From the NCBI GenBank assembly GCA_013289875.1, contig JABCZC010000008.1, positions 1-64,000 of the forward strand: 64,000 bases of DNA, written 5' to 3'. Source of the DNA: Acidobacteriota bacterium (GTDB lineage: Bacteria; Acidobacteriota; Terriglobia; Terriglobales; Acidobacteriaceae). The translations under genes and the position numbers were made by a program. Below are positions 1-64,000 of the stretch, one piece after another. The notes under the pieces were generated by a model. The model was not told the origin of the DNA. It searched no databases and saw nothing but the letters and a program-made list of their open reading frames with translations. Position 1 is the stretch's first letter. Every line of letters starts with the position of its first letter.

Positions 1-2
1 CG

Positions 3-359
3 CCCCTCGAAGTGGTGGACGCCTTCGAGAAGCAGGCCCTCGAAAAGAACCACATCGATCTCCACACCATCCCGCCCCGCTACCGTTCCAGCTACTTCTC
101 GCACATCTGGCAGAACGGATACGCCGCCGGTTACTACGCTTATCTCTGGGCCGAGATGCTGGACGACGACGCTTACCAGTGGTTTGTCGATCACGGAGGC
201 ATGACTCGCGCCAACGGCGACCGCTTCCGTCAGATGGTGCTCTCGCGCGGCAACACCGAAGACCTCGCCGAGATGTACAAGGCCTGGCTCGGAGCCGAAC
301 CCAGCGTTCAGCCCATGCTCAAATACCGCGGATTGGCGCCGCCGGGGAATTCGCAGTAG
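3..359 (+). CDS. dcp: M3-family peptidyl-dipeptidase (Dcp-like), C-terminal part
   Basis: C-terminal 118 residues of a zinc oligopeptidase of family M3 that removes dipeptides from peptide C-termini. The reading frame is open to the left edge, so the gene starts outside the window and the HExxH zinc motif is not seen. What is visible is the tyrosine- and glycine-rich substrate segment typical of Dcp: IPPRYRSSYFSHIW, then GYAAGYYAYLWAEML. In the family this segment lines the active-site cleft. The last residues (KYRGL) also match the usual Dcp end. The family is certain; periplasmic versus cytoplasmic location cannot be judged without the N-terminus. Confidence 0.9.
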   Translation, partial: PLEVVDAFEKQALEKNHIDLHTIPPRYRSSYFSHIWQNGYAAGYYAYLWAEMLDDDAYQWFVDHGGMTRANGDRFRQMVLSRGNTEDLAEMYKAWLGAEPSVQPMLKYRGLAPPGNSQ

Positions 360-388
360 GATCGAGCCGGTTCGACAGGAGACACAAT

Positions 389-649
389 ATGGCAGGCTGC
401 GATGCTCAAACGTTTTCAGGAGTGACTCAGGTACAGTTCACTTGTCTCGCGCAAAAGGCCCAATCATCGTTCGGCATTACGATCTCCACAAACAGTGGAA
501 CCCAGTCTAAAGATGGAGTCACGGTCCCCTGGAACTTTGATCCCAACGCTCAGACTCTCATCATTCAATGCAGCGATAAGCCGTTCTTTTTGTCGTGCGA
601 TACGATTCAGTCTCAACTTCAGAGCGCCGTCGACAGCTGCGCCGGTTGA
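389..649 (+). CDS. Small cysteine-containing hypothetical protein
   Basis: An 86-residue protein of no family I recognise. The ATG at 389 has a strong ribosome-binding site (AGGAG, about 8 nt upstream), which is the main reason for calling it; the frame extends further upstream only as a shadow of the peptidase gene. It starts MAGCDAQTF, has five cysteines, is rich in Ser, Thr and Gln, and lacks a signal peptide or membrane segment. Base composition is visibly more AT-rich than in the flanking genes, which may indicate transfer. It lies 29 nt after the peptidase stop and 45 nt before nadE, so it could be cotranscribed with either. Confidence 0.55.
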   Translation: MAGCDAQTFSGVTQVQFTCLAQKAQSSFGITISTNSGTQSKDGVTVPWNFDPNAQTLIIQCSDKPFFLSCDTIQSQLQSAVDSCAG

Positions 650-694
650 TGACCTGCCGTAGCTACGCCGCCCTGAATTGCTAAACTTAAAGCT

Positions 695-2341
695 GTGAAG
701 ATCGCGCTCGCCCAGATCAACCCCACCATCGGTGACTTTTGCGGCAACGCCCAGAAGATCCTCGATTTTACCCAGCGCGCCGAGCAGGGAAAAGCCGACC
801 TGGTCATCTTTCCCGAGCTCTGCGTCTGCGGCTACCCTCCCGCCGATCTTCTTGAGAAGCCGGCCTTCGTCGCGCGTGCCGGGCAGGTCGTTCAGGAAAT
901 CGCAGCGAAAACCGTAAACAGCCCAACCGCCATCATCTGCGGATACGTCACGCCCGCTCATCACGGCGCCGGCAAGCACGTAATGAACTCGGCCGCCCTG
1001 CTCCGCCACGGTCACGTCGAATTCGTCCAGTCGAAGATGCTTCTGCCTTTCTACGATGTCTTCGACGAGCAGCGCTACTTCGCTCCCGCGCACAAGCAGC
1101 GCCTCTTCTCGCTCGGCGGCGAACACGTCGCTCTTACCATTTGCGAAGACGCCTGGAACGACAAGAGCTTCTGGGAGAACCGTCTTTACAGCATCGATCC
1201 CATCGAAGAGCTTATGCGCGGAGGCGGCTCACTCGTTCTCAACATCTCTGCCTCGCCCTACTGGCGAGACAAGCGCGAAACTCGCCGTGAGATGCTCGCC
1301 GCCATCGCCCGCCGGCACGGCAAGCCCGTGCTCATGGTCAACCAGGTCGGCGGTAACGACAGCCTCGTCTTTGACGGATCCAGCCTCGCCCTCGGACGCG
1401 ATGGCCAGGTCATCGCGCAGGCCGCCTCATTCGAAGAAGATCTCATCTTCATCGACACCGAATCCCTCACCGGTGACATGCACCCGGAGACCGAGGACGA
1501 AGACGAAGCCATTTTTCAAGCCCTCGTTCTCGGCACCCGCGACTACGTCCGCAAGTGCGGATTCTCCCGCGCCATCATCGGTCTCAGCGGAGGGATCGAC
1601 TCCGCTCTCGTCGCCGCCATCGCCGTCGAAGCCCTCGGCAAGGAGAACGTCCTCGGCATCGGCATGCCCAGCCCTTATTCCTCCCAGGGCTCGATCGACG
1701 ACAGCCGGCGGCTCGCCGAAAACCTCGGCATCCGTTTCGAAGTCGTCCCCATTAGTCCGCTCTTCTCTGAATACAACCAAGCCCTCGCGCCTATCTTCAC
1801 CGGCCTCCAGCCCGACACCACCGAGGAGAACATCCAATCGCGCATCCGAGGCAACCTGCTCATGGCGCTCTCCAACAAGTTCAACTCGCTCGTGCTCACC
1901 ACCGGCAACAAGAGCGAAATGTCCACCGGCTACTGCACTCTCTACGGCGATATGGTCGGAGCCCTCGCCGTCATTGGTGACGTCGTCAAGACCGAGGTCT
2001 ATGCCCTCTGCCGTCATCTCAACCGTGAGCGCGAAATCATTCCCACGTCCATCCTCGACAAGGCGCCCTCCGCTGAGCTCCGCCCCAATCAAAAGGATAC
2101 CGACTCGCTCCCGCCCTACAACGTCCTCGATCCCATCCTCGAGGCTTACGTCGAACGCTACGAAACTCCCGAGCACATCGCCGCCGCTCTCAACGTCGAT
2201 ATCGAACTCGTCCGTCGCGTCGTCAAACTCGTGGAGCGCAGCGAATACAAGCGCCAGCAGGCCGCCCCCGTCTTGAAAGTCACCACTAAGGCCTTCGGCA
2301 TGGGACGCCGCTTTCCCATCGCCGTCAAGGTTCAGGTATAA
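695..2341 (+). CDS. nadE: Glutamine-dependent NAD+ synthetase
   Basis: A 548-residue two-domain enzyme that amidates deamido-NAD (NaAD) to NAD using ATP, with glutamine as ammonia donor. The N-terminal carbon-nitrogen hydrolase domain (about residues 1-260) carries the nitrilase-type triad Glu41 (FPELC), Lys114 (QSKMLLPF) and Cys150 (LTICEDAW). The C-terminal synthetase domain has the ATP pyrophosphatase P-loop SGGIDSA at 298-304 and the TTGNKSE motif. The length matches the glutamine-hydrolysing class rather than the short ammonia-dependent class. The start is GTG at 695, where the conserved KIALAQINP begins; no better in-frame start lies nearby. Cytoplasmic housekeeping enzyme; all key residues are present. 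Confidence 0.97.
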   Translation: MKIALAQINPTIGDFCGNAQKILDFTQRAEQGKADLVIFPELCVCGYPPADLLEKPAFVARAGQVVQEIAAKTVNSPTAIICGYVTPAHHGAGKHVMNSAALLRHGHVEFVQSKMLLPFYDVFDEQRYFAPAHKQRLFSLGGEHVALTICEDAWNDKSFWENRLYSIDPIEELMRGGGSLVLNISASPYWRDKRETRREMLAAIARRHGKPVLMVNQVGGNDSLVFDGSSLALGRDGQVIAQAASFEEDLIFIDTESLTGDMHPETEDEDEAIFQALVLGTRDYVRKCGFSRAIIGLSGGIDSALVAAIAVEALGKENVLGIGMPSPYSSQGSIDDSRRLAENLGIRFEVVPISPLFSEYNQALAPIFTGLQPDTTEENIQSRIRGNLLMALSNKFNSLVLTTGNKSEMSTGYCTLYGDMVGALAVIGDVVKTEVYALCRHLNREREIIPTSILDKAPSAELRPNQKDTDSLPPYNVLDPILEAYVERYETPEHIAAALNVDIELVRRVVKLVERSEYKRQQAAPVLKVTTKAFGMGRRFPIAVKVQV

Positions 2342-2368
2342 GCAAACCAAAAGCTCGAAAGGGAATTG

Positions 2369-3364
2369 ATGCAACTTCGTTCTGGAATCCATAGAGCCGT
2401 GGCCGCCCTTGTGCTGGCCGCCGCCACCTCCATCCCAGCCCTCGCGCAGGAGCCCGGCAGCAAGCCCGAAATGCCTTCCGCGCCCGTCGCGCCATCCGCA
2501 CCCAGGTTCCCGACGCCGGACCCCAAAAACTTCACCGCCGCCTCGCCCACCCGCGCCACCGTCGAAGCCTTCCTCAAAGCTTCCTGGGGATACGACGCCG
2601 ACCGCGTCTACTCGGTGCAAGCCATCCAGAACACCGCCGCGCCTGGCATCAGCAAGGTGACCGTCTTCGTCGCGCAAAAGAGCAATCCCAACCCGCAGCA
2701 GGTCGCCACGCTCGCGTTCTACGTTACGCCTGATGGCAAGCACCTCATCTCCAGCGATCTCAGCATGCTGGTTTTCGGCGACCATCCTTACGCCGACGCC
2801 CGCCGCATCCTCTCCACGCGCGCCGACGGACCCAGCCGCGGCTCTGCCGACAAGAAATTCGAATTCGTCGAGTTCGCCGACTTCCAGTGCCCGCACTGCA
2901 AGAAAGTCCAGCCCATCATCGACCGCCTCCTCACCGACTTCCCCCAGGCGCACTTCATCTTTGAAAACTTCCCGCTCACCGCTCTTCACTCTGAGGCCTA
3001 CAAGGCGGCTACTTATAGTGTCTGCGTCGCCCAGCAGTCCGGCAACGAGGCCTTCTTCAAATTCGTCGACGCCGTCTTCGCCGCGCAGGACGGCCTCACG
3101 CCGCAGACCTCTGACGCCACCCTCGCCGACGCTGTCACCAAGGTCGGTCTCGACCCCGCGAAGGTTGGATCCTGCTCCTACACTGCGGTCGCCAAGGGAC
3201 CCGTCGACGCCTCCATCAAGCTCGGCCAGGACATCGACGTGAACCAGACCCCCATGCTCTTCGTCAACGGCCGCCAGGTTCCCATCGGCGAAGTCGCCAA
3301 CAACGACATCCCCTATGAAACCCTGAAGCAGATCGTCACCTACCAGCTCTCGCTCGATCAATAG
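2369..3364 (+). CDS. Secreted DsbA-like thioredoxin-fold protein
   Basis: A 331-residue exported protein with a thioredoxin-fold domain of the DsbA/DsbG (Thioredoxin_4) type. Residues 1-27 form a signal peptide ending ALAQ, followed by a proline-rich linker and a region of about 100 residues that I do not recognise. The redox domain begins near residue 160, with active-site CPHC at 174-177 inside FADFQCPHCKK; a cis-proline loop (NQTPMLFVNG) follows near residue 290. The family forms or isomerises disulfides in the periplasm. TTG at 2366 is an alternative start, but ATG at 2369 has AAGGGA upstream. It lies 27 nt behind nadE. The partner and direction of electron flow cannot be inferred. Confidence 0.85.
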   Translation: MQLRSGIHRAVAALVLAAATSIPALAQEPGSKPEMPSAPVAPSAPRFPTPDPKNFTAASPTRATVEAFLKASWGYDADRVYSVQAIQNTAAPGISKVTVFVAQKSNPNPQQVATLAFYVTPDGKHLISSDLSMLVFGDHPYADARRILSTRADGPSRGSADKKFEFVEFADFQCPHCKKVQPIIDRLLTDFPQAHFIFENFPLTALHSEAYKAATYSVCVAQQSGNEAFFKFVDAVFAAQDGLTPQTSDATLADAVTKVGLDPAKVGSCSYTAVAKGPVDASIKLGQDIDVNQTPMLFVNGRQVPIGEVANNDIPYETLKQIVTYQLSLDQ

Positions 3365-3388
3365 AGGACGACCAATAGGAGGCTCTCC

Positions 3389-3790
3389 ATGAGCGATACC
3401 CGAAAGACCACCATTGCCCCCATGCTTTCGGTCCGCGGCGGCGCCCGGGCGGTGGACTTCTACAAAGCTGCCTTCGGAGCCACCGAGTTGTTCCGCATTG
3501 ACGCCGAGGATGGGGCGGTCGTCGCCCAGTTGTCCGTGGACGGAGCCGAATTCTGGCTTGCCGACGAGTCGCCGGAGCACTTCAACTTCAGCCCCGAGTC
3601 ACTCGGAGGCGGGACTGTGCGGATGATACTGACCGTCGAAGATCCCGATGCCGCCTTCGATCGCGCCGTCGCCGCGGGAGCCAGAATACTGTGGCCCGTC
3701 GCCAATCAACATGGCTGGCGCCTGGGACGCATCGTCGATCCTTTCGGTCACCATTGGGAAATCGGCAAACCCCTGCGCGAAGGCTCTTGA
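3389..3790 (+). CDS. VOC-superfamily (glyoxalase/PhnB-like) protein
   Basis: A 133-residue single-module vicinal-oxygen-chelate protein. It opens with APMLSVRGGARAVDFYKAAF and ends with DPFGHHWEIGKP, the paired beta-alpha-beta-beta-beta signatures of the PhnB/YP_glyoxalase type. Members bind a divalent metal and act as lyases, isomerases, dioxygenases or drug-binding proteins, so the substrate cannot be named. A perfect AGGAGG at 3377-3382 fixes the ATG at 3389. It follows the thioredoxin-fold gene by 24 nt and may share its transcript. Cytoplasmic; no signal peptide. Confidence 0.85.
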   Translation: MSDTRKTTIAPMLSVRGGARAVDFYKAAFGATELFRIDAEDGAVVAQLSVDGAEFWLADESPEHFNFSPESLGGGTVRMILTVEDPDAAFDRAVAAGARILWPVANQHGWRLGRIVDPFGHHWEIGKPLREGS

Positions 3791-3823
3791 AGCTGCCGGA
3801 AATAAAATCGGCTCTGGATACTC

Positions 3824-4249
3824 ATGACCGACCCCTACAATCTGCAGCGCTTTGTCGACGCTCAGAAGACTGTCTACGACCGGGCCTGCTCCGAGCTGCG
3901 CCAAGGTCGCAAGACCAGTCACTGGATGTGGTTCATCTTTCCCCAGCTGAAGGGTCTGGGTTTCAGCGAGACCGCTCAAAGATTCGCGATCTCATCGATC
4001 GAAGAAGCAGAAGCTTTTCTGGCCCACCCGACCTTAGGTCCCAGGCTGAACGAGTGCGCCGAATTGGTCGCCCTCGTCGAGGGTCAAACGGCGAGCGAAA
4101 TATTCGGCTATCCCGACGACCTGAAGTTCCGATCCTGCATGACGCTCTTCGCCCACGCAACGTCGGAAAACGCAGTCTTCCGGCAGGCTCTCAACAAATA
4201 TTTCAGTGGCGAATTCGATCCCGCAACACTCAAGCTGCTCCAACAATAG
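3824..4249 (+). CDS. DUF1810 family protein
   Basis: A 141-residue protein that matches the DUF1810 family over its whole length: it begins DPYNLQRFVDAQ, then has SHWMWFIFPQLKGLG and ends DLKFRSCMTLFAHA. The family is widespread in bacteria and fungi, small, all-alpha, cytoplasmic, and has no established activity. The ATG at 3824 begins the conserved block. It is separated from the preceding VOC gene by 33 nt and ends in a convergent intergenic region facing another VOC gene. Nothing in the neighbourhood suggests a role. Confidence 0.85.
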   Translation: MTDPYNLQRFVDAQKTVYDRACSELRQGRKTSHWMWFIFPQLKGLGFSETAQRFAISSIEEAEAFLAHPTLGPRLNECAELVALVEGQTASEIFGYPDDLKFRSCMTLFAHATSENAVFRQALNKYFSGEFDPATLKLLQQ

Positions 4250-4279
4250 AGAGGTCGAGGTAAATTTCTCACGCGAGGT

Positions 4280-4325
4280 TGTCATCCTGAGCGGAGGCTG
4301 CGTTAGCAGCCGAAGTCGAAGGATC
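4280..4325 (+). repeat. Dispersed GTCATCCTGAGC-type intergenic repeat
   Basis: The segment begins TTGTCATCCTGAGCGGAGG and ends GAAGTCGAAGGATC, a phrase that resembles a dispersed palindromic repeat I associate with intergenic regions of several bacterial phyla. Only one full copy is visible here; a partial relative (GCTGTCATCCCGG) occurs near 14111-14123 in another convergent gap. Its function is unknown. Confidence 0.45.
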
Positions 4326-4351
4326 CGCTTTTACCTTCGATCCGACGGTGG

Positions 4352-4377
4352 CCCACTCAAGCCTTGGCTCGAGTGGG
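4352..4377. terminator. Hairpin between convergent genes
   Basis: Arms CCCACTCAAGCC and GGCTCGAGTGGG (one mismatch) meet around a two-base centre, between the stop codons of the DUF1810 gene and the facing VOC gene. No T-tract follows on either strand, so it may be a transcript-end stabilising hairpin rather than an intrinsic terminator. Confidence 0.4.
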
Positions 4378-4393
4378 AGAAGTGATGGGATCA

Positions 4394-4708
4394 TCAAACC
4401 GTCAAGTTATAGATCAACCCAAACGGATCCTTGACGTAACACCTCGGAAACGCCGGCTGATCCTTGACGATCTGGCAACCGTTCTCAACGAGACGCGCTT
4501 TGGCTTCCTCCACACTGCCCACCGTTACCTCCAGCACCGGTCCCAGCGCCGGACCTCGCTCGATAAACAGGTTGATGTGCTTTCCATGCAGGCTGATCAT
4601 CGGCGTCTCGCCGGTAATCTCAAACCCAAGCTGCTCGACGTAGAAAGCCGCCGCCTTTGCCGGGTGTTCCGCCTGAATCAAAATATCTGTACCGAAACTG
4701 TTTGCCAT
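4394..4708 (-). CDS. VOC-superfamily protein
   Basis: A 104-residue single glyoxalase/bleomycin-resistance-like module. It begins MANSFGTDILIQAEHPAKAA, continues FYVEQLGFEITG and ends RCYVKDPFGLIYNL, the usual arrangement of this fold. It is shorter than and only distantly similar to the VOC protein at 3389. Substrate unknown; metal ligands cannot be assigned with confidence. It lies 10 nt downstream of the SET-domain gene on the same strand, so the two are probably cotranscribed. Confidence 0.8.
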   Translation of the reverse strand: MANSFGTDILIQAEHPAKAAAFYVEQLGFEITGETPMISLHGKHINLFIERGPALGPVLEVTVGSVEEAKARLVENGCQIVKDQPAFPRCYVKDPFGLIYNLTV

Positions 4709-4718
4709 TTTCTGACCC

Positions 4719-5210
4719 TCACGTTCGAGCCCTCTTCTTACCCGCAGCCTTTCTATTCAGCGCCTTCTTTGCCGAAGCCCGTTTCGCCGCGCGTGCCCGG
4801 CGCTTCAGTTCTTCCGACGAATACATCGACTTGCGGCAATTCTCTGCGCCGCAATTGCACAGGGCCTCGTCATCGTCGCCGTCATACAGGTTGTAATCGT
4901 AGGTTAGTTCTTCCCCCGCAGCGATATCGCGGAGCGCCTTCACCCACACCTTGCCTCTCACCTCGCCCGTTTCGCAATTCGGATCGCACGAGTGATTGAT
5001 GAACATCGCGATGCCGTGTCCGTCGATTACCTTCGATCCATTGCCCAACCCGAAGAGGTACGTCGTCGGTGAATCGCGATACTTCTCGTCCGCCGCCTCC
5101 TTTGAGATGTGCGGCCCGGTGTACTCGACGATGCGCGAACGCTTCCTGATCGGCTCCGTCGTATAGCAGCCGGCGGCATGGATTTGAGAGGAACGAATGA
5201 TCAATGTCAT
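4719..5210 (-). CDS. SET-domain protein (putative protein lysine methyltransferase)
   Basis: A 163-residue protein that is nearly all SET domain. The S-adenosylmethionine-binding/pseudoknot motif is present (FINHSCDPNC, residues 70-79), followed by the catalytic ELTYDYN (101-107). A compact post-SET cluster follows, CNCGAENCR, with Cys118, Cys120 and Cys125, which in eukaryotic enzymes binds zinc with the NHSCxPNC cysteine. The tail (about 133-163) is almost only Lys, Arg and Ala, resembling a DNA- or chromatin-binding tail. SET proteins methylate lysines; bacterial examples are known but their substrates are mostly undefined. It is divergent from the TPR gene at 5298. Confidence 0.88.
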   Translation of the reverse strand: MTLIIRSSQIHAAGCYTTEPIRKRSRIVEYTGPHISKEAADEKYRDSPTTYLFGLGNGSKVIDGHGIAMFINHSCDPNCETGEVRGKVWVKALRDIAAGEELTYDYNLYDGDDDEALCNCGAENCRKSMYSSEELKRRARAAKRASAKKALNRKAAGKKRART

Positions 5211-5297
5211 GGTGAGGAAGGAGTTTTCTCGCCGAGTATAACAACTCCCGCGCAGCTATTTTCGTGTCAAACGGGTCTAAAATAGGAGGAGACGATC

Positions 5298-5996
5298 ATG
5301 CGCATTCCAGCTCATATCCTTGCCCTGCTGCTCGTGGCGATTTCTTGCCCTGCGCAACAGCAGTCGCAAAATGGGCAGCAAACGCAGGATGCGCAGCAGC
5401 AGTCGCAGAGCTCGTCCCAAAGCCAGGATCAAAGCCAGTCGCAAAGTTCGTCGCCGGACAAGTCTCAGCCCGCGCCCACCGAGCGAAAGCGGCTGCCGCT
5501 CGGCAAGCAGCCTACCGCCGCCGACGAGAATCCTTTTCCGGAAGACATTTCGAAGAAGGCCGCCACGGCTGCGGGCAACGCCGCTCCCGACGCACCTGCC
5601 TCCCCCGCTGCGCCGAAGCCGGATGAACCCTACTCCTCGAGCCGCACGAAACTGCAGAACATCGATGGAGCGGACGACAGCGAGAGCCGCATCTCCGACG
5701 GCGCCGGCGGATACATCCACAATCCGAAGCTCGGCGATCAGGACGTAAAGGTGGGCGGCTTCTATCTCACCCGCCACGACTACAAGGGAGCCTACGATCG
5801 CTTCAAGGAGGCTACCAAGGTGGCCCCTGAGAACGCCGACGCCGTCTTTGGACTGGCCGAGGCCGCGCGCGGGCTGAAGCTTGACGCCGAAGCCGCCGAC
5901 AACTACCGCGTCTACCTCGATGCCGTCCCGGACGGTGCAAAGGCGAAGGCTGCCCGCAAGGCTCTCGCCGAGCTGGGTTCCGGCCCGAAGAAATAG
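5298..5996 (+). CDS. Exported TPR-containing protein with Gln/Ser-rich N-terminus
   Basis: A 232-residue protein. Residues 1-18 form a short signal peptide ending AISCPA; the Cys may be a lipoprotein anchor, although the box (AISC) is not ideal, so signal peptidase I cleavage is also possible. Residues 20-60 are a low-complexity Gln/Ser tract, then a disordered Pro/Ala linker, then a helical C-terminal region (about 145-228) with tetratricopeptide-like repeats (YDRFKEATKVAPENADAVFG). TPRs mediate protein contacts; the partner is unknown. AGGAGG lies 7 nt before the ATG. The gene stands alone between a divergent SET gene and a convergent membrane-protein gene. Confidence 0.75.
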   Translation: MRIPAHILALLLVAISCPAQQQSQNGQQTQDAQQQSQSSSQSQDQSQSQSSSPDKSQPAPTERKRLPLGKQPTAADENPFPEDISKKAATAAGNAAPDAPASPAAPKPDEPYSSSRTKLQNIDGADDSESRISDGAGGYIHNPKLGDQDVKVGGFYLTRHDYKGAYDRFKEATKVAPENADAVFGLAEAARGLKLDAEAADNYRVYLDAVPDGAKAKAARKALAELGSGPKK

Positions 5997-6003
5997 CCGC
6001 TTC

Positions 6004-6567
6004 TCAGTAGAATTTCTGTTGCAGCAGCTCCACCAGGTAAATCAGCGCCAGTGGAACCAGCACCAGATTTCGCACTACCGACACAAAGGCCCTTTGCCGG
6101 TCTGCTTCGCGCAGCGCGTCCAGCCGCGCTAGTCCCCTCGCCATCCATACCAGCGCATAGTTCAGCAGCAGAAACGCCGCAGCGAACAATGTGAGCTCCC
6201 ACAACACGATATGCAGATGTTGTCCCAGGTAAGCGCCAAGGTGCTGCAGAGAGTTCTGCATCGCGTAGTTGTCGGAAAAACGAAACCAAAACGTCCGCCA
6301 TCTCTCCGGCGTGAGCACCACCCACAGCGCGCCAATGCATAGCAGGACTCGCCAGACCGTCAGCACCGCTTCCAGCAGCGTCAGCCGCCAGCGCGGAATC
6401 GGTTCGGCGTGCAGCAGCAGATACGCCCGCTCCGCCGCCGGCACCGCCGAGCAGACGAGCACCGCCAGCGGATGACGGGCCACCACCATCCCCGTTTGCG
6501 CCCAGAATTCCCCGCTGTTCTGCCAAGCCCTTGGAAAACCAGTCGGGGCAATATCCCAAAGAATCAC
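6004..6567 (-). CDS. Hypothetical membrane protein
   Basis: A 187-residue protein with no family I recognise. Hydrophobic stretches suggest about four membrane segments (near residues 28-50, 65-88, 118-142 and 165-182), separated by Arg/Trp-rich loops such as TPERWRTFWFRF. The hydrophobicity pattern and the clean frame support it as real; antisense frames covering the same interval lack such structure. It converges on the TPR gene with a 7-nt gap. Function unknown. Confidence 0.6.
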   Translation of the reverse strand: MILWDIAPTGFPRAWQNSGEFWAQTGMVVARHPLAVLVCSAVPAAERAYLLLHAEPIPRWRLTLLEAVLTVWRVLLCIGALWVVLTPERWRTFWFRFSDNYAMQNSLQHLGAYLGQHLHIVLWELTLFAAAFLLLNYALVWMARGLARLDALREADRQRAFVSVVRNLVLVPLALIYLVELLQQKFY

Positions 6568-6668
6568 TCCGAAGTCCTCTTATCCTCTGTGTAGATGTGT
6601 GAATTCTCGCACAGCATCATACCGCCCACTCGCGCTATAGTGATGGCGTCGAGGATTCAGGGGCTGTC

Positions 6669-7214
6669 ATGCACGCAATCTTCCAAGATATCCACCGGCT
6701 CTACCGCGCAGGCCTCGCTGGGAAGGATTGCGCGGCTTGCCAGCTTCGCCCTGCACATTCTCGCGATGGAAAAGAGGCCGCCTGGAGCACGCAGGAGGTC
6801 GTCGAGCACCTGGTGCTCACGTATCGCAACACCGGTGCTCTAATGGATCGCTATATCGAGCGAAATGCTCCCACCCAGCGCCGTCCCCATCTAAAGCACC
6901 GGGCCTTGCAGCTTCTCGTGATCCGTTGCGGCGGATTCCCCCGCGGCGTGCGGGCCCCCGAGGCGGTCGTGCCCGGCAAGACCGACCTGCCGGCAATGAC
7001 CGGAGACGAACTCAGTGCCTGGATGAAAACGGAACTGGAAAATCTGGACGCGAAGCTCGACAAATGCAGCCAGCTATTCGGAAAACAATCCTTCGCGCCG
7101 CACTTCATTTTCGGGCCGCTGACTACGGAACAATGGCGTCGCTTCCACTTCGTTCACGCCAGGCATCATCTCAAGCAGCTCAAACGGATTCGCAAGCAGA
7201 CGGCAGCGGCTTGA
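6669..7214 (+). CDS. DUF1569/DinB-like protein
   Basis: A 181-residue, four-helix-bundle-type protein. The C-terminal FHFVHARHHLKQLKRI is the hallmark of the DUF1569 branch of the DinB/YfiT superfamily, whose histidines bind a metal in related proteins; an N-terminal histidine in VVEHLVLTYRN would be the partner ligand. Related proteins act as metal-dependent thiol-S-transferases or have no known role. The ATG at 6669 starts the helical core. It converges with the prepilin peptidase gene with a 10-nt gap. Confidence 0.7.
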   Translation: MHAIFQDIHRLYRAGLAGKDCAACQLRPAHSRDGKEAAWSTQEVVEHLVLTYRNTGALMDRYIERNAPTQRRPHLKHRALQLLVIRCGGFPRGVRAPEAVVPGKTDLPAMTGDELSAWMKTELENLDAKLDKCSQLFGKQSFAPHFIFGPLTTEQWRRFHFVHARHHLKQLKRIRKQTAAA

Positions 7215-7224
7215 GCTCAACGCG

Positions 7225-8085
7225 TCATCTGAAGAATCCCAAATACCAACCCACCGTCGCCTGCCCCTCGAACACCGCATAGATCGTCGCCGCGCACAAG
7301 AACGACCCCAGCGGAATCCGCGCCTGGGTCCCGCCTTCGCCTCTACGCAATCCCATCCAGAGAACCCCATACAGCGCCGCCCCCACTACCGCCAGAAAAA
7401 ACACCAGCAACGTGTTCGCCGGACCCAGCCACGCCGCGATCATCGCGAAGAGCTTGGCATCGCCGAAACCCATGCCTTCACGCCGCCGCACCAGCCAGTA
7501 AAGCCAGCGAATCGTCAGGATCAGGGCCGTCGCGCATACTGCCCAGCCCAGCGACACGCCCGCGCAGCGCAACCGCGCCAGCCAGCCGTCCGGACACATC
7601 ACCGCGCTGTAAAGCACACCTAAGACGATTCCCGGCAGCGTGAACGTATTCGGCAGAAGCAGCGTCTCGGCGTCCATCGCCGCCAGTCCCAGCGCAAGGA
7701 AGCAGAACACGGCCATTCCCACGGCCTCGACCGAGACCCCGAACTCCAGCCAGCACAGCACCCACAGGGCTGCCGTTGCCAACTCGATCGCCGGATAGCG
7801 CCACGAGATCCGCACTCCGCAATCGCGGCATCGTCCCCACAGCACCAGAAAGCTCAGCAGCGGGACATTGTCCATCGCCCTAATCGGCGCCCCGCAATCC
7901 GGACACATCGATCGCGGACTTACCACCGACTCATGCCGAGGCAGCCGCGCAATGCACACATTCAAAAAGCTGCCGAAGACTAGCCCCAGCAGCCCGCAAA
8001 TAATACCCGCCAGTAAATTCAAACCTTGCACCAGAGGTTCATGATCCGCATCTGCGGCAGTATACCCGCTGATCCGGCCCCTCAC
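7225..8085 (-). CDS. pilD: Prepilin peptidase / N-methyltransferase (PilD/GspO family)
   Basis: A polytopic inner-membrane aspartyl protease that cleaves the leader of type IV prepilins or type II secretion pseudopilins and methylates the new N-terminus. The N-terminal domain has GLVFGSFLNVCIARLP and two CxxC pairs (CPDC and CRDC), the zinc-type methyltransferase portion. The catalytic aspartates are in AAMDAETLLLPN and in the diagnostic GFGDAKL (GxGD). About seven to eight membrane segments follow. The start is uncertain: GTG at 8085 gives 286 residues, whereas GTG at 8031 begins close to the first membrane helix and fits the usual family N-terminus better. No pilin genes are present in the window. 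Confidence 0.92.
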   Translation of the reverse strand: MRGRISGYTAADADHEPLVQGLNLLAGIICGLLGLVFGSFLNVCIARLPRHESVVSPRSMCPDCGAPIRAMDNVPLLSFLVLWGRCRDCGVRISWRYPAIELATAALWVLCWLEFGVSVEAVGMAVFCFLALGLAAMDAETLLLPNTFTLPGIVLGVLYSAVMCPDGWLARLRCAGVSLGWAVCATALILTIRWLYWLVRRREGMGFGDAKLFAMIAAWLGPANTLLVFFLAVVGAALYGVLWMGLRRGEGGTQARIPLGSFLCAATIYAVFEGQATVGWYLGFFR

Positions 8086-8109
8086 CCGCTATCCGGTAAA
8101 CTGTATGCG

Positions 8110-8988
8110 ATGCCTTCCAGCCCGGACACCGACCTCATCCAGAATCCAGCCGCCGGCTTCTCCGAGGCCGTCGCCATCATGGAGCGCCTGCGCTCGCCCG
8201 GCGGCTGCCCGTGGGACCGTGAGCAGAGCTTCGATTCCATCCGCAAATACACGCTGGAGGAGACCTACGAGGTCTTCGACGCCATCGAGCGCCGCGACTG
8301 GGCCGCCCTGAAAGACGAGCTTGGCGATCTCCTGCTGCAGGTGCTCTTTTACGCGCAAATGGCCTCTGAGGCCGGACACTTCACCATCGACGATGTAACC
8401 GCCGGCCTCAACCGCAAGCTCATCCGCCGCCATCCTCACGTCTTCGGCGAAGAAGCCGCCGCAGCAGCAGGGAACAGTGCAACTGGTCTCGACACCAACG
8501 GTATCGATGCGATGCAGGTCCTCCACAACTGGGAAGAAATCAAAAAGCTGGAGAAGTCCGCCCATCGAGTTTCGACAGGACAGGCACCGGAAGGACGTCT
8601 CGAGGCCATCCCGCGCTCCATGCCTGCGCTCTCTGAGGCCGCAAAGCTGGGCTCAAAAGCTGCCAAAGCCGGCTTTGACTGGCCCGATGTCTCCGGTCTG
8701 ATCGACAAGCTACGGGAGGAGACCGACGAACTGGAAGCCGAAATCCCGCAGGCCTTCCAATCGAGCGTTACTGTCACAGAAGAACTTGGAGATCTGCTCT
8801 TTACAGCCGTTAACCTCGCCCGTCGCTTGAAGGTTGACCCGGAGCTTGCCCTGCGAGACACCAATGCCAAATTTCGCCGCCGCTTTCGCTTCATGGAGCA
8901 GGCCAGTCTGCGTCCGCTGGAAGAGCTGCCCGGAGACGAGCTCGAGTCCCTCTGGACCCGGGCTAAACAGATGGAGCGCCAGCCATGA
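8110..8988 (+). CDS. mazG: Nucleoside triphosphate pyrophosphohydrolase MazG
   Basis: A 292-residue enzyme that hydrolyses NTPs and dNTPs to the monophosphate and pyrophosphate, with roles in housecleaning and stringent-response control. The N-terminal module contains CPWDREQSF, then EETYEVFDAIE and LKDELGDLLLQVLFYAQMA, which supply the metal-binding acidic residues. A second, C-terminal MazG module has EETDELEAE and TEELGDLLFTAVNLAR, so this is the full two-domain form. The frame runs further upstream, but the ATG at 8110 begins the protein near the first conserved block. The next gene starts inside its stop codon (ATGA), so translation is probably coupled. Confidence 0.93.
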   Translation: MPSSPDTDLIQNPAAGFSEAVAIMERLRSPGGCPWDREQSFDSIRKYTLEETYEVFDAIERRDWAALKDELGDLLLQVLFYAQMASEAGHFTIDDVTAGLNRKLIRRHPHVFGEEAAAAAGNSATGLDTNGIDAMQVLHNWEEIKKLEKSAHRVSTGQAPEGRLEAIPRSMPALSEAAKLGSKAAKAGFDWPDVSGLIDKLREETDELEAEIPQAFQSSVTVTEELGDLLFTAVNLARRLKVDPELALRDTNAKFRRRFRFMEQASLRPLEELPGDELESLWTRAKQMERQP

Positions 8989-9851
8989 ACGCGACCGCCC
9001 TCGTCCCCGTAGTTCCCGCGACCTGCCTTACCCGCGACGGCCGCCCCATTCTTATCCGATCCTGCCGCGGCTTCGACGAACTCAACGCCTGCGTCCAGCT
9101 CCAGATCGATACCTGGGGTTATTCCGACGGAGACGTCATCCCTCGCCGCGCTTTCATTGTCGCCCAACGCATCGGCGGCCAGGCTATCGGAGCATTCGAC
9201 GTCACCCGCGCGGAAAAGTCCGAGGGCACAGCCGGTGACCTCATAGGATTCGCCATGTCCCTTCCCGGCGTCAAGGCGGGCGATAGCCCGGACGAACCCC
9301 CGGTACCCTATCTGCATTCCCACATGCTGGCTGTCTCCGCCGGATACAGGAACGACGGGATCGGCCGCCAACTCAAGCTTTTTCAGCGTATCGAGGCCCT
9401 TAGCCGCGGCATCGACCTGATGGAATGGACCTTCGATCCGCTTGAGATCAAGAATTCTTTCCTCAATATCCACAAGCTGGGAGCCGTAGTTCGCAGTTAT
9501 ACATCAAACTTTTATGGTGTATCCTCATCTCGTCTGCAGGGTGGACTGCCAAGCGACCGGCTCCACGCGGAGTGGTATCTCCGTTCGGCGCGGGTCAGGG
9601 CAGTTCTCGCCGGCGCTCTGCTCAGCCCTCCGAATATCGAAGAGACCATCCGCGTCCCGTACCAGGTCGGTGAATGGAAGTCTTCGGAGACGGACTCAGA
9701 GCGTGCCCGGGCAGTGCAGACAGAGAATCGCCAGCGTTTTCAGGCAGCATTTCATCGCGGGCTGGCCGTCGTCGGTTTTCACAGGGACACACAGAATAAC
9801 GGTATCTTTGAACTAGCGCCATTCGAACACCTGAGAAGCGATCATCTATGA
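8985..9851 (+). CDS. GNAT-superfamily acyltransferase, candidate amino-acid N-succinyltransferase
   Basis: A 288-residue GNAT protein of the long COG3375-like type. Core elements: LIRSCRGFDELNACVQLQI at the start, LHSHMLAVSAGYRNDGIGRQLK (acetyl-CoA pyrophosphate loop, residues about 105-126) and MEWTFDPLEIKNSFLNIHKL. It overlaps mazG and the following enolase-superfamily gene by 4 nt each. In Geobacillus a GNAT of this kind beside an N-succinylamino acid racemase succinylates D-amino acids as the first step of D- to L-amino-acid conversion. That context makes the same role plausible here, but this is inference from gene order; acyl donor and acceptor are untested. Confidence 0.8.
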   Translation: MNATALVPVVPATCLTRDGRPILIRSCRGFDELNACVQLQIDTWGYSDGDVIPRRAFIVAQRIGGQAIGAFDVTRAEKSEGTAGDLIGFAMSLPGVKAGDSPDEPPVPYLHSHMLAVSAGYRNDGIGRQLKLFQRIEALSRGIDLMEWTFDPLEIKNSFLNIHKLGAVVRSYTSNFYGVSSSRLQGGLPSDRLHAEWYLRSARVRAVLAGALLSPPNIEETIRVPYQVGEWKSSETDSERARAVQTENRQRFQAAFHRGLAVVGFHRDTQNNGIFELAPFEHLRSDHL

Positions 9852-10969
9852 GAATCGACGCAATCTTCCTTCGTGAAATACGCATTCCCCTCGTCAAGCC
9901 CTTCGAAACCAGTTTTGGCGTAACCACCGATCGACGCATTCTCCTTGTCGAGCTGAAGGCCGACGGCTTGACCGGGTGGGGCGAATGCGTGGCCGGCGAG
10001 CATCCTTACTACTCGTACGAAACCATCGATACCGCCTGGCTCATCCTGGCCCAGGAACTCGCGCCCGCTCTTGCCAGGTCGGAACCCGAGCACTCCGGGA
10101 AAATCCCCGGCATCCTCAAGCAGGTCCGCGGCCACCGCATGGCCAAGGCTGCTCTTGAGAATTCCGTGTGGGACCTGGAAGCGCAACTGCGCGGGATTTC
10201 GCTCTCTGAGCTGCTTGGCGGTGTTCGCGAAACTATTGCCTGCGGAGTCTCCATCGGCATCCAGCCTTCGATCGAGAAGCTCCTCGACGAAATCGAAACC
10301 GAGGTGGCCGCCGGCTATCAGCGTATCAAGCTCAAGTGCAAGCCCGGCTGGGACACTAAAGTTTTCGAGGCCGTCCGCAACCGCTGGCCTGCCATCACGC
10401 TAAGCTGCGACGCCAACTCCGCCTATCGTCTCAAGGACGCCGACTGCCTTGTCGGCTGGGACGCCTTCGACCTGCTCATGATCGAGCAGCCGCTCTGGTC
10501 CGACGACTTCTACTACCACTCCATGCTGCAAAGGATGCTCAACACCCCCATCTGCCTCGACGAGTCGATTCACAACCGCCGCGACACACTCGCCGCGATC
10601 GAGATGGAGTCCTGCCGAATCATCAACATCAAGGCCGGACGTGTTGGAGGCCTCGGCGAAGCCGTTGCGGTCCACAATGCCGCCATGGAACGCGGCATTC
10701 CCGTCTGGTGCGGAGGCATGCTCGAAACCGGCATCGGTCGCTCCCACAACATCGCGCTCTCCTCGCTCGAAAACTTCACCCTCCCGGGCGATGTCTCCGC
10801 ATCGAAGCGCTATTACAAGGAAGACATCATCGAACCCGCAGTCGAAGTCTCCTCCAAGGGAGAAATCACCGTCCCCACCACTCCGGGCCGCGGCTACCAA
10901 GTCCGCGAAGACCTGATTGAGCGCCTCACCGTCCGCAAGGAAGAGATCAGGGCGATGGCCTTTGCATAA
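9848..10969 (+). CDS. Enolase-superfamily enzyme: N-succinylamino acid racemase / o-succinylbenzoate synthase family
   Basis: A 373-residue member of the muconate-lactonising-enzyme subgroup, full length. The catalytic lysines are Lys163 (RIKLKCKPG) and Lys262 (NIKAGRVGG), and the magnesium ligands are Asp188 (SCDANS), Glu213 (IEQPL) and Asp238 (CLDES), at the usual 25-residue spacing. By sequence it is closest to the MenC type 2 / NSAR group, whose members often catalyse both reactions. The window also encodes MqnD of the futalosine menaquinone route, so OSBS activity should not be needed. With the coupled GNAT gene, racemisation of N-succinylamino acids is the more likely role. I therefore withhold the symbol menC. 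Confidence 0.85.
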   Translation: MRIDAIFLREIRIPLVKPFETSFGVTTDRRILLVELKADGLTGWGECVAGEHPYYSYETIDTAWLILAQELAPALARSEPEHSGKIPGILKQVRGHRMAKAALENSVWDLEAQLRGISLSELLGGVRETIACGVSIGIQPSIEKLLDEIETEVAAGYQRIKLKCKPGWDTKVFEAVRNRWPAITLSCDANSAYRLKDADCLVGWDAFDLLMIEQPLWSDDFYYHSMLQRMLNTPICLDESIHNRRDTLAAIEMESCRIINIKAGRVGGLGEAVAVHNAAMERGIPVWCGGMLETGIGRSHNIALSSLENFTLPGDVSASKRYYKEDIIEPAVEVSSKGEITVPTTPGRGYQVREDLIERLTVRKEEIRAMAFA

Positions 10970-11077
10970 GCACCCGATCCGCTAATCGGTACAATTGCTC
11001 ATCTTTGCGCATTGGGGCGGATCGGCTGATAGTTGTTGACACCCGCATCGGTCGTGCGCGAAGAAAGGAGCTTCAAA

Positions 11078-11146
11078 ATGGTCGATCCCCTACCCATAGC
11101 CCCTCCCAACCCAATTCTTAATGCGACCACTACAACAGGGCTTTGA
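11078..11146 (+). other. 22-codon ORF with strong RBS: probable original 5' end of the next gene
   Basis: ATG at 11078 is preceded by AAAGGAG with 7-nt spacing, the best ribosome-binding site in the area, yet the frame stops after 22 codons (MVDPLPIAPPNPILNATTTT, then GL and TGA). The following long frame has no ATG and no Shine-Dalgarno of its own and starts where this one ends, one base back. The simplest reading is that this is the true N-terminus, displaced by a single-base indel or a -1 frameshift near 11138-11144. A genuine leader peptide is the alternative. Confidence 0.5.
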
Positions 11147-12165
11147 ATGTGGGTCCAAGCTCAAACCCTGCTGCGTACGCGCCAGATCCCCGCACCCCAG
11201 TCGGCTATCCGGATCCTACGAAAGGCAACGTCGCCGCCGTTTGGGGCTACGTCGGGCCGCTCATCGAATCCCCTTTACAGACTAGTTCGCCTCCCATCAC
11301 CTGCGCCGTTTTCGGCCAGGGCGGAGTTGTAGGTGCAAATGGATTAGCCGCAGACGCAGATGCGGCTGGCGACGGCGTGATCGGGTTCGGCAGCGCAAAT
11401 GGGGTGCATGGAATCGCCACCAGCGGGACAGGAGTGACGGGAACCAGCGTAAGTGGAACGGGCGTGCTCGGAACCAGCACCAACGGGGAGGGCCTTCATG
11501 GAGAAACTAAGTCCCCGCAGTCTGCCGGAGTCTACGGAATAAATAGCAGCGGCAGCACCGTAGACGGCCCGGGTGTTTTCGGCACCAGTAGCGGGTTCGA
11601 TGGCGTTCATGGAGAAAGTCAATCGAGCCAGCATGCCGGAGTCTCCGGTATCAATACCGGAGGAGGATACGGCGTCTGGGCTTCCGGCAATCCTGCAGGA
11701 TACTTCGCCGGAGATGTCCTGGTAACCGGCGACGTAATCTTGGTCAACTCCAGCGGTGACCTTGCCGAAGACTTCGACGTTGAAGATGGTTCCGACGACG
11801 CGGAACCCGGCACCGTCCTTGTCATTAATTCGACAGGTAAGTTGTGCGCCAGTTTAGATCCTTACGATACCCGTGTGGCGGGGGTTGTTTCCGGCGCGGG
11901 TGAGCTCAAACCTGCGATTGTCTTGCAGCGGCTCGAGAGTCGCACAAGCCGATCCCCAATTGCTCTGGTTGGCAAAGCGTTCTGCAAGGTCGATGCGTCA
12001 TTCGGAAGCATCTGCCCTGGCGATCTGCTTACAACCTCATCGACGCCCGGCCACGCGATGAAAGTACTCGATCACACCAAGGCCACCGGCGCTATCCTGG
12101 GCAAAGCGCTCAGGAACCTTGAGGCCGGCCGAGGCTTGATCCCAATTCTGGTAACCCCTCATTAG
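11143..12165 (+). CDS. Repetitive Gly/Ser/Thr-rich stalk protein, tail-fibre/adhesin-like, with C-terminal cap domain
   Basis: A frame of 340 residues, starting at TTG 11143 or GTG 11149, both weak; see the ORF at 11078 for the likely true start. Residues about 70-190 consist of imperfect repeats of the form G-V-x-G-T/E-S-x-S/N-G (for example GVTGTSVSGTGVLGTS, then GVYGINSSG), a pattern typical of trimeric beta-structured stalks in phage tail fibres and surface adhesins. The C-terminal part (about 205-340) resembles cap domains found after such stalks: LAEDFDVEDG, RVAGVVSGAG and GKALRNLEAGRGLIPILV. No signal peptide is seen, even with the upstream ORF added. It is followed within 14 nt by two more unknown genes. 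Confidence 0.55.
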   Translation: MNVGPSSNPAAYAPDPRTPVGYPDPTKGNVAAVWGYVGPLIESPLQTSSPPITCAVFGQGGVVGANGLAADADAAGDGVIGFGSANGVHGIATSGTGVTGTSVSGTGVLGTSTNGEGLHGETKSPQSAGVYGINSSGSTVDGPGVFGTSSGFDGVHGESQSSQHAGVSGINTGGGYGVWASGNPAGYFAGDVLVTGDVILVNSSGDLAEDFDVEDGSDDAEPGTVLVINSTGKLCASLDPYDTRVAGVVSGAGELKPAIVLQRLESRTSRSPIALVGKAFCKVDASFGSICPGDLLTTSSTPGHAMKVLDHTKATGAILGKALRNLEAGRGLIPILVTPH

Positions 12166-12179
12166 AAAAGCGGCTAACC

Positions 12180-12821
12180 ATGGCAACCGATGCCACAGCC
12201 CAGTTAATTCAGAGGATCCTGAGCCAGACGGGTTCTACCGCTCAAGGTCCGAATGCCAATCTCTTAAGCCAGGCTGATAGTATCGTCAGCACCGCGGCCA
12301 ACTATGCGCAGCTACTCAGTACAGCCGTAGGGCCGATTGCGCAGGCATCTGCCATTGCAGTTGCAGGCGGAGCCACGGCTGCAACCGTTGATGCGGCAGG
12401 CCAGGCTGCAGCATTAACCGCGTCGGCTGGTACAGCGGGGGTAGGAGCCGTAATAGTCCTGGCCTTCTCGTTTCTCCTGGCCGCTTTGTCGGGCGACGAC
12501 TCCGGGTCGAGTGAAACACAGGCGCTGAACCAATTGAACAGCGAACTTACAGACATAGAGAACGTGGATTTAGCCAGTTACTGGCAGGAGTGGCTCGGAA
12601 AAATTGTCACCTCCTGGAATTCGCCAACAGGAGGTTTGGGAACCGATCTCGATAACCTTACGAACGAAGGTCTGCGGGGAGTGGACGTTAAGAACGACGT
12701 GACCAAATTCCATGACAACGCGCTGGCATTCGTTAACAATCTCATCCCATCGAAGACCCCCGGTGCGGAGGTCTACTGGGAGCGGCCCATCGTACAAAGC
12801 CAGGCATTTACCGTGAAATGA
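12180..12821 (+). CDS. Hypothetical protein with central hydrophobic segment; same frame as the next gene
   Basis: A 213-residue protein that I cannot place in a family. Residues 35-80 are Ala/Gly-rich, and a strongly hydrophobic stretch at about 84-104 (GVGAVIVLAFSFLLAAL) would span a membrane or form a buried hairpin; it is followed by SGDDSGSSE and a polar helical region. The stop TGA at 12819-12821 is immediately followed, in the same frame, by GTG of the next ORF, so the two could be one 618-residue protein interrupted by a single nonsense codon. Codon use and base composition differ from the surrounding housekeeping genes. The ATG at 12180 has only a weak purine-rich stretch upstream. 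Confidence 0.5.
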   Translation: MATDATAQLIQRILSQTGSTAQGPNANLLSQADSIVSTAANYAQLLSTAVGPIAQASAIAVAGGATAATVDAAGQAAALTASAGTAGVGAVIVLAFSFLLAALSGDDSGSSETQALNQLNSELTDIENVDLASYWQEWLGKIVTSWNSPTGGLGTDLDNLTNEGLRGVDVKNDVTKFHDNALAFVNNLIPSKTPGAEVYWERPIVQSQAFTVK

Positions 12822-14036
12822 GTGCCATATCCTCAATCGGGAGGGGACGTATTCCCGGGAACAGGCTGGTATGGAAAACTGCCACAGCCTCAAGCCGGGC
12901 CGCCCCTTGGGGGGGCTGCCCAGCAGATGGCATTGGATCCATACTCCGCGCTGCCCTTTTTGTTGTTGGGGATTCAATCGTACTTAACAATTGAGGGATT
13001 GGTTCATCTGATCGACCCTGCCCAACCGACATTTAGCGAATTCCTGACAGAATTCAAGGGCGACTTACAAGACTATGCCAGCTTTCTTTATGGGCAATAC
13101 AAGTTAGCCGTCAACGGCATTGTCAAGTCCGATATTCCCTCCGACGCGGACGTCCTGACATATCTCCATTACATGGCCGACGGCAAGCAGTCTTTCCCGG
13201 ATAATACGACGAACTGGGGAGGCTCATCCCCGAATGACTGGACATTAAATTGGACAGAAGGTGGAGGCCCGCCCCCGTCTGCGGGATATGCCTGGAACGG
13301 CATATACGGCACCGTGAGTCTATATCCGCAATATGGTGTCTACGAGCCTTCGCCCCCTGTCCCCGTTCCATCCAGCACACCCGCGTGCTTGATTGACATC
13401 ATAGCCACCGATAACCTTGCATCCGAGTTACTACAACAGATAGGACCGGGCTTAACGCCACCACTTCCTGCCTCATTGACCTATATGCAGAATGCCACTT
13501 TAGGAGATTGGACCGTTATATGGGTGCATGACAAAGTGATACTCGGCACAATGGCGCGATGGAAGGCCCTTTATCTTATCAACGGTTATGACAAGCTATG
13601 GTCTGTTATACAAAACCTGCGGGTGCTTTCCAAGCAGCCGCCACTGCCTGCGTTGAGCCTGGATCAGGATGGGACTGTAGCGAATGGAAATTGGTCGGCG
13701 CGGGAGCTATGCACAGTGGTAAGTGTGGATGGATACGTAGGCGATGGGCTGCAAACTCCAGATGCTGGCCTTACGACGACATGGACAGGTCATACGACGA
13801 GTGGCGCAATAGGGGGCTATTCGTTGTTCGCGCTCGCGGCCGCTCTCGACAACATCGCGGGTGGAAACTGGGCTGGACCGCCGAGTTCCTCGTCCTCGGG
13901 AAAGGGACCCAGCAGGCCGCTTGGATTTCGCGATCGCTTAGCCGTGGCCGCCGTTGCTGGTAGCGGACGCCCAATGCCCGTCGCCGATTATGTTTTTCAT
14001 GAGGGTGCTCTTAACCCGTCCCCGTTTTTGGAGTGA
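12822..14036 (+). CDS. Hypothetical protein, possible C-terminal part of the preceding ORF
   Basis: A 404-residue frame of no recognised family. It begins with GTG directly after the TGA of the previous ORF, in the same frame and without a visible Shine-Dalgarno; the first internal ATG is at 12927. Noticeable segments are YSALPFLLLGIQSYLTIEGL (hydrophobic), a Trp/Pro/Gly-rich middle (WTLNWTEGGGPPPSAGYAWN) and a Ser-rich linker near residue 355. There is no signal peptide. The lack of independent start signals argues that this is the distal half of a single gene starting at 12180, now split by a stop codon or read through. It converges on the DUF3857 gene. Confidence 0.5.
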   Translation: MPYPQSGGDVFPGTGWYGKLPQPQAGPPLGGAAQQMALDPYSALPFLLLGIQSYLTIEGLVHLIDPAQPTFSEFLTEFKGDLQDYASFLYGQYKLAVNGIVKSDIPSDADVLTYLHYMADGKQSFPDNTTNWGGSSPNDWTLNWTEGGGPPPSAGYAWNGIYGTVSLYPQYGVYEPSPPVPVPSSTPACLIDIIATDNLASELLQQIGPGLTPPLPASLTYMQNATLGDWTVIWVHDKVILGTMARWKALYLINGYDKLWSVIQNLRVLSKQPPLPALSLDQDGTVANGNWSARELCTVVSVDGYVGDGLQTPDAGLTTTWTGHTTSGAIGGYSLFALAAALDNIAGGNWAGPPSSSSSGKGPSRPLGFRDRLAVAAVAGSGRPMPVADYVFHEGALNPSPFLE

Positions 14037-14163
14037 TCCCACATTGCAAAAGGCGGCTTGATCGCTCTGGCGCGCTGTTCGATATGAGAATGACTGTGCT
14101 CATAATTGCTGTCATCCCGGCCCGAGTAAGGGATCGCGCCCCGCATCCGCCACCCTCAGCGCC

Positions 14164-17100
14164 TCACTCAATCCCCACCGACTGCGGCAGCAGCATCGTG
14201 AACTGGCACTGGCTCGCGGCCTCTGAGCAGTTGAGTGTACCCCGCCGCACCATCTTCGCCGACGAACCCTTCGGGATCTGCCCCGAAACATCTATCTTCA
14301 ACAGCTCTGGAGAAGCGGCCTTCAGCCCCTCATCGCCGCCGATGAACTGCGCGTCTTCCACCTTGTCGGCAGAAACCAACAGAAAGAAGTCCGCCGTGCC
14401 GGTCGTCGTCTTTGGCAGCGAAAACGTGCGCAGCTTCGCGAGTTCCTGATTCGGATCTCCATCACCCGGCACATGGCCTTTCGCCTTCAGCCGATCAAGA
14501 CTGGCGCGAATTGCATCCGTCCCCGAAGGATCGGGACTAAGCGTCTCCGCAGCCAGCGACAACTGAAAGATGGTCGTCGCCTCCGCCAGCTTGCCGTCCT
14601 TCTCGTAAATCTGCCCAAGGTGGTCGCCGACTTCGCTGTGCTGGGTCACCTTCCATGCCGAGCCGACATAGTTCTCCGCCTGCGGCAGGTTGCCCTCGCG
14701 GAAGTAGACCCAGCCCATCGTGTCCCACACCGCGGTCAGCAGGTTTACGTGCTGCAGATCATCCTTGGTCAGATTGCCGAGCGTGATCTGCGCTGTCTGC
14801 TTCTCCAGCGTCTCCATCGCTTTCTTGCTGTTCGCTTCGGCTGTCGGCAGATCGGCGTTGAAGTCGGCCAGCTCGTATGCCGCATTGTTCAGCGTGTCGG
14901 GATCGTCCGAGCCCTTCACGCTGTCGACCAGAGTCGCCGTTCCGGCATCTCGCTTGCCCGCCAGAAACTCCGCACGTCCCGCCTGCGCCGCCAGATTCTT
15001 ATTGTCCGGAGCCTGCTTCATCGCCGCTTCGAGCAGCGTGCAGGCCGCCTCATATTTCTTCTGCAGAATGAGCAGCGAACCGAGCTGGATCTCCGCATTC
15101 GTGTTGTCCGGGATTAACTTCAGCAGGTCGCGCAGCGTCTGCACGGCATCGTCAATGCGCTTCATGCGCACCTGCAGCCCGGCCAGCGCCTGGTAGGCCC
15201 CGGCGTTTTCCGGATGGTACTGGATCTCCTTGCGGAAGTCGGTCACGGAGTCGTCCATCCGGTTTTCGAGTGTGTCGAGATACCCGTTCTCGGCCCACAG
15301 GCCGCGCTCTTTGGGATTGAGCTGTTCGGCGCTGTGCAGATCGCTGTGCGCAGCCTTGAAATCGTGCCGTGTTATGTCCACATACGCAGCCTGCAGGTAC
15401 TGCGCCGCCTCCGGGTTCCCCGCCGAGGTGTCGATGCTAACGCTTCCCGGAGCCGCCAGCTGGATAAACTGCCCTTCGTCATCGGTGACATTCTTCGTGA
15501 ACTTGCGGTACTCGCTGGTCTTCTCGATCGGCAGCTCGCGTTCCACGATCTCGAGTTTGCGGTCGGTGATCAGCTTGTTGCCATCGAGCTTGTAGTCGGC
15601 CTGGTAGACAGCAAACGGAGTCGTATATTTCACCGAGCGCGGCAGCACCGCCGTATACGTCGACGGCAGCTCGATCACCGAGTGGTGCGTCTCCACGCGC
15701 GGCGACCCCAGGTTGATTGGCTCCGTCGGCATCTCGTCCTCCGGTATCAACGACAGCGAAACCGGCATCGCCAGCGGCAGAATGCGCCGGTTCGACCAGT
15801 CGGCATACTCCTTGCGGTTGTAGTCGTAGGCGTAATGGAACGGCTTCTCGGTCTGCTCCGGCAGGCTCACGTCAAGGTTCGTGACCGTCCCCAGGAAGCC
15901 CATTCTCTGCGAGATATTCTGGGCCATCTCCGGCCACTGCGAGCGCGACGTGCCATGAAAAACCTCGCGAAATGTCGTCTCCGTGTCGCCGCGCAGCTCC
16001 ATGTCGATATGTCCATCGATCGTGCCCTGGCTGTCCAGCTTTGCAGTGGCCGTGGTGCTGTCGATGAAGGGAAAGGGGCCGTCCGCAGGAGTGCGCATCA
16101 GCTTCGGTGTTCCGCCCGTGGGAATCACCAGCGCTTCCTTGTCCCGAATCTGAGCCATCAGCAACCGGTAGGGAGTCACTTCCGGCGTGCTATCCAGCCA
16201 GATCTCGCGCTTGCCCAGTGAAACCACCGTGATCACATGGTCGAACTGCGCCGGAGAGGGCAGCTCCGGATGCAGCTTCAGCGAGCTCCCGATCAGCGCC
16301 GGCCACGCATCGTATCCCGTAGCCTTGAGCAGCGCGGCCAGCAGCGTGTGCTTGTCCTTGCAGTCGCCGTATTGGTTGTCGAGCACCGTCTCCGCCGAAT
16401 GCGGCTGGTAGCGGCCAATGCCGAACGCCACGCCGATGTACCGCACCTGCGTCGAGACATAGTGATAGATGGCCTCGATCTTCTCATCGTCCGTGGTCTT
16501 GCCCTGCGTCAGCTCCTTGGCCTTGGCTTCGATCTCCGGACTCACCACCGTGCGATCCTTCGCCAGCGAGCCATACCATTCGCCGACCTCCTGCCAGTTC
16601 CGGAAAGTCGTATAGCTCACCGAGGGCAGCTCATCGGGATCGTACTTATCCTTTTTTTTATCGCTGCTCGGCTCGAGCTGCGAGATCTTCCATCGGTAGA
16701 CGCGCAGCCCGTTTTCTTCCGCGATCACCGGCTTGTCCTTCGGGCTCAGCACCAGCACGTATTTATCTTTCGGAAATGACAGCTCGATCGTCTCGTCCAG
16801 AACCACGTTGTGGCGCGCGAAGTTCAGAGCCCCCCAGAACTGCCCTGGAGCGGTCGACTTCTGCCGCACAAACCGCACCTGATATTCCAGCTTGTCTCCC
16901 GGACTGAGCGACTTGACCGGGATCTGAATCTCGCGCAGATCGCTGTAGAACGGAGCCTCCCGCGTCACCTCCGTCGGCATGTCCTGCGCATCGGCTGCGG
17001 GAGTGTTCACCACGGTCCCATCCGGCTTGCGCACCCGCACATATACCGGCTCGACTTTCTCCTCGCCCGATGCGTAGGAAAAAGTCAGCAGGCCTGCTTC

Positions 17101-17358
17101 GTGGACAGCGCCTTCCGATTGAATGCGCGCCACGACCGTCAGCATCTTCTCACCAAGCCCGTCGGCGTCATAGTGAACCACCGTCGCGATCTTCTCGTAG
17201 ACAGCGCCCTCTTTGGCGAAGAGCGTATCGGACGTCGAATCCGGGCTATTGGGCAGAGTGAGAGGTACGGATTTGGGTTGGTCTTGCGGCCGGCAAATGG
17301 GCGCGAAGAGAAGAGGCAGAAGGGCAACGGTGGAGAAGCGAACAAAAATCCGGGACAT
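14164..17358 (-). CDS. Exported DUF3857 / transglutaminase-like / TPR protein
   Basis: A 1064-residue protein. A signal peptide (residues 1-25, MSRIFVRFSTVALLPLLFAP) is followed by a DUF3857 domain (about 45-230) and a transglutaminase-like domain with Cys in YGDCKDKHTLL, His in PAQFDHVITVV and Asp in IWLDSTPEV, so the papain-like triad is intact. The C-terminal 400 residues hold tetratricopeptide repeats (for example YHPENAGAYQALAGLQVRMK). The architecture is common in Acidobacteriota and Bacteroidota, where these proteins are periplasmic or outer-membrane associated and of uncertain substrate. The frame extends 13 codons upstream, but the ATG at 17358 places the signal peptide correctly. 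It probably stands alone. Confidence 0.85.
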   Translation of the reverse strand: MSRIFVRFSTVALLPLLFAPICRPQDQPKSVPLTLPNSPDSTSDTLFAKEGAVYEKIATVVHYDADGLGEKMLTVVARIQSEGAVHEAGLLTFSYASGEEKVEPVYVRVRKPDGTVVNTPAADAQDMPTEVTREAPFYSDLREIQIPVKSLSPGDKLEYQVRFVRQKSTAPGQFWGALNFARHNVVLDETIELSFPKDKYVLVLSPKDKPVIAEENGLRVYRWKISQLEPSSDKKKDKYDPDELPSVSYTTFRNWQEVGEWYGSLAKDRTVVSPEIEAKAKELTQGKTTDDEKIEAIYHYVSTQVRYIGVAFGIGRYQPHSAETVLDNQYGDCKDKHTLLAALLKATGYDAWPALIGSSLKLHPELPSPAQFDHVITVVSLGKREIWLDSTPEVTPYRLLMAQIRDKEALVIPTGGTPKLMRTPADGPFPFIDSTTATAKLDSQGTIDGHIDMELRGDTETTFREVFHGTSRSQWPEMAQNISQRMGFLGTVTNLDVSLPEQTEKPFHYAYDYNRKEYADWSNRRILPLAMPVSLSLIPEDEMPTEPINLGSPRVETHHSVIELPSTYTAVLPRSVKYTTPFAVYQADYKLDGNKLITDRKLEIVERELPIEKTSEYRKFTKNVTDDEGQFIQLAAPGSVSIDTSAGNPEAAQYLQAAYVDITRHDFKAAHSDLHSAEQLNPKERGLWAENGYLDTLENRMDDSVTDFRKEIQYHPENAGAYQALAGLQVRMKRIDDAVQTLRDLLKLIPDNTNAEIQLGSLLILQKKYEAACTLLEAAMKQAPDNKNLAAQAGRAEFLAGKRDAGTATLVDSVKGSDDPDTLNNAAYELADFNADLPTAEANSKKAMETLEKQTAQITLGNLTKDDLQHVNLLTAVWDTMGWVYFREGNLPQAENYVGSAWKVTQHSEVGDHLGQIYEKDGKLAEATTIFQLSLAAETLSPDPSGTDAIRASLDRLKAKGHVPGDGDPNQELAKLRTFSLPKTTTGTADFFLLVSADKVEDAQFIGGDEGLKAASPELLKIDVSGQIPKGSSAKMVRRGTLNCSEAASQCQFTMLLPQSVGIE

Positions 17359-17460
17359 TGGCTCTATTATCGACCCAGACGCCGTATCCCGCGCCAATGA
17401 AAAGTACCAAGGATGAGATACGTTCCCCGCCTTCGCGATCGGGTAGCCATCCCGGTCGCG

Positions 17461-18204
17461 TTACTGCGGCGATTGTTGTTGCTGCTGTTGCTGCTGCTGT
17501 TGCATCTGCCGCATCTGCTGGAGCTCCTGTAACATCTGCTGCGGCGTTCGCACCCCGCCATTTGGCTGCTGACCCGGTGGCGGCTGATTCGTTGGCGGCG
17601 GAGGCGGCGGCTCCGGCTGAGGTTGAGCCTGCACCTCGTCGTCGTTATCTTCGTCCTGCCTCGGCTGCTGGGGCTGGTTCGGACCGCTCGATGCGCCGGC
17701 GCCCTGCGGACTCAGTGTCAGTTCCTTGGGAGCGCCCGTCGCCGTCTCGCCAACCATCACGACGTTGTAACGCAGGCCGTGCAGCAAAGCCAGAATCACC
17801 TCAGGCGGATTGCCCGGACCGTAGCTGCCGAAAATACGCTGATCCTGCCCTAAACCGATGATCGTCATCCCGCTGGCTGCCGTCACCTGGCCCAGAATAT
17901 CGATCAGGCTCGAATTATCTGCCTGGATCGCCAGATTGCCGCCTCCAAGGTTGACCTTTGCGGGCTGCGCCGGTGTGTCCAGCAACGAAGAAGCAGAAGT
18001 AGGTGCGGGCGTAGGAACCGGAGCCGCCACCGGCTGACTCGCTGTCGGAGCCTGGGCCGCCTGCTGGTGGTGATGCGCAGGATGCATCCGGGGATAAGTG
18101 CCCTCTGGCTGCACCACCTGGCCGAAGCTGACCGCGCCTAGCGCCAAGCAGGCGCAACCCGCCCAGCGCATAGTCCGGATTGGCTGATGATTCTTTGGCT
18201 CCAT
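17461..18204 (-). CDS. Exported Pro/Gln-rich protein with a secretin-N/STN-like core
   Basis: A 247-residue protein. A signal-anchor (about 13-32, ending SFGQ) is followed by a His/Gln/Ala/Pro-rich linker, then a core of about 70 residues (NLAIQADNSSLIDILGQVTA, then GLRYNVVMVG) that resembles the STN/secretin N-domain found in TonB receptors and secretins. The last 90 residues are low complexity: poly-proline, then a C-terminal poly-glutamine run encoded by an imperfect trinucleotide repeat. The chosen ATG at 18204 (MEPKNHQP) precedes the signal; the frame runs 11 codons further upstream. The start is divergent from the gene at 18309. Function unknown; a pilus- or secretion-related role is only a guess. 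Confidence 0.65.
   Translation of the reverse strand: MEPKNHQPIRTMRWAGCACLALGAVSFGQVVQPEGTYPRMHPAHHHQQAAQAPTASQPVAAPVPTPAPTSASSLLDTPAQPAKVNLGGGNLAIQADNSSLIDILGQVTAASGMTIIGLGQDQRIFGSYGPGNPPEVILALLHGLRYNVVMVGETATGAPKELTLSPQGAGASSGPNQPQQPRQDEDNDDEVQAQPQPEPPPPPPTNQPPPGQQPNGGVRTPQQMLQELQQMRQMQQQQQQQQQQSPQ
17464..17516. repeat. CTG/TTG trinucleotide repeat coding poly-Gln
   Basis: A run of CTG and TTG triplets on the plus strand (CAG/CAA on the coding minus strand) encodes most of the glutamine tract at the C-terminus of the 17461 gene. Such runs can change length by slippage in whole codons. Confidence 0.7.
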
Positions 18205-18308
18205 TTTCAATCGCGATTCGCCCGGCTTCCGCCTCAAATCTCTCTGTGTACTAGACTAGCAGTGGTTTCAATTTGCTCACGACTTTTTGCTGGCTGAATC
18301 TCAATCCT

Positions 18309-19313
18309 ATGCGCCTCGAACTCAACTGTCTTGCAGCTCTCGTCGTTCTATCGGCATCGATTGGCGTTTGCCCCAGCGCACAAGCCGTCTCCTGCACTAC
18401 GAACAGCCAGATGACGCCGACGGATCGCGATCATTATGTCCAGACTGTGCACGCGCTTGGGACCCGAATTCAGGCTGCCGACGCCGCCGCCGTCCGCCAG
18501 CAGACCATCGCTCCGGTTGCTGCGGTGTTTGACCCCCTCGCCGCCAGCATTCAGGCAGTCGCACCTCAAATCCAGGCCGCTACCCTGACCGTGAATGCCC
18601 TCTACTCCCTGAAGGCCTCCGACCTCAAGGCCACCCAGGACGAGACCCAATTCTTCTGCTCTGTACCGGGTTCAGGCCTGGTCATCTCCGTAACCATCCC
18701 CCAGCTGCCGCCCGGCGACTACCTGCTTGCCCTTTTGCACGCCACCGGCGTCGAACATTCCCAGCAGCTTTCTCTGCTCCTGCAGAATGATCCCCCCGGC
18801 TCCCCTGAATGGAAGCTCGCCGGCCTCTTCGTTCGCCCGCTTACCGCGGCCGGCCACGATGGGGTCTGGTACTGGACCGCTGCCCGCAACTATGCTCAAA
18901 AGAAGCAGGACTGGAACTCCTACTTCTACTACCAGACCGCGGCTTTCCTTCTCAATCCGGTCGATTTTCTGTCCAGCCCCAACCTTGAAAAGCTGCAGAA
19001 AGAAGCGCAGGCTGTGCGTCCGCCCGAGCTTCCTGGCCCCGAGCCATTGGTTTTGAAGGCAGGCGGCCAGAGCTTCAACATTACCAGCCTGCGGACTGAA
19101 AGTTTCCCCGGCGGTCTCGATCTGGTGATCAACTATCGGACGACTGACGTCTCCGATCCCGTCGCAACTCACAGCCAGATCGTCGAGTTGATGAAGGCCA
19201 TGCTTACCGAGTACCCGGAACTGCGACAGGCGTTTCACGGACTCTGGGTCTACGCGAATGCCGATAAGCAGAGCCCATATGCGATCGAATTGCCGATGAA
19301 CAAGATCCCTTGA
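18309..19313 (+). CDS. Hypothetical secreted protein
   Basis: A 334-residue protein with a clear signal peptide (MRLELNCLAALVVLSASIGV, cleavage probably after AQA near residue 27). The mature part is largely alpha-helical in appearance, contains paired cysteines near the N-terminus (SCTTNSQ) and in the middle (FFCSVPG), and has a Trp/Tyr-rich section, GVWYWTAARNYAQKKQDWNS, that resembles helical-repeat proteins. I recognise no catalytic motif. ATG at 18309 is preferred over the TTG at 18273 because it places the signal peptide at the start. It is divergent from the STN-like gene and 71 nt ahead of a nitroreductase. Confidence 0.65.
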   Translation: MRLELNCLAALVVLSASIGVCPSAQAVSCTTNSQMTPTDRDHYVQTVHALGTRIQAADAAAVRQQTIAPVAAVFDPLAASIQAVAPQIQAATLTVNALYSLKASDLKATQDETQFFCSVPGSGLVISVTIPQLPPGDYLLALLHATGVEHSQQLSLLLQNDPPGSPEWKLAGLFVRPLTAAGHDGVWYWTAARNYAQKKQDWNSYFYYQTAAFLLNPVDFLSSPNLEKLQKEAQAVRPPELPGPEPLVLKAGGQSFNITSLRTESFPGGLDLVINYRTTDVSDPVATHSQIVELMKAMLTEYPELRQAFHGLWVYANADKQSPYAIELPMNKIP

Positions 19314-19384
19314 CGCTGTTAAGGCCAGACGCCGTCGAGAAAACAGAAGGCCGAACTAATTCTTTAGAAGGAAATGCTGCCCGC

Positions 19385-20035
19385 ATGGCGAACTCGATGG
19401 AAAAGACTCTGACCCAGGCAATCGCGCAACGTCGTGCCACGCCTAGCTTTGACGGGTCCAGCATTCCCAACGAAGACCTGAAGAAGATTCTCGAAGCCGG
19501 CCTCCATGCCCCCAGTGGATACAACATGCAGCCATGGCGATTCATCGTCGTGCGTACTCCTGAACAGCGTCGGCGCCTGCGCTCGGCTAGCTTTAATCAG
19601 GCCAAGGTGGAAGAAGCGTCTGTCGTGATCGTGGCCTGCGGAGATGCGGACGGCTGGCGCAATGCTGACCTTGAAGAGATGCTGCGCATGGGCTGCGAAG
19701 GCGGAATGCCGGAAAACTACGCCGAGCAGGCCCGGCAGAACATCCCGAACTACTTGTCGAATCATCCGAATCTGACCGCATGGTTGAACAAGCATGTAAT
19801 GATCGCCTTCACCACCATGATGTTGATGGCCGAAGTTCTCGGATATGACACGGCTCCGATGGAGGGTTTCGAGCAAGAGAAGGTGCGCGAGGTGCTCAAG
19901 CTGCCCCTCAGTTATCACGTTGTCGCATTGCTCGCCCTCGGCCATTTGACTGGCGAGGACAAGTTCAACGGCGGGCGCTTCAGCATGGCCACCACCGTCT
20001 TCGACAACGAATACGGTAAGCCCATCAAACTCTGA
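19385..20035 (+). CDS. Nitroreductase-family flavoprotein
   Basis: A 216-residue FMN-dependent oxidoreductase. Family marks: [13 protein letters not shown] (Arg/Ser binding FMN phosphate), [15 protein letters not shown] (residues about 43-57) and the C-terminal [12 protein letters not shown]. Members reduce nitro groups, quinones, enones or flavins with NAD(P)H; the natural substrate is unknown. The ATG at 19385 (MANSMEK) is chosen; ATG at 19397 is also possible. Its stop codon overlaps the start of the Nudix gene (TGATG), so both are translated from one mRNA, perhaps with the alpha/beta hydrolase that follows. Confidence 0.88.
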
Positions 20036-20505
20036 TGTCCCGCGAATATCCTGAGCGGCCCATTGTCGGTGTGGGAGCTGTGATCCTCGATGAAGGCCGC
20101 GTCCTGCTGATCGAGCGCCGACACGCTCCGCTCAAAGGCGAATGGTCCTTGCCCGGAGGCACACTCGAACTCGGCGAAACCCTCGAAGAAGGCATTCGTC
20201 GCGAAGTACTCGAAGAGACCGGACTCATCATCGATCCTCTTGCCATCGTCGAAGTCTTCGACCGTATCTCTCGCGATGCCGACGGTCGCGTCCAGTATCA
20301 CTACGTATTGGTTGACTATCTCTGTCGGGTCATCGGTGGCAGTGTCGCCTGCGCCACGGACGCGGCCGATGCGCGCTGGGCTGCTCGCGACGAACTGGAT
20401 TCCATCGCGCCATTCACCGCCAAGGTCATCCTGAAAGCGTTCAGCATGGTCGCCGCCCTGCCCTTGGACCACATCTGGTCGGGATACAATACGGGTCATC
20501 CTTAA
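20035..20505 (+). CDS. Nudix hydrolase
   Basis: A 156-residue enzyme that cleaves a nucleoside diphosphate linked to another moiety. A complete Nudix box is present, starting at [13 protein letters not shown] and ending [10 protein letters not shown], with the metal-binding REVLEE core. The upstream strand [16 protein letters not shown] matches the ADP-ribose pyrophosphatase/MutT-like branch, but substrate cannot be fixed from sequence. It overlaps the nitroreductase gene by one nucleotide and precedes the alpha/beta hydrolase gene by 36 nt. Cytoplasmic. Confidence 0.92.
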
Positions 20506-20541
20506 TTTTCTGGCAAGCTTAGCCACTCGGCGGACGAAACA

Positions 20542-21570
20542 GTGAACGATTCTAACAAGTTTGTCACTATGCCCCCGCCGCGCCCTGATGGGAAGCCATC
20601 CGGCGCCGCTAATCCTTTTCGGCCCGTCCTGCAGAGAACGCTGCTGGTCATTATCTCTTTTGCAATTGGTTTCGGTCTTTATGCCTGCCTGCGCCCGGTT
20701 GAGCTGCTCCTTACTGTGGTCCAGGTAAAACTCAGACTTGACGGAATCACGAGCGAATTTGTCAGCGTCGACGGTTACCGCATTCACTACTACACAGGCG
20801 GCTCCGGACCTCCCATTGTCCTTGTACACGGCTTGGGTGGCAGGGCAGAGGACTGGGGAAACCTCATGCCGCAGCTTGTCCACGGTGGCCATCGCGTTTT
20901 CGCGCTTGATCTGCTCGGCTATGGCCGCTCAGCCCGTCCGCGCGGTGCGGCCTATTCCATTCCGCAGGAAGCCGGTATCGTCGAAAAGTTCATCGCCGAT
21001 CAGAATCTTGATCGAACCGACGTTGCCGGCTGGTCCATGGGTGGATGGATCGCCATGCGCATCGCTCTCGACGAGCCGGAACATGTTCGTCGCGTGGCCA
21101 TCTATGACAGCGCAGGCTTGCGCTACGACGTGCCCTTTGATACGTCCTTATTTTGGCCGGATAACCCGACAAAGCTTGCGACTCTGAGAGACTTGCTGTC
21201 TCCAGGAATTGCCCCGGCTGTGCCTGCGCTCATTCAGCGCGATATCTTCCGTCTTACCCGGCGCAACGGCTGGATCGTTCAACGCAGCATGCAATCCATG
21301 CTTACCGGAGCCGACGTACTCGATGGCAAGCTCGCTGCGCTCAAAATGCCGGTGTTGATCGTCTGGGGCAAGCAGGACAAGGTCACTCCTGTTGCCGTCG
21401 CGTACACAATCCACGCCCAGGTGCCACAGTCTGTGCTTGAGATTTACGATGGCTGCGGCCATCTGGCCGCCCGCGAATGCAGCGACCGCATCGCTCCAAA
21501 TACAGTTGGGTTCTTCAATGCCGAGCCGCCGCTCGCCGCGCAGATAAGGGAAATTCCAGCAGGGAAGTGA
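20542..21570 (+). CDS. Membrane-anchored alpha/beta hydrolase
   Basis: A 342-residue hydrolase with one N-terminal membrane anchor (residues about 30-52, TLLVIISFAIGFGLYACL). Fold marks: oxyanion HGLGG, nucleophile elbow GWSMGG (Ser), acid in IVWGKQDKV (Asp) and His in GCGHLAARE, so the triad is complete. The closest general type is the 2-hydroxy-muconic-semialdehyde hydrolase/esterase branch; the actual ester or C-C bond target is unknown. It starts with GTG at 20542. It converges on ubiX with a 5-nt gap. Confidence 0.88.
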   Translation: MNDSNKFVTMPPPRPDGKPSGAANPFRPVLQRTLLVIISFAIGFGLYACLRPVELLLTVVQVKLRLDGITSEFVSVDGYRIHYYTGGSGPPIVLVHGLGGRAEDWGNLMPQLVHGGHRVFALDLLGYGRSARPRGAAYSIPQEAGIVEKFIADQNLDRTDVAGWSMGGWIAMRIALDEPEHVRRVAIYDSAGLRYDVPFDTSLFWPDNPTKLATLRDLLSPGIAPAVPALIQRDIFRLTRRNGWIVQRSMQSMLTGADVLDGKLAALKMPVLIVWGKQDKVTPVAVAYTIHAQVPQSVLEIYDGCGHLAARECSDRIAPNTVGFFNAEPPLAAQIREIPAGK

Positions 21571-21575
21571 GCGAG

Positions 21576-22166
21576 CTACTCGCCGCCCTTCCACACATAC
21601 GCACCGCTCTGCGGCAAACCAACATGCGCCAGCACTCGGCAGACAAATTGCCGCGCCATCTCCGCTGAATCGAGTGGCTTGCTGTAGAAGGCCGGAATGA
21701 CCGGGAAGATGGTCGCCCCCGCGTCCGCAGCGAGTGTCATGTTGCGCAGATGAATCTTGTTGAACGGAGTTTCTCGCACACACAGCACCAGAGGCCGCCG
21801 CTCCTTCAGGCAGACATCCGCCGCGCGCTCGATCAGGTTGTCCGCCAGGCCATTCGCAATCCCCGCCAGCGTGCCCACGCTACAGGGCAGGACGATCATG
21901 CCGTTCGACGGATAGCTGCCGCTCGCAACCGGCGCTCCAATATCGCTCTCGGCGAGCTGTTGTGTCTTCTTCGCAGCGCTGCCCAGCAGCTTCTCGAGCA
22001 GCCCATTACGCCCGCTAAGTTGCATCTCCTCAGCCACCACGCGTAACGAGTTCTCTGATGGAATGAAGTGGACGCGCTCCACCCTCGCATCCGCCTCCAG
22101 CGCTCGCAGCAGCATCTGGCCGAAGATGGCTCCACTCGCGCCTGTCATCGCAACGGTAAAGTGCAT
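21576..22166 (-). CDS. ubiX: Flavin prenyltransferase UbiX family
   Basis: A 196-residue FMN prenyltransferase that joins dimethylallyl phosphate to FMN, making the prenyl-FMN cofactor of UbiD-type decarboxylases. It has the flavin-binding start MTGASGAIFGQMLL, the middle SNGMIVLPCSVGTLAGIANG and the end NMTLAADAGATIFPVIPAFY, all typical. The frame opens at a TTG at 22181, but ATG at 22166 (MHFTVAMTG) fits the family start. No ubiD is in the window; in futalosine-route organisms UbiX/UbiD homologues also act late in menaquinone synthesis, which would fit mqnD at 61955. Confidence 0.93.
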   Translation of the reverse strand: MHFTVAMTGASGAIFGQMLLRALEADARVERVHFIPSENSLRVVAEEMQLSGRNGLLEKLLGSAAKKTQQLAESDIGAPVASGSYPSNGMIVLPCSVGTLAGIANGLADNLIERAADVCLKERRPLVLCVRETPFNKIHLRNMTLAADAGATIFPVIPAFYSKPLDSAEMARQFVCRVLAHVGLPQSGAYVWKGGE

Positions 22167-22232
22167 GGGTTCGTCAGCCAATCCGTAATTACTATCGTAA
22201 ATACAATCTTCTCACTTCGATATCAGAACTGG

Positions 22233-22847
22233 TCACCGCCCCGACGTATTCGTTGCGGCACCAGGGCTTCTCGTCCACGCTCTACGCAGAATTCGCACGA
22301 TCCATCGAGCCGCGAAGATAGCACAGAGGATAAGAGTCGTTGCGATGGCGGCCGCGACCCAGGGGTGCTGCGTGGTGAGCCAGGTGAGACCAACGGCGAT
22401 GACATCCTCACCTGTGCTGAGCGCGATGTTGGAGAGGGGTTCAGGGCTCGCCGTCACAGCCGCGCGAACAGCGGTCTTCGATCCGTGGGAGAGCAGCGCG
22501 ATAGCCCCTCCCGCGAGGGCTGCGATGAGCTTCATTTCTGGAGAAAGTTGCGCACTCGCCTGGTAGGCGATCAGGGCAGCGACCGGGACACGGATGAAGG
22601 TATGCAGCGCATTCCAGATCATGTCGAAAACGGGAATCTTGTCTGCGACAAATTCGAGCGCGAACATGGCGCCGCTGACCCCGATCACCCACCAGTCGCC
22701 CAGTATTTCGATGCCCGGCGGCAGAACCACCCAATGCGCATGCGCTAATAATCCCAGCGTCAGCACCGTGGCATAGACATTGAGGCCAGCGGCGAAGCTG
22801 GCGGCGATAATCAACGCCGCAATGTTGCTTGGGGTGAAGGTGGTCAT
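22233..22847 (-). CDS. DUF4126 membrane protein
   Basis: A 204-residue polytopic membrane protein. The sequence NIAALIIAASFAAGLNVYAT at the start and KIPVFDMIWNALHTFIRVP in the middle are typical of DUF4126, with four to five hydrophobic segments, Gly-rich turns (ALAGGAIALLSHGSKTAVRA) and a basic C-terminus. The family has no known function. ATG at 22847 has a good GGAGG 8 nt upstream; the long upstream extension in this frame is not coding-like. It is 66 nt upstream of ubiX on the same strand and may share a transcript. Confidence 0.8.
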   Translation of the reverse strand: MTTFTPSNIAALIIAASFAAGLNVYATVLTLGLLAHAHWVVLPPGIEILGDWWVIGVSGAMFALEFVADKIPVFDMIWNALHTFIRVPVAALIAYQASAQLSPEMKLIAALAGGAIALLSHGSKTAVRAAVTASPEPLSNIALSTGEDVIAVGLTWLTTQHPWVAAAIATTLILCAIFAARWIVRILRRAWTRSPGAATNTSGR

Positions 22848-22984
22848 GCGGATTCCTCCCTTCGAGAAGATGTAGTTCGGCGCATTGATGATCGCAGAGT
22901 ACACGAACAGACCCGAAGGGTCGACGGAACAGGGATAGCGGTGATGGTGCAGTTTCAACCCACGGGCTAAGACACCGCAAAGAG

Positions 22985-23012
22985 AGCGTGCGCCGTGGTT
23001 GCGGCGCACGCT
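22985..23012 (-). terminator. Strong hairpin downstream of purB
   Basis: Perfect 10-bp arms AGCGTGCGCC and GGCGCACGCT enclose an 8-nt loop. On the minus strand it lies about 120 nt beyond the purB stop and is followed by CTCTTTGC, a poor T-tract, so it is probably a transcript-end hairpin of purB with modest intrinsic termination. The rest of the 22848-23131 gap shows nothing else clear. Confidence 0.5.
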
Positions 23013-23131
23013 GCTGAGGCCCGGTTACAGCTTCATGCTTCTGTTATTGCCGATTAGACGTGAGTGTCGACCGCCGGATGCCAGGCAAGCGTCATTTGCT
23101 TGTCAGAGAATTGTCTGGGGCGACTTGTCTC

Positions 23132-24430
23132 TCACTCCTCATGGAGAACTCGGTCAAAGATTGCATCGACATTGCCGAGCTGCCGATTCAAATCGAACGT
23201 CCGTGCCAACTTGTCCGGAGTCAATCTGCTGGATATCGCCGGATCCTGCGTCACCAGGTCGCGAAAAATCAGGTCGTTCTGCCATGCGTTCATCGCATGC
23301 TCCTGCACTAGTCGATACGCATCCTCGCGCAGCATTCCTGCCTCGGTCAAATCCAGCAGTAGTTGTCCACTGAAGATCAGCCCGCCCGTGCTCTCCACGT
23401 TCTTGAGCATTCTTTGTGGATACACCATCAGCTTTTCGATCAGGTTCGCCGTCTTCGCCAATAAATAGTCCGTCAGAATCGTAGAGTCAGGCAAAATCAC
23501 GCGCTCCGCCGACGAATGCGAGATGTCTCGCTCGTGCCATAGCGGCACATTTTCATAGGCGACCTGCGCATTCGCCCGCACCACCCGCGCCAGCCCGCTT
23601 ATCTGCTCGCAGGTAATCGGATTGCGCTTGTGCGGCATCGCCGACGAGCCTTTTTGTTTCTCTGAAAAATACTCCTCGGCCTCGCGCACCTCGGTCCGCT
23701 GAAGGTGCCGGATCTCCGTCGCAATTTTATCCAGGGTCGCAGTGATAATCGCCAGCGTTGAAATGTAATGCGCATGACGGTCGCGCTGCACCACCTGAGT
23801 CGCCACCAGAGCCGGCTCAAGCCCCAGCTTCGCGCAAATGCGCTCTTCGTGCTCCGGCTTCAAATGCCCGAACGTCCCTACCGCGCCCGACAGCTTCCCA
23901 ACCCGAATCTGCTCCGCCGCTGCATCCATGCGCGCCAGATTCCGCCGCATCTCCGCATACCAGTTCAGCAGCTTCAGCCCAAATGTGGTCGGCTCGGCAT
24001 GAACACCGTGCGTTCGCCCGATTGTCGGAGTGTGCTTGAACTCGAGCGCCCGCTTCTTCAGCACCTCGACCAATTGCAGCAGGTCATCCCGCAAAATCGC
24101 CGACGCGGCCTTGAGTTGCAGTGCCTGCGCCGTGTCCACCACATCTGTCGAAGTCAGGCCGTAATGCAGCCAACGCGATTCTGGACCTATCTTCTCTGCG
24201 ACCGCTGTCGTGAATGCAATTACATCGTGCCGTACTTCGGCCTCGATTTCGTTGATGCGCGCAACGTCAATCTTGCCGCGCTCCCGGATCGCCTTCGCCG
24301 CCTCTGCCGGAACTATTCCATCCTCGGCCAGCGTCTCGCTCGCAGCGGCCTCGACTTCCAGCCACATACGATATTTATTTTCATCACTCCAGATTTGGCC
24401 CATCTGCGGCCGTGTATAACGTGCGATCAA
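23132..24430 (-). CDS. purB: Adenylosuccinate lyase
   Basis: A 432-residue enzyme of the fumarase/aspartase superfamily that works twice in purine synthesis: SAICAR to AICAR plus fumarate, and adenylosuccinate to AMP plus fumarate. The superfamily signature GSSAMPHKRNP is intact, as are the region TSTDVVDTAQALQ and the His-containing GRTHGVHAEP. The start MIARYTRPQMGQIWSDENKY is the canonical PurB N-terminus, so ATG at 24430 is secure. Housekeeping, cytoplasmic homotetramer. It is divergent from the DUF2007 gene at 24515. Confidence 0.97.
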   Translation of the reverse strand: MIARYTRPQMGQIWSDENKYRMWLEVEAAASETLAEDGIVPAEAAKAIRERGKIDVARINEIEAEVRHDVIAFTTAVAEKIGPESRWLHYGLTSTDVVDTAQALQLKAASAILRDDLLQLVEVLKKRALEFKHTPTIGRTHGVHAEPTTFGLKLLNWYAEMRRNLARMDAAAEQIRVGKLSGAVGTFGHLKPEHEERICAKLGLEPALVATQVVQRDRHAHYISTLAIITATLDKIATEIRHLQRTEVREAEEYFSEKQKGSSAMPHKRNPITCEQISGLARVVRANAQVAYENVPLWHERDISHSSAERVILPDSTILTDYLLAKTANLIEKLMVYPQRMLKNVESTGGLIFSGQLLLDLTEAGMLREDAYRLVQEHAMNAWQNDLIFRDLVTQDPAISSRLTPDKLARTFDLNRQLGNVDAIFDRVLHEE

Positions 24431-24514
24431 TGCAGGAATCCCCTGAAGTCGTCCAAACCCACCATTCTATCGTCTGTGCATCTTAGAATTGTGATCAAGC
24501 ACAGAAAGGAACTA

Positions 24515-24748
24515 ATGTCAGACGTCATCACCATCGCCAACTTCAGCGAGCCGCTAGAGGCCGAAATGGCTCGCCTCCGCCTGCAATCCGCCGGCATCGA
24601 GACATTCCTCTCCGGCGAGAATGCCCGCATCCTTGAGCCGGGTCTCGGCCCGTTGCAGCTCCAGGTAAGTTCAGAAGACGAAGCCGATGCGCGGGCCATC
24701 CTCGCCGATCCCGGAACCTACTCTGGACCAGGCATACAGACGGAGTAG
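24515..24748 (+). CDS. DUF2007 (putative signal-transducing protein) family
   Basis: A 77-residue protein. It matches the small DUF2007 fold: TIANFSEPLEAEMARLRLQS, then AGIETFLSGEN and LQVSSEDEADARAIL. These ACT-like domains are thought to bind a ligand or regulate partners, without proven function. The ATG at 24515 has AAAGGA upstream; the frame continues upstream only as antisense to purB. It is 61 nt ahead of the MarR gene. Confidence 0.8.
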   Translation: MSDVITIANFSEPLEAEMARLRLQSAGIETFLSGENARILEPGLGPLQLQVSSEDEADARAILADPGTYSGPGIQTE

Positions 24749-24769
24749 AGAGATTTGACCAGCAGTTAA

Positions 24770-24809
24770 ATATTCATCGTAATGCGATATATTGTGTTAC
24801 GATGAGTAT
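24770..24809. promoter_or_regulatory. Inverted repeat in front of marR: putative autoregulatory operator
   Basis: Two 13-bp arms, ATATTCATCGTAA (24770-24782) and TTACGATGAGTAT (24797-24809), are complementary except at one base, with a 14-bp spacer that itself contains TGCGATATATTG. The right arm abuts the ATG of the MarR gene. MarR regulators usually bind such AT-rich dyads and repress their own operon. A TTGACC at 24755-24760 could be a -35 element, but no well-spaced -10 is obvious. Confidence 0.55.
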
Positions 24810-25325
24810 ATGGCTCCCGTCACGGAACAACTCCTGGCCGCATCTGATCGCCCCCTGCCAACCGCACGCGAACGTGAAACAGAGCTGACACGCGCCGATT
24901 TCCAGCGCCTCGCTGAATTCCGCTTTCAGTTGCGCCGCTTTCTCCACTTTAGCAACGCGGCTGCCGAGCAGGCTGGGCTGCGGCCGCAGCAGTATCAGCT
25001 TCTCCAATGCGTCAGCGGAATGCCGGATGAGCTCGAGCCCACTATCGCGCATGTGGCCGCGCGCATGCTCCTCAAGCACAACAGCGCAGTAGAACTCGTT
25101 GATAGAACAATCGAGCAGGGCTTGCTGCGACGCGCCTCCGATCCAACCGATCATCGCTGCATACTCCTGCGTGTCACGCCGCTGGGTGAGCGTGTTTTGG
25201 CTTCACTCGCAGCCTGTCATCTTGAGGAACTCGACCAGGCCGGCCCCGAGTTGATCCGTGCGTTGCGCCGTCTCCTTGTCGTTAAGAGCGAGTTGCCTGT
25301 TCGCCGTGCCCGAAGGACTTCGTGA
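24810..25325 (+). CDS. MarR-family transcriptional regulator
   Basis: A 171-residue winged-helix regulator. The fold is visible from RADFQRLAEFRFQLRRFLHF through LRPQQYQLLQCVSG (helix 2-3), HVAARMLLKHNSAVELVDRT (recognition helix region) and the wing GLLRRASDPTDHRCILLRVT, which holds the conserved D-x-R of MarR proteins. The ATG at 24810 is used; the TTG at 24792 lies inside the operator-like dyad. A ClC transporter gene follows at 2 nt, so the regulator very likely controls that transporter. The effector is unknown. Confidence 0.9.
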   Translation: MAPVTEQLLAASDRPLPTARERETELTRADFQRLAEFRFQLRRFLHFSNAAAEQAGLRPQQYQLLQCVSGMPDELEPTIAHVAARMLLKHNSAVELVDRTIEQGLLRRASDPTDHRCILLRVTPLGERVLASLAACHLEELDQAGPELIRALRRLLVVKSELPVRRARRTS

Positions 25326-25327
25326 GC

Positions 25328-26995
25328 ATGACAAACCGGCCGGGTTCAACCTTTGGTTCTCCTTTGCGCGACTTCAATGCCGACCCCAGGATGCTCATCC
25401 TCAGCGCCCTGGCCCTCATTCTCGGACTGGTCGGCACTGTCCTCGCTTATTTTCTGCTGCACCTCATATATCTTGCAACCAACCTCTTTTACTTTCAAAG
25501 ATTTAGCTGGCAATTCATCTCGCCGGCTTCAAATCAGCTCCACTGGCTTGCGATATTTGTGCCAGTCGTCGGCGGTCTTCTTATCGGTCTCATGGCGCGC
25601 TACGGCTCGGACAAAATCCGTGGTCACGGTATGCCCGAAGCCATCGAGGCCATCCTGATTCATGGCGCAAAGGTCGATGCCCGGGTGGCCTTCTTCAAGC
25701 CTCTGTCGGCAGCCATCGCCATCGGCTCTGGTGGACCCTTCGGTGCCGAGGGCCCCATCATCATGACTGCCGGCTCGGTCGGATCGCTCTTCGCCCAGAT
25801 GTTCCACCTGAGCGATGCCGAGCGGTCCACACTGCTGGTCGCCGGAGCCGCAGCGGGCATGGCCGGCGTCTTTTCCACGCCGCTTGCCGCTGTCCTGCTG
25901 GCAGTGGAGTTATTACTCTTTGAATGGCGTCCGCGCTCGCTCGTCCCCGTTGCGGTGGCCGCAACGACTGCGGGAACATTGCGCCGCTTCTTCCTCGGAG
26001 CCGGACCGCTTTTCCCTATGCCGGCAATTACGTCGAATGTTTCACCGCGTGCGGTTCTGGCCGCCTTAGCCGTCGGAGTCGTTGGGGGCGCACTCGCCCC
26101 CCTGCTCAGTCGCGCCGTCTACGCCAGTGAAGACCTCTTCGAGAATCACCTCCCTGTTCACTGGATGTGGTGGCCGGCTATCGGCGGGTTAGTTATCGGC
26201 ACCGGGGGGCTCTTCTTCCCACGCGCCCTTGGCACCGGTTACGACGTCATCGCGTCGTTAATTAGCGGCGACATCGGCTGGCATCTCATTCTCGGAGTGC
26301 TCATCGTCAAGAGCATCATCTGGTCTTTCTCGCTCGGCTCCGGAACATCAGGCGGCATCCTCGCTCCGCTGCTCATGATTGGCGGCGCCCTTGGTGCGTT
26401 GTTTACGCCCGGATTGCCGCCGCTCGAAACAGGGGCCTGGGCTCTGGTTGGAATGGTTGCGGTGCTCTCCGGGGCGATCGGCTGCCCGCTGACAGCGGCG
26501 GTCCTCGCCATGGAATTGACTCACAACTACGGTCTGATGTTGCCTCTGCTCGCCGCATCTGTCTCGGCTCATGCGTTTACTGTGCTGTACCAGCGGCGGT
26601 CTATTCTTACTGAGCGATTGAGCCGGCGTGGCTATCACCTCAGCCGCGAATACTCTGTCGATCCGCTCGAGGGAGTGACGGTGTCGCAGGTAATGCGGGC
26701 AAGCACTCGTGAAGCCGCATTGATCCTGAATCAAGCCCAATCGACTGCATCACAGGTTGCTTATCCACAAGAGACGCTTCGGTCGGTTGCGGAGCGAATG
26801 GCCGCCGCGAAGACATTCGAGGCCACCGTGGTAGAGCCGGGTACCGGACAAACTCTGGGAAGCATCAGACTTGAGGACATGCTCCACGCCCGCGCGTGCT
26901 CGTGGCAGCGCGAAACGGTCCGGCAGCGTCTGCGCCGCCTGCCTTTTTCAGGCCCGCTCCGTCAGCCGCAAACGCCACCCGAACCCGCACTCTGA
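25328..26995 (+). CDS. ClC-family chloride channel/transporter with C-terminal CBS-like region
   Basis: A 555-residue membrane protein with about ten to twelve hydrophobic segments and a cytoplasmic tail with a partial CBS-like domain. ClC selectivity motifs are visible: GHGMPE where the family has GSGIPE, GAEGP with the gating glutamate kept (GREGP in E. coli), and GGILAP (GxFxP). The serine that coordinates central chloride in GSGIP is thus His here, an unusual variant. The family moves chloride, or exchanges it with protons; fluoride- and nitrate-selective branches also differ at this motif. GTG at 25322, overlapping the marR stop, is an alternative start. Confidence 0.9.
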   Translation: MTNRPGSTFGSPLRDFNADPRMLILSALALILGLVGTVLAYFLLHLIYLATNLFYFQRFSWQFISPASNQLHWLAIFVPVVGGLLIGLMARYGSDKIRGHGMPEAIEAILIHGAKVDARVAFFKPLSAAIAIGSGGPFGAEGPIIMTAGSVGSLFAQMFHLSDAERSTLLVAGAAAGMAGVFSTPLAAVLLAVELLLFEWRPRSLVPVAVAATTAGTLRRFFLGAGPLFPMPAITSNVSPRAVLAALAVGVVGGALAPLLSRAVYASEDLFENHLPVHWMWWPAIGGLVIGTGGLFFPRALGTGYDVIASLISGDIGWHLILGVLIVKSIIWSFSLGSGTSGGILAPLLMIGGALGALFTPGLPPLETGAWALVGMVAVLSGAIGCPLTAAVLAMELTHNYGLMLPLLAASVSAHAFTVLYQRRSILTERLSRRGYHLSREYSVDPLEGVTVSQVMRASTREAALILNQAQSTASQVAYPQETLRSVAERMAAAKTFEATVVEPGTGQTLGSIRLEDMLHARACSWQRETVRQRLRRLPFSGPLRQPQTPPEPAL

Positions 26996-27017
26996 GCCGA
27001 TCCTCGGAGCACAGAAC

Positions 27018-27272
27018 TCACCGGACCAAGCCCAGTCGCTCGGTCATTTCCTCATATAGGAATCCCCGGCCTGGTTTGTATGGCTGCACCCACTCGCCGT
27101 CGATCACAAATTGAGGAATTGCGCGTTTGCCGACATTCCTTATCAATTCGGCCGCAGCGCCCGGAGTCGACTCAACGTCAATCTCCCTGTAAGCAATGTT
27201 GTGGGTCTCCAGAAACCGTTTGGCTTCCCGGCAATCGCGGCACCATGCCGCGGAGTAGAGGAGCAGTTCCAT
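27018..27272 (-). CDS. Glutaredoxin/NrdH-like thiol oxidoreductase
   Basis: An 84-residue single thioredoxin-fold domain. It begins MELLLYSAAWCRDCREAKRF, with active site CRDC at residues 11-14, followed by the cis-proline segment RAIPQFVIDGEWV and a Gly-rich FLYEEM end. The CxxC followed by REAKRFLE is typical of small glutaredoxin-like proteins (Grx/YruB type), which reduce disulfides in the cytoplasm. The electron donor is unknown. It converges on the ClC gene with a 22-nt gap. Confidence 0.88.
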   Translation of the reverse strand: MELLLYSAAWCRDCREAKRFLETHNIAYREIDVESTPGAAAELIRNVGKRAIPQFVIDGEWVQPYKPGRGFLYEEMTERLGLVR

Positions 27273-27402
27273 CCCGTTATCTTAAATTGCTCCGCCCGGA
27301 CCTGGAAGGCATTAGCCGCGCGCCCAGCTTGGGACACCGCCCCCATTGCGTAAGAGCGCGCGCGGGCGCAGCTAAGGTTGCCCCATTCGTTATCATGCCA
27401 TC

Positions 27403-27906
27403 ATGACTGCCGACGAGATCAAGAAGCTCCTCAACCTCGCGCCGCACCCTTGCGAAGGAGGATCGTTCATCCAGACCTGGCGATCCGAAGAAGTGATCCC
27501 GCACTCGGCCTTGCCCGAACGCTATTCCGCGGACCGGTCAGCCGGAACCTGCATCTATTACCTGCTTGAACCGAGCACATTCTCAGAGATGCACCGCCTC
27601 GCCTCTGACGAAATCTTCCACTTCTACTGCGGAGACCCCGTCGAGATGCTCCAACTCTGGCCCGATGGATCCGCGCGCACCGTCATTCTTGGCAACGACC
27701 TCGCGCGCGGCCAGCATCCGCAGCTCATTGTTCCGAAATACGTGTGGCAGGGTTCCCACCTGCTCCCCGGAGGCCAGGTCGCTCTCTTCGGCTGCTCTGT
27801 CAGTCCAGGCTTCGACTACGCCGATTACGAAACCGGCCGCCGCGATGCGCTCCTGCGCGATTACCCTCAATATTCCGATCTGATTCACGCGCTGACCCGT
27901 GGCTAA
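27403..27906 (+). CDS. Cupin DUF985 family protein
   Basis: A 167-residue cupin of the DUF985 type. It starts ADEIKKLLNLAPHPCEGGSF, continues STFSEMHRLASDEIFHFYCG (the first cupin motif with Glu and His ligands) and ends CSVSPGFDYADYETGRRDAL, the family tail. These proteins are related to sugar isomerase-like cupins, but no reaction is proven. It overlaps tadA tail to tail by 4 nt. Confidence 0.88.
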   Translation: MTADEIKKLLNLAPHPCEGGSFIQTWRSEEVIPHSALPERYSADRSAGTCIYYLLEPSTFSEMHRLASDEIFHFYCGDPVEMLQLWPDGSARTVILGNDLARGQHPQLIVPKYVWQGSHLLPGGQVALFGCSVSPGFDYADYETGRRDALLRDYPQYSDLIHALTRG

Positions 27907-28358
27907 GTCCGACGCTGCCGAAAGAACTCCCGTAACAATTGGCCGCACTCCTCATCCAGCACGCCGCTTGTGACCAGCATCTGGTGATTCAGCCGGGGAT
28001 GGTTCACCACCTCGAGCACCGACCCCGCCGCGCCTGCCTTCGGGTCACTTGCCCCGTAGATCAGCCGCTTCAGCCGCGCGTGAATCATCGCTCCTGCACA
28101 CATCGCGCAAGGTTCCAGTGTGACGAAGAGCTCGCATTCGATCAGCCTGTAGTTGCTTATCGCGCGTGCCGCGGCCCTCATGGCGACCATTTCTGCGTGC
28201 GCTGTCGGATCCACATCGCGCAGCAAGCGATTTTGTCCGCGGCCTACAATTTCGCCGCCAATCACGGCGACAGCTCCAATCGGAACCTCGCCTGCCTCAG
28301 CCGCAGCCTGAGCTTCCGCGAGTGCCTCGCGCATGAACTCTGTCTCAGCGATCCCCAT
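27903..28358 (-). CDS. tadA: tRNA-specific adenosine deaminase TadA-type
   Basis: A 151-residue zinc deaminase. It has the catalytic HAE in PTAHAEMVAMR and the zinc cysteines in PCAMCAGAMIHAR, the canonical TadA spacing, and the TadA-like RLIYGASDPKAGAAGS. TadA converts A34 of tRNA-Arg(ACG) to inosine; a few relatives act on guanine or cytosine, but the end (LLREFFRQRR) matches TadA. It lies 4 nt behind the Imm53-like gene at the end of a minus-strand cluster. Confidence 0.92.
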   Translation of the reverse strand: MGIAETEFMREALAEAQAAAEAGEVPIGAVAVIGGEIVGRGQNRLLRDVDPTAHAEMVAMRAAARAISNYRLIECELFVTLEPCAMCAGAMIHARLKRLIYGASDPKAGAAGSVLEVVNHPRLNHQMLVTSGVLDEECGQLLREFFRQRRT

Positions 28359-28362
28359 CCCG

Positions 28363-28674
28363 CTACGAGTCGGTCTGCCGCCCGCTCTCTACCCAGCGCC
28401 GAAAGACCCCGATGATCTGCTCGAGCTTGCGGGGATCGCCCGATCCCTCGAAGCACTCCGCGGCAATCGAGCAGGCCAGCCACCCACCGCTCTGCGTGTC
28501 CAGCCGTAACTGCTGAGGACGCGTATTGACCGCCGATGTCCCCGCGAGCTGGATGGTCAAATGCCAGCCGGGATTATCGAGAGATTTCAGGCTCACGCCG
28601 TGCCTGTGCTCCCACTCTCCATTGCATTGCCGCTGATACCAGTCGTCCAGCCACTCCAGGTTATTCCTAGGCAT
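28363..28674 (-). CDS. Imm53-family immunity-like protein
   Basis: A 103-residue protein that I match to the Imm53 family of polymorphic-toxin immunity proteins: LEWLDDWYQRQCNGEWEH, then SLDNPGWHLTIQL, and the C-terminal FEGSGDPRKLEQIIGVFRRW. In toxin systems these neutralise a cognate toxin, but orphan copies are common, and no toxin gene is visible here. It lies between aguA (14 nt upstream) and tadA (4 nt downstream) on the same strand, so it is probably cotranscribed with both. The family match is from memory of conserved blocks. Confidence 0.7.
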   Translation of the reverse strand: MPRNNLEWLDDWYQRQCNGEWEHRHGVSLKSLDNPGWHLTIQLAGTSAVNTRPQQLRLDTQSGGWLACSIAAECFEGSGDPRKLEQIIGVFRRWVESGRQTDS

Positions 28675-28688
28675 TCAAGCACTCCGTG

Positions 28689-29750
28689 CTACAACGGTTG
28701 CTGTTGCGTCATGCAGTGCAGCGCACCCAGCCCCCAGATAAAGTCGCCGCAATGGACACCCGCCACTTCGCGATCGGGAAAAACTTCCGCCAGCGTATTC
28801 AGTGCCTTGCGATCGTTAGGATCGTTGAAGGTTGGCACAAGAACCAGTCCGTTGGCAATGTAAAAGTTGCCGTAGCTAGCAGGCAGCCGCTGGCCCTGAA
28901 AAACCACCGGGGCAGGCATGGGCAGCTCCACGATCTCGAACGCCTCTCCGTCGCGATTTTGCGCCGCCTTCAACAGATCGAGATTTTCCGCCAGAGGCAA
29001 ATAATTGTCGTCCTCTCGATTCGTCTCTGTCACGGTCACAATCCTGTTCTCCGACACAAACCGGCTGATGTCGTCCACGTGCCCGTGCGTGTCGTCGCCC
29101 GCCACTCCTCGATTCAGCCAGATCACCTGGTCGATACCAAGATAATCATCGAACACCCGCTCCAGATCCGCGCGGCCCAACCCGGGATTTCGCTGCTGCA
29201 CCTCACTTAGCAGGCATTCCTCCGTAGTCAGGAGCACGCCCGCGCCATTCGTATCGATCGATCCGCCTTCGAGTACTACGCGATGCTCGCCCACCCTCGG
29301 CGTCCATTCAGAAAGCTTCAAGAGCTCCGTCACATTCTCCGGAATCTGATCGTCCTGTTGCCAGTTTTCGTACTTAGCCCACGCATTGAACTTCCAGTTC
29401 GTTACTGCCGTCTTGCCCTGCGAATTCTTCACGAAGATCGGTCCCGAATCTCGCGTCCATACGCGATTCGTCGGCCACTGATGAAAATGCACTTGCTTTA
29501 GATTGGCTCCAGTGCGCTTCAGAACGCTTCGCGCACGCTTCTGAGCGGCCGCATCGTTCACCAGGATGTGAACATCCTCGACCCGCGACAGATATCGCAC
29601 AATATCCGCATACACCCACGGAATTGCCTGAAATTTCCCCGGCCAGTCATCGGCATTGTGCGGCCACGCGATCCATGTCGCCGCGTGCGTGGCCCATTCG
29701 GCCGGCATGCGAAATCCATGCTCCCGAGGCGTTCCAGTCATCTGAGTCAT
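28689..29750 (-). CDS. aguA: Agmatine deiminase
   Basis: A 353-residue enzyme of the peptidyl-arginine-deiminase fold that hydrolyses agmatine to N-carbamoylputrescine and ammonia. Conserved blocks include RMPAEWATHAATWIAWPHN at the start, TNRVWTRDSGPIFV, GGSIDTNGAGVLLTTEECLL, GDDTHGHVDDISRFV (His and Asp of the catalytic site), and LHCMTQQQP with the nucleophilic Cys near the C-terminus. It overlaps the amidase gene by 4 nt (ATGA), so the two steps of one pathway are translationally coupled. Cytoplasmic. Confidence 0.94.
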   Translation of the reverse strand: MTQMTGTPREHGFRMPAEWATHAATWIAWPHNADDWPGKFQAIPWVYADIVRYLSRVEDVHILVNDAAAQKRARSVLKRTGANLKQVHFHQWPTNRVWTRDSGPIFVKNSQGKTAVTNWKFNAWAKYENWQQDDQIPENVTELLKLSEWTPRVGEHRVVLEGGSIDTNGAGVLLTTEECLLSEVQQRNPGLGRADLERVFDDYLGIDQVIWLNRGVAGDDTHGHVDDISRFVSENRIVTVTETNREDDNYLPLAENLDLLKAAQNRDGEAFEIVELPMPAPVVFQGQRLPASYGNFYIANGLVLVPTFNDPNDRKALNTLAEVFPDREVAGVHCGDFIWGLGALHCMTQQQPL

Positions 29751-30673
29751 TTCTTGTCGCCCAGGGGTTCATCCAGAAACCTGTGAACGATCGGCTGATA
29801 AGCATCGATGCGCCGGTCGCGCAGGAACGGCCAGTTCCGCCGCGTATCTTCGAGCAGGTGGAGATCGATCTCGCCCACCAGAATCTCTTCCTTATCATGT
29901 GCCGCCTTCGCAATCACACGTCCGAATGGATCGGCGAGAAACGACCCGCCCCAGAACTCCAGGCCTGGGCCCTCCACACGGTTGCCGCGCACATCCCCAT
30001 GCTCCATCCCCACGCGATTCACTGCAGCCACATACAGTCCGTTGGCGATCGCGTGCGACCGTTGAATCGTCTGCCAGGCGTCATACTGCGCTGCTCCGTA
30101 CTCTTCTTTCTCCGCCGGATGCCATCCAATCGCTGTTGGATAGAAAAGCAGATTCGCACCTTGCAGCGCGGTAAGTCGCGCACCCTCGGGATACCACTGA
30201 TCCCAGCAGACCAGCGTGCCGATTTTCCCCACCGCCGTATCGAATGCCTTGAATCCCAGATCCCCCGGCGTGAAATAGAACTTCTCGTAATAGAGGGGAT
30301 CATCCGGAATATGCATCTTCCGGTAAAGTCCTGCCAGCGACCCGTCTTTATGCAGCACGGCTGCCGTGTTGTGATACAGGCCCGCCGCGCGCCGCTCGAA
30401 TAGGGAAGCAACCACCACCACTTTTTCTTCGCGTGCAACCGCGCTCAGCCGTTCCGTGCTGGGCCCGGGAATCGGCTCCGCCAGATCAAACAGCGCAATA
30501 TCTTCGCGCTGACAGAAATACTGCGCGCGGAAAAGCTCCGGCAGGCAGACCACCTGCGCGCCTTCGCGCGCCGCCTCGCGAACGCGGTCAGCGGCCTTGT
30601 CCAGATTTGCATCCGGATCCGGCCCACAGCTCATCTGCACGAGTCCTATTCGATAATTCAGTTTCGTTGGCAT
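29747..30673 (-). CDS. aguB: N-carbamoylputrescine amidase
   Basis: A 308-residue nitrilase-superfamily amidase that converts N-carbamoylputrescine to putrescine, CO2 and ammonia. The triad is visible: Glu in CLPELFRAQYFC, Lys in YRKMHIPDDP and Cys in LVCWDQWYPEGAR; YYEKFYFTPGD and HPAEKEEYGAAQYDAWQTIQ are specific to the AguB group. The frame extends 15 codons upstream, but ATG at 30673 (MPTKLNYRIGLVQ) is the family start. It is followed by aguA with a 4-nt overlap and preceded by the arginine decarboxylase gene, giving a full arginine-to-putrescine set. Confidence 0.95.
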   Translation of the reverse strand: MPTKLNYRIGLVQMSCGPDPDANLDKAADRVREAAREGAQVVCLPELFRAQYFCQREDIALFDLAEPIPGPSTERLSAVAREEKVVVVASLFERRAAGLYHNTAAVLHKDGSLAGLYRKMHIPDDPLYYEKFYFTPGDLGFKAFDTAVGKIGTLVCWDQWYPEGARLTALQGANLLFYPTAIGWHPAEKEEYGAAQYDAWQTIQRSHAIANGLYVAAVNRVGMEHGDVRGNRVEGPGLEFWGGSFLADPFGRVIAKAAHDKEEILVGEIDLHLLEDTRRNWPFLRDRRIDAYQPIVHRFLDEPLGDKK

Positions 30674-30716
30674 AATGTTCTCTCTATCGTCACCCGTCAT
30701 CAGTTTCAGAACACAC

Positions 30717-30745
30717 AAAAGGCGCGAAGCTTTGTGGCTCGCGCC
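30717..30745 (-). terminator. Rho-independent terminator after the arginine decarboxylase gene
   Basis: On the minus strand GGCGCGA and TCGCGCC form a 7-bp stem and are followed directly by TTTTGTGT. It lies 24 nt beyond the decarboxylase stop and before aguB, so it should separate or attenuate transcription between the first and the later two pathway genes. Confidence 0.65.
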
Positions 30746-30768
30746 TGGTTGCTTTCGGCGAATGCCGG

Positions 30769-31314
30769 TTACTCAAAAATCAAAATCGCCGCCGCAATCG
30801 TTGTCGTCCACAATCCCCGCTTGTCTCCAATCGCCGACTGCGTCACATTGGCCGTGCGCACAATCTTGTTCGAGATCCGGTAAATCTCTTTCTTCTCGTC
30901 CCAGCTCGTATCCGGATCGAAATCCACATCCAGCGTTGTGGCCAGCATCTCCGCCGCCAACTCTTCCGCATACTCGCCCGCCTGCTCTTCTGTCTCACCA
31001 AAGCTGTGGTGTTCGCTCAGGTAACCGTAAGTGTTACGATCTGCCGGAATCGCAACGCCGATACTCGAAGCCACCAGCCGGTGAGGTTCCCGTGTGGAGT
31101 TCTCCGCGACGACCGCGAATACAACTTCTCCCGGAGACAGATACTTCAACCCTTCCTTGCGGGTGATCATCTTTGCCTGCGGCGGAAAGATCGACGAGAC
31201 ACGAACCAGGTTCTGGGCGGCAATGCCAGCATCACGAAGAGCCAACTCGAACGATGTCAGCCGCTCTTTATGTTTCCCGACGCCCTTGGTAAGAAACAGC
31301 AGGTTCGGGACCAT
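30769..31314 (-). CDS. Pyruvoyl-dependent arginine decarboxylase
   Basis: A 181-residue proenzyme that makes agmatine from arginine. Self-cleavage between the two serines of [10 protein letters not shown] (residues about 38-39 of the chosen start) would create the pyruvoyl group at the new N-terminus of the large subunit. The surrounding [20 protein letters not shown], then [13 protein letters not shown] and SSIGVAIP, are typical of the PvlArgDC family, first known from archaea and chlamydiae and also found in many bacteria. ATG at 31314 (MVPNLLFLT) is chosen; 16 upstream codons are unlikely to be coding. It is the first step of the putrescine route completed by aguA and aguB. Confidence 0.92.
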
Positions 31315-31383
31315 GCTTTTACCCAATTTCTGACCCCTCCCATCACGCCTACCCGCATGCAACCATCGCCTTCAACTCAAGGA

Positions 31384-31398
31384 CAAGTATCACACTTG
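31384..31398. promoter_or_regulatory. Short dyad upstream of the arginine decarboxylase gene
   Basis: CAAGT-ATCAC-ACTTG is a perfect 5-bp dyad about 70 nt upstream of the decarboxylase ATG, inside the likely promoter region. It could be a regulator site, but short dyads occur by chance and no matching copy was seen elsewhere. Confidence 0.25.
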
Positions 31399-31453
31399 TA
31401 GATGTAACAAACGATGAAAAGTCTCCGAATTCATCGCGTCGAAGGGGTCCGTA

Positions 31454-33058
31454 CTAATGCGCCATGGCCTCTTTTTGAGTGCCTTCTGCTTTCGGCGGCT
31501 TGCGCATGATGAACGGCAGCGGAATCAGACACGCGATGATCACGCTCAGCACCCAGAATGCGTTTTGGTAGCTCAGCATCGAGGCCTGCCGCAGCATGAT
31601 CTGATAGGCCTGCCCGCTTGCCATTTGCGACGCGGCATTCGCGCTGTGCCCAAGCTTCATCAGCGCATCCTTGGTCGCGTCAATAAAACCCGAATATGCC
31701 ACGCTGCCGGGAATGACATGCGCCGCCAGCGATTGTTGATGCGTCTGCTCGGTTCGCTGCAGAAAGGTCGTCAGCATCGCCGTGCCGACTGATCCACCGA
31801 GGTTTCGAGCGAAGTTCGAAAAGCTCGAAATCTGGTTGTTCTTGTCTCGTGGCACGCCGACGTAGTTCAGGGTGCTGATCGGAATAAACACAAACGACAA
31901 CCCCATCACCTGCAGCGAGCGCCACAACACAATAGTTCCGAAGCTCACGTCCAGGTCGAGCCGTGTCAGATTGTACAGTCCCGCCGCCGTGACGAAATAG
32001 CCGATGGAAACCAGCAGCCGCGCGTCCATCTTGTTCACAATCTTCCCGGCAATCGGCATCATCACGATCAGCACCAGAGCGCCGGGAGAAAGCGCCATGC
32101 CCGCTCGTTCCGCCGTGTACCCCATCAGTACTTGCAAAAATTGGGGAATCAGCACTGTCGATCCAAACAGCACCATGCCCAGCACGAACTGCAGAAAGAC
32201 GGCGGTGCCGAAGTTGCGATTCTTCAGCAGCTTCAAATCCACAATCGGGTCGGGATGTCGCCACTCCCACCACACGAACACCGCCAGCGTACATGCTGCC
32301 AGAATGGCGAACGCCGTAATCTTCGTGTCTCCGAACCAGTCTTTTTCCTGGCCCTTGTCGAGCACGAACTCCAGGCAGCCCACGCCCACCGCCACCAGGC
32401 CCAACCCCATGGAGTCGATCTTCCCGATCGTTTCCTTCTTCACCTTCAGATACGGCGGGTCCTCGACCATCCTATTGCTCAGGTATAGAGAGATCAGCCC
32501 CACTGGCAGATTGATAAAGAAGATCCAGTGCCAGTTGAAGTTGTCCGTGATCCATCCGCCCAGCGTCGGACCAATCGCCGGGGCGCACACCACCGCCATC
32601 CCGTAAACCGCAAACGCTTGTCCGCGCTTGGCCACCGGAAACGAGTCGGCCAAAATCGCCTGCTCACTTGGAGCCAGGCCGCCTCCACCCAGGCCTTGCA
32701 AAATGCGCGCAAAAATCAAAATGGGAAGGGTGGGCGCGATCCCGCACAGCAGGGAACACACCGTGAACATCGTCACGCATGCCATGTAGAAGCGCTTGCG
32801 TCCAAAGCGCGCCATCAGCCATCCGGAGATCGGCAGAATGATTGCGCTCGATACCAGGTAGCTCGTCAGCACCCACGTCGATTCTTCCTGGCTCGCGCCC
32901 AGCGATCCCGCCATGTGCGGCAGCGCGACATTCGCGATAGAAGTGTCCAGCACCTCCATGAACGTGGCCAGCGTGACCGTCAACGCGACCGCCCAGGGAT
33001 TATGGCTGGGCTTCCAGTCATGGATGTCTGAGGACTGTTTTGGGGGCTGTTCCGGCAA
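31454..33058 (-). CDS. DHA2-family (EmrB/QacA) multidrug MFS exporter
   Basis: A 534-residue inner-membrane drug:proton antiporter with 14 predicted membrane segments. Family marks: MEVLDTSIANVALPHMAGSL (motif D1), SGWLMARFGRKRFYMACV (motif A), RILQGLGGGGLAPSEQAI (motif B) and APAIGPTLGGWITDNFNWHW (motif C). The last is the antiporter motif. It resembles EmrB, which usually works with an EmrA periplasmic adaptor; no adaptor or TolC-like gene adjoins it here. Substrate unknown. The gene stands alone on the minus strand between intergenic gaps of about 90 and 140 nt. Confidence 0.93.
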   Translation of the reverse strand: MPEQPPKQSSDIHDWKPSHNPWAVALTVTLATFMEVLDTSIANVALPHMAGSLGASQEESTWVLTSYLVSSAIILPISGWLMARFGRKRFYMACVTMFTVCSLLCGIAPTLPILIFARILQGLGGGGLAPSEQAILADSFPVAKRGQAFAVYGMAVVCAPAIGPTLGGWITDNFNWHWIFFINLPVGLISLYLSNRMVEDPPYLKVKKETIGKIDSMGLGLVAVGVGCLEFVLDKGQEKDWFGDTKITAFAILAACTLAVFVWWEWRHPDPIVDLKLLKNRNFGTAVFLQFVLGMVLFGSTVLIPQFLQVLMGYTAERAGMALSPGALVLIVMMPIAGKIVNKMDARLLVSIGYFVTAAGLYNLTRLDLDVSFGTIVLWRSLQVMGLSFVFIPISTLNYVGVPRDKNNQISSFSNFARNLGGSVGTAMLTTFLQRTEQTHQQSLAAHVIPGSVAYSGFIDATKDALMKLGHSANAASQMASGQAYQIMLRQASMLSYQNAFWVLSVIIACLIPLPFIMRKPPKAEGTQKEAMAH

Positions 33059-33147
33059 AACTTATCCAATCGCTTCCGCGCACACGAGGAGCAGAAGTAC
33101 TCGGTTGAAAACGGTTCTTATCAGGGTAACAGGCTCGTGAGGACGAG

Positions 33148-33993
33148 TCAGGCCGCAAGCTGCTTCGGCTTCTTGCCCAGCAGATACAGAATTCCGGCCA
33201 GCGCCAGTACTGATCCCATCGCCGCAATCCCCATCACACGCAGCACGGCGACGGTATACCGTCCCTGGCTCGGCGAATAGTTGCAGCAGTAGAGCAGCAC
33301 CATGTCACTTAGCGAGCCGATCTTGCGGTCGCTGGCTTCGATCAGTGCGAGTCGCACATCGCGTGGCTGATATTCGATGCCGGAAAGGTACTTCGACATG
33401 CGGCCGTCCGGCGTCGCGATCATGATGACACTGGAATGCGCGAACTGATCCATCTTTCCATCGGGGCCGGGGACGCGCACGTAATGAAAGCCGGTGGCCT
33501 GCGCCAGATCAGTGATGGATTGCTGCTGCCCGGTGAGGAAATGCACGCGACTCGCGGCATCGGGTCCGAGCATCGAGACAAAATGCTGCCTGGCCTCGAC
33601 GGCGTCGGCAGGGGTATCGGAGGGATCGATGCTGGCGACAATGACATCGTACTGGTCACCGGCGTGAAAGCCGGTCTTCGGCAGGACTTCGGCCAGACCG
33701 TGCAGGACCTGGGGGCAAAGCATTCCGCACTTGAAGTAGACCAGCGCCATGACAACGGGACGCTGACCGAAATACTTGCCGAGCGCGACGTCCTGCCCGG
33801 CCTCGTCACGAAAATGATCGTTCAGAGGAAGCGCCGAATTGAGCCGCTGATCGATGCCGGCGTTCTTTAAATATGCGGGAGTTTTCTGGGCCGTGGCGCC
33901 GAGTGGTTTATCGGCGGAGTACTGCTGGGCGAATGCGATGCAAGAAACTGCCAGCAAACACGAGAAGATAGATGACCGACGCAAAAGTATCAC
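33148..33993 (-). CDS. SCO1/SenC-family copper-binding protein
   Basis: A 281-residue exported protein with a signal peptide (1-22, ending AFAQ), a thioredoxin-fold SCO domain and a C-terminal membrane anchor (about 250-272, GSVLALAGILYLLG). The copper site is present: CGMLC (CxxxC in FKCGMLCPQV) and the distal His in QFAHSSVIM. SCO proteins deliver copper to the CuA site of cytochrome c oxidase. The C-terminal YCCNYSPSQGRY before the anchor is seen in a bacterial subgroup. No oxidase genes are in the window. Confidence 0.9.
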   Translation of the reverse strand: MILLRRSSIFSCLLAVSCIAFAQQYSADKPLGATAQKTPAYLKNAGIDQRLNSALPLNDHFRDEAGQDVALGKYFGQRPVVMALVYFKCGMLCPQVLHGLAEVLPKTGFHAGDQYDVIVASIDPSDTPADAVEARQHFVSMLGPDAASRVHFLTGQQQSITDLAQATGFHYVRVPGPDGKMDQFAHSSVIMIATPDGRMSKYLSGIEYQPRDVRLALIEASDRKIGSLSDMVLLYCCNYSPSQGRYTVAVLRVMGIAAMGSVLALAGILYLLGKKPKQLAA

Positions 33994-34009
33994 TATTCAG
34001 GATACGCCC

Positions 34010-35128
34010 TCACTGCGGCAGCGGCTTCAGCTCCACCGTCTTGCCGGTCTTTGCGGATTCACGCGCGGCATCGAGAATCTGCATGACGACCATGTTCGTG
34101 TCGAGTGCGGTTAGATCGCCTTGCGGCTTCAGCTCTCCACGCAGCACCGCTGCCAGGTAGTGCAGCGAAGTGTCCTCGGGCGGGGCGAGCGGCGCTGCCG
34201 TCGTCGTCTCCTCCGGATCCTTCTCGCTGAACCTCACCCGCACCTGCGTCGGATTCAACGCAATGGCATAGGCTTTCGTGCCATAGACCTCCGTATCCTT
34301 CCGTCCGAAGGTCCAGTTCCACGACGGCATCAACACCGCCTGTGCATGCGGATAGCGGAGGATGATGGTCGCATCGTCGTCCACCCGGGGATACTTGTCG
34401 GGCTTGTCGGTCTGGGCGACGGCTGTCACGCTCAGCGGAGCTTCGCCGTGCATGAGCCAGGTCATCAGGTCGGCTCCGTAGCATCCGAAGTCGTAGAGTG
34501 CGCCGGCGCCGTTCTCGGCCGGATCGGTGAGCCACTTCAGAAATTCAGGCTGCACGTTGATCTCCTGCGGTCCCTGATGCCCGTCGTGCACGACGACTTT
34601 GCGTATTTGGCCGAGCTTGTCCTGCTGCACCATCTCATAGACGGCGCGGTTGCTGGAGTACCAGGTGGTCTCGTAGTTGACCAGCACCTGGATGTGGTGT
34701 TCGCGAGCGGCCTTGCGGATCGCGAGGGCGTCGTTGAGGGATAGGGTGAGCGGCTTCTCGACCATCACGTCGAGACCGCGGGCCGCGGCCGCCTCGATTA
34801 CCCGCCGGTGCTCACCGATGGGCGCGTAGACCAGGAGCGCCTGCGGATGCTTTGCAGCGACTGCTTCGTCGAGGTTGGAAAAAAGCAGCCCGTGATCGAG
34901 ATGGAACTCCTGCTCGTACTTCGCGCGCAGTGCCGCATCGGGATCGACGATTGCAACCAGCTCTACTTCATGCTGCAGCGGAAAAGCATGGAGGAAGCCC
35001 GAGACGTGTCCGTGTTCGAGACCGACGATCGCGACGCGGACGGGTTGTTGCGCCTGCGCGAATACCATAGAGCACCCGAACACCAGAACAAAGAGCTTTA
35101 CAATACGAACAACTGAACGAATGAGCAT
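34010..35128 (-). CDS. Exported Gfo/Idh/MocA-family oxidoreductase
   Basis: A 372-residue NAD(P)-dependent sugar-type dehydrogenase preceded by a signal peptide ([20 protein letters not shown], ending AQAQ). The Rossmann start [20 protein letters not shown] departs from GxGxxG (GLEHGH), followed by the family motif [15 protein letters not shown] and a C-terminal alpha/beta domain with [15 protein letters not shown]. Exported members are usual in Bacteroidota and Acidobacteriota glycan metabolism, where some bind the cofactor permanently or have lost dehydrogenase activity. The substrate is unknown. The frame runs further upstream; ATG at 35128 gives the signal peptide. It is divergent from icd. 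Confidence 0.87.
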
Positions 35129-35283
35129 ACCTAAATCATAAGCCGCCATTGCGGGAAATGAATTTGCCGCGAAGCGGCGTATCGCTGGACGCGCAGTCCC
35201 GGTCAGCGTTTGCCGGTCGTATTTGCAGGATGATAAGTTTGGATGTTGCTCTAATCCCGCATTCATCGAAGGACATCCACTAC

Positions 35284-36684
35284 ATGCAGACGAGCTATAA
35301 CGGGTTGCCGCTGCCTACTGGCGGTGAGCCGATCCAGTATGCCGATGGAAAATTCACGATTCCCGACCACCCCATCATCCCTTTTATTGAAGGCGACGGC
35401 ACCGGCCGCGACATCTGGCGCGCCTCGCAGCGAGTTTTCGATGCCGCGGTAGAGAAGGCATATGGCGGCAAGCGCTCGGTGAAGTGGTTCGAAGTTTACG
35501 CGGGAGAAAAGGCCTTTCGCGAATTCAAGACGTGGCTGCCGGATGAAACGCTCAATGCGGCTCGCGATCTGCGGGTTTCGATTAAGGGCCCGCTGACGAC
35601 TCCAGTGGGGGGTGGTATCCGCTCGCTGAATGTGGCGCTGCGGCAAATTCTCGATCTGTACTCCTGCGTGCGGCCCGTGAAGTACTACGCGGGCGTGCCC
35701 AGCCCGGTGAAGCATCCGGAGAAGCTCGACGTGGTGATCTTTCGCGAGAACACCGAAGACGTTTATGCAGGCATCGAATTTCGCCAGGGCACTCCCGAGG
35801 TGGAGAAGCTCATCAAGTTTCTGAACGACGACATGCTGAAGGGCAGCAAAAAGAAGATCCGCACCGATTCAGGTGTCGGCATCAAGCCCATTTCGATTAC
35901 CGGCACGAAGCGCCTGGTGCGCCGGGCGATTGAGTACGCGCTCGAATACGGACGCAAGTCGGTAACGCTTGTGCACAAGGGAAACATTCAGAAGTTCACC
36001 GAGGGCGCGTTCCGCGAGTGGGGATACGAGCTGGCGGTTGAAGAATTCCGCGACAAGGTCGTGACTGAGCGCGAGAGCTGGATCCTCGGCAACGTTGAAG
36101 CCAATCACAGCATCACCGTCGAAGAGAACGCCGCGCTGATCGAGCCGGGTCTCGAGTTCGGCAATGAAGATTTTCGGAAAGAGCTGTACGCCGAGGTCAA
36201 GCACGTGCTCGACACCATCGGCAAATCGCATGGCAATGGCCAATGGAAGAAGAAGGTACTGATCAACGACCGCATCGCTGACTCGATCTTCCAGCAGGTG
36301 ATCATTCGTCCCGAGGAGTACTCGATTCTGGCCTGCCCCAACCTCAACGGGGACTACATCTCCGACGCATGCGCCGCGCAGGTGGGTGGCCTTGGCATTG
36401 CGCCGGGCGCCAACATAGGCGATGGATACGCCGTCTTCGAAGCTACCCACGGCACCGCGCCCAAGTACGCCGACAAAGACGTCATCAATCCCGGATCGGT
36501 CATCCTCTCCGGCGTCATGATGTTCGAGTTCCTCGGCTGGAAAGAGGCCGCGCGCCTCATCGAATCGTCGATGGAAAAGACCATTCAGCAGAAATACGTG
36601 ACCTACGATTTCGAGCGCCAGATGCAGGGCGCAACCAAGGTCAAGACGAGCGAGTTCGCTACGAGAATGATCGAGAATATGTAG
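35284..36684 (+). CDS. icd: NADP-dependent isocitrate dehydrogenase
   Basis: A 466-residue TCA-cycle enzyme that oxidatively decarboxylates isocitrate to 2-oxoglutarate. Substrate loop: RSLNVALRQ, which contains the serine that AceK phosphorylates in E. coli. NADP specificity is supported by [11 protein letters not shown] (equivalents of Lys344 and Tyr345) and VTYDFER (equivalents of Tyr391 and Arg395). The protein is about 50 residues longer than the E. coli enzyme, mostly through an insertion near [12 protein letters not shown]. The frame opens upstream, but ATG at 35284 ([14 protein letters not shown]) is chosen. mdh follows at 91 nt. Confidence 0.96.
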
Positions 36685-36775
36685 GACTAGCCGTCTATAT
36701 ACGGAATACGGACGGCATGGGCGCACGCGCCTTCGGCGCACTGAACCTTTAACGGCTAAACAAGAAGGAGCATCA

Positions 36776-37702
36776 ATGCGTAAGAAAGTCACCATCGTCG
36801 GAGCCGGCAACGTGGGAGCCACTGCCGCCCACTGGATAGCCGCCAAAGAACTCGCCGATGTCGTCCTCGTCGATGTCGTTGAGGGCATTCCCCAGGGCAA
36901 AGGGCTCGACCTGCTCGAGGCCATGCCCATCGAGAAGCGCGACTCGCACATCGTCGGCACCAATGATTATGCCGACACCGCCAACTCCGACATCGTCGTC
37001 ATCACCGCCGGCATCCCGCGCAAGCCTGGCATGAGCCGCGATGACCTCCTGCAGACCAACTACAAGATCATGTCCGACGTCGTCGGCAAGGTGGTCGCCA
37101 ACTCACCGGACACCATCCTGATCATCGTCTCGAACCCGCTTGATGCGATGGCCCAGGCCGCCTACCGCCAGTCGAAGTTTAACCGCGAACGCGTCATCGG
37201 CATGGCCGGAATCCTCGATTCGGCCCGCTTCCGCACCTTCATCGCCGAGGAGCTCAACGTCTCCGTCGAAAACGTCACCGCCTTCGTCCTCGGCGGCCAC
37301 GGAGACACCATGGTCCCACTCCCGCGCTACTCCACCGTCGCCGGCATCCCCATCACCGAGCTCATCGAGAAGTCGCGCCTCGAAGCCATCGTGCAGCGCA
37401 CCCGCGACGGCGGCGCCGAGATCGTCAAGCATCTCAAGACCGGCAGCGCCTACTACGCGCCGTCTGCCGCAGCGGTCGAGATGGTCGAAGCCATCCTCAA
37501 AGACAAGAAGAAGATCGTGCCCTGCGCCGCCTATCTCGAAGGCGAGTACGGCATCACCGGCTACTACATCGGAGTCCCCTGCAAACTCGGCTCCCGCGGC
37601 CTCGAACAAATCATCGAGATCAAGCTCACTCCCGAAGAGGACGCGGCCCTCAAAAAGAGCGCCGAAGCAGTGAAGGAGTTGTGCGCGGTTATCGGCGTTT
37701 AG
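36776..37702 (+). CDS. mdh: Malate dehydrogenase (LDH-like type)
   Basis: A 308-residue NAD-dependent enzyme that interconverts malate and oxaloacetate. It begins [20 protein letters not shown] (Rossmann motif), has the substrate loop [14 protein letters not shown] with the specificity arginines, and the catalytic His in [14 protein letters not shown]. The length and the GAGNVG start place it in the LDH-like MDH group. AGAAGGAG precedes ATG at 36776. With icd 91 nt upstream this is a two-gene TCA unit. A C-rich repeat element begins 8 nt beyond the stop codon. Confidence 0.97.
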
Positions 37703-37710
37703 GACCGGAC

Positions 37711-37988
37711 GGGGAGGGGGTACCCCCCTCCCCCCTTATCAGGCATATCTCGTGTAAATCATAGATTCTGTTTAACTTCATACCTGCCCGCTGCTGGCAA
37801 AATCATTGATTTTAATGATCTCGCGAGTAAATCAATGATCCAGCTGGAGTTACGGACGGTCATTGATTCTGCTGAATCTGCGAGCGCGTCATTGATGGCA
37901 TTGGTCATAGCAATAAGAAAGCCCGCTCCATGGCGGGCTTTCTGCTCTCTATTTCTATTCTAGCGGACTGCGGGAAATAGTCGGCCAA
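37711..37988 (+). repeat. Composite 3'-adjacent intergenic element, copy 1
   Basis: Begins with the near-palindrome GGGGAGGGGGTACCCCCC then TCCCCCC (37711-37735). It continues with degenerate units containing TCATTGATT/GATTCT (37764, 37803, 37828, 37861, 37889) and ends with a 43-nt module starting TCTCTATTTCTATT (37946-37988). Copies 2 (47237-47501) and 3 (41929-42130, opposite strand) share this order. It sits right after the mdh stop in the same orientation. Confidence 0.65.
37916..37943. terminator. Bidirectional terminator hairpin
   Basis: AGAAAGCCCGC and GCGGGCTTTCT form a perfect 11-bp stem with a 6-nt loop, giving A-rich/T-rich flanks on both strands. It lies between mdh (plus) and the SRPBCC gene (minus), so it can end both transcripts. 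It falls inside repeat copy 1, but the other two copies do not have it. Confidence 0.8.
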
Positions 37989-38045
37989 GTTTCAGAGCGG
38001 AGAAGTCAAGGCTCGGAGCACAGCGTCTGACAAGACTCGTCTGGA

Positions 38046-38525
38046 TCAGGCAACTGCGGGCTGCAGCAGTCCTTCCAGCCGCACGTAGCTCGCTTCCATA
38101 CCACCTTCCATGCCGGTGGCAAGCATGGCCGCCCGTGTCCGAGCGTCAGGCAGCGTCATTCGCATGGTCATCAGGGTGCCGGTGCCGTCAGGCTCGAATC
38201 TCGTTTCCACGTGGTTATCCGGGGTAGGATCGGGCAGGAACATGCGCTCGACATGAACGGTGCGATTGTAGGGCTCTAATTCGAGATATTCGCCGGTAAT
38301 AAAGAACCCCTGACCCTTGCCGTTGCTCCACTCGTAGCGAAACTTGCCACCCGGCTTAGCTTCGTTGATGCACACAGGCATGGTCCAGCCCTCAGGGCCG
38401 AGCAGCCATTTCTGGATCAGTTCGGGATCGATATGGGCGCGGTACACGGATTCCGGAGGCGCTGCGAAGCGCCTGGTCACAACGACGTGGGTGTCGCCCT
38501 CGGTTTTGAGTGTCATCTTGCTCAT
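38046..38525 (-). CDS. SRPBCC (AHSA1/activator of Hsp90-like) domain protein
   Basis: A 159-residue single-domain protein of the START/Bet v1-like fold. It starts MSKMTLKTEGDTHVVVTRRF, has APPESVYRAHIDPELIQKWL (the usual entry motif of the family) and MTMRMTLPDARTRAAML at the end. These domains bind hydrophobic ligands. It overlaps the ArsR regulator gene by 4 nt, the standard ArsR-SRPBCC pair of soil bacteria, whose ligand is not known. The upstream extension of the frame lies inside the arsR gene and is not coding. Confidence 0.88.
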   Translation of the reverse strand: MSKMTLKTEGDTHVVVTRRFAAPPESVYRAHIDPELIQKWLLGPEGWTMPVCINEAKPGGKFRYEWSNGKGQGFFITGEYLELEPYNRTVHVERMFLPDPTPDNHVETRFEPDGTGTLMTMRMTLPDARTRAAMLATGMEGGMEASYVRLEGLLQPAVA

Positions 38526-38875
38526 CGTTTTGTTCCTCCTTTTCTCTTCGGTTTTTCCATTCCGGCAAGAACAGCATCCAGCCGGTCGTAGTTTGCCTCC
38601 AGCGCTTTTCGCAACATCGCCAACCATTGATCCATTGCCTCAATGCCGGGCTTTGCGAGCCGTCGCGGGCGCTTCGTGCCTTCAACGCGATGTGTCACTA
38701 ATCCGGCATCTTCGAGCACCTTCAGGTGCTGGGAGATCGCCGGTTGCGACATCTCGAACGGCTCAGCGAGTTCATTGACAGTGGATTCGCCGGTAGCAAG
38801 ACGCGCAAGAATCGCACGCCGCGTCGGATCGGCCAGAGCGGAAAACGCGGCGTCGAGACTCAGGTGCGAGTGCAT
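38522..38875 (-). CDS. ArsR-family transcriptional regulator
   Basis: A 117-residue winged-helix repressor. DAAFSALADPTRRAILARLA at the start, FEMSQPAISQHLKVLEDAGL as the recognition helix, and THRVEGTKRPRRLAKPG as the wing match the ArsR/SmtB fold. The metal-binding Cys motif of true ArsR (ELCVCDL) is absent, so it belongs to the non-metal branch usually linked to SRPBCC proteins. It is the first gene of the pair, with ATG at 38875. Autoregulation is likely, but no dyad was found in the short AT-rich upstream region. Confidence 0.9.
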   Translation of the reverse strand: MHSHLSLDAAFSALADPTRRAILARLATGESTVNELAEPFEMSQPAISQHLKVLEDAGLVTHRVEGTKRPRRLAKPGIEAMDQWLAMLRKALEANYDRLDAVLAGMEKPKRKGGTKR

Positions 38876-39002
38876 AGGTATTAGCTTATATAAGCATTTA
38901 ATTATTGTCAATGACGCATGGTCATTCTTCCCCTCGTGAATTGCCCGACCCAAGCGGGACACTACAATCGTGGTCAGGCAGGGGACGCGATTGCCCGGAT
39001 GC

Positions 39003-39029
39003 CCCATCCTTCGCGCAGCGAAGGGTGGG
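39003..39029. terminator. Hairpin of the CCATCCTTCGC type
   Basis: Arms CCCATCCTTCGC and GCGAAGGGTGGG (one G-T pair) enclose a 3-nt loop. It lies between the stop of the 39081 gene and the arsR start, both on the minus strand. There is no T-tract. It may end or stabilise the upstream transcript, or be a dispersed repeat. Confidence 0.4.
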
Positions 39030-39080
39030 AGACCAGGCTGGTCGCGAGATTGCGACTCAGCGGATCATTGCCACCCTTTA

Positions 39081-40418
39081 TCAGGATTTGGCTTGCGTTC
39101 CCTCCAGAGGAGCGATGCGGCCTGCGGCGCGAAGATAGCGGAAGAGGTGGTCCAGGGGCGGCCTGGGCAGGAAATCGTCAAGGGACAGGAGATCATGGCC
39201 GGGGGACTCCTGCAAAAGACCTTCCGGCAGGCCGCCGAGCGCGGCCACCAACGATTCCTTGCGCATGGGTGCGACATAGACTGTCACGTCGGTGAGGAGC
39301 AATCGGCCGAAGCTCTCCAACACGGCGCCGGGCAACGACTGATACACCCTATCTTCCATGTTCTGAAGAAACATGGAAATCCAGAGAATCACCCGGATGG
39401 GTGCAGCGGTGTAGCGGCGAAGGTAATTTAGGACCTCGTAACCCTCCGGGTAATCGGTGACGACAACCGTGCCTAATGGGGCAAGCTGCTCGATCAGGGC
39501 CAGCAGTTCCGCATTATCAGAGGCAGCCGAGCCTTCGAGATCTGGAGTGTTGACCTCCAGGACGGCTAAAGGTTCGCGGTCGGAGGCAGTCCCTTCAGCC
39601 AGGAGGTTGTGTCGGGCAACCTGAAAGGCTTCGGCGGCGGACGGACCGGGATGGCCGCGTAAAGTACGCTGCACGATGAGGGGACGCTTGTGAAGGGGAG
39701 TAGCCGGCTCGACCACCTGGGCGTTGGAATCGAAGACCAAGGCATGGCACATGCCGGTGCGGAGCAAGTCCAGGCACCAGAGGCGGGAATCTTCATTGGC
39801 GAAAACGGGGCCAGTGAGTTCGAGAACGTCGATTTCGAGCCGTTCAAGGGATAAATCGTCGAACAGGCCAGCCAGAAACCCCCTTGAGGAAGACCGCTGG
39901 TGATAGGCAGCATAGATCAGATTCACACCGAGCGTGCCAATAGCCTGCTGCTGGAGCAGTGCAGTGGGATCTCCGAGATCGATGTGGAGAAGAATCTGAT
40001 TGGGCTGGCCATCGGGTTCGGCCTGGAAGCGGACGCCGAGCCAGCCGTGTTGCTCGTTGGTTCCCTGGTAGTTCCGCGTGGCGACGGTATCCGCAAAAAC
40101 GAAAAATCGGGTATGGGCACCGCGAGCCTGGGCGAGCCGGGCGAGGAGGAGCTGATATTCGTAGTCCAGCATCGCCAGCAGGCGCTCTTTGGAGACGTAG
40201 CGCGTGCCAGCGCCGTAGGTGTCGTCGCTGACGGTCTTGTCGTAGGCCGATATGGCCTGCGCCACCGTCCCCGAAGCCGCGCCGGCGCTCAGAAACCAGC
40301 GGGCCACTTCCTGGCCGGCGCCAATCTCGGCAAACGTGCCGTAGCAGGAGGCCTCCAAGTTGATGGCCAAAGCTTTGGCGTGAATATCGGTAAATTGCTG
40401 GGGTGCGGGCAAAGACAT
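39081..40418 (-). CDS. Conserved protein of unknown function, 445 aa
   Basis: A 445-residue cytoplasmic protein (MSLPAPQQFTDIHAKALAIN start) with no motif I can tie to an activity. Highly patterned blocks include YGTFAEIGAGQEVARWFLSA, then YVSKERLLAMLDYEYQLLL, and LESFGRLLLTDVTVYVAPM. I recall long homologues with these blocks in several phyla, annotated inconsistently, and none with proven function. ATG at 40418 has GGAG 7 nt upstream; ATG at 40430 is also possible. The long N-terminal extension of the frame (to 40664) is not part of the gene: it runs through a decayed gene remnant. Confidence 0.75.
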   Translation of the reverse strand: MSLPAPQQFTDIHAKALAINLEASCYGTFAEIGAGQEVARWFLSAGAASGTVAQAISAYDKTVSDDTYGAGTRYVSKERLLAMLDYEYQLLLARLAQARGAHTRFFVFADTVATRNYQGTNEQHGWLGVRFQAEPDGQPNQILLHIDLGDPTALLQQQAIGTLGVNLIYAAYHQRSSSRGFLAGLFDDLSLERLEIDVLELTGPVFANEDSRLWCLDLLRTGMCHALVFDSNAQVVEPATPLHKRPLIVQRTLRGHPGPSAAEAFQVARHNLLAEGTASDREPLAVLEVNTPDLEGSAASDNAELLALIEQLAPLGTVVVTDYPEGYEVLNYLRRYTAAPIRVILWISMFLQNMEDRVYQSLPGAVLESFGRLLLTDVTVYVAPMRKESLVAALGGLPEGLLQESPGHDLLSLDDFLPRPPLDHLFRYLRAAGRIAPLEGTQAKS

Positions 40419-40607
40419 GAGCGGCTCCATTTTGTGAAAGTCAGGATGGGCGGGAGTATAGCGCAGAATGGGGTTGACGATTGTCCATGCGATGGAATCG
40501 GCAGGGCCGGGACAAACCCCGCCTCGTATGCCGTGACCGTACCTCGCTTGCGTCGCCCGGGTGCGTAACCGAAGGTCAAGCGACGAATAGAAAACAACCA
40601 ACTGTCT

Positions 40608-40685
40608 CCAAATATCAAACTTCCAATTACACCACCCTCGAACCGAAAAAATGTGCACCCACAACTGATCGACGAGCAGCCTGCC
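40608..40685 (-). pseudogene. Remnant of a SnoaL/NTF2-like gene 3' end
   Basis: About 78 nt closely resemble the 3' end of the NTF2-like gene at 41450 (counterpart 41459-41535): both contain CCAA-TATCAAAC, CTCGAACCG, ATGTGCACC and CTGATCGA in order. On the minus strand the remnant reads RLLVDQLWVHIF, against KLLIDQMVVHIF in the intact gene. Frame and stop are lost and no 5' part is recognisable. The rest of the 40419-40798 gap shows no gene. Confidence 0.6.
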
Positions 40686-40798
40686 GGGTTAAGTGGGATG
40701 CGGCAATCGCGATGGAATACAGTTGGGATTCTTACCGTTTCTTTATGGGTTTGGGAGTCTACTAAAGAGAACCGAGGTCTTGGTCCAGCTTAGTCAGA

Positions 40799-41398
40799 GT
40801 GGGAACAAGTGATTCAATCCGCTGGAGGCCTGTTTCGAACCGCGGCCCCAACACAGCCGAAAGTGGCACAACCGCTCTGCTAGACCCTGATCCTCATGAG
40901 TCGAAGTGTTTGGTTCGGGCTTCGACTCCAGCAGATATGGCTGACGTCACTGCCATTTATGCCCAGTTCGTCGAAACAAGCACGGCGACATTCGAGACCG
41001 TTGCCCCGGATCAATCTGAGATGTCGCGACGGCGGCGGCCCGTTCTGGATCGCGGTTTGCCCTATCTGGTGGCAGAGCTCGAGGGTTATATCGTTGGTTT
41101 TTGTTACGCTTCGCAATTCCGCCCGCGCGAAGGCTATCGTTTTACGGTCGAGGACTCAATTTACGTGCGCCCTGATTGTATCGGCCACGGAGTCGGGAAG
41201 ATGCTTCTCACGGAGCTGATCTCGGAATGTCGGGAGAGAGGTTGTCACTCGATGGTCGCCTGCATTTGTGGAGTAAACGTGCCTTCTGTCGCTCTGCACA
41301 CGTCGCTCGGATTTCAGGAGGTCGGTTTGTTGCCTGAAGCCGGCAACAAATTCGGAGAGTGGTTGCGCCTGTTGATCATGCAACGCCCGCTACGGTAG
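40799..41398 (+). CDS. GNAT N-acetyltransferase (phosphinothricin acetyltransferase-like)
   Basis: A GNAT protein of up to 199 residues. The fold starts at LVRASTPADMADVTAIYAQF, with the substrate strand YLVAELEGYIVGFCYASQFR, then VEDSIYVRPDCIGHGVGKML (acetyl-CoA loop) and HTSLGFQEVGLLPEAGNKFG, typical of the PAT/bar branch, which N-acetylates phosphinothricin, methionine sulfone or similar amino acids. The start is unsure: GTG at 40799 gives a 38-residue N-terminal tail without conservation, whereas TTG at 40910 begins right at the domain. Natural substrate unknown. Confidence 0.8.
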   Translation: MGTSDSIRWRPVSNRGPNTAESGTTALLDPDPHESKCLVRASTPADMADVTAIYAQFVETSTATFETVAPDQSEMSRRRRPVLDRGLPYLVAELEGYIVGFCYASQFRPREGYRFTVEDSIYVRPDCIGHGVGKMLLTELISECRERGCHSMVACICGVNVPSVALHTSLGFQEVGLLPEAGNKFGEWLRLLIMQRPLR

Positions 41399-41449
41399 GT
41401 GTTTACCTGATCGTCTACCGGATGATTTCAGCGGACATCCTCGTTCTAT

Positions 41450-41800
41450 CTACGCCCCGCCAATATCAAACCGCTTGATCAGCCCATCCTCGAACCGGAA
41501 GATGTGCACCACCATCTGATCGATCAGTAGTTTGCCCTCAAGATCGTGCACAACCTGGTGGACATCGACGATGATTTCGCCCTCCAGACCAACCGAGAAG
41601 CCGACCGGCTCGACATGAGGATCAACCATCGCCCACTGCCGCGTCCAGTAGCTGCGCACGCCATCCCGTCCATGAACGTGGCCGCCTTCCATTCCATTTG
41701 CCCAGGCAACGGTCTTGCTCAAAGCAGCCAGCACCGCTTCCATATCGCGCGCGTTGAAACGGGCATAAACGCGTTTGAGGAATTCCACTTGGTCAGACAT
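41450..41800 (-). CDS. SnoaL/NTF2-like protein
   Basis: A 116-residue single-domain protein of the NTF2/SnoaL cone fold. It has EFLKRVYARFNARDMEAVLA as the first helix, then VAWANGMEGGHVHGRDGVRS and MVVHIFRFEDGLIKRFDIGG as the closing strands. The family covers polyketide cyclases, dehydratases and binding proteins, so no reaction is assigned. A broken copy of its 3' end lies about 850 nt away at 40608-40685. It is convergent with the GNAT gene. Confidence 0.85.
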   Translation of the reverse strand: MSDQVEFLKRVYARFNARDMEAVLAALSKTVAWANGMEGGHVHGRDGVRSYWTRQWAMVDPHVEPVGFSVGLEGEIIVDVHQVVHDLEGKLLIDQMVVHIFRFEDGLIKRFDIGGA

Positions 41801-41928
41801 TCCAGATACTCCGAAATTCCGGTGTCAAGGTCGAAAGCCAAAATGGTTTCGCAACCCATTCATTCTCAGGCTAAACCCACCCAACAAAATTGGCCGTCAA
41901 TTACCCCATCTCCCATATAATCAGGGTA

Positions 41929-42130
41929 GGCGGTGACTCTTCAGCCGCAGTCTGCGACAAAAAACCCGCAAATAGTACAAGCCATTTAGAATCAATTGGT
42001 TCCAAGTGGTGGAGCCCGCGAGCAGTGTGAGCCTTTTAGAATCAATCGGTAACAAAAGCGCCAAAAGCCAGCAGCGCAAGCCCTTCAGAATCAGTCAGTC
42101 TCAAAATCGCTAAGATATGGGGGAGGGGGT
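41929..42130 (-). repeat. Composite 3'-adjacent intergenic element, copy 3 (minus orientation)
   Basis: On the minus strand it begins with ACCCCCTCCCCC (42119-42130), overlapping the glycosyltransferase stop codon. Three 20-nt units of the form ACCGATTGATTCTAAAAGGC follow, 49-50 bp apart (plus-strand positions 42080-42099, 42031-42050 and 41981-42000). It ends in GACTGCGGCTGAAGAGTC (41930s-41950s), related to the end module of copies 1 and 2. Confidence 0.65.
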
Positions 42131-43173
42131 CACTCCCTGCCATCGAGGCGATTCAAAATCCGCGCCAGTTGCGTATCATTGTCATACCCGGACCGGACCG
42201 CACGCTCCCGCGCCCTGCGCCCGATAGCCTCGCGCAGATCGGGACGGCCCAGGTAGAAGCGCGCCTTCTCCGCGCACTCCTCAGCGGACGAGAAGAAGAC
42301 GGCTTCCTGGTCCTCCTCAAAGCACGCCCGGTGCCCCTCGCAACGAACGGCGAGAAGAAACTGCCCGCAAGCGGCAATCTCCACGCACTTGTGTCCGATA
42401 TCGTCTTCGTTCGAATTGCTGACGAAGCCAAGATTGATCTTCGACTTCCAGATATTTGTCCGGTACTGGTCGTCGGCCAGGAAGCCATGAGAAACGAACC
42501 GCGCATACTTGTCAGGAGGCAGAAATTTACTCCATCGCGGCCCCGCAATCGTCACCGGAACCCCCATGTCCGCCAGCCCCATGAGAAATCGCGGACGATC
42601 TTCCAGGGGGCTCCCGATATATGAAACCTCGCGAGTGCGGTCGTTGTCGCTCCACGCCCCGGGGGGAGCGAACTGCACCGCCGAGTCAAAGCTGAATATC
42701 GTCTTGATGTAGGGCAGTCCCCACTGCCCGTAGCGTTCCACGTCAGCTTCACGGAATAGACAATGGAGATCGAATAAGCGAAAGACTTTGTAGAACTGAT
42801 GCCAGCAGCCATCGTGCCGCTGTCCAAATGGGGCGTCCTGGTTGTAGCAGACGGTGAGTGCGCCGGACTGCTTGATCTGCTCGATCGTGTCGCCGGTGTG
42901 ATAGATCGGCTTGTCGAAAAACACCACATCCGGCCGCGAGGCGCGGACCACCTCCAGCAATTCGCGATTGATTCTGGAGATGAGTGGCCCAAGAGGGAAC
43001 CTGCGTTGAAGCAAATTGATCCATGGGCTGCCAGCCGAGTGAGCCGGGATATCAAATACAGTGAGTTCCTGGCCGAGACGGCGAAGGGTTGCGATTCTGT
43101 ACGCTGAAGTCTGTCCAGGTCGCGGATTGCCCAGGTACAGGACCCGCCGCTTCGCAGGAAGATTTGAATACAA
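42130..43173 (-). CDS. CgeB-like glycosyltransferase
   Basis: A 347-residue GT-B-like protein. It begins RRVLYLGNPRPGQTSAYRIA, contains RPDVVFFDKPIYHTGDTI and CYNQDAPFGQRHDG, and its C-terminal half has the Glyco_trans_1_2 marks INLGFVSNSNEDDIGHKCVE, then IAACGQFLLAVRCEGHRACF and KARFYLGRPDLREAIG. These match the CgeB/spore-maturation-type family, which transfers sugars in envelope or spore glycans. Donor and acceptor are unknown. Its place beside ugd and GT4 genes supports surface-polysaccharide assembly. Repeat copy 3 starts at its stop codon. Confidence 0.85.
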   Translation of the reverse strand: MYSNLPAKRRVLYLGNPRPGQTSAYRIATLRRLGQELTVFDIPAHSAGSPWINLLQRRFPLGPLISRINRELLEVVRASRPDVVFFDKPIYHTGDTIEQIKQSGALTVCYNQDAPFGQRHDGCWHQFYKVFRLFDLHCLFREADVERYGQWGLPYIKTIFSFDSAVQFAPPGAWSDNDRTREVSYIGSPLEDRPRFLMGLADMGVPVTIAGPRWSKFLPPDKYARFVSHGFLADDQYRTNIWKSKINLGFVSNSNEDDIGHKCVEIAACGQFLLAVRCEGHRACFEEDQEAVFFSSAEECAEKARFYLGRPDLREAIGRRARERAVRSGYDNDTQLARILNRLDGRE

Positions 43174-43322
43174 AACAGCTCTCCGTATATTTCAAGCCTT
43201 GGCAGCCCGACGTAGTTCTGAGCTTTGTGCAGTTGGATAGATCAAGACTGGATAACCGCATCATAACATCGGAGATCGAGCTGTCGAGGCGAGGCCTAGG
43301 GCTTGTGAATCGTCCGTGTACA

Positions 43323-43351
43323 TTGACAAATAATCACTCAGCGGCGATTCT
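43323..43351 (+). promoter_or_regulatory. Candidate promoter in the gap before ugd
   Basis: TTGACA at 43323-43328, a 17-nt spacer and GATTCT at 43346-43351, about 170 nt upstream of the ugd ATG. The -35 is perfect and the -10 poor. The rest of the 43174-43520 gap holds no gene or clear repeat. Confidence 0.35.
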
Positions 43352-43520
43352 TGGAATTGAAGTAACGCTGGCTGAATTGCATGAAGAGCCTGCGCCGCAC
43401 CCACGGGGTCAGCGGCTTCCCAGGGCAGACAAGAAGTCATGGATAGGCGGAGCTCAATAGCTGTTTTCCTGAGTACTCATCCTTTATCTAACCTAATCTT
43501 GCAACATACTACAGGTGAAA

Positions 43521-44936
43521 ATGAGTCAACCAGTTTCGATTGCAGTCGTCGGTTCGGGATACGTCGGGCTTGTTGCCGCGGCATGCTTCGCGGAAATAGG
43601 ACATCGTGTCATTTGTGTCGATAATGACGAGACAAAAGTGAAGGTGCTGCGCGAAGGCGGAGTTCCCATTCACGAGGATTATCTTCCCGAACTGCTCAAT
43701 CGCCATCGCGAGAACAAGGTGGAATTTACCTCTGACCTGCGCTCCGCCACGCAGCGATCCCAGGTGATATTCATCGCAGTAGGAACACCGCAGAGCAAAA
43801 CGGGCAGCGCCGACTTGTCCTATGTGGACGCCGTCGCCAGTGAAATTGCCCGCTCGATCGACGACTATAAGGTGATTGTCGAGAAGAGCACTGTGCCGGT
43901 CTATACGAACGAGTGGATTCGCCGCGTGATCGAACGCAATGGCGTGCCGAAGGAGCTTTTTGATATTGCTTCGAATCCCGAGTTTCTCCGCGAAGGTACT
44001 GCAGTAGTGGACTTTCTTCATACTGACCGAATTGTGATTGGAGCTGAGAGTGAACGCGCTGGCAGCCTGCTGAGCACAATCTACGAACCTCTGACTTCAG
44101 GCGCGTACTACAGACTGCCGCAAGCTGTTCCGGGTACCTGCGATGAGAAGTGCCCTCCTCCACTTTTGCTTACATCCACCAAGGCTGCGGAGCTTATCAA
44201 GCACGCTTCAAATGCATTTCTCGCAATGAAAATTTCATTTATCAACGTGGTTGGCAATATTTGCGAGGCTGTGGGAGCAGATGTGGAACAAGTCTCACGC
44301 GGCATGGGGATGGATAGCCGCATCGGGCCTAAATTTCTGCGTGCTGGTATCGGTTATGGAGGTTCCTGCTTCCCAAAGGATGTAGCTGCATTTCGTTATG
44401 TCGCTGAACAGTTAGGCGTTGATTTCAGTTTGCTCAAGGAAGTGGAGGAAATCAACGAAGAGCAGAAGAAACGGTTTTTTCTGAAGGTGCGTTCGGCGTT
44501 ATGGACTTTCGGAGGTAAGCGCATTGGTGTGCTAGGCCTGTCATTCAAAGGTGGAACCGACGACATCCGCGACTCTCCCGCTCTGGACATCGTCGAGCAG
44601 CTTCTAAGGGAAGGCTCGAATGTGATCGCATATGATCCCGCGGCATCGGAGCGGGCAAAGGAAGTTATTCCGCCATCTCGACACATGTCCTATGTCGACG
44701 ATCCATATGCGGCAGCGGAAGATGCCGACGCGCTGCTCATTCTGAGCGATTGGCAGGAGTTCGGCGAACTCGATCTTGAGAAGCTGCACTATACGTTGCG
44801 ATATCCCATCGTGATTGACGGACGTAATCTTTACGATCCGCTTCAGATGGTGGAGCGAGGCTTTACTTATCTGAGCGTGGGACGTTCCGCGTCTCACCAG
44901 ACGCGGGATGCTGCACTGGGGCAGCGTCTGCCCTAG
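43521..44936 (+). CDS. ugd: UDP-glucose 6-dehydrogenase
   Basis: A 471-residue NAD-dependent enzyme that oxidises UDP-glucose twice to UDP-glucuronate, a precursor of acidic exopolysaccharide. NAD fold at the start: IAVVGSGYVGLVAAACFAEI; central SNAFLAMKISFINVVGNICE, catalytic Cys in GYGGSCFPKDVAAF, then LGLSFKGGTDDIRDSPALDI and IDGRNLYDP at the end. ATG at 43521 is used; GTG at 43515 is two codons upstream. A UDP-N-acetyl-mannosamine dehydrogenase is the main alternative, but the length and motifs favour Ugd. Confidence 0.94.
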   Translation: MSQPVSIAVVGSGYVGLVAAACFAEIGHRVICVDNDETKVKVLREGGVPIHEDYLPELLNRHRENKVEFTSDLRSATQRSQVIFIAVGTPQSKTGSADLSYVDAVASEIARSIDDYKVIVEKSTVPVYTNEWIRRVIERNGVPKELFDIASNPEFLREGTAVVDFLHTDRIVIGAESERAGSLLSTIYEPLTSGAYYRLPQAVPGTCDEKCPPPLLLTSTKAAELIKHASNAFLAMKISFINVVGNICEAVGADVEQVSRGMGMDSRIGPKFLRAGIGYGGSCFPKDVAAFRYVAEQLGVDFSLLKEVEEINEEQKKRFFLKVRSALWTFGGKRIGVLGLSFKGGTDDIRDSPALDIVEQLLREGSNVIAYDPAASERAKEVIPPSRHMSYVDDPYAAAEDADALLILSDWQEFGELDLEKLHYTLRYPIVIDGRNLYDPLQMVERGFTYLSVGRSASHQTRDAALGQRLP

Positions 44937-45017
44937 TGCAGTTCTTGAATGGGTGCAGTGCGAAAGATCACTCGAGAATCCGTTCAGAGTGCCCTCTAAG
45001 ATCATGAGATCTCCCCG

Positions 45018-46184
45018 ATGCGCACTTTTGTTGTTTCGAGGCTCATGAAAGTTCTTCTAATTGCGAATTATGAGCCGGATGCTCAGCAGAGCATGCTTCG
45101 CTATGCAGAATTTCTTCGCCATGGCATGGAGCAACAGGGGCACCAGGTGGAGGTCATTCATCCTCCGTCTGTTGTGGGCGGACTGGTGGCTGTCGGCAAT
45201 CCGCTCCGGAAGTGGCTAGGATACATTGACAAGTTTGTTCTGTTTCCGGCCCAGCTGCGGATGAAGGCGAAAAACGCGGATCTGGTTCACGTCTGCGATC
45301 ACTCGAACGCATGTTACTTGCGTTGGACAGGAAAGACGCCGCAACTGATTACAGCGCATGATGTGCTGGCGATCCGCTCGGCGCTTGGGCATTTTCCGCA
45401 AAGCCCAACTGGGCGCACGGGGAAGTGGCTGCAACGGTGGATTCTGAAGCGGCTGACTTCGGCGCGACACATAATCAGCGTATCCGCGAAGACGAAGGAT
45501 GATTTAGAGGCTTTGCTACCCTCGAAGCCAGAGATCAGGGTGATTCATCACTCGCTAAACTGGCAATACGAGCCGGCTACCAAGGCCGAGATCGAAGCAG
45601 TCCGAGCGGCTTTTGCTCTAAATGCGGGTGACGAGTATCTGCTAAATGTGGGTAGCAATCAGTGGTACAAGAACCGAATAGGCGTGTTGAAGATTGTGCT
45701 CCATTTAAGGAAATATGAGCGCTTCCGGAACGTGAAACTAGTGATGGCCGGAAAGCCGTGGACCGAAGAGATGCGGGCATTTTGTCGCGAGCATGCTCTT
45801 GGCGACGTGATCGAGTTTGTCTCTCCCAGCAATGAGCAGATGCGAGCGCTTTATTCAGGTGCGCTGGCGTTTCTGTTTCCCTCACTTGAAGAGGGATTTG
45901 GGTGGCCGGTTCTTGAGGCGCAAGCCTGCGGGTGCCCGGTGATTACCAGCGACAGGCCACCGATGACGGAGATTGCAGGAGAAGGCGCAATTCTGATCAA
46001 TCCGGAGAATGCCGCGGCCGCAGCCCAAATCATCGATGCGAGGATGGTGAAGGTCGAATCACTCAGGTTGGCAGGATGGGAGAACCTGAAGCGCTTCGCA
46101 ATAGACGATGTAATGAAATGCTACAACGACGTTTACGAATCTGTGATTGCCGATTCGACAAAGACGAATCCAGTAAGCACTTGA
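45018..46184 (+). CDS. GT4-family glycosyltransferase
   Basis: A 388-residue retaining GT-B glycosyltransferase. It starts MKVLLIANYEPDAQQSMLRY (from ATG 45045), and the C-terminal donor-binding domain has LLNVGSNQWYKNRIGVLKIV, then FLFPSLEEGFGWPVLEAQAC (E-x7-E motif) and GCPVITSDRPPMTEIAGEGA. Donor and acceptor are unknown; mannosyl or glucosyl transfer is common in this group. Start choice: ATG at 45018 adds nine residues; neither start has a strong RBS. It leads directly into hldD (24 nt). Confidence 0.9.
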   Translation: MRTFVVSRLMKVLLIANYEPDAQQSMLRYAEFLRHGMEQQGHQVEVIHPPSVVGGLVAVGNPLRKWLGYIDKFVLFPAQLRMKAKNADLVHVCDHSNACYLRWTGKTPQLITAHDVLAIRSALGHFPQSPTGRTGKWLQRWILKRLTSARHIISVSAKTKDDLEALLPSKPEIRVIHHSLNWQYEPATKAEIEAVRAAFALNAGDEYLLNVGSNQWYKNRIGVLKIVLHLRKYERFRNVKLVMAGKPWTEEMRAFCREHALGDVIEFVSPSNEQMRALYSGALAFLFPSLEEGFGWPVLEAQACGCPVITSDRPPMTEIAGEGAILINPENAAAAAQIIDARMVKVESLRLAGWENLKRFAIDDVMKCYNDVYESVIADSTKTNPVST

Positions 46185-46208
46185 TGTCTGGCAACGGGTG
46201 ATAGAGCG

Positions 46209-47207
46209 ATGTACATCGTAACCGGGGGGGCTGGATTTATCGGCAGCAATCTGGTCCATGAGCTGAATCTGCATGGAATCACCGATATTCTTTTGGTCGA
46301 TAATCTTGCCGATTCGCGGAAGCTTTTCAATCTGCATGGCGCCAGATTTGCAGATTACATGGACAAGAAGGAGTTTCGGCGAGCACTCGAAGAAAAGGCG
46401 CTGGGAATCTCGCGTGTCAGCGCAATTTTTCACCAGGGCGCATGCTCAAATACGTTGGTCGACGATGGCGTGTACATGATGGACAACAATTTTGCTTATT
46501 CCAAAGTGGTGTTGCGGTATGCCGTCGAGATGGGGGCACCCCTTGTTTACGCTTCGACGGCGGCTGTGTACGGGTTGGGTGGACCGGGCCACTTTACGCC
46601 GATCCTGGAGAATGAGAGGCCGTTGAACATCTATGGCTTCTCCAAGCTAACCTTCGATCATTATGTCCGCTCTGAGCTCGCGATGGGGCACATTCCGACC
46701 ACGGTGGTAGGGTTGCGGTACTTCAACGTGTATGGGCCTCGTGAACAGCACAAGGGGCGGATGGCTTCCGTGATTCATCACTTCTCGAAGCAGATACTGG
46801 AGACGGGCAAAGTGCGGCTCTTCGAGGGGTCGGGCGGATATGGCAATGGCGAGCAGCGCAGGGATTTCGTATTCGTTCGCGATGTGTCGCGGCTGAATAT
46901 GTTTTTCGCACAGACCGGTCCGTACACACCCCGGCATGCCGATTCGGCAAAGACATATCAAGCGGTAGTGAATGCCGGTTCGGGGCGGGCCCGGACATTC
47001 AATGAGGTGGCAAAGGCGGTTATGCTGGTACACGGGAAGGCAGATGTTGAGTACGTGCCCTTACCCGCAGACCTGAACGCCCGCTACCAGCACTTCACAC
47101 AGGCCGATCTAACCGGCTTGCGCGAAACGGGGTGCGAGCTGAAGTTTACTCAGCTCGAAGAAGGAATCCGTGAGACGTTTCAGGCAACAAATGCCGTTGC
47201 AGTCTAA
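46209..47207 (+). CDS. hldD: ADP-L-glycero-D-manno-heptose 6-epimerase
   Basis: A 332-residue extended SDR epimerase that converts ADP-D-glycero- to ADP-L-glycero-beta-D-manno-heptose, the last step to the heptose donor of LPS core. Marks: MYIVTGGAGFIGSNLVHELN, HQGACSNTLVDDGVYMMDNN (HldD-specific), Ser and Tyr-x3-Lys in YASTAAVYG and NIYGFSKLTFDHY, RYFNVYGPREQHKGRMASVI, and the C-terminal YVPLPADLNARYQHFTQADL. The set is complete in this window with gmhA, gmhB and hldE. Repeat copy 2 lies behind the stop codon. Confidence 0.96.
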   Translation: MYIVTGGAGFIGSNLVHELNLHGITDILLVDNLADSRKLFNLHGARFADYMDKKEFRRALEEKALGISRVSAIFHQGACSNTLVDDGVYMMDNNFAYSKVVLRYAVEMGAPLVYASTAAVYGLGGPGHFTPILENERPLNIYGFSKLTFDHYVRSELAMGHIPTTVVGLRYFNVYGPREQHKGRMASVIHHFSKQILETGKVRLFEGSGGYGNGEQRRDFVFVRDVSRLNMFFAQTGPYTPRHADSAKTYQAVVNAGSGRARTFNEVAKAVMLVHGKADVEYVPLPADLNARYQHFTQADLTGLRETGCELKFTQLEEGIRETFQATNAVAV

Positions 47208-47236
47208 GCGGGAAGCTGGAGCAGTCTGCCCGGCCG

Positions 47237-47501
47237 AGTGGGGTACCCCCTCCCCCGTCGTCAGGTGCGAATTTGGGACCCATTCATTCCCTAGGCCTTG
47301 TGCTGCTATGGTTTGCAACTCACAGATTCTAAATATGAATTTGGTAATCGATTCATTGCAAACGGCTTAGAGTCACTCGTTGATTCTATTGGCCGCGGTA
47401 CCCGATCATTCATTCCAAAGTGGTTAGCGGCGCTTACCGGTGCTCTCAATCGTTTTTGTCTCTATTTCTATTTTAGTGAATGCGGCGAAATAGTCCGCCA
47501 A
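47237..47501 (+). repeat. Composite 3'-adjacent intergenic element, copy 2
   Basis: Starts with GTGGGGTACCCCCTCCCCC (47239-47256), 30 nt after the hldD stop and in the same orientation. Degenerate units with GATTCT at 47325 and 47382 and a GATTCA at 47350 follow, and it ends in the 43-nt module starting TCTCTATTTCTATT (47459-47501), identical to copy 1 at about 36 of 43 positions with one small offset. No gene is visible in the gap. Confidence 0.65.
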
Positions 47502-47535
47502 CTATTTTCGGGTCGTCCATTACAAAACCACGTCT

Positions 47536-48123
47536 TCAGCGCAAAAGAAGTTTGACTGCTTCGACCAGGGACGCAGAGACTGCGCCGGCAAGTGAACGAG
47601 CCTGTTCCTCGCCAGGCTTCTGGGTATCCGGGTCGCCCTGGATGAAGATGCTCGGAGCGCCGAGATTCCGCGCAGCTTGAATATCGGATAGAGAATCGCC
47701 AATCACGATACTGTTTGTTGCCGACGCGCCGGGAAAATCCTGGAAGGCTTCTTCGAAGAGGCCCGTTTTCGGCTTGCGGCAGTTACATTCGTTTTTGTCG
47801 TGAGGGCAGAAGTAGAAAGCATCAATCCGGGCAGCATGTTGGGCGAGGTGCTTCTGCAACGCTTCGTGTATGGCATCAACGTCGGCCTTTGTGTAATAGC
47901 CCAGTGCAACGCCACGTTGATTGGTGACTACAATGACGGTGCGTCCCGATCGATTTAGCGCCGCAATGGCTTCCTCGACTCCGGGAAGGAAGTGAAAGTG
48001 GTCCCAGTGGCCAATATATTTCCCCTCCGGTGACTTGAGATTGATGACCCCGTCACGATCAAGAAAGACATATTCGATATCAGCGAAGATGTGTGGGAAG
48101 TCGTTCGGGCCGCCGGTAGGCAT
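47536..48123 (-). CDS. gmhB: D-glycero-D-manno-heptose 1,7-bisphosphate phosphatase
   Basis: A 195-residue HAD-superfamily phosphatase that removes the C7 phosphate of heptose bisphosphate. HAD motifs: YVFLDRDGVINLK (motif I, Asp nucleophile), VVTNQRGVALGYY (motif II), KPKTGLFEEAF (Lys) and VIGDSLSDIQAARNLG (motif III). Zinc-binding cysteines are present in FYFCPHDKNECNCRKPKTG, as in GmhB. It is encoded head to head with gmhA, on the opposite strand from the other heptose genes, with a 75-nt shared upstream region. Confidence 0.94.
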   Translation of the reverse strand: MPTGGPNDFPHIFADIEYVFLDRDGVINLKSPEGKYIGHWDHFHFLPGVEEAIAALNRSGRTVIVVTNQRGVALGYYTKADVDAIHEALQKHLAQHAARIDAFYFCPHDKNECNCRKPKTGLFEEAFQDFPGASATNSIVIGDSLSDIQAARNLGAPSIFIQGDPDTQKPGEEQARSLAGAVSASLVEAVKLLLR

Positions 48124-48198
48124 GAGTAGCTAATAGTATGATAACCATCGATCACACTCGATTGCTGTGAACCGCCATTCGATGGTCATGGGGCAAAG

Positions 48199-48816
48199 AT
48201 GTCAGCTTCGACAAAGCTATCCACGATTTTTGCGCAGGCCATCGCCGATCACCTGGATGTAATCGGGTCGCTGCCATCGCAGCAGCCTGTTCTTGAGCAG
48301 ATCGCCGCTGAAATGACCCGTGCGATTATCGCAGGGAGGAAGGTCCTGTGGTGCGGGAATGGGGGTAGTGCGGCTGATTCGCAGCACCTTGCGGCGGAAT
48401 TCGTCGGACGCTTTCGGCGCGAGCGGCGCGGACTGCGTTCTATCGCCCTGACGACGGATACGTCGATTCTGACCTCAGTCGCAAACGATTATGGCTTCGA
48501 GGATGTCTTTCGACGGCAGGTGGAGGCACTTTGCGTGGAGGGCGATGTTGTTGTGGGAATATCGACCTCCGGGAACAGCCGAAATGTTTGCGCCGCATTG
48601 CAGACCGCGCGCGAGTGCGGCGCGTTTACGGTGGCCTTTACCGGAGCCGGCGGTGGCACCCTTGCGAGCATTGCCGAGGCTACATTGTCTGTTGCCTCGA
48701 AGGATGCTGCGCGGATTCAGGAAGCCCACATACTTTGCGGCCACATACTCTGTGATTGGGTTGAACTGAGTATCTGCGAACGCCCCACCGTTGAAAGTGA
48801 AACGATATCGCGATGA
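48199..48816 (+). CDS. gmhA: Phosphoheptose isomerase
   Basis: A 205-residue SIS-domain isomerase that converts sedoheptulose 7-phosphate to D-glycero-D-manno-heptose 7-phosphate. Signature blocks: VLWCGNGGSAADSQHLAAEF, VGRFRRERRGLRSIALTTDT, VVGISTSGNSRNVCAAL, and RIQEAHILCGHILCD with the metal His/Glu residues. ATG at 48199. It overlaps hldE by 4 nt (ATGA), so the isomerase and kinase steps are translationally coupled. Confidence 0.96.
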   Translation: MSASTKLSTIFAQAIADHLDVIGSLPSQQPVLEQIAAEMTRAIIAGRKVLWCGNGGSAADSQHLAAEFVGRFRRERRGLRSIALTTDTSILTSVANDYGFEDVFRRQVEALCVEGDVVVGISTSGNSRNVCAALQTARECGAFTVAFTGAGGGTLASIAEATLSVASKDAARIQEAHILCGHILCDWVELSICERPTVESETISR

Positions 48817-50288
48817 TTCAAGATCTCCACCGGGTAATGCAGTTGATCGAAGGCGAGTGGCGCAACACCCATGTTCTGGTGGTCGGCGATATTATGCTCG
48901 ACCGCTATATATGGGGTGACGTCGAGCGCGTGTCTCCGGAAGCGCCTGTGCCGATCGTTCGAGCCGTGCACCGGAGCGAACGGCCGGGTGGCGCAGCCAA
49001 TGTTGCCATGAACCTCGCCGGGCTAAGCGCAAAGGCGAGCCTCTTCGGATTCTGTGGGCAAGATGCTGACCGGGACTCGCTGATGGTCTGCCTCGAAAAA
49101 GCGGACGTGAGCGCGCACTTGACCTCTGTAGAAACTCATCCTACGACCACAAAGCTGAGGATTGTGGCGGGTCAACAGCAAATGCTGCGCCTGGACACGG
49201 AAAAAACCGAGGAGTATTCCACGGAGGCCTACGAAGACTTGATCGCCAGAGTAGAGGCCGGGATTCTATCCGCCGATGCCATCGTACTTTCCGATTATGC
49301 AAAGGGCGTGCTTTCGGACAATGTGTGCCGGCGCGTGATCGAGAAAGCGCGGGAGCAGGGAATTCCGATATTGGTCGATCCTAAACAGCAGAGCTTTACG
49401 CGATATCGCGGGGCGACAACGATTTGTCCCAATCTGAGCGAGCTCTCAGTTGCGACCAACGCGGCGGCTAAAGATCTGAACACAGTTCTGAGTGCTGGTC
49501 AGACAATCGTTTCCGAACTAGGTCTTGAATGCCTGACCGTTACTCTCAGCGAAAAAGGAATTGCGCTGCTGCGCCCGAATGCAAAGACCATCTTTCCGGC
49601 AGTTGCGCGGCAGGTGTTCGATGTATCTGGCGCTGGCGACACCGTCATCGCCACGCTCGCACTGGCTATGGCCAGCGGGCTGGAAATGGAAACGGCGGTC
49701 CAGTTGGCAAATGTTGCCGCCGGCATCGTGGTCAGCAAGGTCGGCACCGTTCCGATCATGCGGGATGAGCTTCTCACCAGCCTTATGCCGGAGATCGAAT
49801 TGCAGGCGCGTGAGAAGGTGTTGCCGGCGGATCGCCTGAAGACGCGGGTTTCTGCGTGGCGATCGAGCGGTGAGAGCGTGGTCTTCACGAATGGCTGTTT
49901 CGACCTCCTTCATATCGGCCATATCACGATGCTCGAAGATGCGCGCCGGCAAGGCGACCGGCTCATTGTCGGCATTAACAGCGATGCATCGGTGAGCCGG
50001 TTGAAGGGACCTACGCGTCCGATGGTTGGTCAGCGCGAACGAGCATACGTTCTTGCTGCACTCGCCGCTGTCGATGCTGTCGTCATTTTCGACGAACCTA
50101 CGCCCCTGCAACTGATCGAGGCCTTACGCCCCGACGTGATTGTGAAAGGGGGCGACTATAAAGAGGAAACCGTGGTGGGCGCCAAAGAAGTTCGTTCCTG
50201 GGGAGGATGCGTGAAGATCGTCCCTATTGTTGAAGGTTTCAGCACTACGAAGCTTATTGCCAAAGCGACTGCACCGGTTCTTCACTGA
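48813..50288 (+). CDS. hldE: Bifunctional heptose 7-phosphate kinase / heptose 1-phosphate adenylyltransferase
   Basis: A 491-residue two-domain enzyme. The N-terminal ribokinase-type domain (about 1-330) has [20 protein letters not shown], the [11 protein letters not shown] substrate site and the anion hole with catalytic Asp in [17 protein letters not shown]. The C-terminal cytidylyltransferase-type domain (about 345-491) has [20 protein letters not shown], with the HIGH nucleotide-binding motif, and [14 protein letters not shown]. It adds phosphate at C1 and then AMP, giving ADP-heptose. It is coupled to gmhA upstream and overlaps the convergent aminotransferase gene by 7 nt. Confidence 0.97.
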
Positions 50289-51484
50289 GCTGCCGCTTGC
50301 AGCGCTACTGCATTCTTCTGAAACATCTGGCGAATGCAGCGCAGGGCCTGGCGGGTGCGTTCTTCATTTTCGATGAGCGAGAAGCGGACATGGCCATCGC
50401 CGTATTCTCCGAAACCGATTCCCGGGCTCACAGCAACCTTTGCTTCGTTAAGCAGCAGAGTTGAAAACTCAAGCGACCCAAGATGCCGGTAAGGCTCAGG
50501 AATAGGCGCCCAGACGAACATAGTTGCCTTGGGGAGAGTGACCTGCCATCCAAGCTTGTTCAACCCTTGCACTAGAACGTCACGGCGTCGGCGATAGTTG
50601 TCGCATATGTCGGCCACGCACTCCTGCGGACCTTCGAGGGCCAGGATTGACGCAACCTGAATCGGTGTAAAAGTGCCGTAGTCAAAGTAGCTCTTGAGAC
50701 GCGCCAGTGCCGCTACCAGCGTCTTGTTGCCAACCATGAATCCAACGCGCCAACCGGGCATGTTGTAGCTCTTCGAGAGGGTGAAGAATTCAACGGCGAT
50801 CTCGCGGGCCCTGGGAATTTCCAGGATCGACGGCGCGCGGAAGCCGTCGAAAACAATGTCGGCGTAGGCAAGATCGTGAACCAGGTAAATCCCATGTTGC
50901 AAGCACAGATCCACGACGCGCTCAAAGAAGGCGAGATCGACACATTGCGTTGTGGGATTTGCCGGGAAGTTCAGGATCAGCATTTTCGGCCTGGGGTACA
51001 TGAGGGGAATCGTCTGCTCAAGTTCCGCCAGAAAACTGTCGGTATTATGAATCGCGATGCTGCGAATGTTTGCGCCCGCGATCACCGGGCCATAGATGTG
51101 GATTGGGTAGCTGGGGTTGGGCACCAGCACCATGTCACCCTGATCAAGTGTGGCGAGGCAGAGGTGGGCGATCCCTTCCTTTGAGCCGATGGTGACGATG
51201 GCTTCGGTCTCCGGATCGAGCTGGATGTTGTAACGGCGATCGTACCAGTTGACAATGGCTTTTCGTAGACGGGGAATGCCTCGTGAGAGCGAATAACGGT
51301 GTGTATTCGATTTGCGAGCAGCCTCGATCATCTTGTCGACGACGTGCTGAGGCGTGGCGCCATCCGGATTGCCCATGCCGAAATCTATGATGTCTTCCCC
51401 GCGACGCCGGGCTGCTGCCTTCAACTCGCTTGTGATGTTGAACACATAGGCCGGCAGCCGCTTCATTCTCGAAAATTCTTCCAC
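50282..51484 (-). CDS. alaC: PLP-dependent aminotransferase, AlaC-like (alanine-synthesising)
   Basis: A 400-residue class I/II aminotransferase. It opens [20 protein letters not shown] and has the PLP-lysine motif [29 protein letters not shown] (NPxN-like) and [11 protein letters not shown] hold the pyridine-binding residues, with [20 protein letters not shown] at the C-terminus. This resembles the AlaC/LL-diaminopimelate-aminotransferase-like group; glutamate-pyruvate transamination is the likely reaction. It overlaps hldE tail to tail by 7 nt. Confidence 0.85.
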
Positions 51485-51539
51485 CTTGTTCCTCTCTTGT
51501 TCTGGTTACTATGGTGCCTGAGATATGGGTCCTGAACGA

Positions 51540-52145
51540 CTAGAAAAGAAGACCAGAGGCCTCAGCGTCCACGGCCTGTAGAAAGCCAGCGAGCGCGCTG
51601 AGCTTTGGAGCGGCGAGTTCACGCGCTCGTTTCAAGCGCAGCTTCGGGGGGAGTTCGGCCAGGGCCTTGCGCAATACCGGAGCGATGTCACTGAAGCGGG
51701 CGTAGCGAGTGTCACGTCCCACTTTCGAAACCGCTCGGAGAATGCCGATCGCGCCTAGTTGCTCGAGGATGTCGGCGTCGCGCAGAATCGTGGCTTCGAT
51801 GGTGAGCGGATTATCCTGCGGCTGGTGGGTGCGAATCGCGTCCAGCACAGTGGGAATCTTTTCCGCTGGGAATTCTGCCTGGGAGAGGACAACGGCAACG
51901 CGATCGCAGGCGTAGGCGACATGATCCCAGCGGCCGAGGGCTTCAGGGTCGTCAGGGCGGTTCCCCGCAAAGACTCCGATGTCGTGAAGCCAGGCGGCGG
52001 CGTATACGACATCATCGTCGTAGGTCAGACCGTTGCCGATCGCTTGAGTTAGCGCATAAAGCCGCGGCTGATGACCATATTTGTCGACCGGGCGCGCCTC
52101 GCGTTCGATGGTGTCCGCAATCAAAGAGCGATAATCCGCAGCCAT
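51540..52145 (-). CDS. HD-domain phosphohydrolase-like protein
   Basis: A 201-residue metal-dependent HD protein. The HD signature is AAAWLHDIGVFAGN (residues about 49-62), with upstream His in DKYGHQPRLY and a downstream Asp in TILRDADILEQLGAIGILRA. The order H, HD, D is complete, so phosphohydrolase activity is plausible. Substrates range from nucleotides to cyclic dinucleotides and cannot be assigned. It is 55 nt behind the aminotransferase start on the same strand; no operon is certain. Confidence 0.85.
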   Translation of the reverse strand: MAADYRSLIADTIEREARPVDKYGHQPRLYALTQAIGNGLTYDDDVVYAAAWLHDIGVFAGNRPDDPEALGRWDHVAYACDRVAVVLSQAEFPAEKIPTVLDAIRTHQPQDNPLTIEATILRDADILEQLGAIGILRAVSKVGRDTRYARFSDIAPVLRKALAELPPKLRLKRARELAAPKLSALAGFLQAVDAEASGLLF

Positions 52146-52711
52146 CTCCTGAGTCTATTCCAAATGGCACAGAAGGCTGCGCGTGGCAGGTGAAACATGA
52201 GCGCAGCGAAGCCCGGTTTTGGGAAATTTGAGTCGAAAGTAACGACAATGAAGACACCTTATTTGGCACAGTGACTGTGGCATTTGTTATTTTTAGGGGT
52301 TCTTCGGACATCGGAAGGAGTTATTTCAGCTTCCAACAGAAAGGAAGGCGGAGGCAGGTAAACATTGTGGAAATTGAATATGGGAACAAAAGCCTTCCAT
52401 AGATTTCTCGAGCTATTAACGATGAGAAAATGCGGCACGATTCCTCGAGCATGCTATATTAGAAGGAAATCGGGTTCGCTGCATTCGCAAGAACCCCAAG
52501 CGGTCCTCTGCAATTCATCGTAAGGCATTATTCTTTTTTGCACAGAAACTAAGGCTGCCGTAACTGGTTTATTCCATTACTTACGGGGCTCGAGTCGAAA
52601 CCGTTGTAGTATTTCCAAACTCCCTCACCTGCGCCGCACTTTTTATAAGGTCCGTCGGAAGTGCTCGGGCTGTGGACAAGTTTCCTGAACTGCTCGGTTC
52701 TTGAGAGAATA
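52146..52711 (+). other. Long AT-rich leader before the sugar transferase gene
   Basis: This 566-nt gap is the longest gene-free stretch and clearly more AT-rich than its surroundings. It contains a possible -10 (TATATT, 52455-52460) without a good -35, and a hairpin with arms GGGTTC (52472-52477) and GAACCC (52491-52496). No ORF of note. It may be the promoter/leader of the exopolysaccharide initiation gene, but nothing specific was recognised. Confidence 0.35.
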
Positions 52712-54229
52712 ATGGCTACTTCGGAATTCATACGGAAAACGAGTGCCAATGATCAGCCGGTCTTAGGTTTGCCCGCACGGAAGGCATTTGGCACGCGCAG
52801 CGTTACAGGGCCATCGATGGTCTCTTCGCTGATCATGATGCTGAACGATAGCCTGGCGATCATGCTGGCATTCGGCACGGCGCTGGTACTGCGCGCCATC
52901 CTCTTTGAGAAGGCAGTTCGATTCCCGAGCGTCCCGCACGACGTGACCAGCGCTCCACTGGGAGCGATATATCTTGTCTGGTTCATTCTGGCTTTTATCC
53001 TCGTCGCACGCCGCTATGGCCTTTATTCGCCTATTCCGCTTTCCACCGGGACGCACGAGCTTCGTCTTACGGTTCAAGCCTGCCTAAATGCAGGCCTTTT
53101 GCTCTGCGGCGGACTCTACATGACAAACAGCCTGAGCATCTCCAGGGCATTGGTCGTGCTGCTCATCGGGAGCGCAATCGTGTCACTTTCGATTCGCCGC
53201 ATGATCTGGAGACTGGCGCGATATCGGCAGTACGAACGTGGGCTGGAAACACGAAATGTCGTCATTCTGGGTACAAATCACCTGAGCAATGCTCTCGGCC
53301 AGCACATCGCCAAAGACTACCGGTTGGGTTATAAACTGCGCGGATTTCTCCTGGCTCCGGATTGCACGGCGAGCCGTGAGGTGCCGGAAAATCAGATTCT
53401 GGGGGGTATCGATCGCATCAGGCAGCTCACCCGCCTACATTTTATCGATGAGATCGTGATCGCTGAACCTTGCGCCACTGAGCAGGCTATCCGCCTGGTG
53501 GAGGAGGCGCGCGAGCTGGATATCGATATCCGTTCCATTTCTGGGTACTACGGAGAGCTCACTGCGAATACGCCTATTGAATACCTGGGCGTTTTCCCCG
53601 TCGTATCACTTCATCGCCGCGATCCGCGCACCATCGCCCTGCACCTGAAGAGGATCGTCGACATCGCCCTGTCACTGCTGGCGCTAACTGCTGTTTTTCC
53701 GGTGATGCTGATCATTGCGGTGGTCATCCGGATGAACAGCAAGGGGCCCATCTTCTTTGTCTCGGAACGCATCGGCAAACGGGGCCGTGTCTTCCCCTGC
53801 TTCAAATTCCGTACCATGGTCAAGGATGCTGAGCAGCTTAAAAAGAATCTGGCCGCCATGAACGAACGCGATGGCATTCTCTTCAAAGTGAGCAACGATC
53901 CTCGGGTCACGCCCGTGGGCCTCTTCCTGCGCAAGTACAGCCTGGATGAGCTTCCGCAATTCTTCAATGTGCTGCGCGGGGAAATGAGCATCGTCGGTCC
54001 CCGTCCCCCTATTGCGAGCGAGGTCGAGAAGTATGATCTCGAGCACTTCCGCCGCCTGGAGGTGCTGCCCGGTCTCACAGGCCTGTGGCAAATCCAGGCT
54101 CGCCAGGACTCCTCCTTTGCGAAATACATTGCGCTCGACACTGCCTATGTCGAAAACTGGAGCTTCTGGCTGGATCTGAAGATCCTCATACGCACCGCAG
54201 AGGTAATCGTCCGAGGCACCGGAGCCTGA
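52712..54229 (+). CDS. Polyprenyl-phosphate hexose-1-phosphate transferase (WcaJ/WbaP-type)
   Basis: A 505-residue integral-membrane initiating transferase that loads the first sugar phosphate on undecaprenyl phosphate. The N-terminal part has four to five membrane segments, then a CoA-binding-like cytoplasmic domain (NVVILGTNHLSNALGQHIAK). The C-terminal phosphoglycosyl transferase domain starts LKRIVDIALSLLALTAVFPV (reentrant helix), continues PCFKFRTMVKDAEQLKKNL, has the catalytic Asp-Glu pair in YSLDELPQFFNVLRGEMSIV and ends VGPRPPIASEVEKYDLEHF. ATG at 52712 is preferred over GTG at 52661. It fits the surface-glycan region with ugd and glycosyltransferases. Confidence 0.92.
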   Translation: MATSEFIRKTSANDQPVLGLPARKAFGTRSVTGPSMVSSLIMMLNDSLAIMLAFGTALVLRAILFEKAVRFPSVPHDVTSAPLGAIYLVWFILAFILVARRYGLYSPIPLSTGTHELRLTVQACLNAGLLLCGGLYMTNSLSISRALVVLLIGSAIVSLSIRRMIWRLARYRQYERGLETRNVVILGTNHLSNALGQHIAKDYRLGYKLRGFLLAPDCTASREVPENQILGGIDRIRQLTRLHFIDEIVIAEPCATEQAIRLVEEARELDIDIRSISGYYGELTANTPIEYLGVFPVVSLHRRDPRTIALHLKRIVDIALSLLALTAVFPVMLIIAVVIRMNSKGPIFFVSERIGKRGRVFPCFKFRTMVKDAEQLKKNLAAMNERDGILFKVSNDPRVTPVGLFLRKYSLDELPQFFNVLRGEMSIVGPRPPIASEVEKYDLEHFRRLEVLPGLTGLWQIQARQDSSFAKYIALDTAYVENWSFWLDLKILIRTAEVIVRGTGA

Positions 54230-54409
54230 AGCCCACCCGGCTCGCCCGGCTGGTTAACCCCTATTGATTTCTACAAGTCTTTGATTCGGCTCGGGTTGTG
54301 AGTCGTAGCCTTGGCAAGTGTGTGAAATAACCGCCTTTATTTCATTTACTCTGATTGCAACGGGCTTAAGGGATAAAACTTGCCTTAGTTTTGATGCTGC
54401 ACCCCCGTC

Positions 54410-56101
54410 ATGTCCTTAACTTCTCCACCCAATCCGCCGCCGGTTCCCGCACAGGATGCGGTAATCGAAAAGCAGACCACCGGCTTTGAACCGTTACGGT
54501 CTGCGCTCTTTCGCAATCTGTGGATTGCTTCCACGATCTCGAATCTCGGCGGCTGGATGCAGGACACCGCCGGAACCTGGCTGATGACGTTGCTTACGAC
54601 GTCTCCCTTGCTCATTGCGCTGATGCAGACGGCCGCGAGTCTGCCGGTTGTGTTGCTGGGGTTGCTGGCCGGCGCGACTGCGGACATCTTCGACCGGCGC
54701 CGCCTTCTGCTCTTTTGGCAAGCCTGGATGCTCGCCGCAGTCGGGTTGCTCAGCGTACTCACCTTCCTCAACATCATCTCGCCATGGGTGCTGCTCACCC
54801 TTACTTTCCTGCTCAATGTGGGCACGGCGATGAACAGCCCCGCCTGGCAGGCGATCATGCCCGAACTGGTGCCGCGCGAAGAGCTCCCGGAGGCCGTGTC
54901 GTTGAACAGCGCTGGCTTCAATCTCGCCCGCGCGCTCGGTCCGGCGCTTGGCGGGCTGGCTATTGCCGCCTTCACTCATGCGGACACCGGCGCAGCCTGC
55001 ACCTTTCTTCTCAATTCGCTCTCCTTTGTCGGGGTCATCCTCGTTCTCTACCAGTGGAAGCGGAAGCCGCTCTTCAAGAGCACGCTGCCTGCTGAGCGGA
55101 TATACGGCTCCATGCGCGCCGGCCTTCGCTATGTCCAGTACGCTCCGCTGTTGAGGGCGGCGCTGGCGCGGGCATTCCTTTTTACTATCTTTGTCAGCGC
55201 GGTCTGGTCATTGCTGGCCGTTGTCGCCGCCCGCGACCTGCACCAGGGCGCGCTCGGTTACGGCATTCTGAATGGCAGCATGGGCCTCGGCGCGGTCATC
55301 GGCGCTACGGCTCTGCCGCGCGTCCGGCGCAAGTTCTCCGCCGATGAAATCATCGCTGTTTCGTCCGGTGTCTTTATCGGAACCCTACTGATCCTCGCGT
55401 TCGTCCACAATCCGCTCGTCATCATTCCGGTGCTCTTGTGTGCAGGTTTTGCATGGACCAGCACCATGTCGACCCTTAATCTCGCCGTGCAGGTGTCAGT
55501 ACCGAGCTGGGTGCAGGCTCGCGCTCTCGGCACCTACCAAATGGTCTTCGCCGGAGGCATGGCCGTCGGAAGCGTCATCTGGGGGGTGATTGCTGAACAC
55601 CTCTCGACGCCGGTTTCGCTTGCAGCTGCGGCAGGCGGATTGCTGATCACGCTGCCCCTGAGCAGCCGCCTGCACGTACTGCGCGGTGAATTGCCCGACT
55701 TCAGACCATTCCGTTCAAAATTCCTGCCCCCGCAGCTCGCAATCGAACCGGAGATGTCCGATGGTCCCGTGCGCATTTTGATCGACTACTATGTCGATCC
55801 GGAGGATTACAACGCCTTCGTGCAGGCGATTCACGAACTGAAAGATGTGCGGCTGCGCGATGGCGCGATGCGCTGGGGCATCTTTCAAGACGCGAATGAT
55901 CCCCGCCGTCTCAATGAGTCCTTCATTATGGAGTCTTGGATTGACTACCTTCGCCAGCGGGAGCGCTTCACTGCATCGGACCGGACCGTCCGCGATCGTG
56001 TCGAAAGCTTGCACCGTGGCGAGAAGCCACCCCGCATCACGCACACCATCTATGCCAAAGAACGGGCCAACGGAAGTCCAGGCAAATCAGAGAACAGGTA
56101 G
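54410..56101 (+). CDS. MFS transporter, EntS-like (MFS_3 family)
   Basis: A 563-residue transporter with 12 membrane segments. The start (residues 28-75) has LRSALFRNLWIASTISNLGG and WMQDTAGTWLMTLLT, typical of the enterobactin-exporter/MFS_3 branch, then ADIFDRRRLLLFWQ (motif A-like) and LARALGPALGGLAIA. Uncommonly, about 120 residues follow the last membrane segment and look like a soluble dimeric alpha/beta (ABM-like) domain: VRILIDYYVDPEDYNAFVQA, then IMESWIDYLRQRERFTASD. Substrate unknown. The 180-nt gap upstream (54230-54409) shows no gene or clear repeat. Confidence 0.88.
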   Translation: MSLTSPPNPPPVPAQDAVIEKQTTGFEPLRSALFRNLWIASTISNLGGWMQDTAGTWLMTLLTTSPLLIALMQTAASLPVVLLGLLAGATADIFDRRRLLLFWQAWMLAAVGLLSVLTFLNIISPWVLLTLTFLLNVGTAMNSPAWQAIMPELVPREELPEAVSLNSAGFNLARALGPALGGLAIAAFTHADTGAACTFLLNSLSFVGVILVLYQWKRKPLFKSTLPAERIYGSMRAGLRYVQYAPLLRAALARAFLFTIFVSAVWSLLAVVAARDLHQGALGYGILNGSMGLGAVIGATALPRVRRKFSADEIIAVSSGVFIGTLLILAFVHNPLVIIPVLLCAGFAWTSTMSTLNLAVQVSVPSWVQARALGTYQMVFAGGMAVGSVIWGVIAEHLSTPVSLAAAAGGLLITLPLSSRLHVLRGELPDFRPFRSKFLPPQLAIEPEMSDGPVRILIDYYVDPEDYNAFVQAIHELKDVRLRDGAMRWGIFQDANDPRRLNESFIMESWIDYLRQRERFTASDRTVRDRVESLHRGEKPPRITHTIYAKERANGSPGKSENR

Positions 56102-56170
56102 GACATTTTGCAGCAAGCAGATTGCAAGTCACCAGCGATCGACGGTTCATGGTAGTTTAGCGCGTTCCCC

Positions 56171-56219
56171 TTGACAGCTTAGGAGAGACTGCGCTACTCT
56201 CCTGATCATCTTAGGAGAG
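56171..56219 (+). promoter_or_regulatory. Promoter with PadR-type operator before padR
   Basis: TTGACA at 56171-56176 with an 18-nt spacer to TACTCT at 56195-56200. AGGAGAG (56181-56187) and CTCTCCT (56197-56203) form a perfect 7-bp dyad covering the spacer and -10. A second CTTAGGAGAG (56210-56219) repeats the first (56178-56187) 32 bp downstream and doubles as the Shine-Dalgarno of padR. Confidence 0.6.
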
Positions 56220-56222
56220 TGC

Positions 56223-56564
56223 ATGACGGATCAAGCCCAACTTTTGCCGGGGACTCTCGATCTCCTCATCCTGAAAGCGGTCTCCCTTGGTCCTCTTCAC
56301 GGCTACGGGATTCTTTTGCGCATTGGGCAAATCTCGGGGCAGGCGCTGCTTATCGAGCAGGGGGCGCTGTATCCGGCGTTGTTTCGCCTGGTGCGCCAGG
56401 GATTGCTGAAGGCGAATTGGGGAGTCTCGGAAAACAATCGCCGCGCCAAGTTTTATGAGCTCACCGCCGCCGGCCGTGATCGATTTCGCGAAGAGACTGA
56501 AGGCTGGAATCGCGTTGCCACAGCTATGGCCGTTGCCCTAGCCGCGCAATCGGAGGAGATATGA
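56223..56564 (+). CDS. PadR-family transcriptional regulator
   Basis: A 113-residue winged-helix repressor of the short PadR-s1 type. LLPGTLDLLILKAVSLGPLH is the family start, then GYGILLRIGQISGQALLIEQ, GALYPALFRLVRQGLLKANW and NNRRAKFYELTAAGRDRFRE (wing and helix 4). ATG at 56223 sits 3 nt after an AGGAGAG that is also part of the likely operator. It overlaps the first ADOP gene by 4 nt, an arrangement that recurs in Acidobacteriota, so it likely controls the permease pair. Confidence 0.93.
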   Translation: MTDQAQLLPGTLDLLILKAVSLGPLHGYGILLRIGQISGQALLIEQGALYPALFRLVRQGLLKANWGVSENNRRAKFYELTAAGRDRFREETEGWNRVATAMAVALAAQSEEI

Positions 56565-59218
56565 GTTTCCTGGCCTACGTTCGCTCTCTTGGCGCCAAGA
56601 TTTTTCGTCATTCTCAAATTGCAGACGAGATGGGTGAAGAACTTCGCTCCCACATCCAGTTCCGCGCGGACGATCTGGAACATTCCGGGCTAGACCGTGC
56701 CGAGGCGGAGCGACGTGCGCGCATCGAGTTCGGTGGCTACGAGCGATACCGTGAGGAATCTCACGAAGCGCTTGGTGGCAATTTCATCGAAACTTTCCAG
56801 CAGGACGCCCACTTTGCCTTGCGCTCGCTGCGCAAATCTCCGGGATTCGTCATGGTCGCTGTGCTTACGCTGGCGATGGCCATCGGAGCGAATGCGGTGG
56901 TGTTCAGCCTGCTGAATGGCCTGATTCTGCGTCCACTCAATGTTCCTCAGGCGAAAAGTCTTTACATGGTTGAGCGCGGCGAAGACGAAGAGTCCCCGAT
57001 GCAGTCGTATCCGGACTACATCGACCTACGTGACCGCAGCCGGAGCTTCAGCGGCCTGGTGGCGTACGACATCGACACAGCCGGCGTGGATACGGGGGGC
57101 AATCCCTCTTCAGCCTGGCTTTATGAAGCTAGCGGGAACTACTTCGACGAGCTCGGCATTCAGCCGTATCTCGGCCGTTTTTTCCACGCCTCCGATGAGC
57201 GCGGACCGAACAGCGCTCCTTATATCGTGCTGGGCTATGACTACTGGCGCAGTCATTTTCAGGCCGATCGTGCGGTAGTGGACCGCACGATTCTGGTGAA
57301 CAAGCATCCATACACGATTCTTGGCGTGGCGCCGCCAGGGTTTCGTGGAACGGAATTGTTCTTCACCCCCGATTTCTGGGTACCGCTGGTCGACCAGGGA
57401 CAGATTGCGGGCAGCAGCGATCTAAACGCGCGCGGAACTCGGGGAACCTGGCTGGTGGGACATCTGAAACCGGGAGTCACGCCTGCGCAGGCCATCGCCG
57501 ATCTGAACTCAATCGCCATGTACCTGGTAAAAACTTATCCGAAAGATGACGATCGGATCAGCTTTAAGCTGGCGCGGCCGGGTCTGGTCGGCGACATGCT
57601 GGGTCGCCCTGTGCGAGCATTTCTGACGGGACTGACGTTGCTGGCCGGGCTCATCCTGCTGGCTGCCTGCGCCAACCTGGGAAGCCTCTTTACTGCGCGG
57701 GCGGCGGACCATTCCCGCGAGATTGCCCTGCGGCTCGCGCTGGGTTCGAGCCGCAGACGAATTGTGCGGCAGATGCTCACCGAAGCGGTGCTGGTTTCCC
57801 TCGCAGGAGGAGTTGCCGGACTGATCGGGGCTATCGTGCTGCTACGCTGGCTGAGCCGCTGGCAGCCCATGGCTAATCTGCCAATTAATAGCCTGCCTGT
57901 GAATCCGGATTTGAGTGTTTATGGAATGGCTTTGCTGTTGGCATTGGCCAGCGGACTTCTCTTCGGCATGGTTCCGATCCGGCAGGTGCTGCGCGCCAAT
58001 CCGTGGCAGATTGTCAAATCGGGCTCCAGTGGTGTGGTCGGCCGTGGGCTTACCATTCGCGATCTGTTGCTCGTCGTACAGATTGCGATTTGCGCTGTGC
58101 TGGTCACATCCTCACTCGTGGCGCTCCGGGGGCTAGTGCAGTCGTTGCACAGCAATTTTGGCTTTGAGCCTCGGAACGCATTGCTGGTGGCCACCGATCT
58201 GGTAATGGCAGGTTACAGCGGCGAAAGAGTGCCTGCGATGCAGCGGCGCATGCTCGATGCCCTGGAGGACATTCCTGGTGTATCGTCGGCAGGGCTGTCC
58301 GACAGATTGCCGCTGGGTGTGGACTGGTATGAAGATGTCGTCTTCAAAGACAGCACAACCGACATGAAGATGTCGAATGCCGCTGCCGAAACGGTGATTT
58401 ACGACGTATCTCCCGGGTACTTCCGTGCCGCGGGCACCGCGTTGCTTGCGGGAAGGACCTTCACCTGGCACGACGACAAGAATGCGCCGCGTGTTGCGGT
58501 AGTGAATCGCGAATTTGCGCGCAAGGTTTTTGAGTCGGAGACAGTGGCTCCAGGCAAATACTACAAGAGGATGGATGGCACCCGCATCCAGGTGGTGGGT
58601 CTGGTTGAAGACGGCAAGCACAAGACCCTTGCCGAAGATCCGAAGCCGGCGATGTTCCTTCCCATCCTGCAGTCGCCGTCCAGCAGCACCTGGCTGATTG
58701 TGCGCTCCAGACGTGATCCGCAGGAGTTGACGGTCGCTGTGGAGAGCACACTGCGCAACCTGGATGCCGGACTGCCGTTCAGCATTCGCACCTGGAACAA
58801 GCAGCTCGACAGCGCTCTTTTTGCCTCGCGTATCGCCACGATTTCTCTTGGAGTACTCGGCGGCCTCGGCGCCATGCTGGCCGTTACTGGAATCTTCGGC
58901 ATGGCAGCGTACTCGGTGAGCAAGCGGCTGCGTGAACTGGGAATTCGCGTTGCCCTCGGCGCGCAGCGGAAGGAAGTGTTGCAGGCAGCGCTGGGACGCG
59001 CATTCAAATTGTTGGCATGCGGTTCGGCGGCAGGGCTGCTTCTCGGGCTTCTGGCAACCAAGGTACTGGCTTTCATCGTGTATCAGGCAAGTCCCAGCGA
59101 TCCGCTGGTGCTTGCGGGTGTCGTATTGGCGATGTCGTTCCTGGGGCTGCTGGCTACATGGATTCCCGCGCAACGCGCGCTGTCGGTCGATCCTTTGATC
59201 CTGCTGCGCGACGAGTGA
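56561..59218 (+). CDS. ADOP-family ABC-type permease (MacB/FtsX-like), copy A
   Basis: An 885-residue membrane protein: N-terminal cytoplasmic prefix (about 1-85) with ELRSHIQFRADDLEHSGLDR and GGYERYREESHEALGGNF, first membrane helix with MAIGANAVVFSLLNGLILRP, a periplasmic MacB-type domain, an FtsX domain (GLILLAACANLGSLFTARAA), a second periplasmic domain and a second FtsX domain ending ALSVDPLILLRDE. This is the TIGR-type acidobacterial duplicated orphan permease: no ATPase or TolC gene lies nearby. Known MacB-like relatives export peptides or lipoproteins; ADOP substrates are unknown. It is coupled to padR. Confidence 0.93.
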   Translation: MSFLAYVRSLGAKIFRHSQIADEMGEELRSHIQFRADDLEHSGLDRAEAERRARIEFGGYERYREESHEALGGNFIETFQQDAHFALRSLRKSPGFVMVAVLTLAMAIGANAVVFSLLNGLILRPLNVPQAKSLYMVERGEDEESPMQSYPDYIDLRDRSRSFSGLVAYDIDTAGVDTGGNPSSAWLYEASGNYFDELGIQPYLGRFFHASDERGPNSAPYIVLGYDYWRSHFQADRAVVDRTILVNKHPYTILGVAPPGFRGTELFFTPDFWVPLVDQGQIAGSSDLNARGTRGTWLVGHLKPGVTPAQAIADLNSIAMYLVKTYPKDDDRISFKLARPGLVGDMLGRPVRAFLTGLTLLAGLILLAACANLGSLFTARAADHSREIALRLALGSSRRRIVRQMLTEAVLVSLAGGVAGLIGAIVLLRWLSRWQPMANLPINSLPVNPDLSVYGMALLLALASGLLFGMVPIRQVLRANPWQIVKSGSSGVVGRGLTIRDLLLVVQIAICAVLVTSSLVALRGLVQSLHSNFGFEPRNALLVATDLVMAGYSGERVPAMQRRMLDALEDIPGVSSAGLSDRLPLGVDWYEDVVFKDSTTDMKMSNAAAETVIYDVSPGYFRAAGTALLAGRTFTWHDDKNAPRVAVVNREFARKVFESETVAPGKYYKRMDGTRIQVVGLVEDGKHKTLAEDPKPAMFLPILQSPSSSTWLIVRSRRDPQELTVAVESTLRNLDAGLPFSIRTWNKQLDSALFASRIATISLGVLGGLGAMLAVTGIFGMAAYSVSKRLRELGIRVALGAQRKEVLQAALGRAFKLLACGSAAGLLLGLLATKVLAFIVYQASPSDPLVLAGVVLAMSFLGLLATWIPAQRALSVDPLILLRDE

Positions 59219-59268
59219 AACAGAGCAGCGCAGCGATTAGTCTGCGCTTGCTCGCTACTGGAGGAAGC

Positions 59269-61950
59269 ATGAAATCCCTGGCCTGGATTCGTTCCGTTGC
59301 TGCTAAGTTCTTTCACCGTTCTCCGGTTGCGGATGAGACGGAAGAGGAACTTCGCTCACACATCGAGCTTCGTGCTGACGATCTGGAACGTTCCGGCCTG
59401 GATCGCGCGGAAGCCGAACGGCGTGCGCGGATCGAGTTTGGCGGCTATGAGCGATACCGCGAGGAATCTCACGAAGCGCTGGGCGGCAATTTTATCGAGA
59501 CCCTTGTGCAGGACGCGCGCTTCAGCCTTCGCATGTTGCGCAAGTCGCCGGGATTTACCCTGGTCTCAATTTTGACCCTCGCGCTGGCCATCGGGGCAAA
59601 TGCAGTGGTCTTCAGCATTATGAATGCCCTGATTCTGCGCCCGCTGAGAGTACCCCATGCCGAGAGCCTTTACGCCGTCGAGCGGGGACAAGATCAGGCC
59701 ATCAATCACTCGTTCCCCGATTATCTTGATCTCCGCGATCGCAACCGCAGCTTTGAAGATCTGGTGGCCTACAACGTCACGGGCGCCGCACTGGATACGG
59801 GTAACAATCCCACCTCCCCGTGGCTTATGGAAGTGACGGGAAACTATTTCGACGCATTAGGCATACGGCCGTCCCTCGGCCGCTTCTTTCATCGCTCCGA
59901 TGAGCACGGTCCCGACAGCGCTCCCTATATCGTGCTCAGGTATGCGTATTGGCACAGCCACTTCCATGACGATCATGGCGTGGTGGGCCGTGTAGTGCAG
60001 CTCAACAAGCATCCTTTCACCATCCTCGGTGTTGCGCCTCCTGATTTTCAGGGAACCCTGTTGTTCCTCGCTCCCGATTTCTGGGTGCCCATCGTGAACC
60101 AGGGGCAGGTGGAGGGAGTAGATGTCCTGAATGAGCGCGGCAACCGCGGCATCCTGATGGTGATGGGACACCTGAAGCCGGGTGTCACTCAGGCGCAGGC
60201 CGTTGCTGACCTCAACTCGATTGGCACGTATCTTGAAAAGGCCTACCCCAAAGACGATAGCCATATGACGTTTTCCCTTACCAGTCCAGGCCTGGCCGGT
60301 GACTGGCTGGGTGGTCCGATGCGGGAATTCCTCACTGGCCTGATGTTGCTGGCCGGGTTGATTCTGCTGGCGGCCTGCGCCAACCTGGGCAGCCTGTTCG
60401 CGGCACGCGCCGCCGACCGTTCGCGGGAGATTGCACTGCGGCTGGCGCTTGGATCGAGTCGCCGACGCATTCTGCGCCAGGTCTTTACCGAGGCGGTGCT
60501 GATCTCTCTTGTCGGAGGCGCCGTCGGATTAGCAGGCAGCGTCGTGCTGCTGCGCGGCCTGAGCGCCTGGCGACCGTTTTCAACCGTGGCCCCGAACATG
60601 ACGGTGCCGGTGAATCCGGACACGAACGTCTATCTGGTTGCTTTGCTCCTGGCTATAGCGAGTGGGTTCCTCTTTGGCGCAGTGCCGGTAAGACAGATAC
60701 TCCGAACCAATCCCTATGAGGTCGTCAAGGCGGGATTGTCACGCAGAACAGGCAGGCGGATCACGGTTCGCGATCTTCTGCTGGTTGCGCAGATCTCAAT
60801 CTGTGCGGTGCTGGTCACCTCTTCGATGGTCGCGGTGCGCGGGCTGATCGGCTCACTGCACAGCAATTTCGGATTCGAACCGCGGAACGCAATGCTGGTA
60901 GGCGCCTCGCTCAGTACGGCTGGTTTTAGCGGCGATAGCATGCCCGCTATGCAAAAGCGTTTGATTGACACTGTGCGGAACGTTCCCGGCGTAAAGTCCG
61001 CGGGGTCGGTTGATCGGCCGCCGTTGTATTTCGGTGCGAACACAGCCATTGTTTTTACCGACAAAACGACAGATCTGCGCCCGTCGAACGCCGCTGCTGA
61101 AGCAATGGTGTACAACATCTCTCCCGGGTACTTCGAAGCAGCCCATACCTCCTTGCTTTCGGGAAGAGACTTCACGTGGCATGACGACGAGAACGCGCCA
61201 CGGGTGGCGGTGGTGAATCGGGAGTTTGCTTCCAGGATATTTAGCTCAACGACGAACGCAGTGGGCGGATATTACAAGCGCCCCGATGGGACGCGCATCC
61301 AGGTGGTGGGCATTGCGGAAGACGGAAAGTATGAGAAGGTTACCGAAGCGCCGCAGCCGGCGATGTTCTTACCGACGATGCAATCGCCGCATGTCCGCGG
61401 AACGCACATAACAGATTCGACACTAGTGGTGCGCACAGATCGCAATCCACAGCAGGTGGCCGCCGCGATCAAGAGCGCGCTGAGCGAACTGGATCCGGGC
61501 ATGCCGGTAACCATCCAGATGTGGGATAAGCAGCTGAACGACAGCGCTCTGTTTGCCTCGCGGATGGCGACGCTGGCGCTGGGTGTGCTCGGCCTGATGG
61601 GTGCCGTGCTGTCGATCACCGGTATCTTCGGAATGGCAGCGTACTCGGTCAGCAAACGGCTGCGCGAGCTGGGAATTCGCGTTGCCCTCGGGGCGCAGCG
61701 CTCTGAAGTGCTGCAGGCGGCGCTCGGGCGGGCGTTCAAGTTGCTGGCCTTCGGTTCGGCAGCGGGACTCATCCTCGGACTGCTGGCCACCCGCGTTCTC
61801 GCTGCCATTGTCTATGGAGCCACGCCCCGGGATCCGCTGGTTCTGACCGGTGTCGTTCTGGCGATGGCGCTGCTGGGGCTCGTAGCCACGTGGATCCCGG
61901 CGCAACGGGCGCTGTCGGTTGATCCTTTGATCCTGCTGCGCGAGGAGTGA
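59269..61950 (+). CDS. ADOP-family ABC-type permease (MacB/FtsX-like), copy B
   Basis: An 893-residue paralogue of the gene at 56561 with the same domain order: prefix (ELRSHIELRADDLERSGLDR), MacB-type periplasmic domain, FtsX domain (GLILLAACANLGSLFAARAA), second periplasmic domain and FtsX end ALSVDPLILLREE. ATG at 59269 follows GAGGAAG; the longer open frame upstream is not used. It lies 50 nt behind copy A. The cytoplasmic prefix and FtsX ends are almost identical between copies while the periplasmic domains differ, so they may handle different substrates but share one partner ATPase encoded elsewhere. Confidence 0.93.
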   Translation: MKSLAWIRSVAAKFFHRSPVADETEEELRSHIELRADDLERSGLDRAEAERRARIEFGGYERYREESHEALGGNFIETLVQDARFSLRMLRKSPGFTLVSILTLALAIGANAVVFSIMNALILRPLRVPHAESLYAVERGQDQAINHSFPDYLDLRDRNRSFEDLVAYNVTGAALDTGNNPTSPWLMEVTGNYFDALGIRPSLGRFFHRSDEHGPDSAPYIVLRYAYWHSHFHDDHGVVGRVVQLNKHPFTILGVAPPDFQGTLLFLAPDFWVPIVNQGQVEGVDVLNERGNRGILMVMGHLKPGVTQAQAVADLNSIGTYLEKAYPKDDSHMTFSLTSPGLAGDWLGGPMREFLTGLMLLAGLILLAACANLGSLFAARAADRSREIALRLALGSSRRRILRQVFTEAVLISLVGGAVGLAGSVVLLRGLSAWRPFSTVAPNMTVPVNPDTNVYLVALLLAIASGFLFGAVPVRQILRTNPYEVVKAGLSRRTGRRITVRDLLLVAQISICAVLVTSSMVAVRGLIGSLHSNFGFEPRNAMLVGASLSTAGFSGDSMPAMQKRLIDTVRNVPGVKSAGSVDRPPLYFGANTAIVFTDKTTDLRPSNAAAEAMVYNISPGYFEAAHTSLLSGRDFTWHDDENAPRVAVVNREFASRIFSSTTNAVGGYYKRPDGTRIQVVGIAEDGKYEKVTEAPQPAMFLPTMQSPHVRGTHITDSTLVVRTDRNPQQVAAAIKSALSELDPGMPVTIQMWDKQLNDSALFASRMATLALGVLGLMGAVLSITGIFGMAAYSVSKRLRELGIRVALGAQRSEVLQAALGRAFKLLAFGSAAGLILGLLATRVLAAIVYGATPRDPLVLTGVVLAMALLGLVATWIPAQRALSVDPLILLREE

Positions 61951-61954
61951 TTCT

Positions 61955-62839
61955 CTATCCGACGAAATCGACCTTCACGGGATGAGGAATGATGCCGCGC
62001 TCGTGTCCCAGGGCCAGCAGCCGACGGATGGCTTCGCGGCCATCTTCGCCGTAGTTAAGGGTGCGGTCGTTGACATACATGCCGACGAACTTGTTCGCCA
62101 GATCCTGGTCAAGGTCGCGAGCGAATTGCATGGCGTAGGCCAGGGCCTCGTCGCGATGATCCAGTCCGTGCTGAATACTGTCGCGCAGCGCCTGGGTCAC
62201 GGTCTGCATGGTTTTCTCGCCGAGCGAGCGGCGAATGGCGTTGCCGCCCAGTGGCAGAGGCAACCCTGTTTTCTCCCGCCACCACTGTCCCAGATCGAGC
62301 ACCTTGTGCAGACCGCTCTGTGAGTAGGTAAGCTGACCCTCGTGGATGATGAGTCCGGCTTCGAAGTTGCCGGTCCGAACCTCGGGGATGATTCGATCGA
62401 AGGGGACGACGGCGGTCTCGATTTCGGGCGCAAAGAGCTGAAGCGCGAGAGCGGCGGTGGTGAGCGTGCCGGGAATGGCGACGCGGACCTTCTTAATGGC
62501 GTCGAGGGTGAAAGGGCGGCTGGCCACGATCATGGGGCCGTATCCTTCGCCCACCGAGCCGCCGCAGGCCATCAGGGCGTAGTTGTCCTGGAGGTAAGGA
62601 TAGGCGTGAAAGGAAATGGCGGTTACGTCGTAGAAGGCTTCGCGGATCGCCTTCTGGTTCAGCGTTTCGATGTCGGTGAGGCTGTGGGTGAACTTGAAGC
62701 CGGGAACGCGAACCTTGTTGGTAGCGAGGCCGTAAAACATGAAGGCATCATCGGAATCCGGACTATGGGCGATGGTTATCTCGCGGATATGCGAGGAGGA
62801 CGTAGGGGAATCGATGGGGAGGGAAGGCGTTGCGCTCAC
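61955..62839 (-). CDS. mqnD: 1,4-dihydroxy-6-naphthoate synthase
   Basis: A 294-residue enzyme of the futalosine route to menaquinone that cleaves cyclic dehypoxanthinyl futalosine to 1,4-dihydroxy-6-naphthoate. It belongs to the periplasmic-binding-protein-like fold: ITIAHSPDSDDAFMFYGLAT at the start, DIETLNQKAIREAFYDVTAI, SVGEGYGPMIVASRP, FEAGLIIHEGQLTYSQSGL and GLPLPLGGNAIRRSLGEKT are MqnD signatures, and the conserved His in LIIHEGQLTY is the catalytic base. It converges on ADOP copy B with a 4-nt gap. Its presence implies that menaquinone is not made through MenC. Confidence 0.95.
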   Translation of the reverse strand: MSATPSLPIDSPTSSSHIREITIAHSPDSDDAFMFYGLATNKVRVPGFKFTHSLTDIETLNQKAIREAFYDVTAISFHAYPYLQDNYALMACGGSVGEGYGPMIVASRPFTLDAIKKVRVAIPGTLTTAALALQLFAPEIETAVVPFDRIIPEVRTGNFEAGLIIHEGQLTYSQSGLHKVLDLGQWWREKTGLPLPLGGNAIRRSLGEKTMQTVTQALRDSIQHGLDHRDEALAYAMQFARDLDQDLANKFVGMYVNDRTLNYGEDGREAIRRLLALGHERGIIPHPVKVDFVG

Positions 62840-62915
62840 TGCAGGTTCCTGATCCTTTCAACAAAGCGAAGAGCCGGAATAGGGCTCGGACAGAAGAAGT
62901 CGCCTGAATAACACC

Positions 62916-63545
62916 CTAGTGTCCGGTCCCACCGTCGAGGCCGTCAGAAGGACTGCGAAATTTGTTGCGAAGCGTGAGAAGTCCTATGGCGACAGCAGCC
63001 GAAGCGCAGATCTTGAGGGCGTCTCCGGGCAGGAAAGGCCTCACGGTCATTTTGAGCGCCGTGCCTAGTGACTGCTTAGCAATCATTGCGAACCAGGATG
63101 CGCCGACAGCGAGAATGACCAAGCTGCCGACGGCGGCGGAGAGCACGCAGGAGGTAAAGGAAGCGGGCCGGATGCGCCGGGCGAGGAAGCCGGTGAGAGC
63201 TGCCGCAAAAGGATAGGAGAGCAGGTATCCGCCGGTCGGACCCATGAGCTGCAGTACTCCGCCGGCACCATGGGGGCTGAAAACGGGCAGGCCGGCGGCT
63301 CCTTCGACGAGGTAGAGGGCGAGCGCGGCGAAGGCGGCGACCGGTTCGAGCGTCAGCCCCAGGAGCAAGACTGCGAAGGTCTGCAGTGTCAGCGGCACGG
63401 GTGTGAACAACAACGGGACCGACACATGCGCGCAGAGGGCGACGAGGAGACTGCCGACGACGACGGCGGAGGTTCGGGAAATGGCTGGCGAAACTGATGC
63501 GGAACGGGTAACGTTCCTCGAACCTATGACTTGCGTCTGATCCAT
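62916..63545 (-). CDS. bioY: Biotin transporter BioY
   Basis: A 209-residue S-component of the ECF biotin transporter with six hydrophobic segments. Signature: LLFTPVPLTLQTFAVLLLGL, then VEGAAGLPVFSPHGAGGVLQ and LMGPTGGYLLSYPFAAALTG, typical BioY. It can bind biotin alone or work with an ECF T/A module encoded elsewhere. The MDQTQVIGS start is an unusually long cytoplasmic N-terminus of about 25 residues. A BirA operator was not recognised in the short upstream gap. Confidence 0.94.
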   Translation of the reverse strand: MDQTQVIGSRNVTRSASVSPAISRTSAVVVGSLLVALCAHVSVPLLFTPVPLTLQTFAVLLLGLTLEPVAAFAALALYLVEGAAGLPVFSPHGAGGVLQLMGPTGGYLLSYPFAAALTGFLARRIRPASFTSCVLSAAVGSLVILAVGASWFAMIAKQSLGTALKMTVRPFLPGDALKICASAAVAIGLLTLRNKFRSPSDGLDGGTGH

Positions 63546-63566
63546 ATTGGCCTTCTCTGTAACTGA

Positions 63567-63722
63567 CTATTCGGGGTGTTTGAGCGGATCGTCGTTGCTA
63601 CTGCTTAAGTGAAGCGGGTCTCGGGTTTCAGCGTCGTGATTGCGGATGTGGCGCGTAACCGCAAGGATGGTCCAGACTATCGCCACCAGGCTCAGGACGA
63701 AGACAGCATACAAAATACTCAT
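63567..63722 (-). CDS. Small single-pass membrane protein
   Basis: A 51-residue protein (MSILYAVFVLSLVAIVWTIL start) with one N-terminal membrane helix (about 3-22) and a polar tail (RHIRNHDAETRDPLHLSSSN). The upstream extension of the frame (to 63752) would add ten residues. It lies 21 nt before the bioY start on the same strand, so it may be cotranscribed. Function unknown. Confidence 0.5.
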   Translation of the reverse strand: MSILYAVFVLSLVAIVWTILAVTRHIRNHDAETRDPLHLSSSNDDPLKHPE

Positions 63723-63799
63723 GGAAACCAAGTCAAGGATAACAAAGCCCATCGCGATGTGCCATCCATGTGCGATCCCGCGGCCGTGTGGCTACGGGC

Positions 63800-64000
63800 T
63801 CAGGGTGCCACGGTCGCGGCGAGCCAGTCGAGATATGCCTGGTTTCCCGATTCCAGCGCTATGACAACAAACTCGGGGACCTCATACGAATGCATCTCGC
63901 GCAGGGCAGTCTCGAGTTCAGGGAGTCTTTCCGCCGAGGTCTTGATCAGCATTAAGACTTCATGCGCCGTTTCGATCGCACCTTGCCAGCTGTAAACCGA
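63800..64000 (-). CDS. cutA: Divalent-cation tolerance protein CutA, C-terminal part
   Basis: The last 66 residues of a CutA1-type protein run off the right edge of the window. Visible: SVYSWQGAIETAHEVLMLIK, then YEVPEFVVIALESGNQAYLD and WLAATV at the end, matching the family (YxW, HSYEVPE and the closing LDW). CutA trimers are linked to copper tolerance in E. coli, although the role in most bacteria is unclear. The start codon is outside the window. Confidence 0.92.
   Translation of the reverse strand, partial: SVYSWQGAIETAHEVLMLIKTSAERLPELETALREMHSYEVPEFVVIALESGNQAYLDWLAATVAP

Follow-up and report, generated by a model that had tools for sequence, protein, structure and literature searches.

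In bacteria, MITEs are short sequences in dispersed copies, with terminal inverted repeats and target-site duplications. In REPIN-RAYT systems (PMC3116915), dispersed extragenic repeats have copies beside a trans-acting gene and are thought to co-evolve with it; each repeat (REPIN) is a pair of inverted REP sequences, and the transposase is of the tyrosine type. The TAACTGA direct repeats of the Beggiatoaceae (PMC4679880) are heptamers of unknown function upstream of start codons. In searches of open-licence papers we recognised no description of the element reported here, or of the protein linked to it.

The element is a composite repeat from the Acidobacteriaceae, which we studied in a window (the whole stretch of 64,000 nucleotides that was analysed), in the rest of its 5.05-Mb genome, and in relatives. 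Like the REPIN-RAYT systems, it has dispersed copies, some of them beside a linked gene. Unlike in those systems, the product of this gene, CxH, is a small Cys/His protein with no transposase match, and unlike REPINs, the element is about 200-800 bp long, with a promoter-like box and an array of units without excess folding. It resembles MITEs in being short and dispersed, with an open reading frame (ORF) in some copies and internal deletions in others, but terminal inverted repeats and target-site duplications were not found. With the TAACTGA repeats it shares repeated short units upstream of start codons; unlike those heptamers, the units are about 28 bp long, lie 29, 40 or 51 bp apart, and belong to a fixed composite with a promoter-like box, a hairpin and a G-tract.

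Parts of the element and the three copies in the window

An earlier note on this DNA had placed copies behind mdh, hldD and a CgeB-like glycosyltransferase gene. All three are present at the positions it gave, and the CCCCCTCCCCC tract does begin just past the stop codons (21 nt on for mdh, 38 nt for hldD and 0 nt for the glycosyltransferase gene). The names mdh and hldD were borne out by NCBIfam, while the third gene matched Pfam Glyco_trans_1_2. The note had read the repeats in the direction of these genes, but the element reads best on the opposite strand. On its own strand it consists of a promoter-like box (TTGGC..ATTTC..TAnAAT), a GC hairpin, 28-bp units, and GGGGGAGGGGG followed by TACC. 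The parts in the window are:

37700-37702, plus strand: stop codon of mdh
37724-37734, minus strand: G-tract end of copy 1 (exact CCCCCTCCCCC C-tract on the plus strand, 21 nt past the stop), within a GGGGAGGGGGTACCCCCCTCCCC palindrome
37752-37779, minus strand: copy 1 unit 3, 44 bp on from unit 2 (PWM score 18.1)
37796-37823, minus strand: copy 1 unit 2, 29 bp on from unit 1 (weak, score 3.3)
37825-37852, minus strand: copy 1 unit 1 (score 7.6)
37917-37942, no strand assigned: copy 1 GC-rich hairpin, terminator-like
37946-37988, minus strand: copy 1 promoter-like module, with TTGGC at 37984-37988 and the -10-like TAGAAT at 37957-37962 (R1 model match, E 2.4e-11)
41823-41828, plus strand: outer TGTCAA motif of copy 2, which copies from other genera have at their left end
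41890-41932, plus strand: copy 2 degenerate promoter-like module, with TTGGC at 41890-41894 and TATAAT at 41916-41921
41978-42005, plus strand: copy 2 unit 1 (score 24.0)
42028-42055, plus strand: copy 2 unit 2, 50 bp on (score 25.8)
42077-42104, plus strand: copy 2 unit 3, 49 bp on (score 18.9)
42119-42129, plus strand: copy 2 G-tract end (exact CCCCCTCCCCC tract on the minus strand), immediately next to the stop codon of the glycosyltransferase gene, which lies on the minus strand
47205-47207, plus strand: stop codon of hldD
47246-47256, minus strand: copy 3 G-tract end (exact CCCCCTCCCCC tract on the plus strand, 38 nt past the stop), then TACCCC
47273-47300, minus strand: copy 3 unit 3, 40 bp on from unit 2 (score 22.5)
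47313-47340, minus strand: copy 3 unit 2, 29 bp on from unit 1 (score 8.0)
47342-47369, minus strand: copy 3 unit 1 (score 27.0); no strong hairpin was seen between this unit and the module
47459-47501, minus strand: copy 3 promoter-like module, with TTGGC at 47497-47501 and TAAAAT at 47470-47475 (R1 match, E 1.0e-10)

The modules of copies 1 and 3 are identical at 34 of 43 positions, rather than at about 36 as first counted. The reduced module that had been noted in the 42-kb copy is present, but it is weak: it matches 24 of the 37 fixed positions and was not listed by the genome-wide model of the 43-nt module at E ≤ 1. Within the window, the tract is found five times with at most one mismatch (1.38 expected; none of 100 shuffles reached five), while the module word with up to three mismatches, searched in the window alone, is found nine times against 6.36 expected, which is not significant.

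On the element strand the module reads TTGGCCGAnAATTTCCCCnAAnCCGnTAnAATAGAAATAGAGA. In 43 aligned modules (those with at least 24 of the 37 fixed positions matched), the T, A, A and T of TAnAAT never vary, and the fifth base is A in 42. Judged by sequence alone, this nearly invariant box, which is kept in other genera, resembles the TATAAT-like -10 box of sigma-70 promoters. A -35 box (TTGACA at about 17 bp) was not found in the module; instead, a conserved TTGGC lies 19-21 nt upstream of TAnAAT, which by this spacing is too distant for an ordinary -35. Past the module the usual order is the GC hairpin, the units (with AGAATC and AATCAATGA when read on the element strand), then the G-tract. 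In seven copies of this genome and some in relatives, an ORF follows the module on the element strand, and the ORFs downstream on that strand have ribosome-binding-like sites.

The 28-bp unit, TAActCcaaTgGAATGAATGGgTTACAa, has 186 sites in 79 tract-bearing copies from this genome and two congeners (G003 and G006). In these three genomes the spacings between neighbouring units cluster at 29, 39-41 and 50-52 bp. The 29/40/51 series has a vector strength of 0.75 with a best period of 11.1 bp (104 spacings), a phasing whose significance is overstated because the copies are related. The three window copies have spacings of 29 and 44, 50 and 49, and 29 and 40 bp. In G251, which belongs to another genus, the unit differs (TAACyCCaaTAGAAAGACGATTTTAG), and 20 of 47 spacings are 29 bp and 19 are 40-41 bp, the other eight being 8, 12, 17, 19, 32 or 61 bp. 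In G206, 13 of 34 spacings are 29 bp, 7 are 40 bp, and 7 are 32-33 bp; the last come with extra motif matches 7-9 bp apart. The 29/40 pattern was not recovered from the few spacings obtained in G417 and G375 (9, 26, 28, 43 and 44 bp).

We folded 29 copies from this genome. The hairpin region has a mean z of -3.1, while the unit region has a mean z of 0.0 on the element strand (0 of 29 copies below -2) and -0.3 on the opposite strand (about 3 of 29 below -2). The earlier note had suggested a REP-like mobile element; the dispersed-repeat part of this comparison is close in spirit, but in these copies the units are not the palindromic hairpin units of REPs and REPINs. We reject an array of RNA hairpins, as the unit regions of these 29 copies fold like shuffled sequence. 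Because the unit regions lack excess RNA folding and the hairpin has it, we favour the units as DNA-binding sites. Sites along one face of the DNA account for the steps of about 11 bp better than RNA hairpins do, though 11 is also the repeat of the A form.

A dispersed family that leans towards gene 3' ends

The module word occurs with at most one mismatch at 30 places in this genome, versus none for the reversed control. All but two of these places (L020 and L022) share the full 43-nt module. A sequence-only model of the module, built from 36 modules that therefore match by construction, gave 57 matches at E ≤ 0.01 in this genome, among the best 150 first-look candidates, and 48 of the 57 have a G/C tract within 900 nt downstream. 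Conversely, 32 of 40 listed GGGGGAGGGGG matches (two pairs of which overlap) sit on copies that the model found; among the other eight, remnants of units or promoter are visible by eye in the third window copy and in several more, but not in C15:69124. The same model gave 27 matches in G003, 32 in G006, 10 in G005, 6 in G008, 3 in G007 and 1 in G004, and none in the near-complete congeners G001 and G002.

Of 120 genomes of the family, 14 have the element by a multi-genus model with stricter filters: 49 copies in this genome, 35 in G251, 25 in G206, 19 in G417, 4 in G375 (Acidobacterium sp. S8), 3 in G078, and one in each of eight others, with none in the remaining 106. We also retrieved 21 of the 35 copies of G251, 20 of 25 from G206, 17 of 19 from G417, all four from G375, and one from G405. 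In this genome most copies are solo, lacking the CxH gene, and solo copies are found in other genera too.

Among the matches listed between copies, homology in full-length pairs (L003/L008, L008/L171 and L004/L010 among them) starts at most a few bases from TTGGC and stops no more than about 10 bases from the end of the tract. Many other listed matches span only the module and hairpin, some start 10-19 bases further left, and a few lie purely in the flanks. The pair L011/L023 shares an additional 215 bp of left flank. We also noticed two copies (L015 at C10:55126 and L172 at C10:56884) that lie in the same orientation about 1.76 kb apart.

As the earlier note had foreseen, the further copies are many and lean towards the 3' ends of genes. 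Its statement that the repeat always lies in the gene's orientation is true of the three window copies but fails for the wider family. The tract-end gene is convergent with the element in 35 of 48 copies in this genome (p 0.002) and in 84 of 127 overall (p 0.0003 against one half, gene-bearing copies included), and is co-directional in the other 43. These 127 are the scored copies of 162 retrieved; the rest had no recognised tract in range or not enough flank, and G405 was excluded. By genome, the convergent share is 20 of 31 in G003 and G006 (p 0.15), 11 of 21 in G251, 11 of 17 in G206, and 7 of 10 in G417 and G375, with none of the last three significant. Gene orientations came from a codon-score caller trained on 25 ORFs of the window, so single calls may err. 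At the far end of the element, the neighbour's 3' end faces the copy in 26 of 42 cases in this genome. The copies thus tend to sit away from 5' ends, and their preference for 3' ends is a bias rather than a rule.

Where the tract-end gene is convergent, its stop codon is close to the tract: the distance is 1-44 nt for 29 of 35 copies in this genome, and 4-17 nt for 17 of 22 copies in G251 and G206. The hairpin may serve as a terminator for this gene: in G251 and G206 (18 copies each), a T-run with at least five Ts is found on the convergent gene's strand in 13 and 16 copies, versus 6 and 2 on the element strand. This genome has no such strand preference (18 versus 19 of 53).

At seven mdh loci in six congeners, inspection by eye of a few hundred bases past the stop codon revealed no element, and at least five of the seven have a terminator-like hairpin after mdh. 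At one locus without the element (contig C137 of G006), 106 nt separate the matched stretches, versus 357 in the window. The intergenic DNA there could not be aligned by eye, so it gave neither a clean empty site nor an exact insertion point.

Many sites are shared between species. In 10 of the 21 G251 copies, the tract-side gene is also the tract-side gene of one of 20 G206 copies. In this genome, 7 of 57 copies share their tract-side gene, in the same orientation, with a copy in G003 or G006 (42 of the 59 copies there were compared), and some more share the other flank. These shared genes imply that sites are often old. In eight G251-G206 pairs, conserved columns of the element agree at 93.5-100% and variable columns at 59% (51% against non-matching copies), so the promoter box, units and tract are kept. 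Homogenisation between copies is an alternative to selection and could mimic constraint; the matching copy is the closest over the whole element in only four of the eight pairs.

The CxH gene behind the element

In this genome, seven copies have an ORF behind the hairpin. Six of these ORFs (L021, L024, L026, L029, L044 and L047) encode a protein with a Cys/His motif, although L021 was read only in part and L047 has one Cys replaced by Trp. At the seventh copy (L042, C22:27005-27046 and downstream), an unrelated ORF of 114 amino acids starting with MSNIFQKLGIGIADFGKWF stands in the position of CxH, and it has no family match above a curated cut-off. Three other copies (L004, L046 and L010) match L029 at both ends with the middle missing, as would internal deletions of full copies such as L029.

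In other genera, relatives of the element's ORF are mostly longer. Of 22 loci examined, 17 show the Cys/His motif and five do not by the motif pattern. At the 17 CxH loci, which come from sister genera and from contig C104 of this genome, we looked by eye for the order promoter, hairpin, units, G-tract, start codon. It is complete at eight loci (two pairs among these have near-identical leaders), partial at six and absent at three; at the eight, the G-tract lies shortly ahead of the CxH start codon. At least four of the family's genera have the layout ahead of a CxH gene. It was seen there in G251 and G206 (one copy apiece), in G375 (two copies) and in G417 (a tandem pair). By coordinates, three further CxH genes of G417 lie within 1 kb of a promoter match. 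The ORF follows the tract in other genera, while in the ORF-bearing copies of the window's own genus it precedes the units. In the G417 tandem pair (L364, C1:4467889-4468225), two promoter-hairpin modules stand ahead of a single CxH gene.

CxH genes were found in 62 of the 120 genomes. Of the 14 genomes that carry the element, all but G013 have one (13 genomes), as do 49 of the 106 without it (Fisher p 0.001, which is overstated because the genomes are related; the sets of 120 genomes used for element and gene were taken to be identical). In four pairs, dN/dS of CxH was 0.17, 0.05, 0.30 and 0.23; by these ratios, CxH is under purifying selection. Searches against protein libraries gave no match above any curated cut-off, PHROGs gave weak matches mostly to families of unknown function (the best, E 0.0031, being one of these), and PADLOC gave no match at 0.1. 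The N-terminal Cys/His motif is weakly similar to DUF5763 / HGGxSTG-type Cys motif proteins, with all matches below the curated cut-off and with the conserved C-terminal LLLYGLQ region of CxH not covered. The element family draws attention to a conserved Acidobacteriaceae protein that has no name yet.

What the repeats may be

We propose that the repeats are dispersed copies of the upstream control region of the CxH gene and are probably bound by a protein, a reading to which, taken whole, we give an even chance. There is good support for their identity as copies of the CxH control region. Several findings count against the proposal: TTGGC is too distant from TAnAAT for an ordinary -35; a terminator-like hairpin lies right behind the presumed transcript start; three of the 17 CxH loci lack the layout, and five of the 22 loci lack the motif; 49 genomes carry CxH without a detected element, although the filters were stringent; G251 also has spacings outside the series, and G417 and G375 did not yield 29/40; about 3 of 29 unit regions fall below -2 on the opposite strand; homogenisation could pass for constraint; and the ORF precedes the units in the window's own genus but follows the tract in others. 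The phased, unstructured units give good grounds to infer that a protein binds them, while CxH as that protein would be a guess. What the data show is the architecture, the size of the family, its presence across genera, the link with CxH, unit regions free of RNA structure, and retention at many sites; promoter activity, protein binding, the binder's identity, effects on neighbours and the way copies spread are inferred.

Each element has a promoter-like box, usually a hairpin at the presumed transcript start, units of about 28 bp whose spacings rise by increments near 11 bp, and then a G-rich end. Under this proposal, the transcript would start at the AGAAATAGAGA end of the copy. A protein, plausibly CxH itself, would bind the phased units as double-stranded DNA and control the element's promoter, so that a gene-bearing copy would be autoregulated. 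Solo copies would be further bound and controlled sites; short transcripts would run from them in the direction of the neighbouring gene, for which they may also provide a terminator. That they regulate neighbouring genes is again a guess.

The repeats could instead be selfish miniature mobile DNA that is non-autonomous, is moved in trans by a transposase, and uses the 3' ends of genes as safe sites with no function for the host. Homology that begins close to TTGGC and ends close to the G-tract in full-length pairs, the ORF-deleted relatives of L029, the mdh loci of congeners that lack the element, and the patchy spread from tens of copies in four genomes to none in 106 of 120 all fit this explanation. 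However, direct repeats in the flanks are no longer than in shuffled pairs (38, 48 and 30 copies), so there is no sign of target duplication; the left end and the reverse complement of the right end share only 4-7 nt (21 G251 copies, with no shuffled control); and we recognised no transposase among the ORFs inside copies of this genome, G003 or G006. The sites common to several species and the retention of the conserved blocks also argue against purely selfish DNA, which we consider a real but rather unlikely possibility. We think it less likely still that the copies are a family of small-RNA genes, whose short RNAs would titrate an RNA-binding protein through the units or G-tract or would pair with mRNAs. 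Their own promoter-like start, the strongly folding hairpin region, their intergenic placement and the GGGAGG in the G-tract would suit such genes, but the unit region has no excess structure, DNA offers a simpler explanation for the steps of about 11 bp, and Rfam 15 gave no match at the gathering score in the window, nor in 15 loci, where all four matches up to E 1 fell below it. The least probable of these explanations, and in our judgement an improbable one, is that of the earlier note, in which the repeat belongs to the 3' end of the host gene and acts in processing, termination or mRNA stability. The short distances from convergent stops to the tract and the strand preference of the T-runs in G251 and G206 speak for it; against it, a third of the scored copies are co-directional with the tract-end gene (in G251, 10 versus 11 convergent), T-runs in this genome have no strand preference, the promoter-like box and the ORFs face the opposite way, and the layout recurs upstream of CxH start codons. 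A primary role at 3' ends is therefore unsupported.

To return to the control-region proposal, a broader form of it is possible, though we hold it only tentatively: a promoter with a helically phased operator array may have multiplied, independently of known transposases, into tens of solo copies that are bound by the product of the gene it controls, many of them at conserved intergenic sites. This would amount to a dispersed nucleoprotein network with a lineage-specific recognition code. If true, bacteria would have, in addition to REPIN-RAYT, another system that pairs one gene with a set of dispersed repeats, built on another protein and on repeats that carry a promoter. Spread, retention and function are open to test in the single-contig genomes G251 and G417 and in Acidobacterium sp. 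S8, which all have copies.

Some copies have other features in or beside them. At L371 in G375 (3455-3506, minus strand), one terminator-like hairpin is similar to the 3'-terminal part of Rfam sX6; with an E of 0.0033 the match stays under the gathering score, and the hairpin is probably just a terminator. In this genome, the left flanks of L001, L002, L010, L012 and L024 have a second repeat-like sequence adjoining the element, with words of the GGGATTAG/TAATCCCTG type. In several copies from other genomes (L317, L321, L325 and L331 in G251; L340, L343 and L346 in G206), a whole or partial REP-like sequence around GCCGAAGGCGTCGAGAACCGCACGAAGTGC abuts the TGTCAAG left end.
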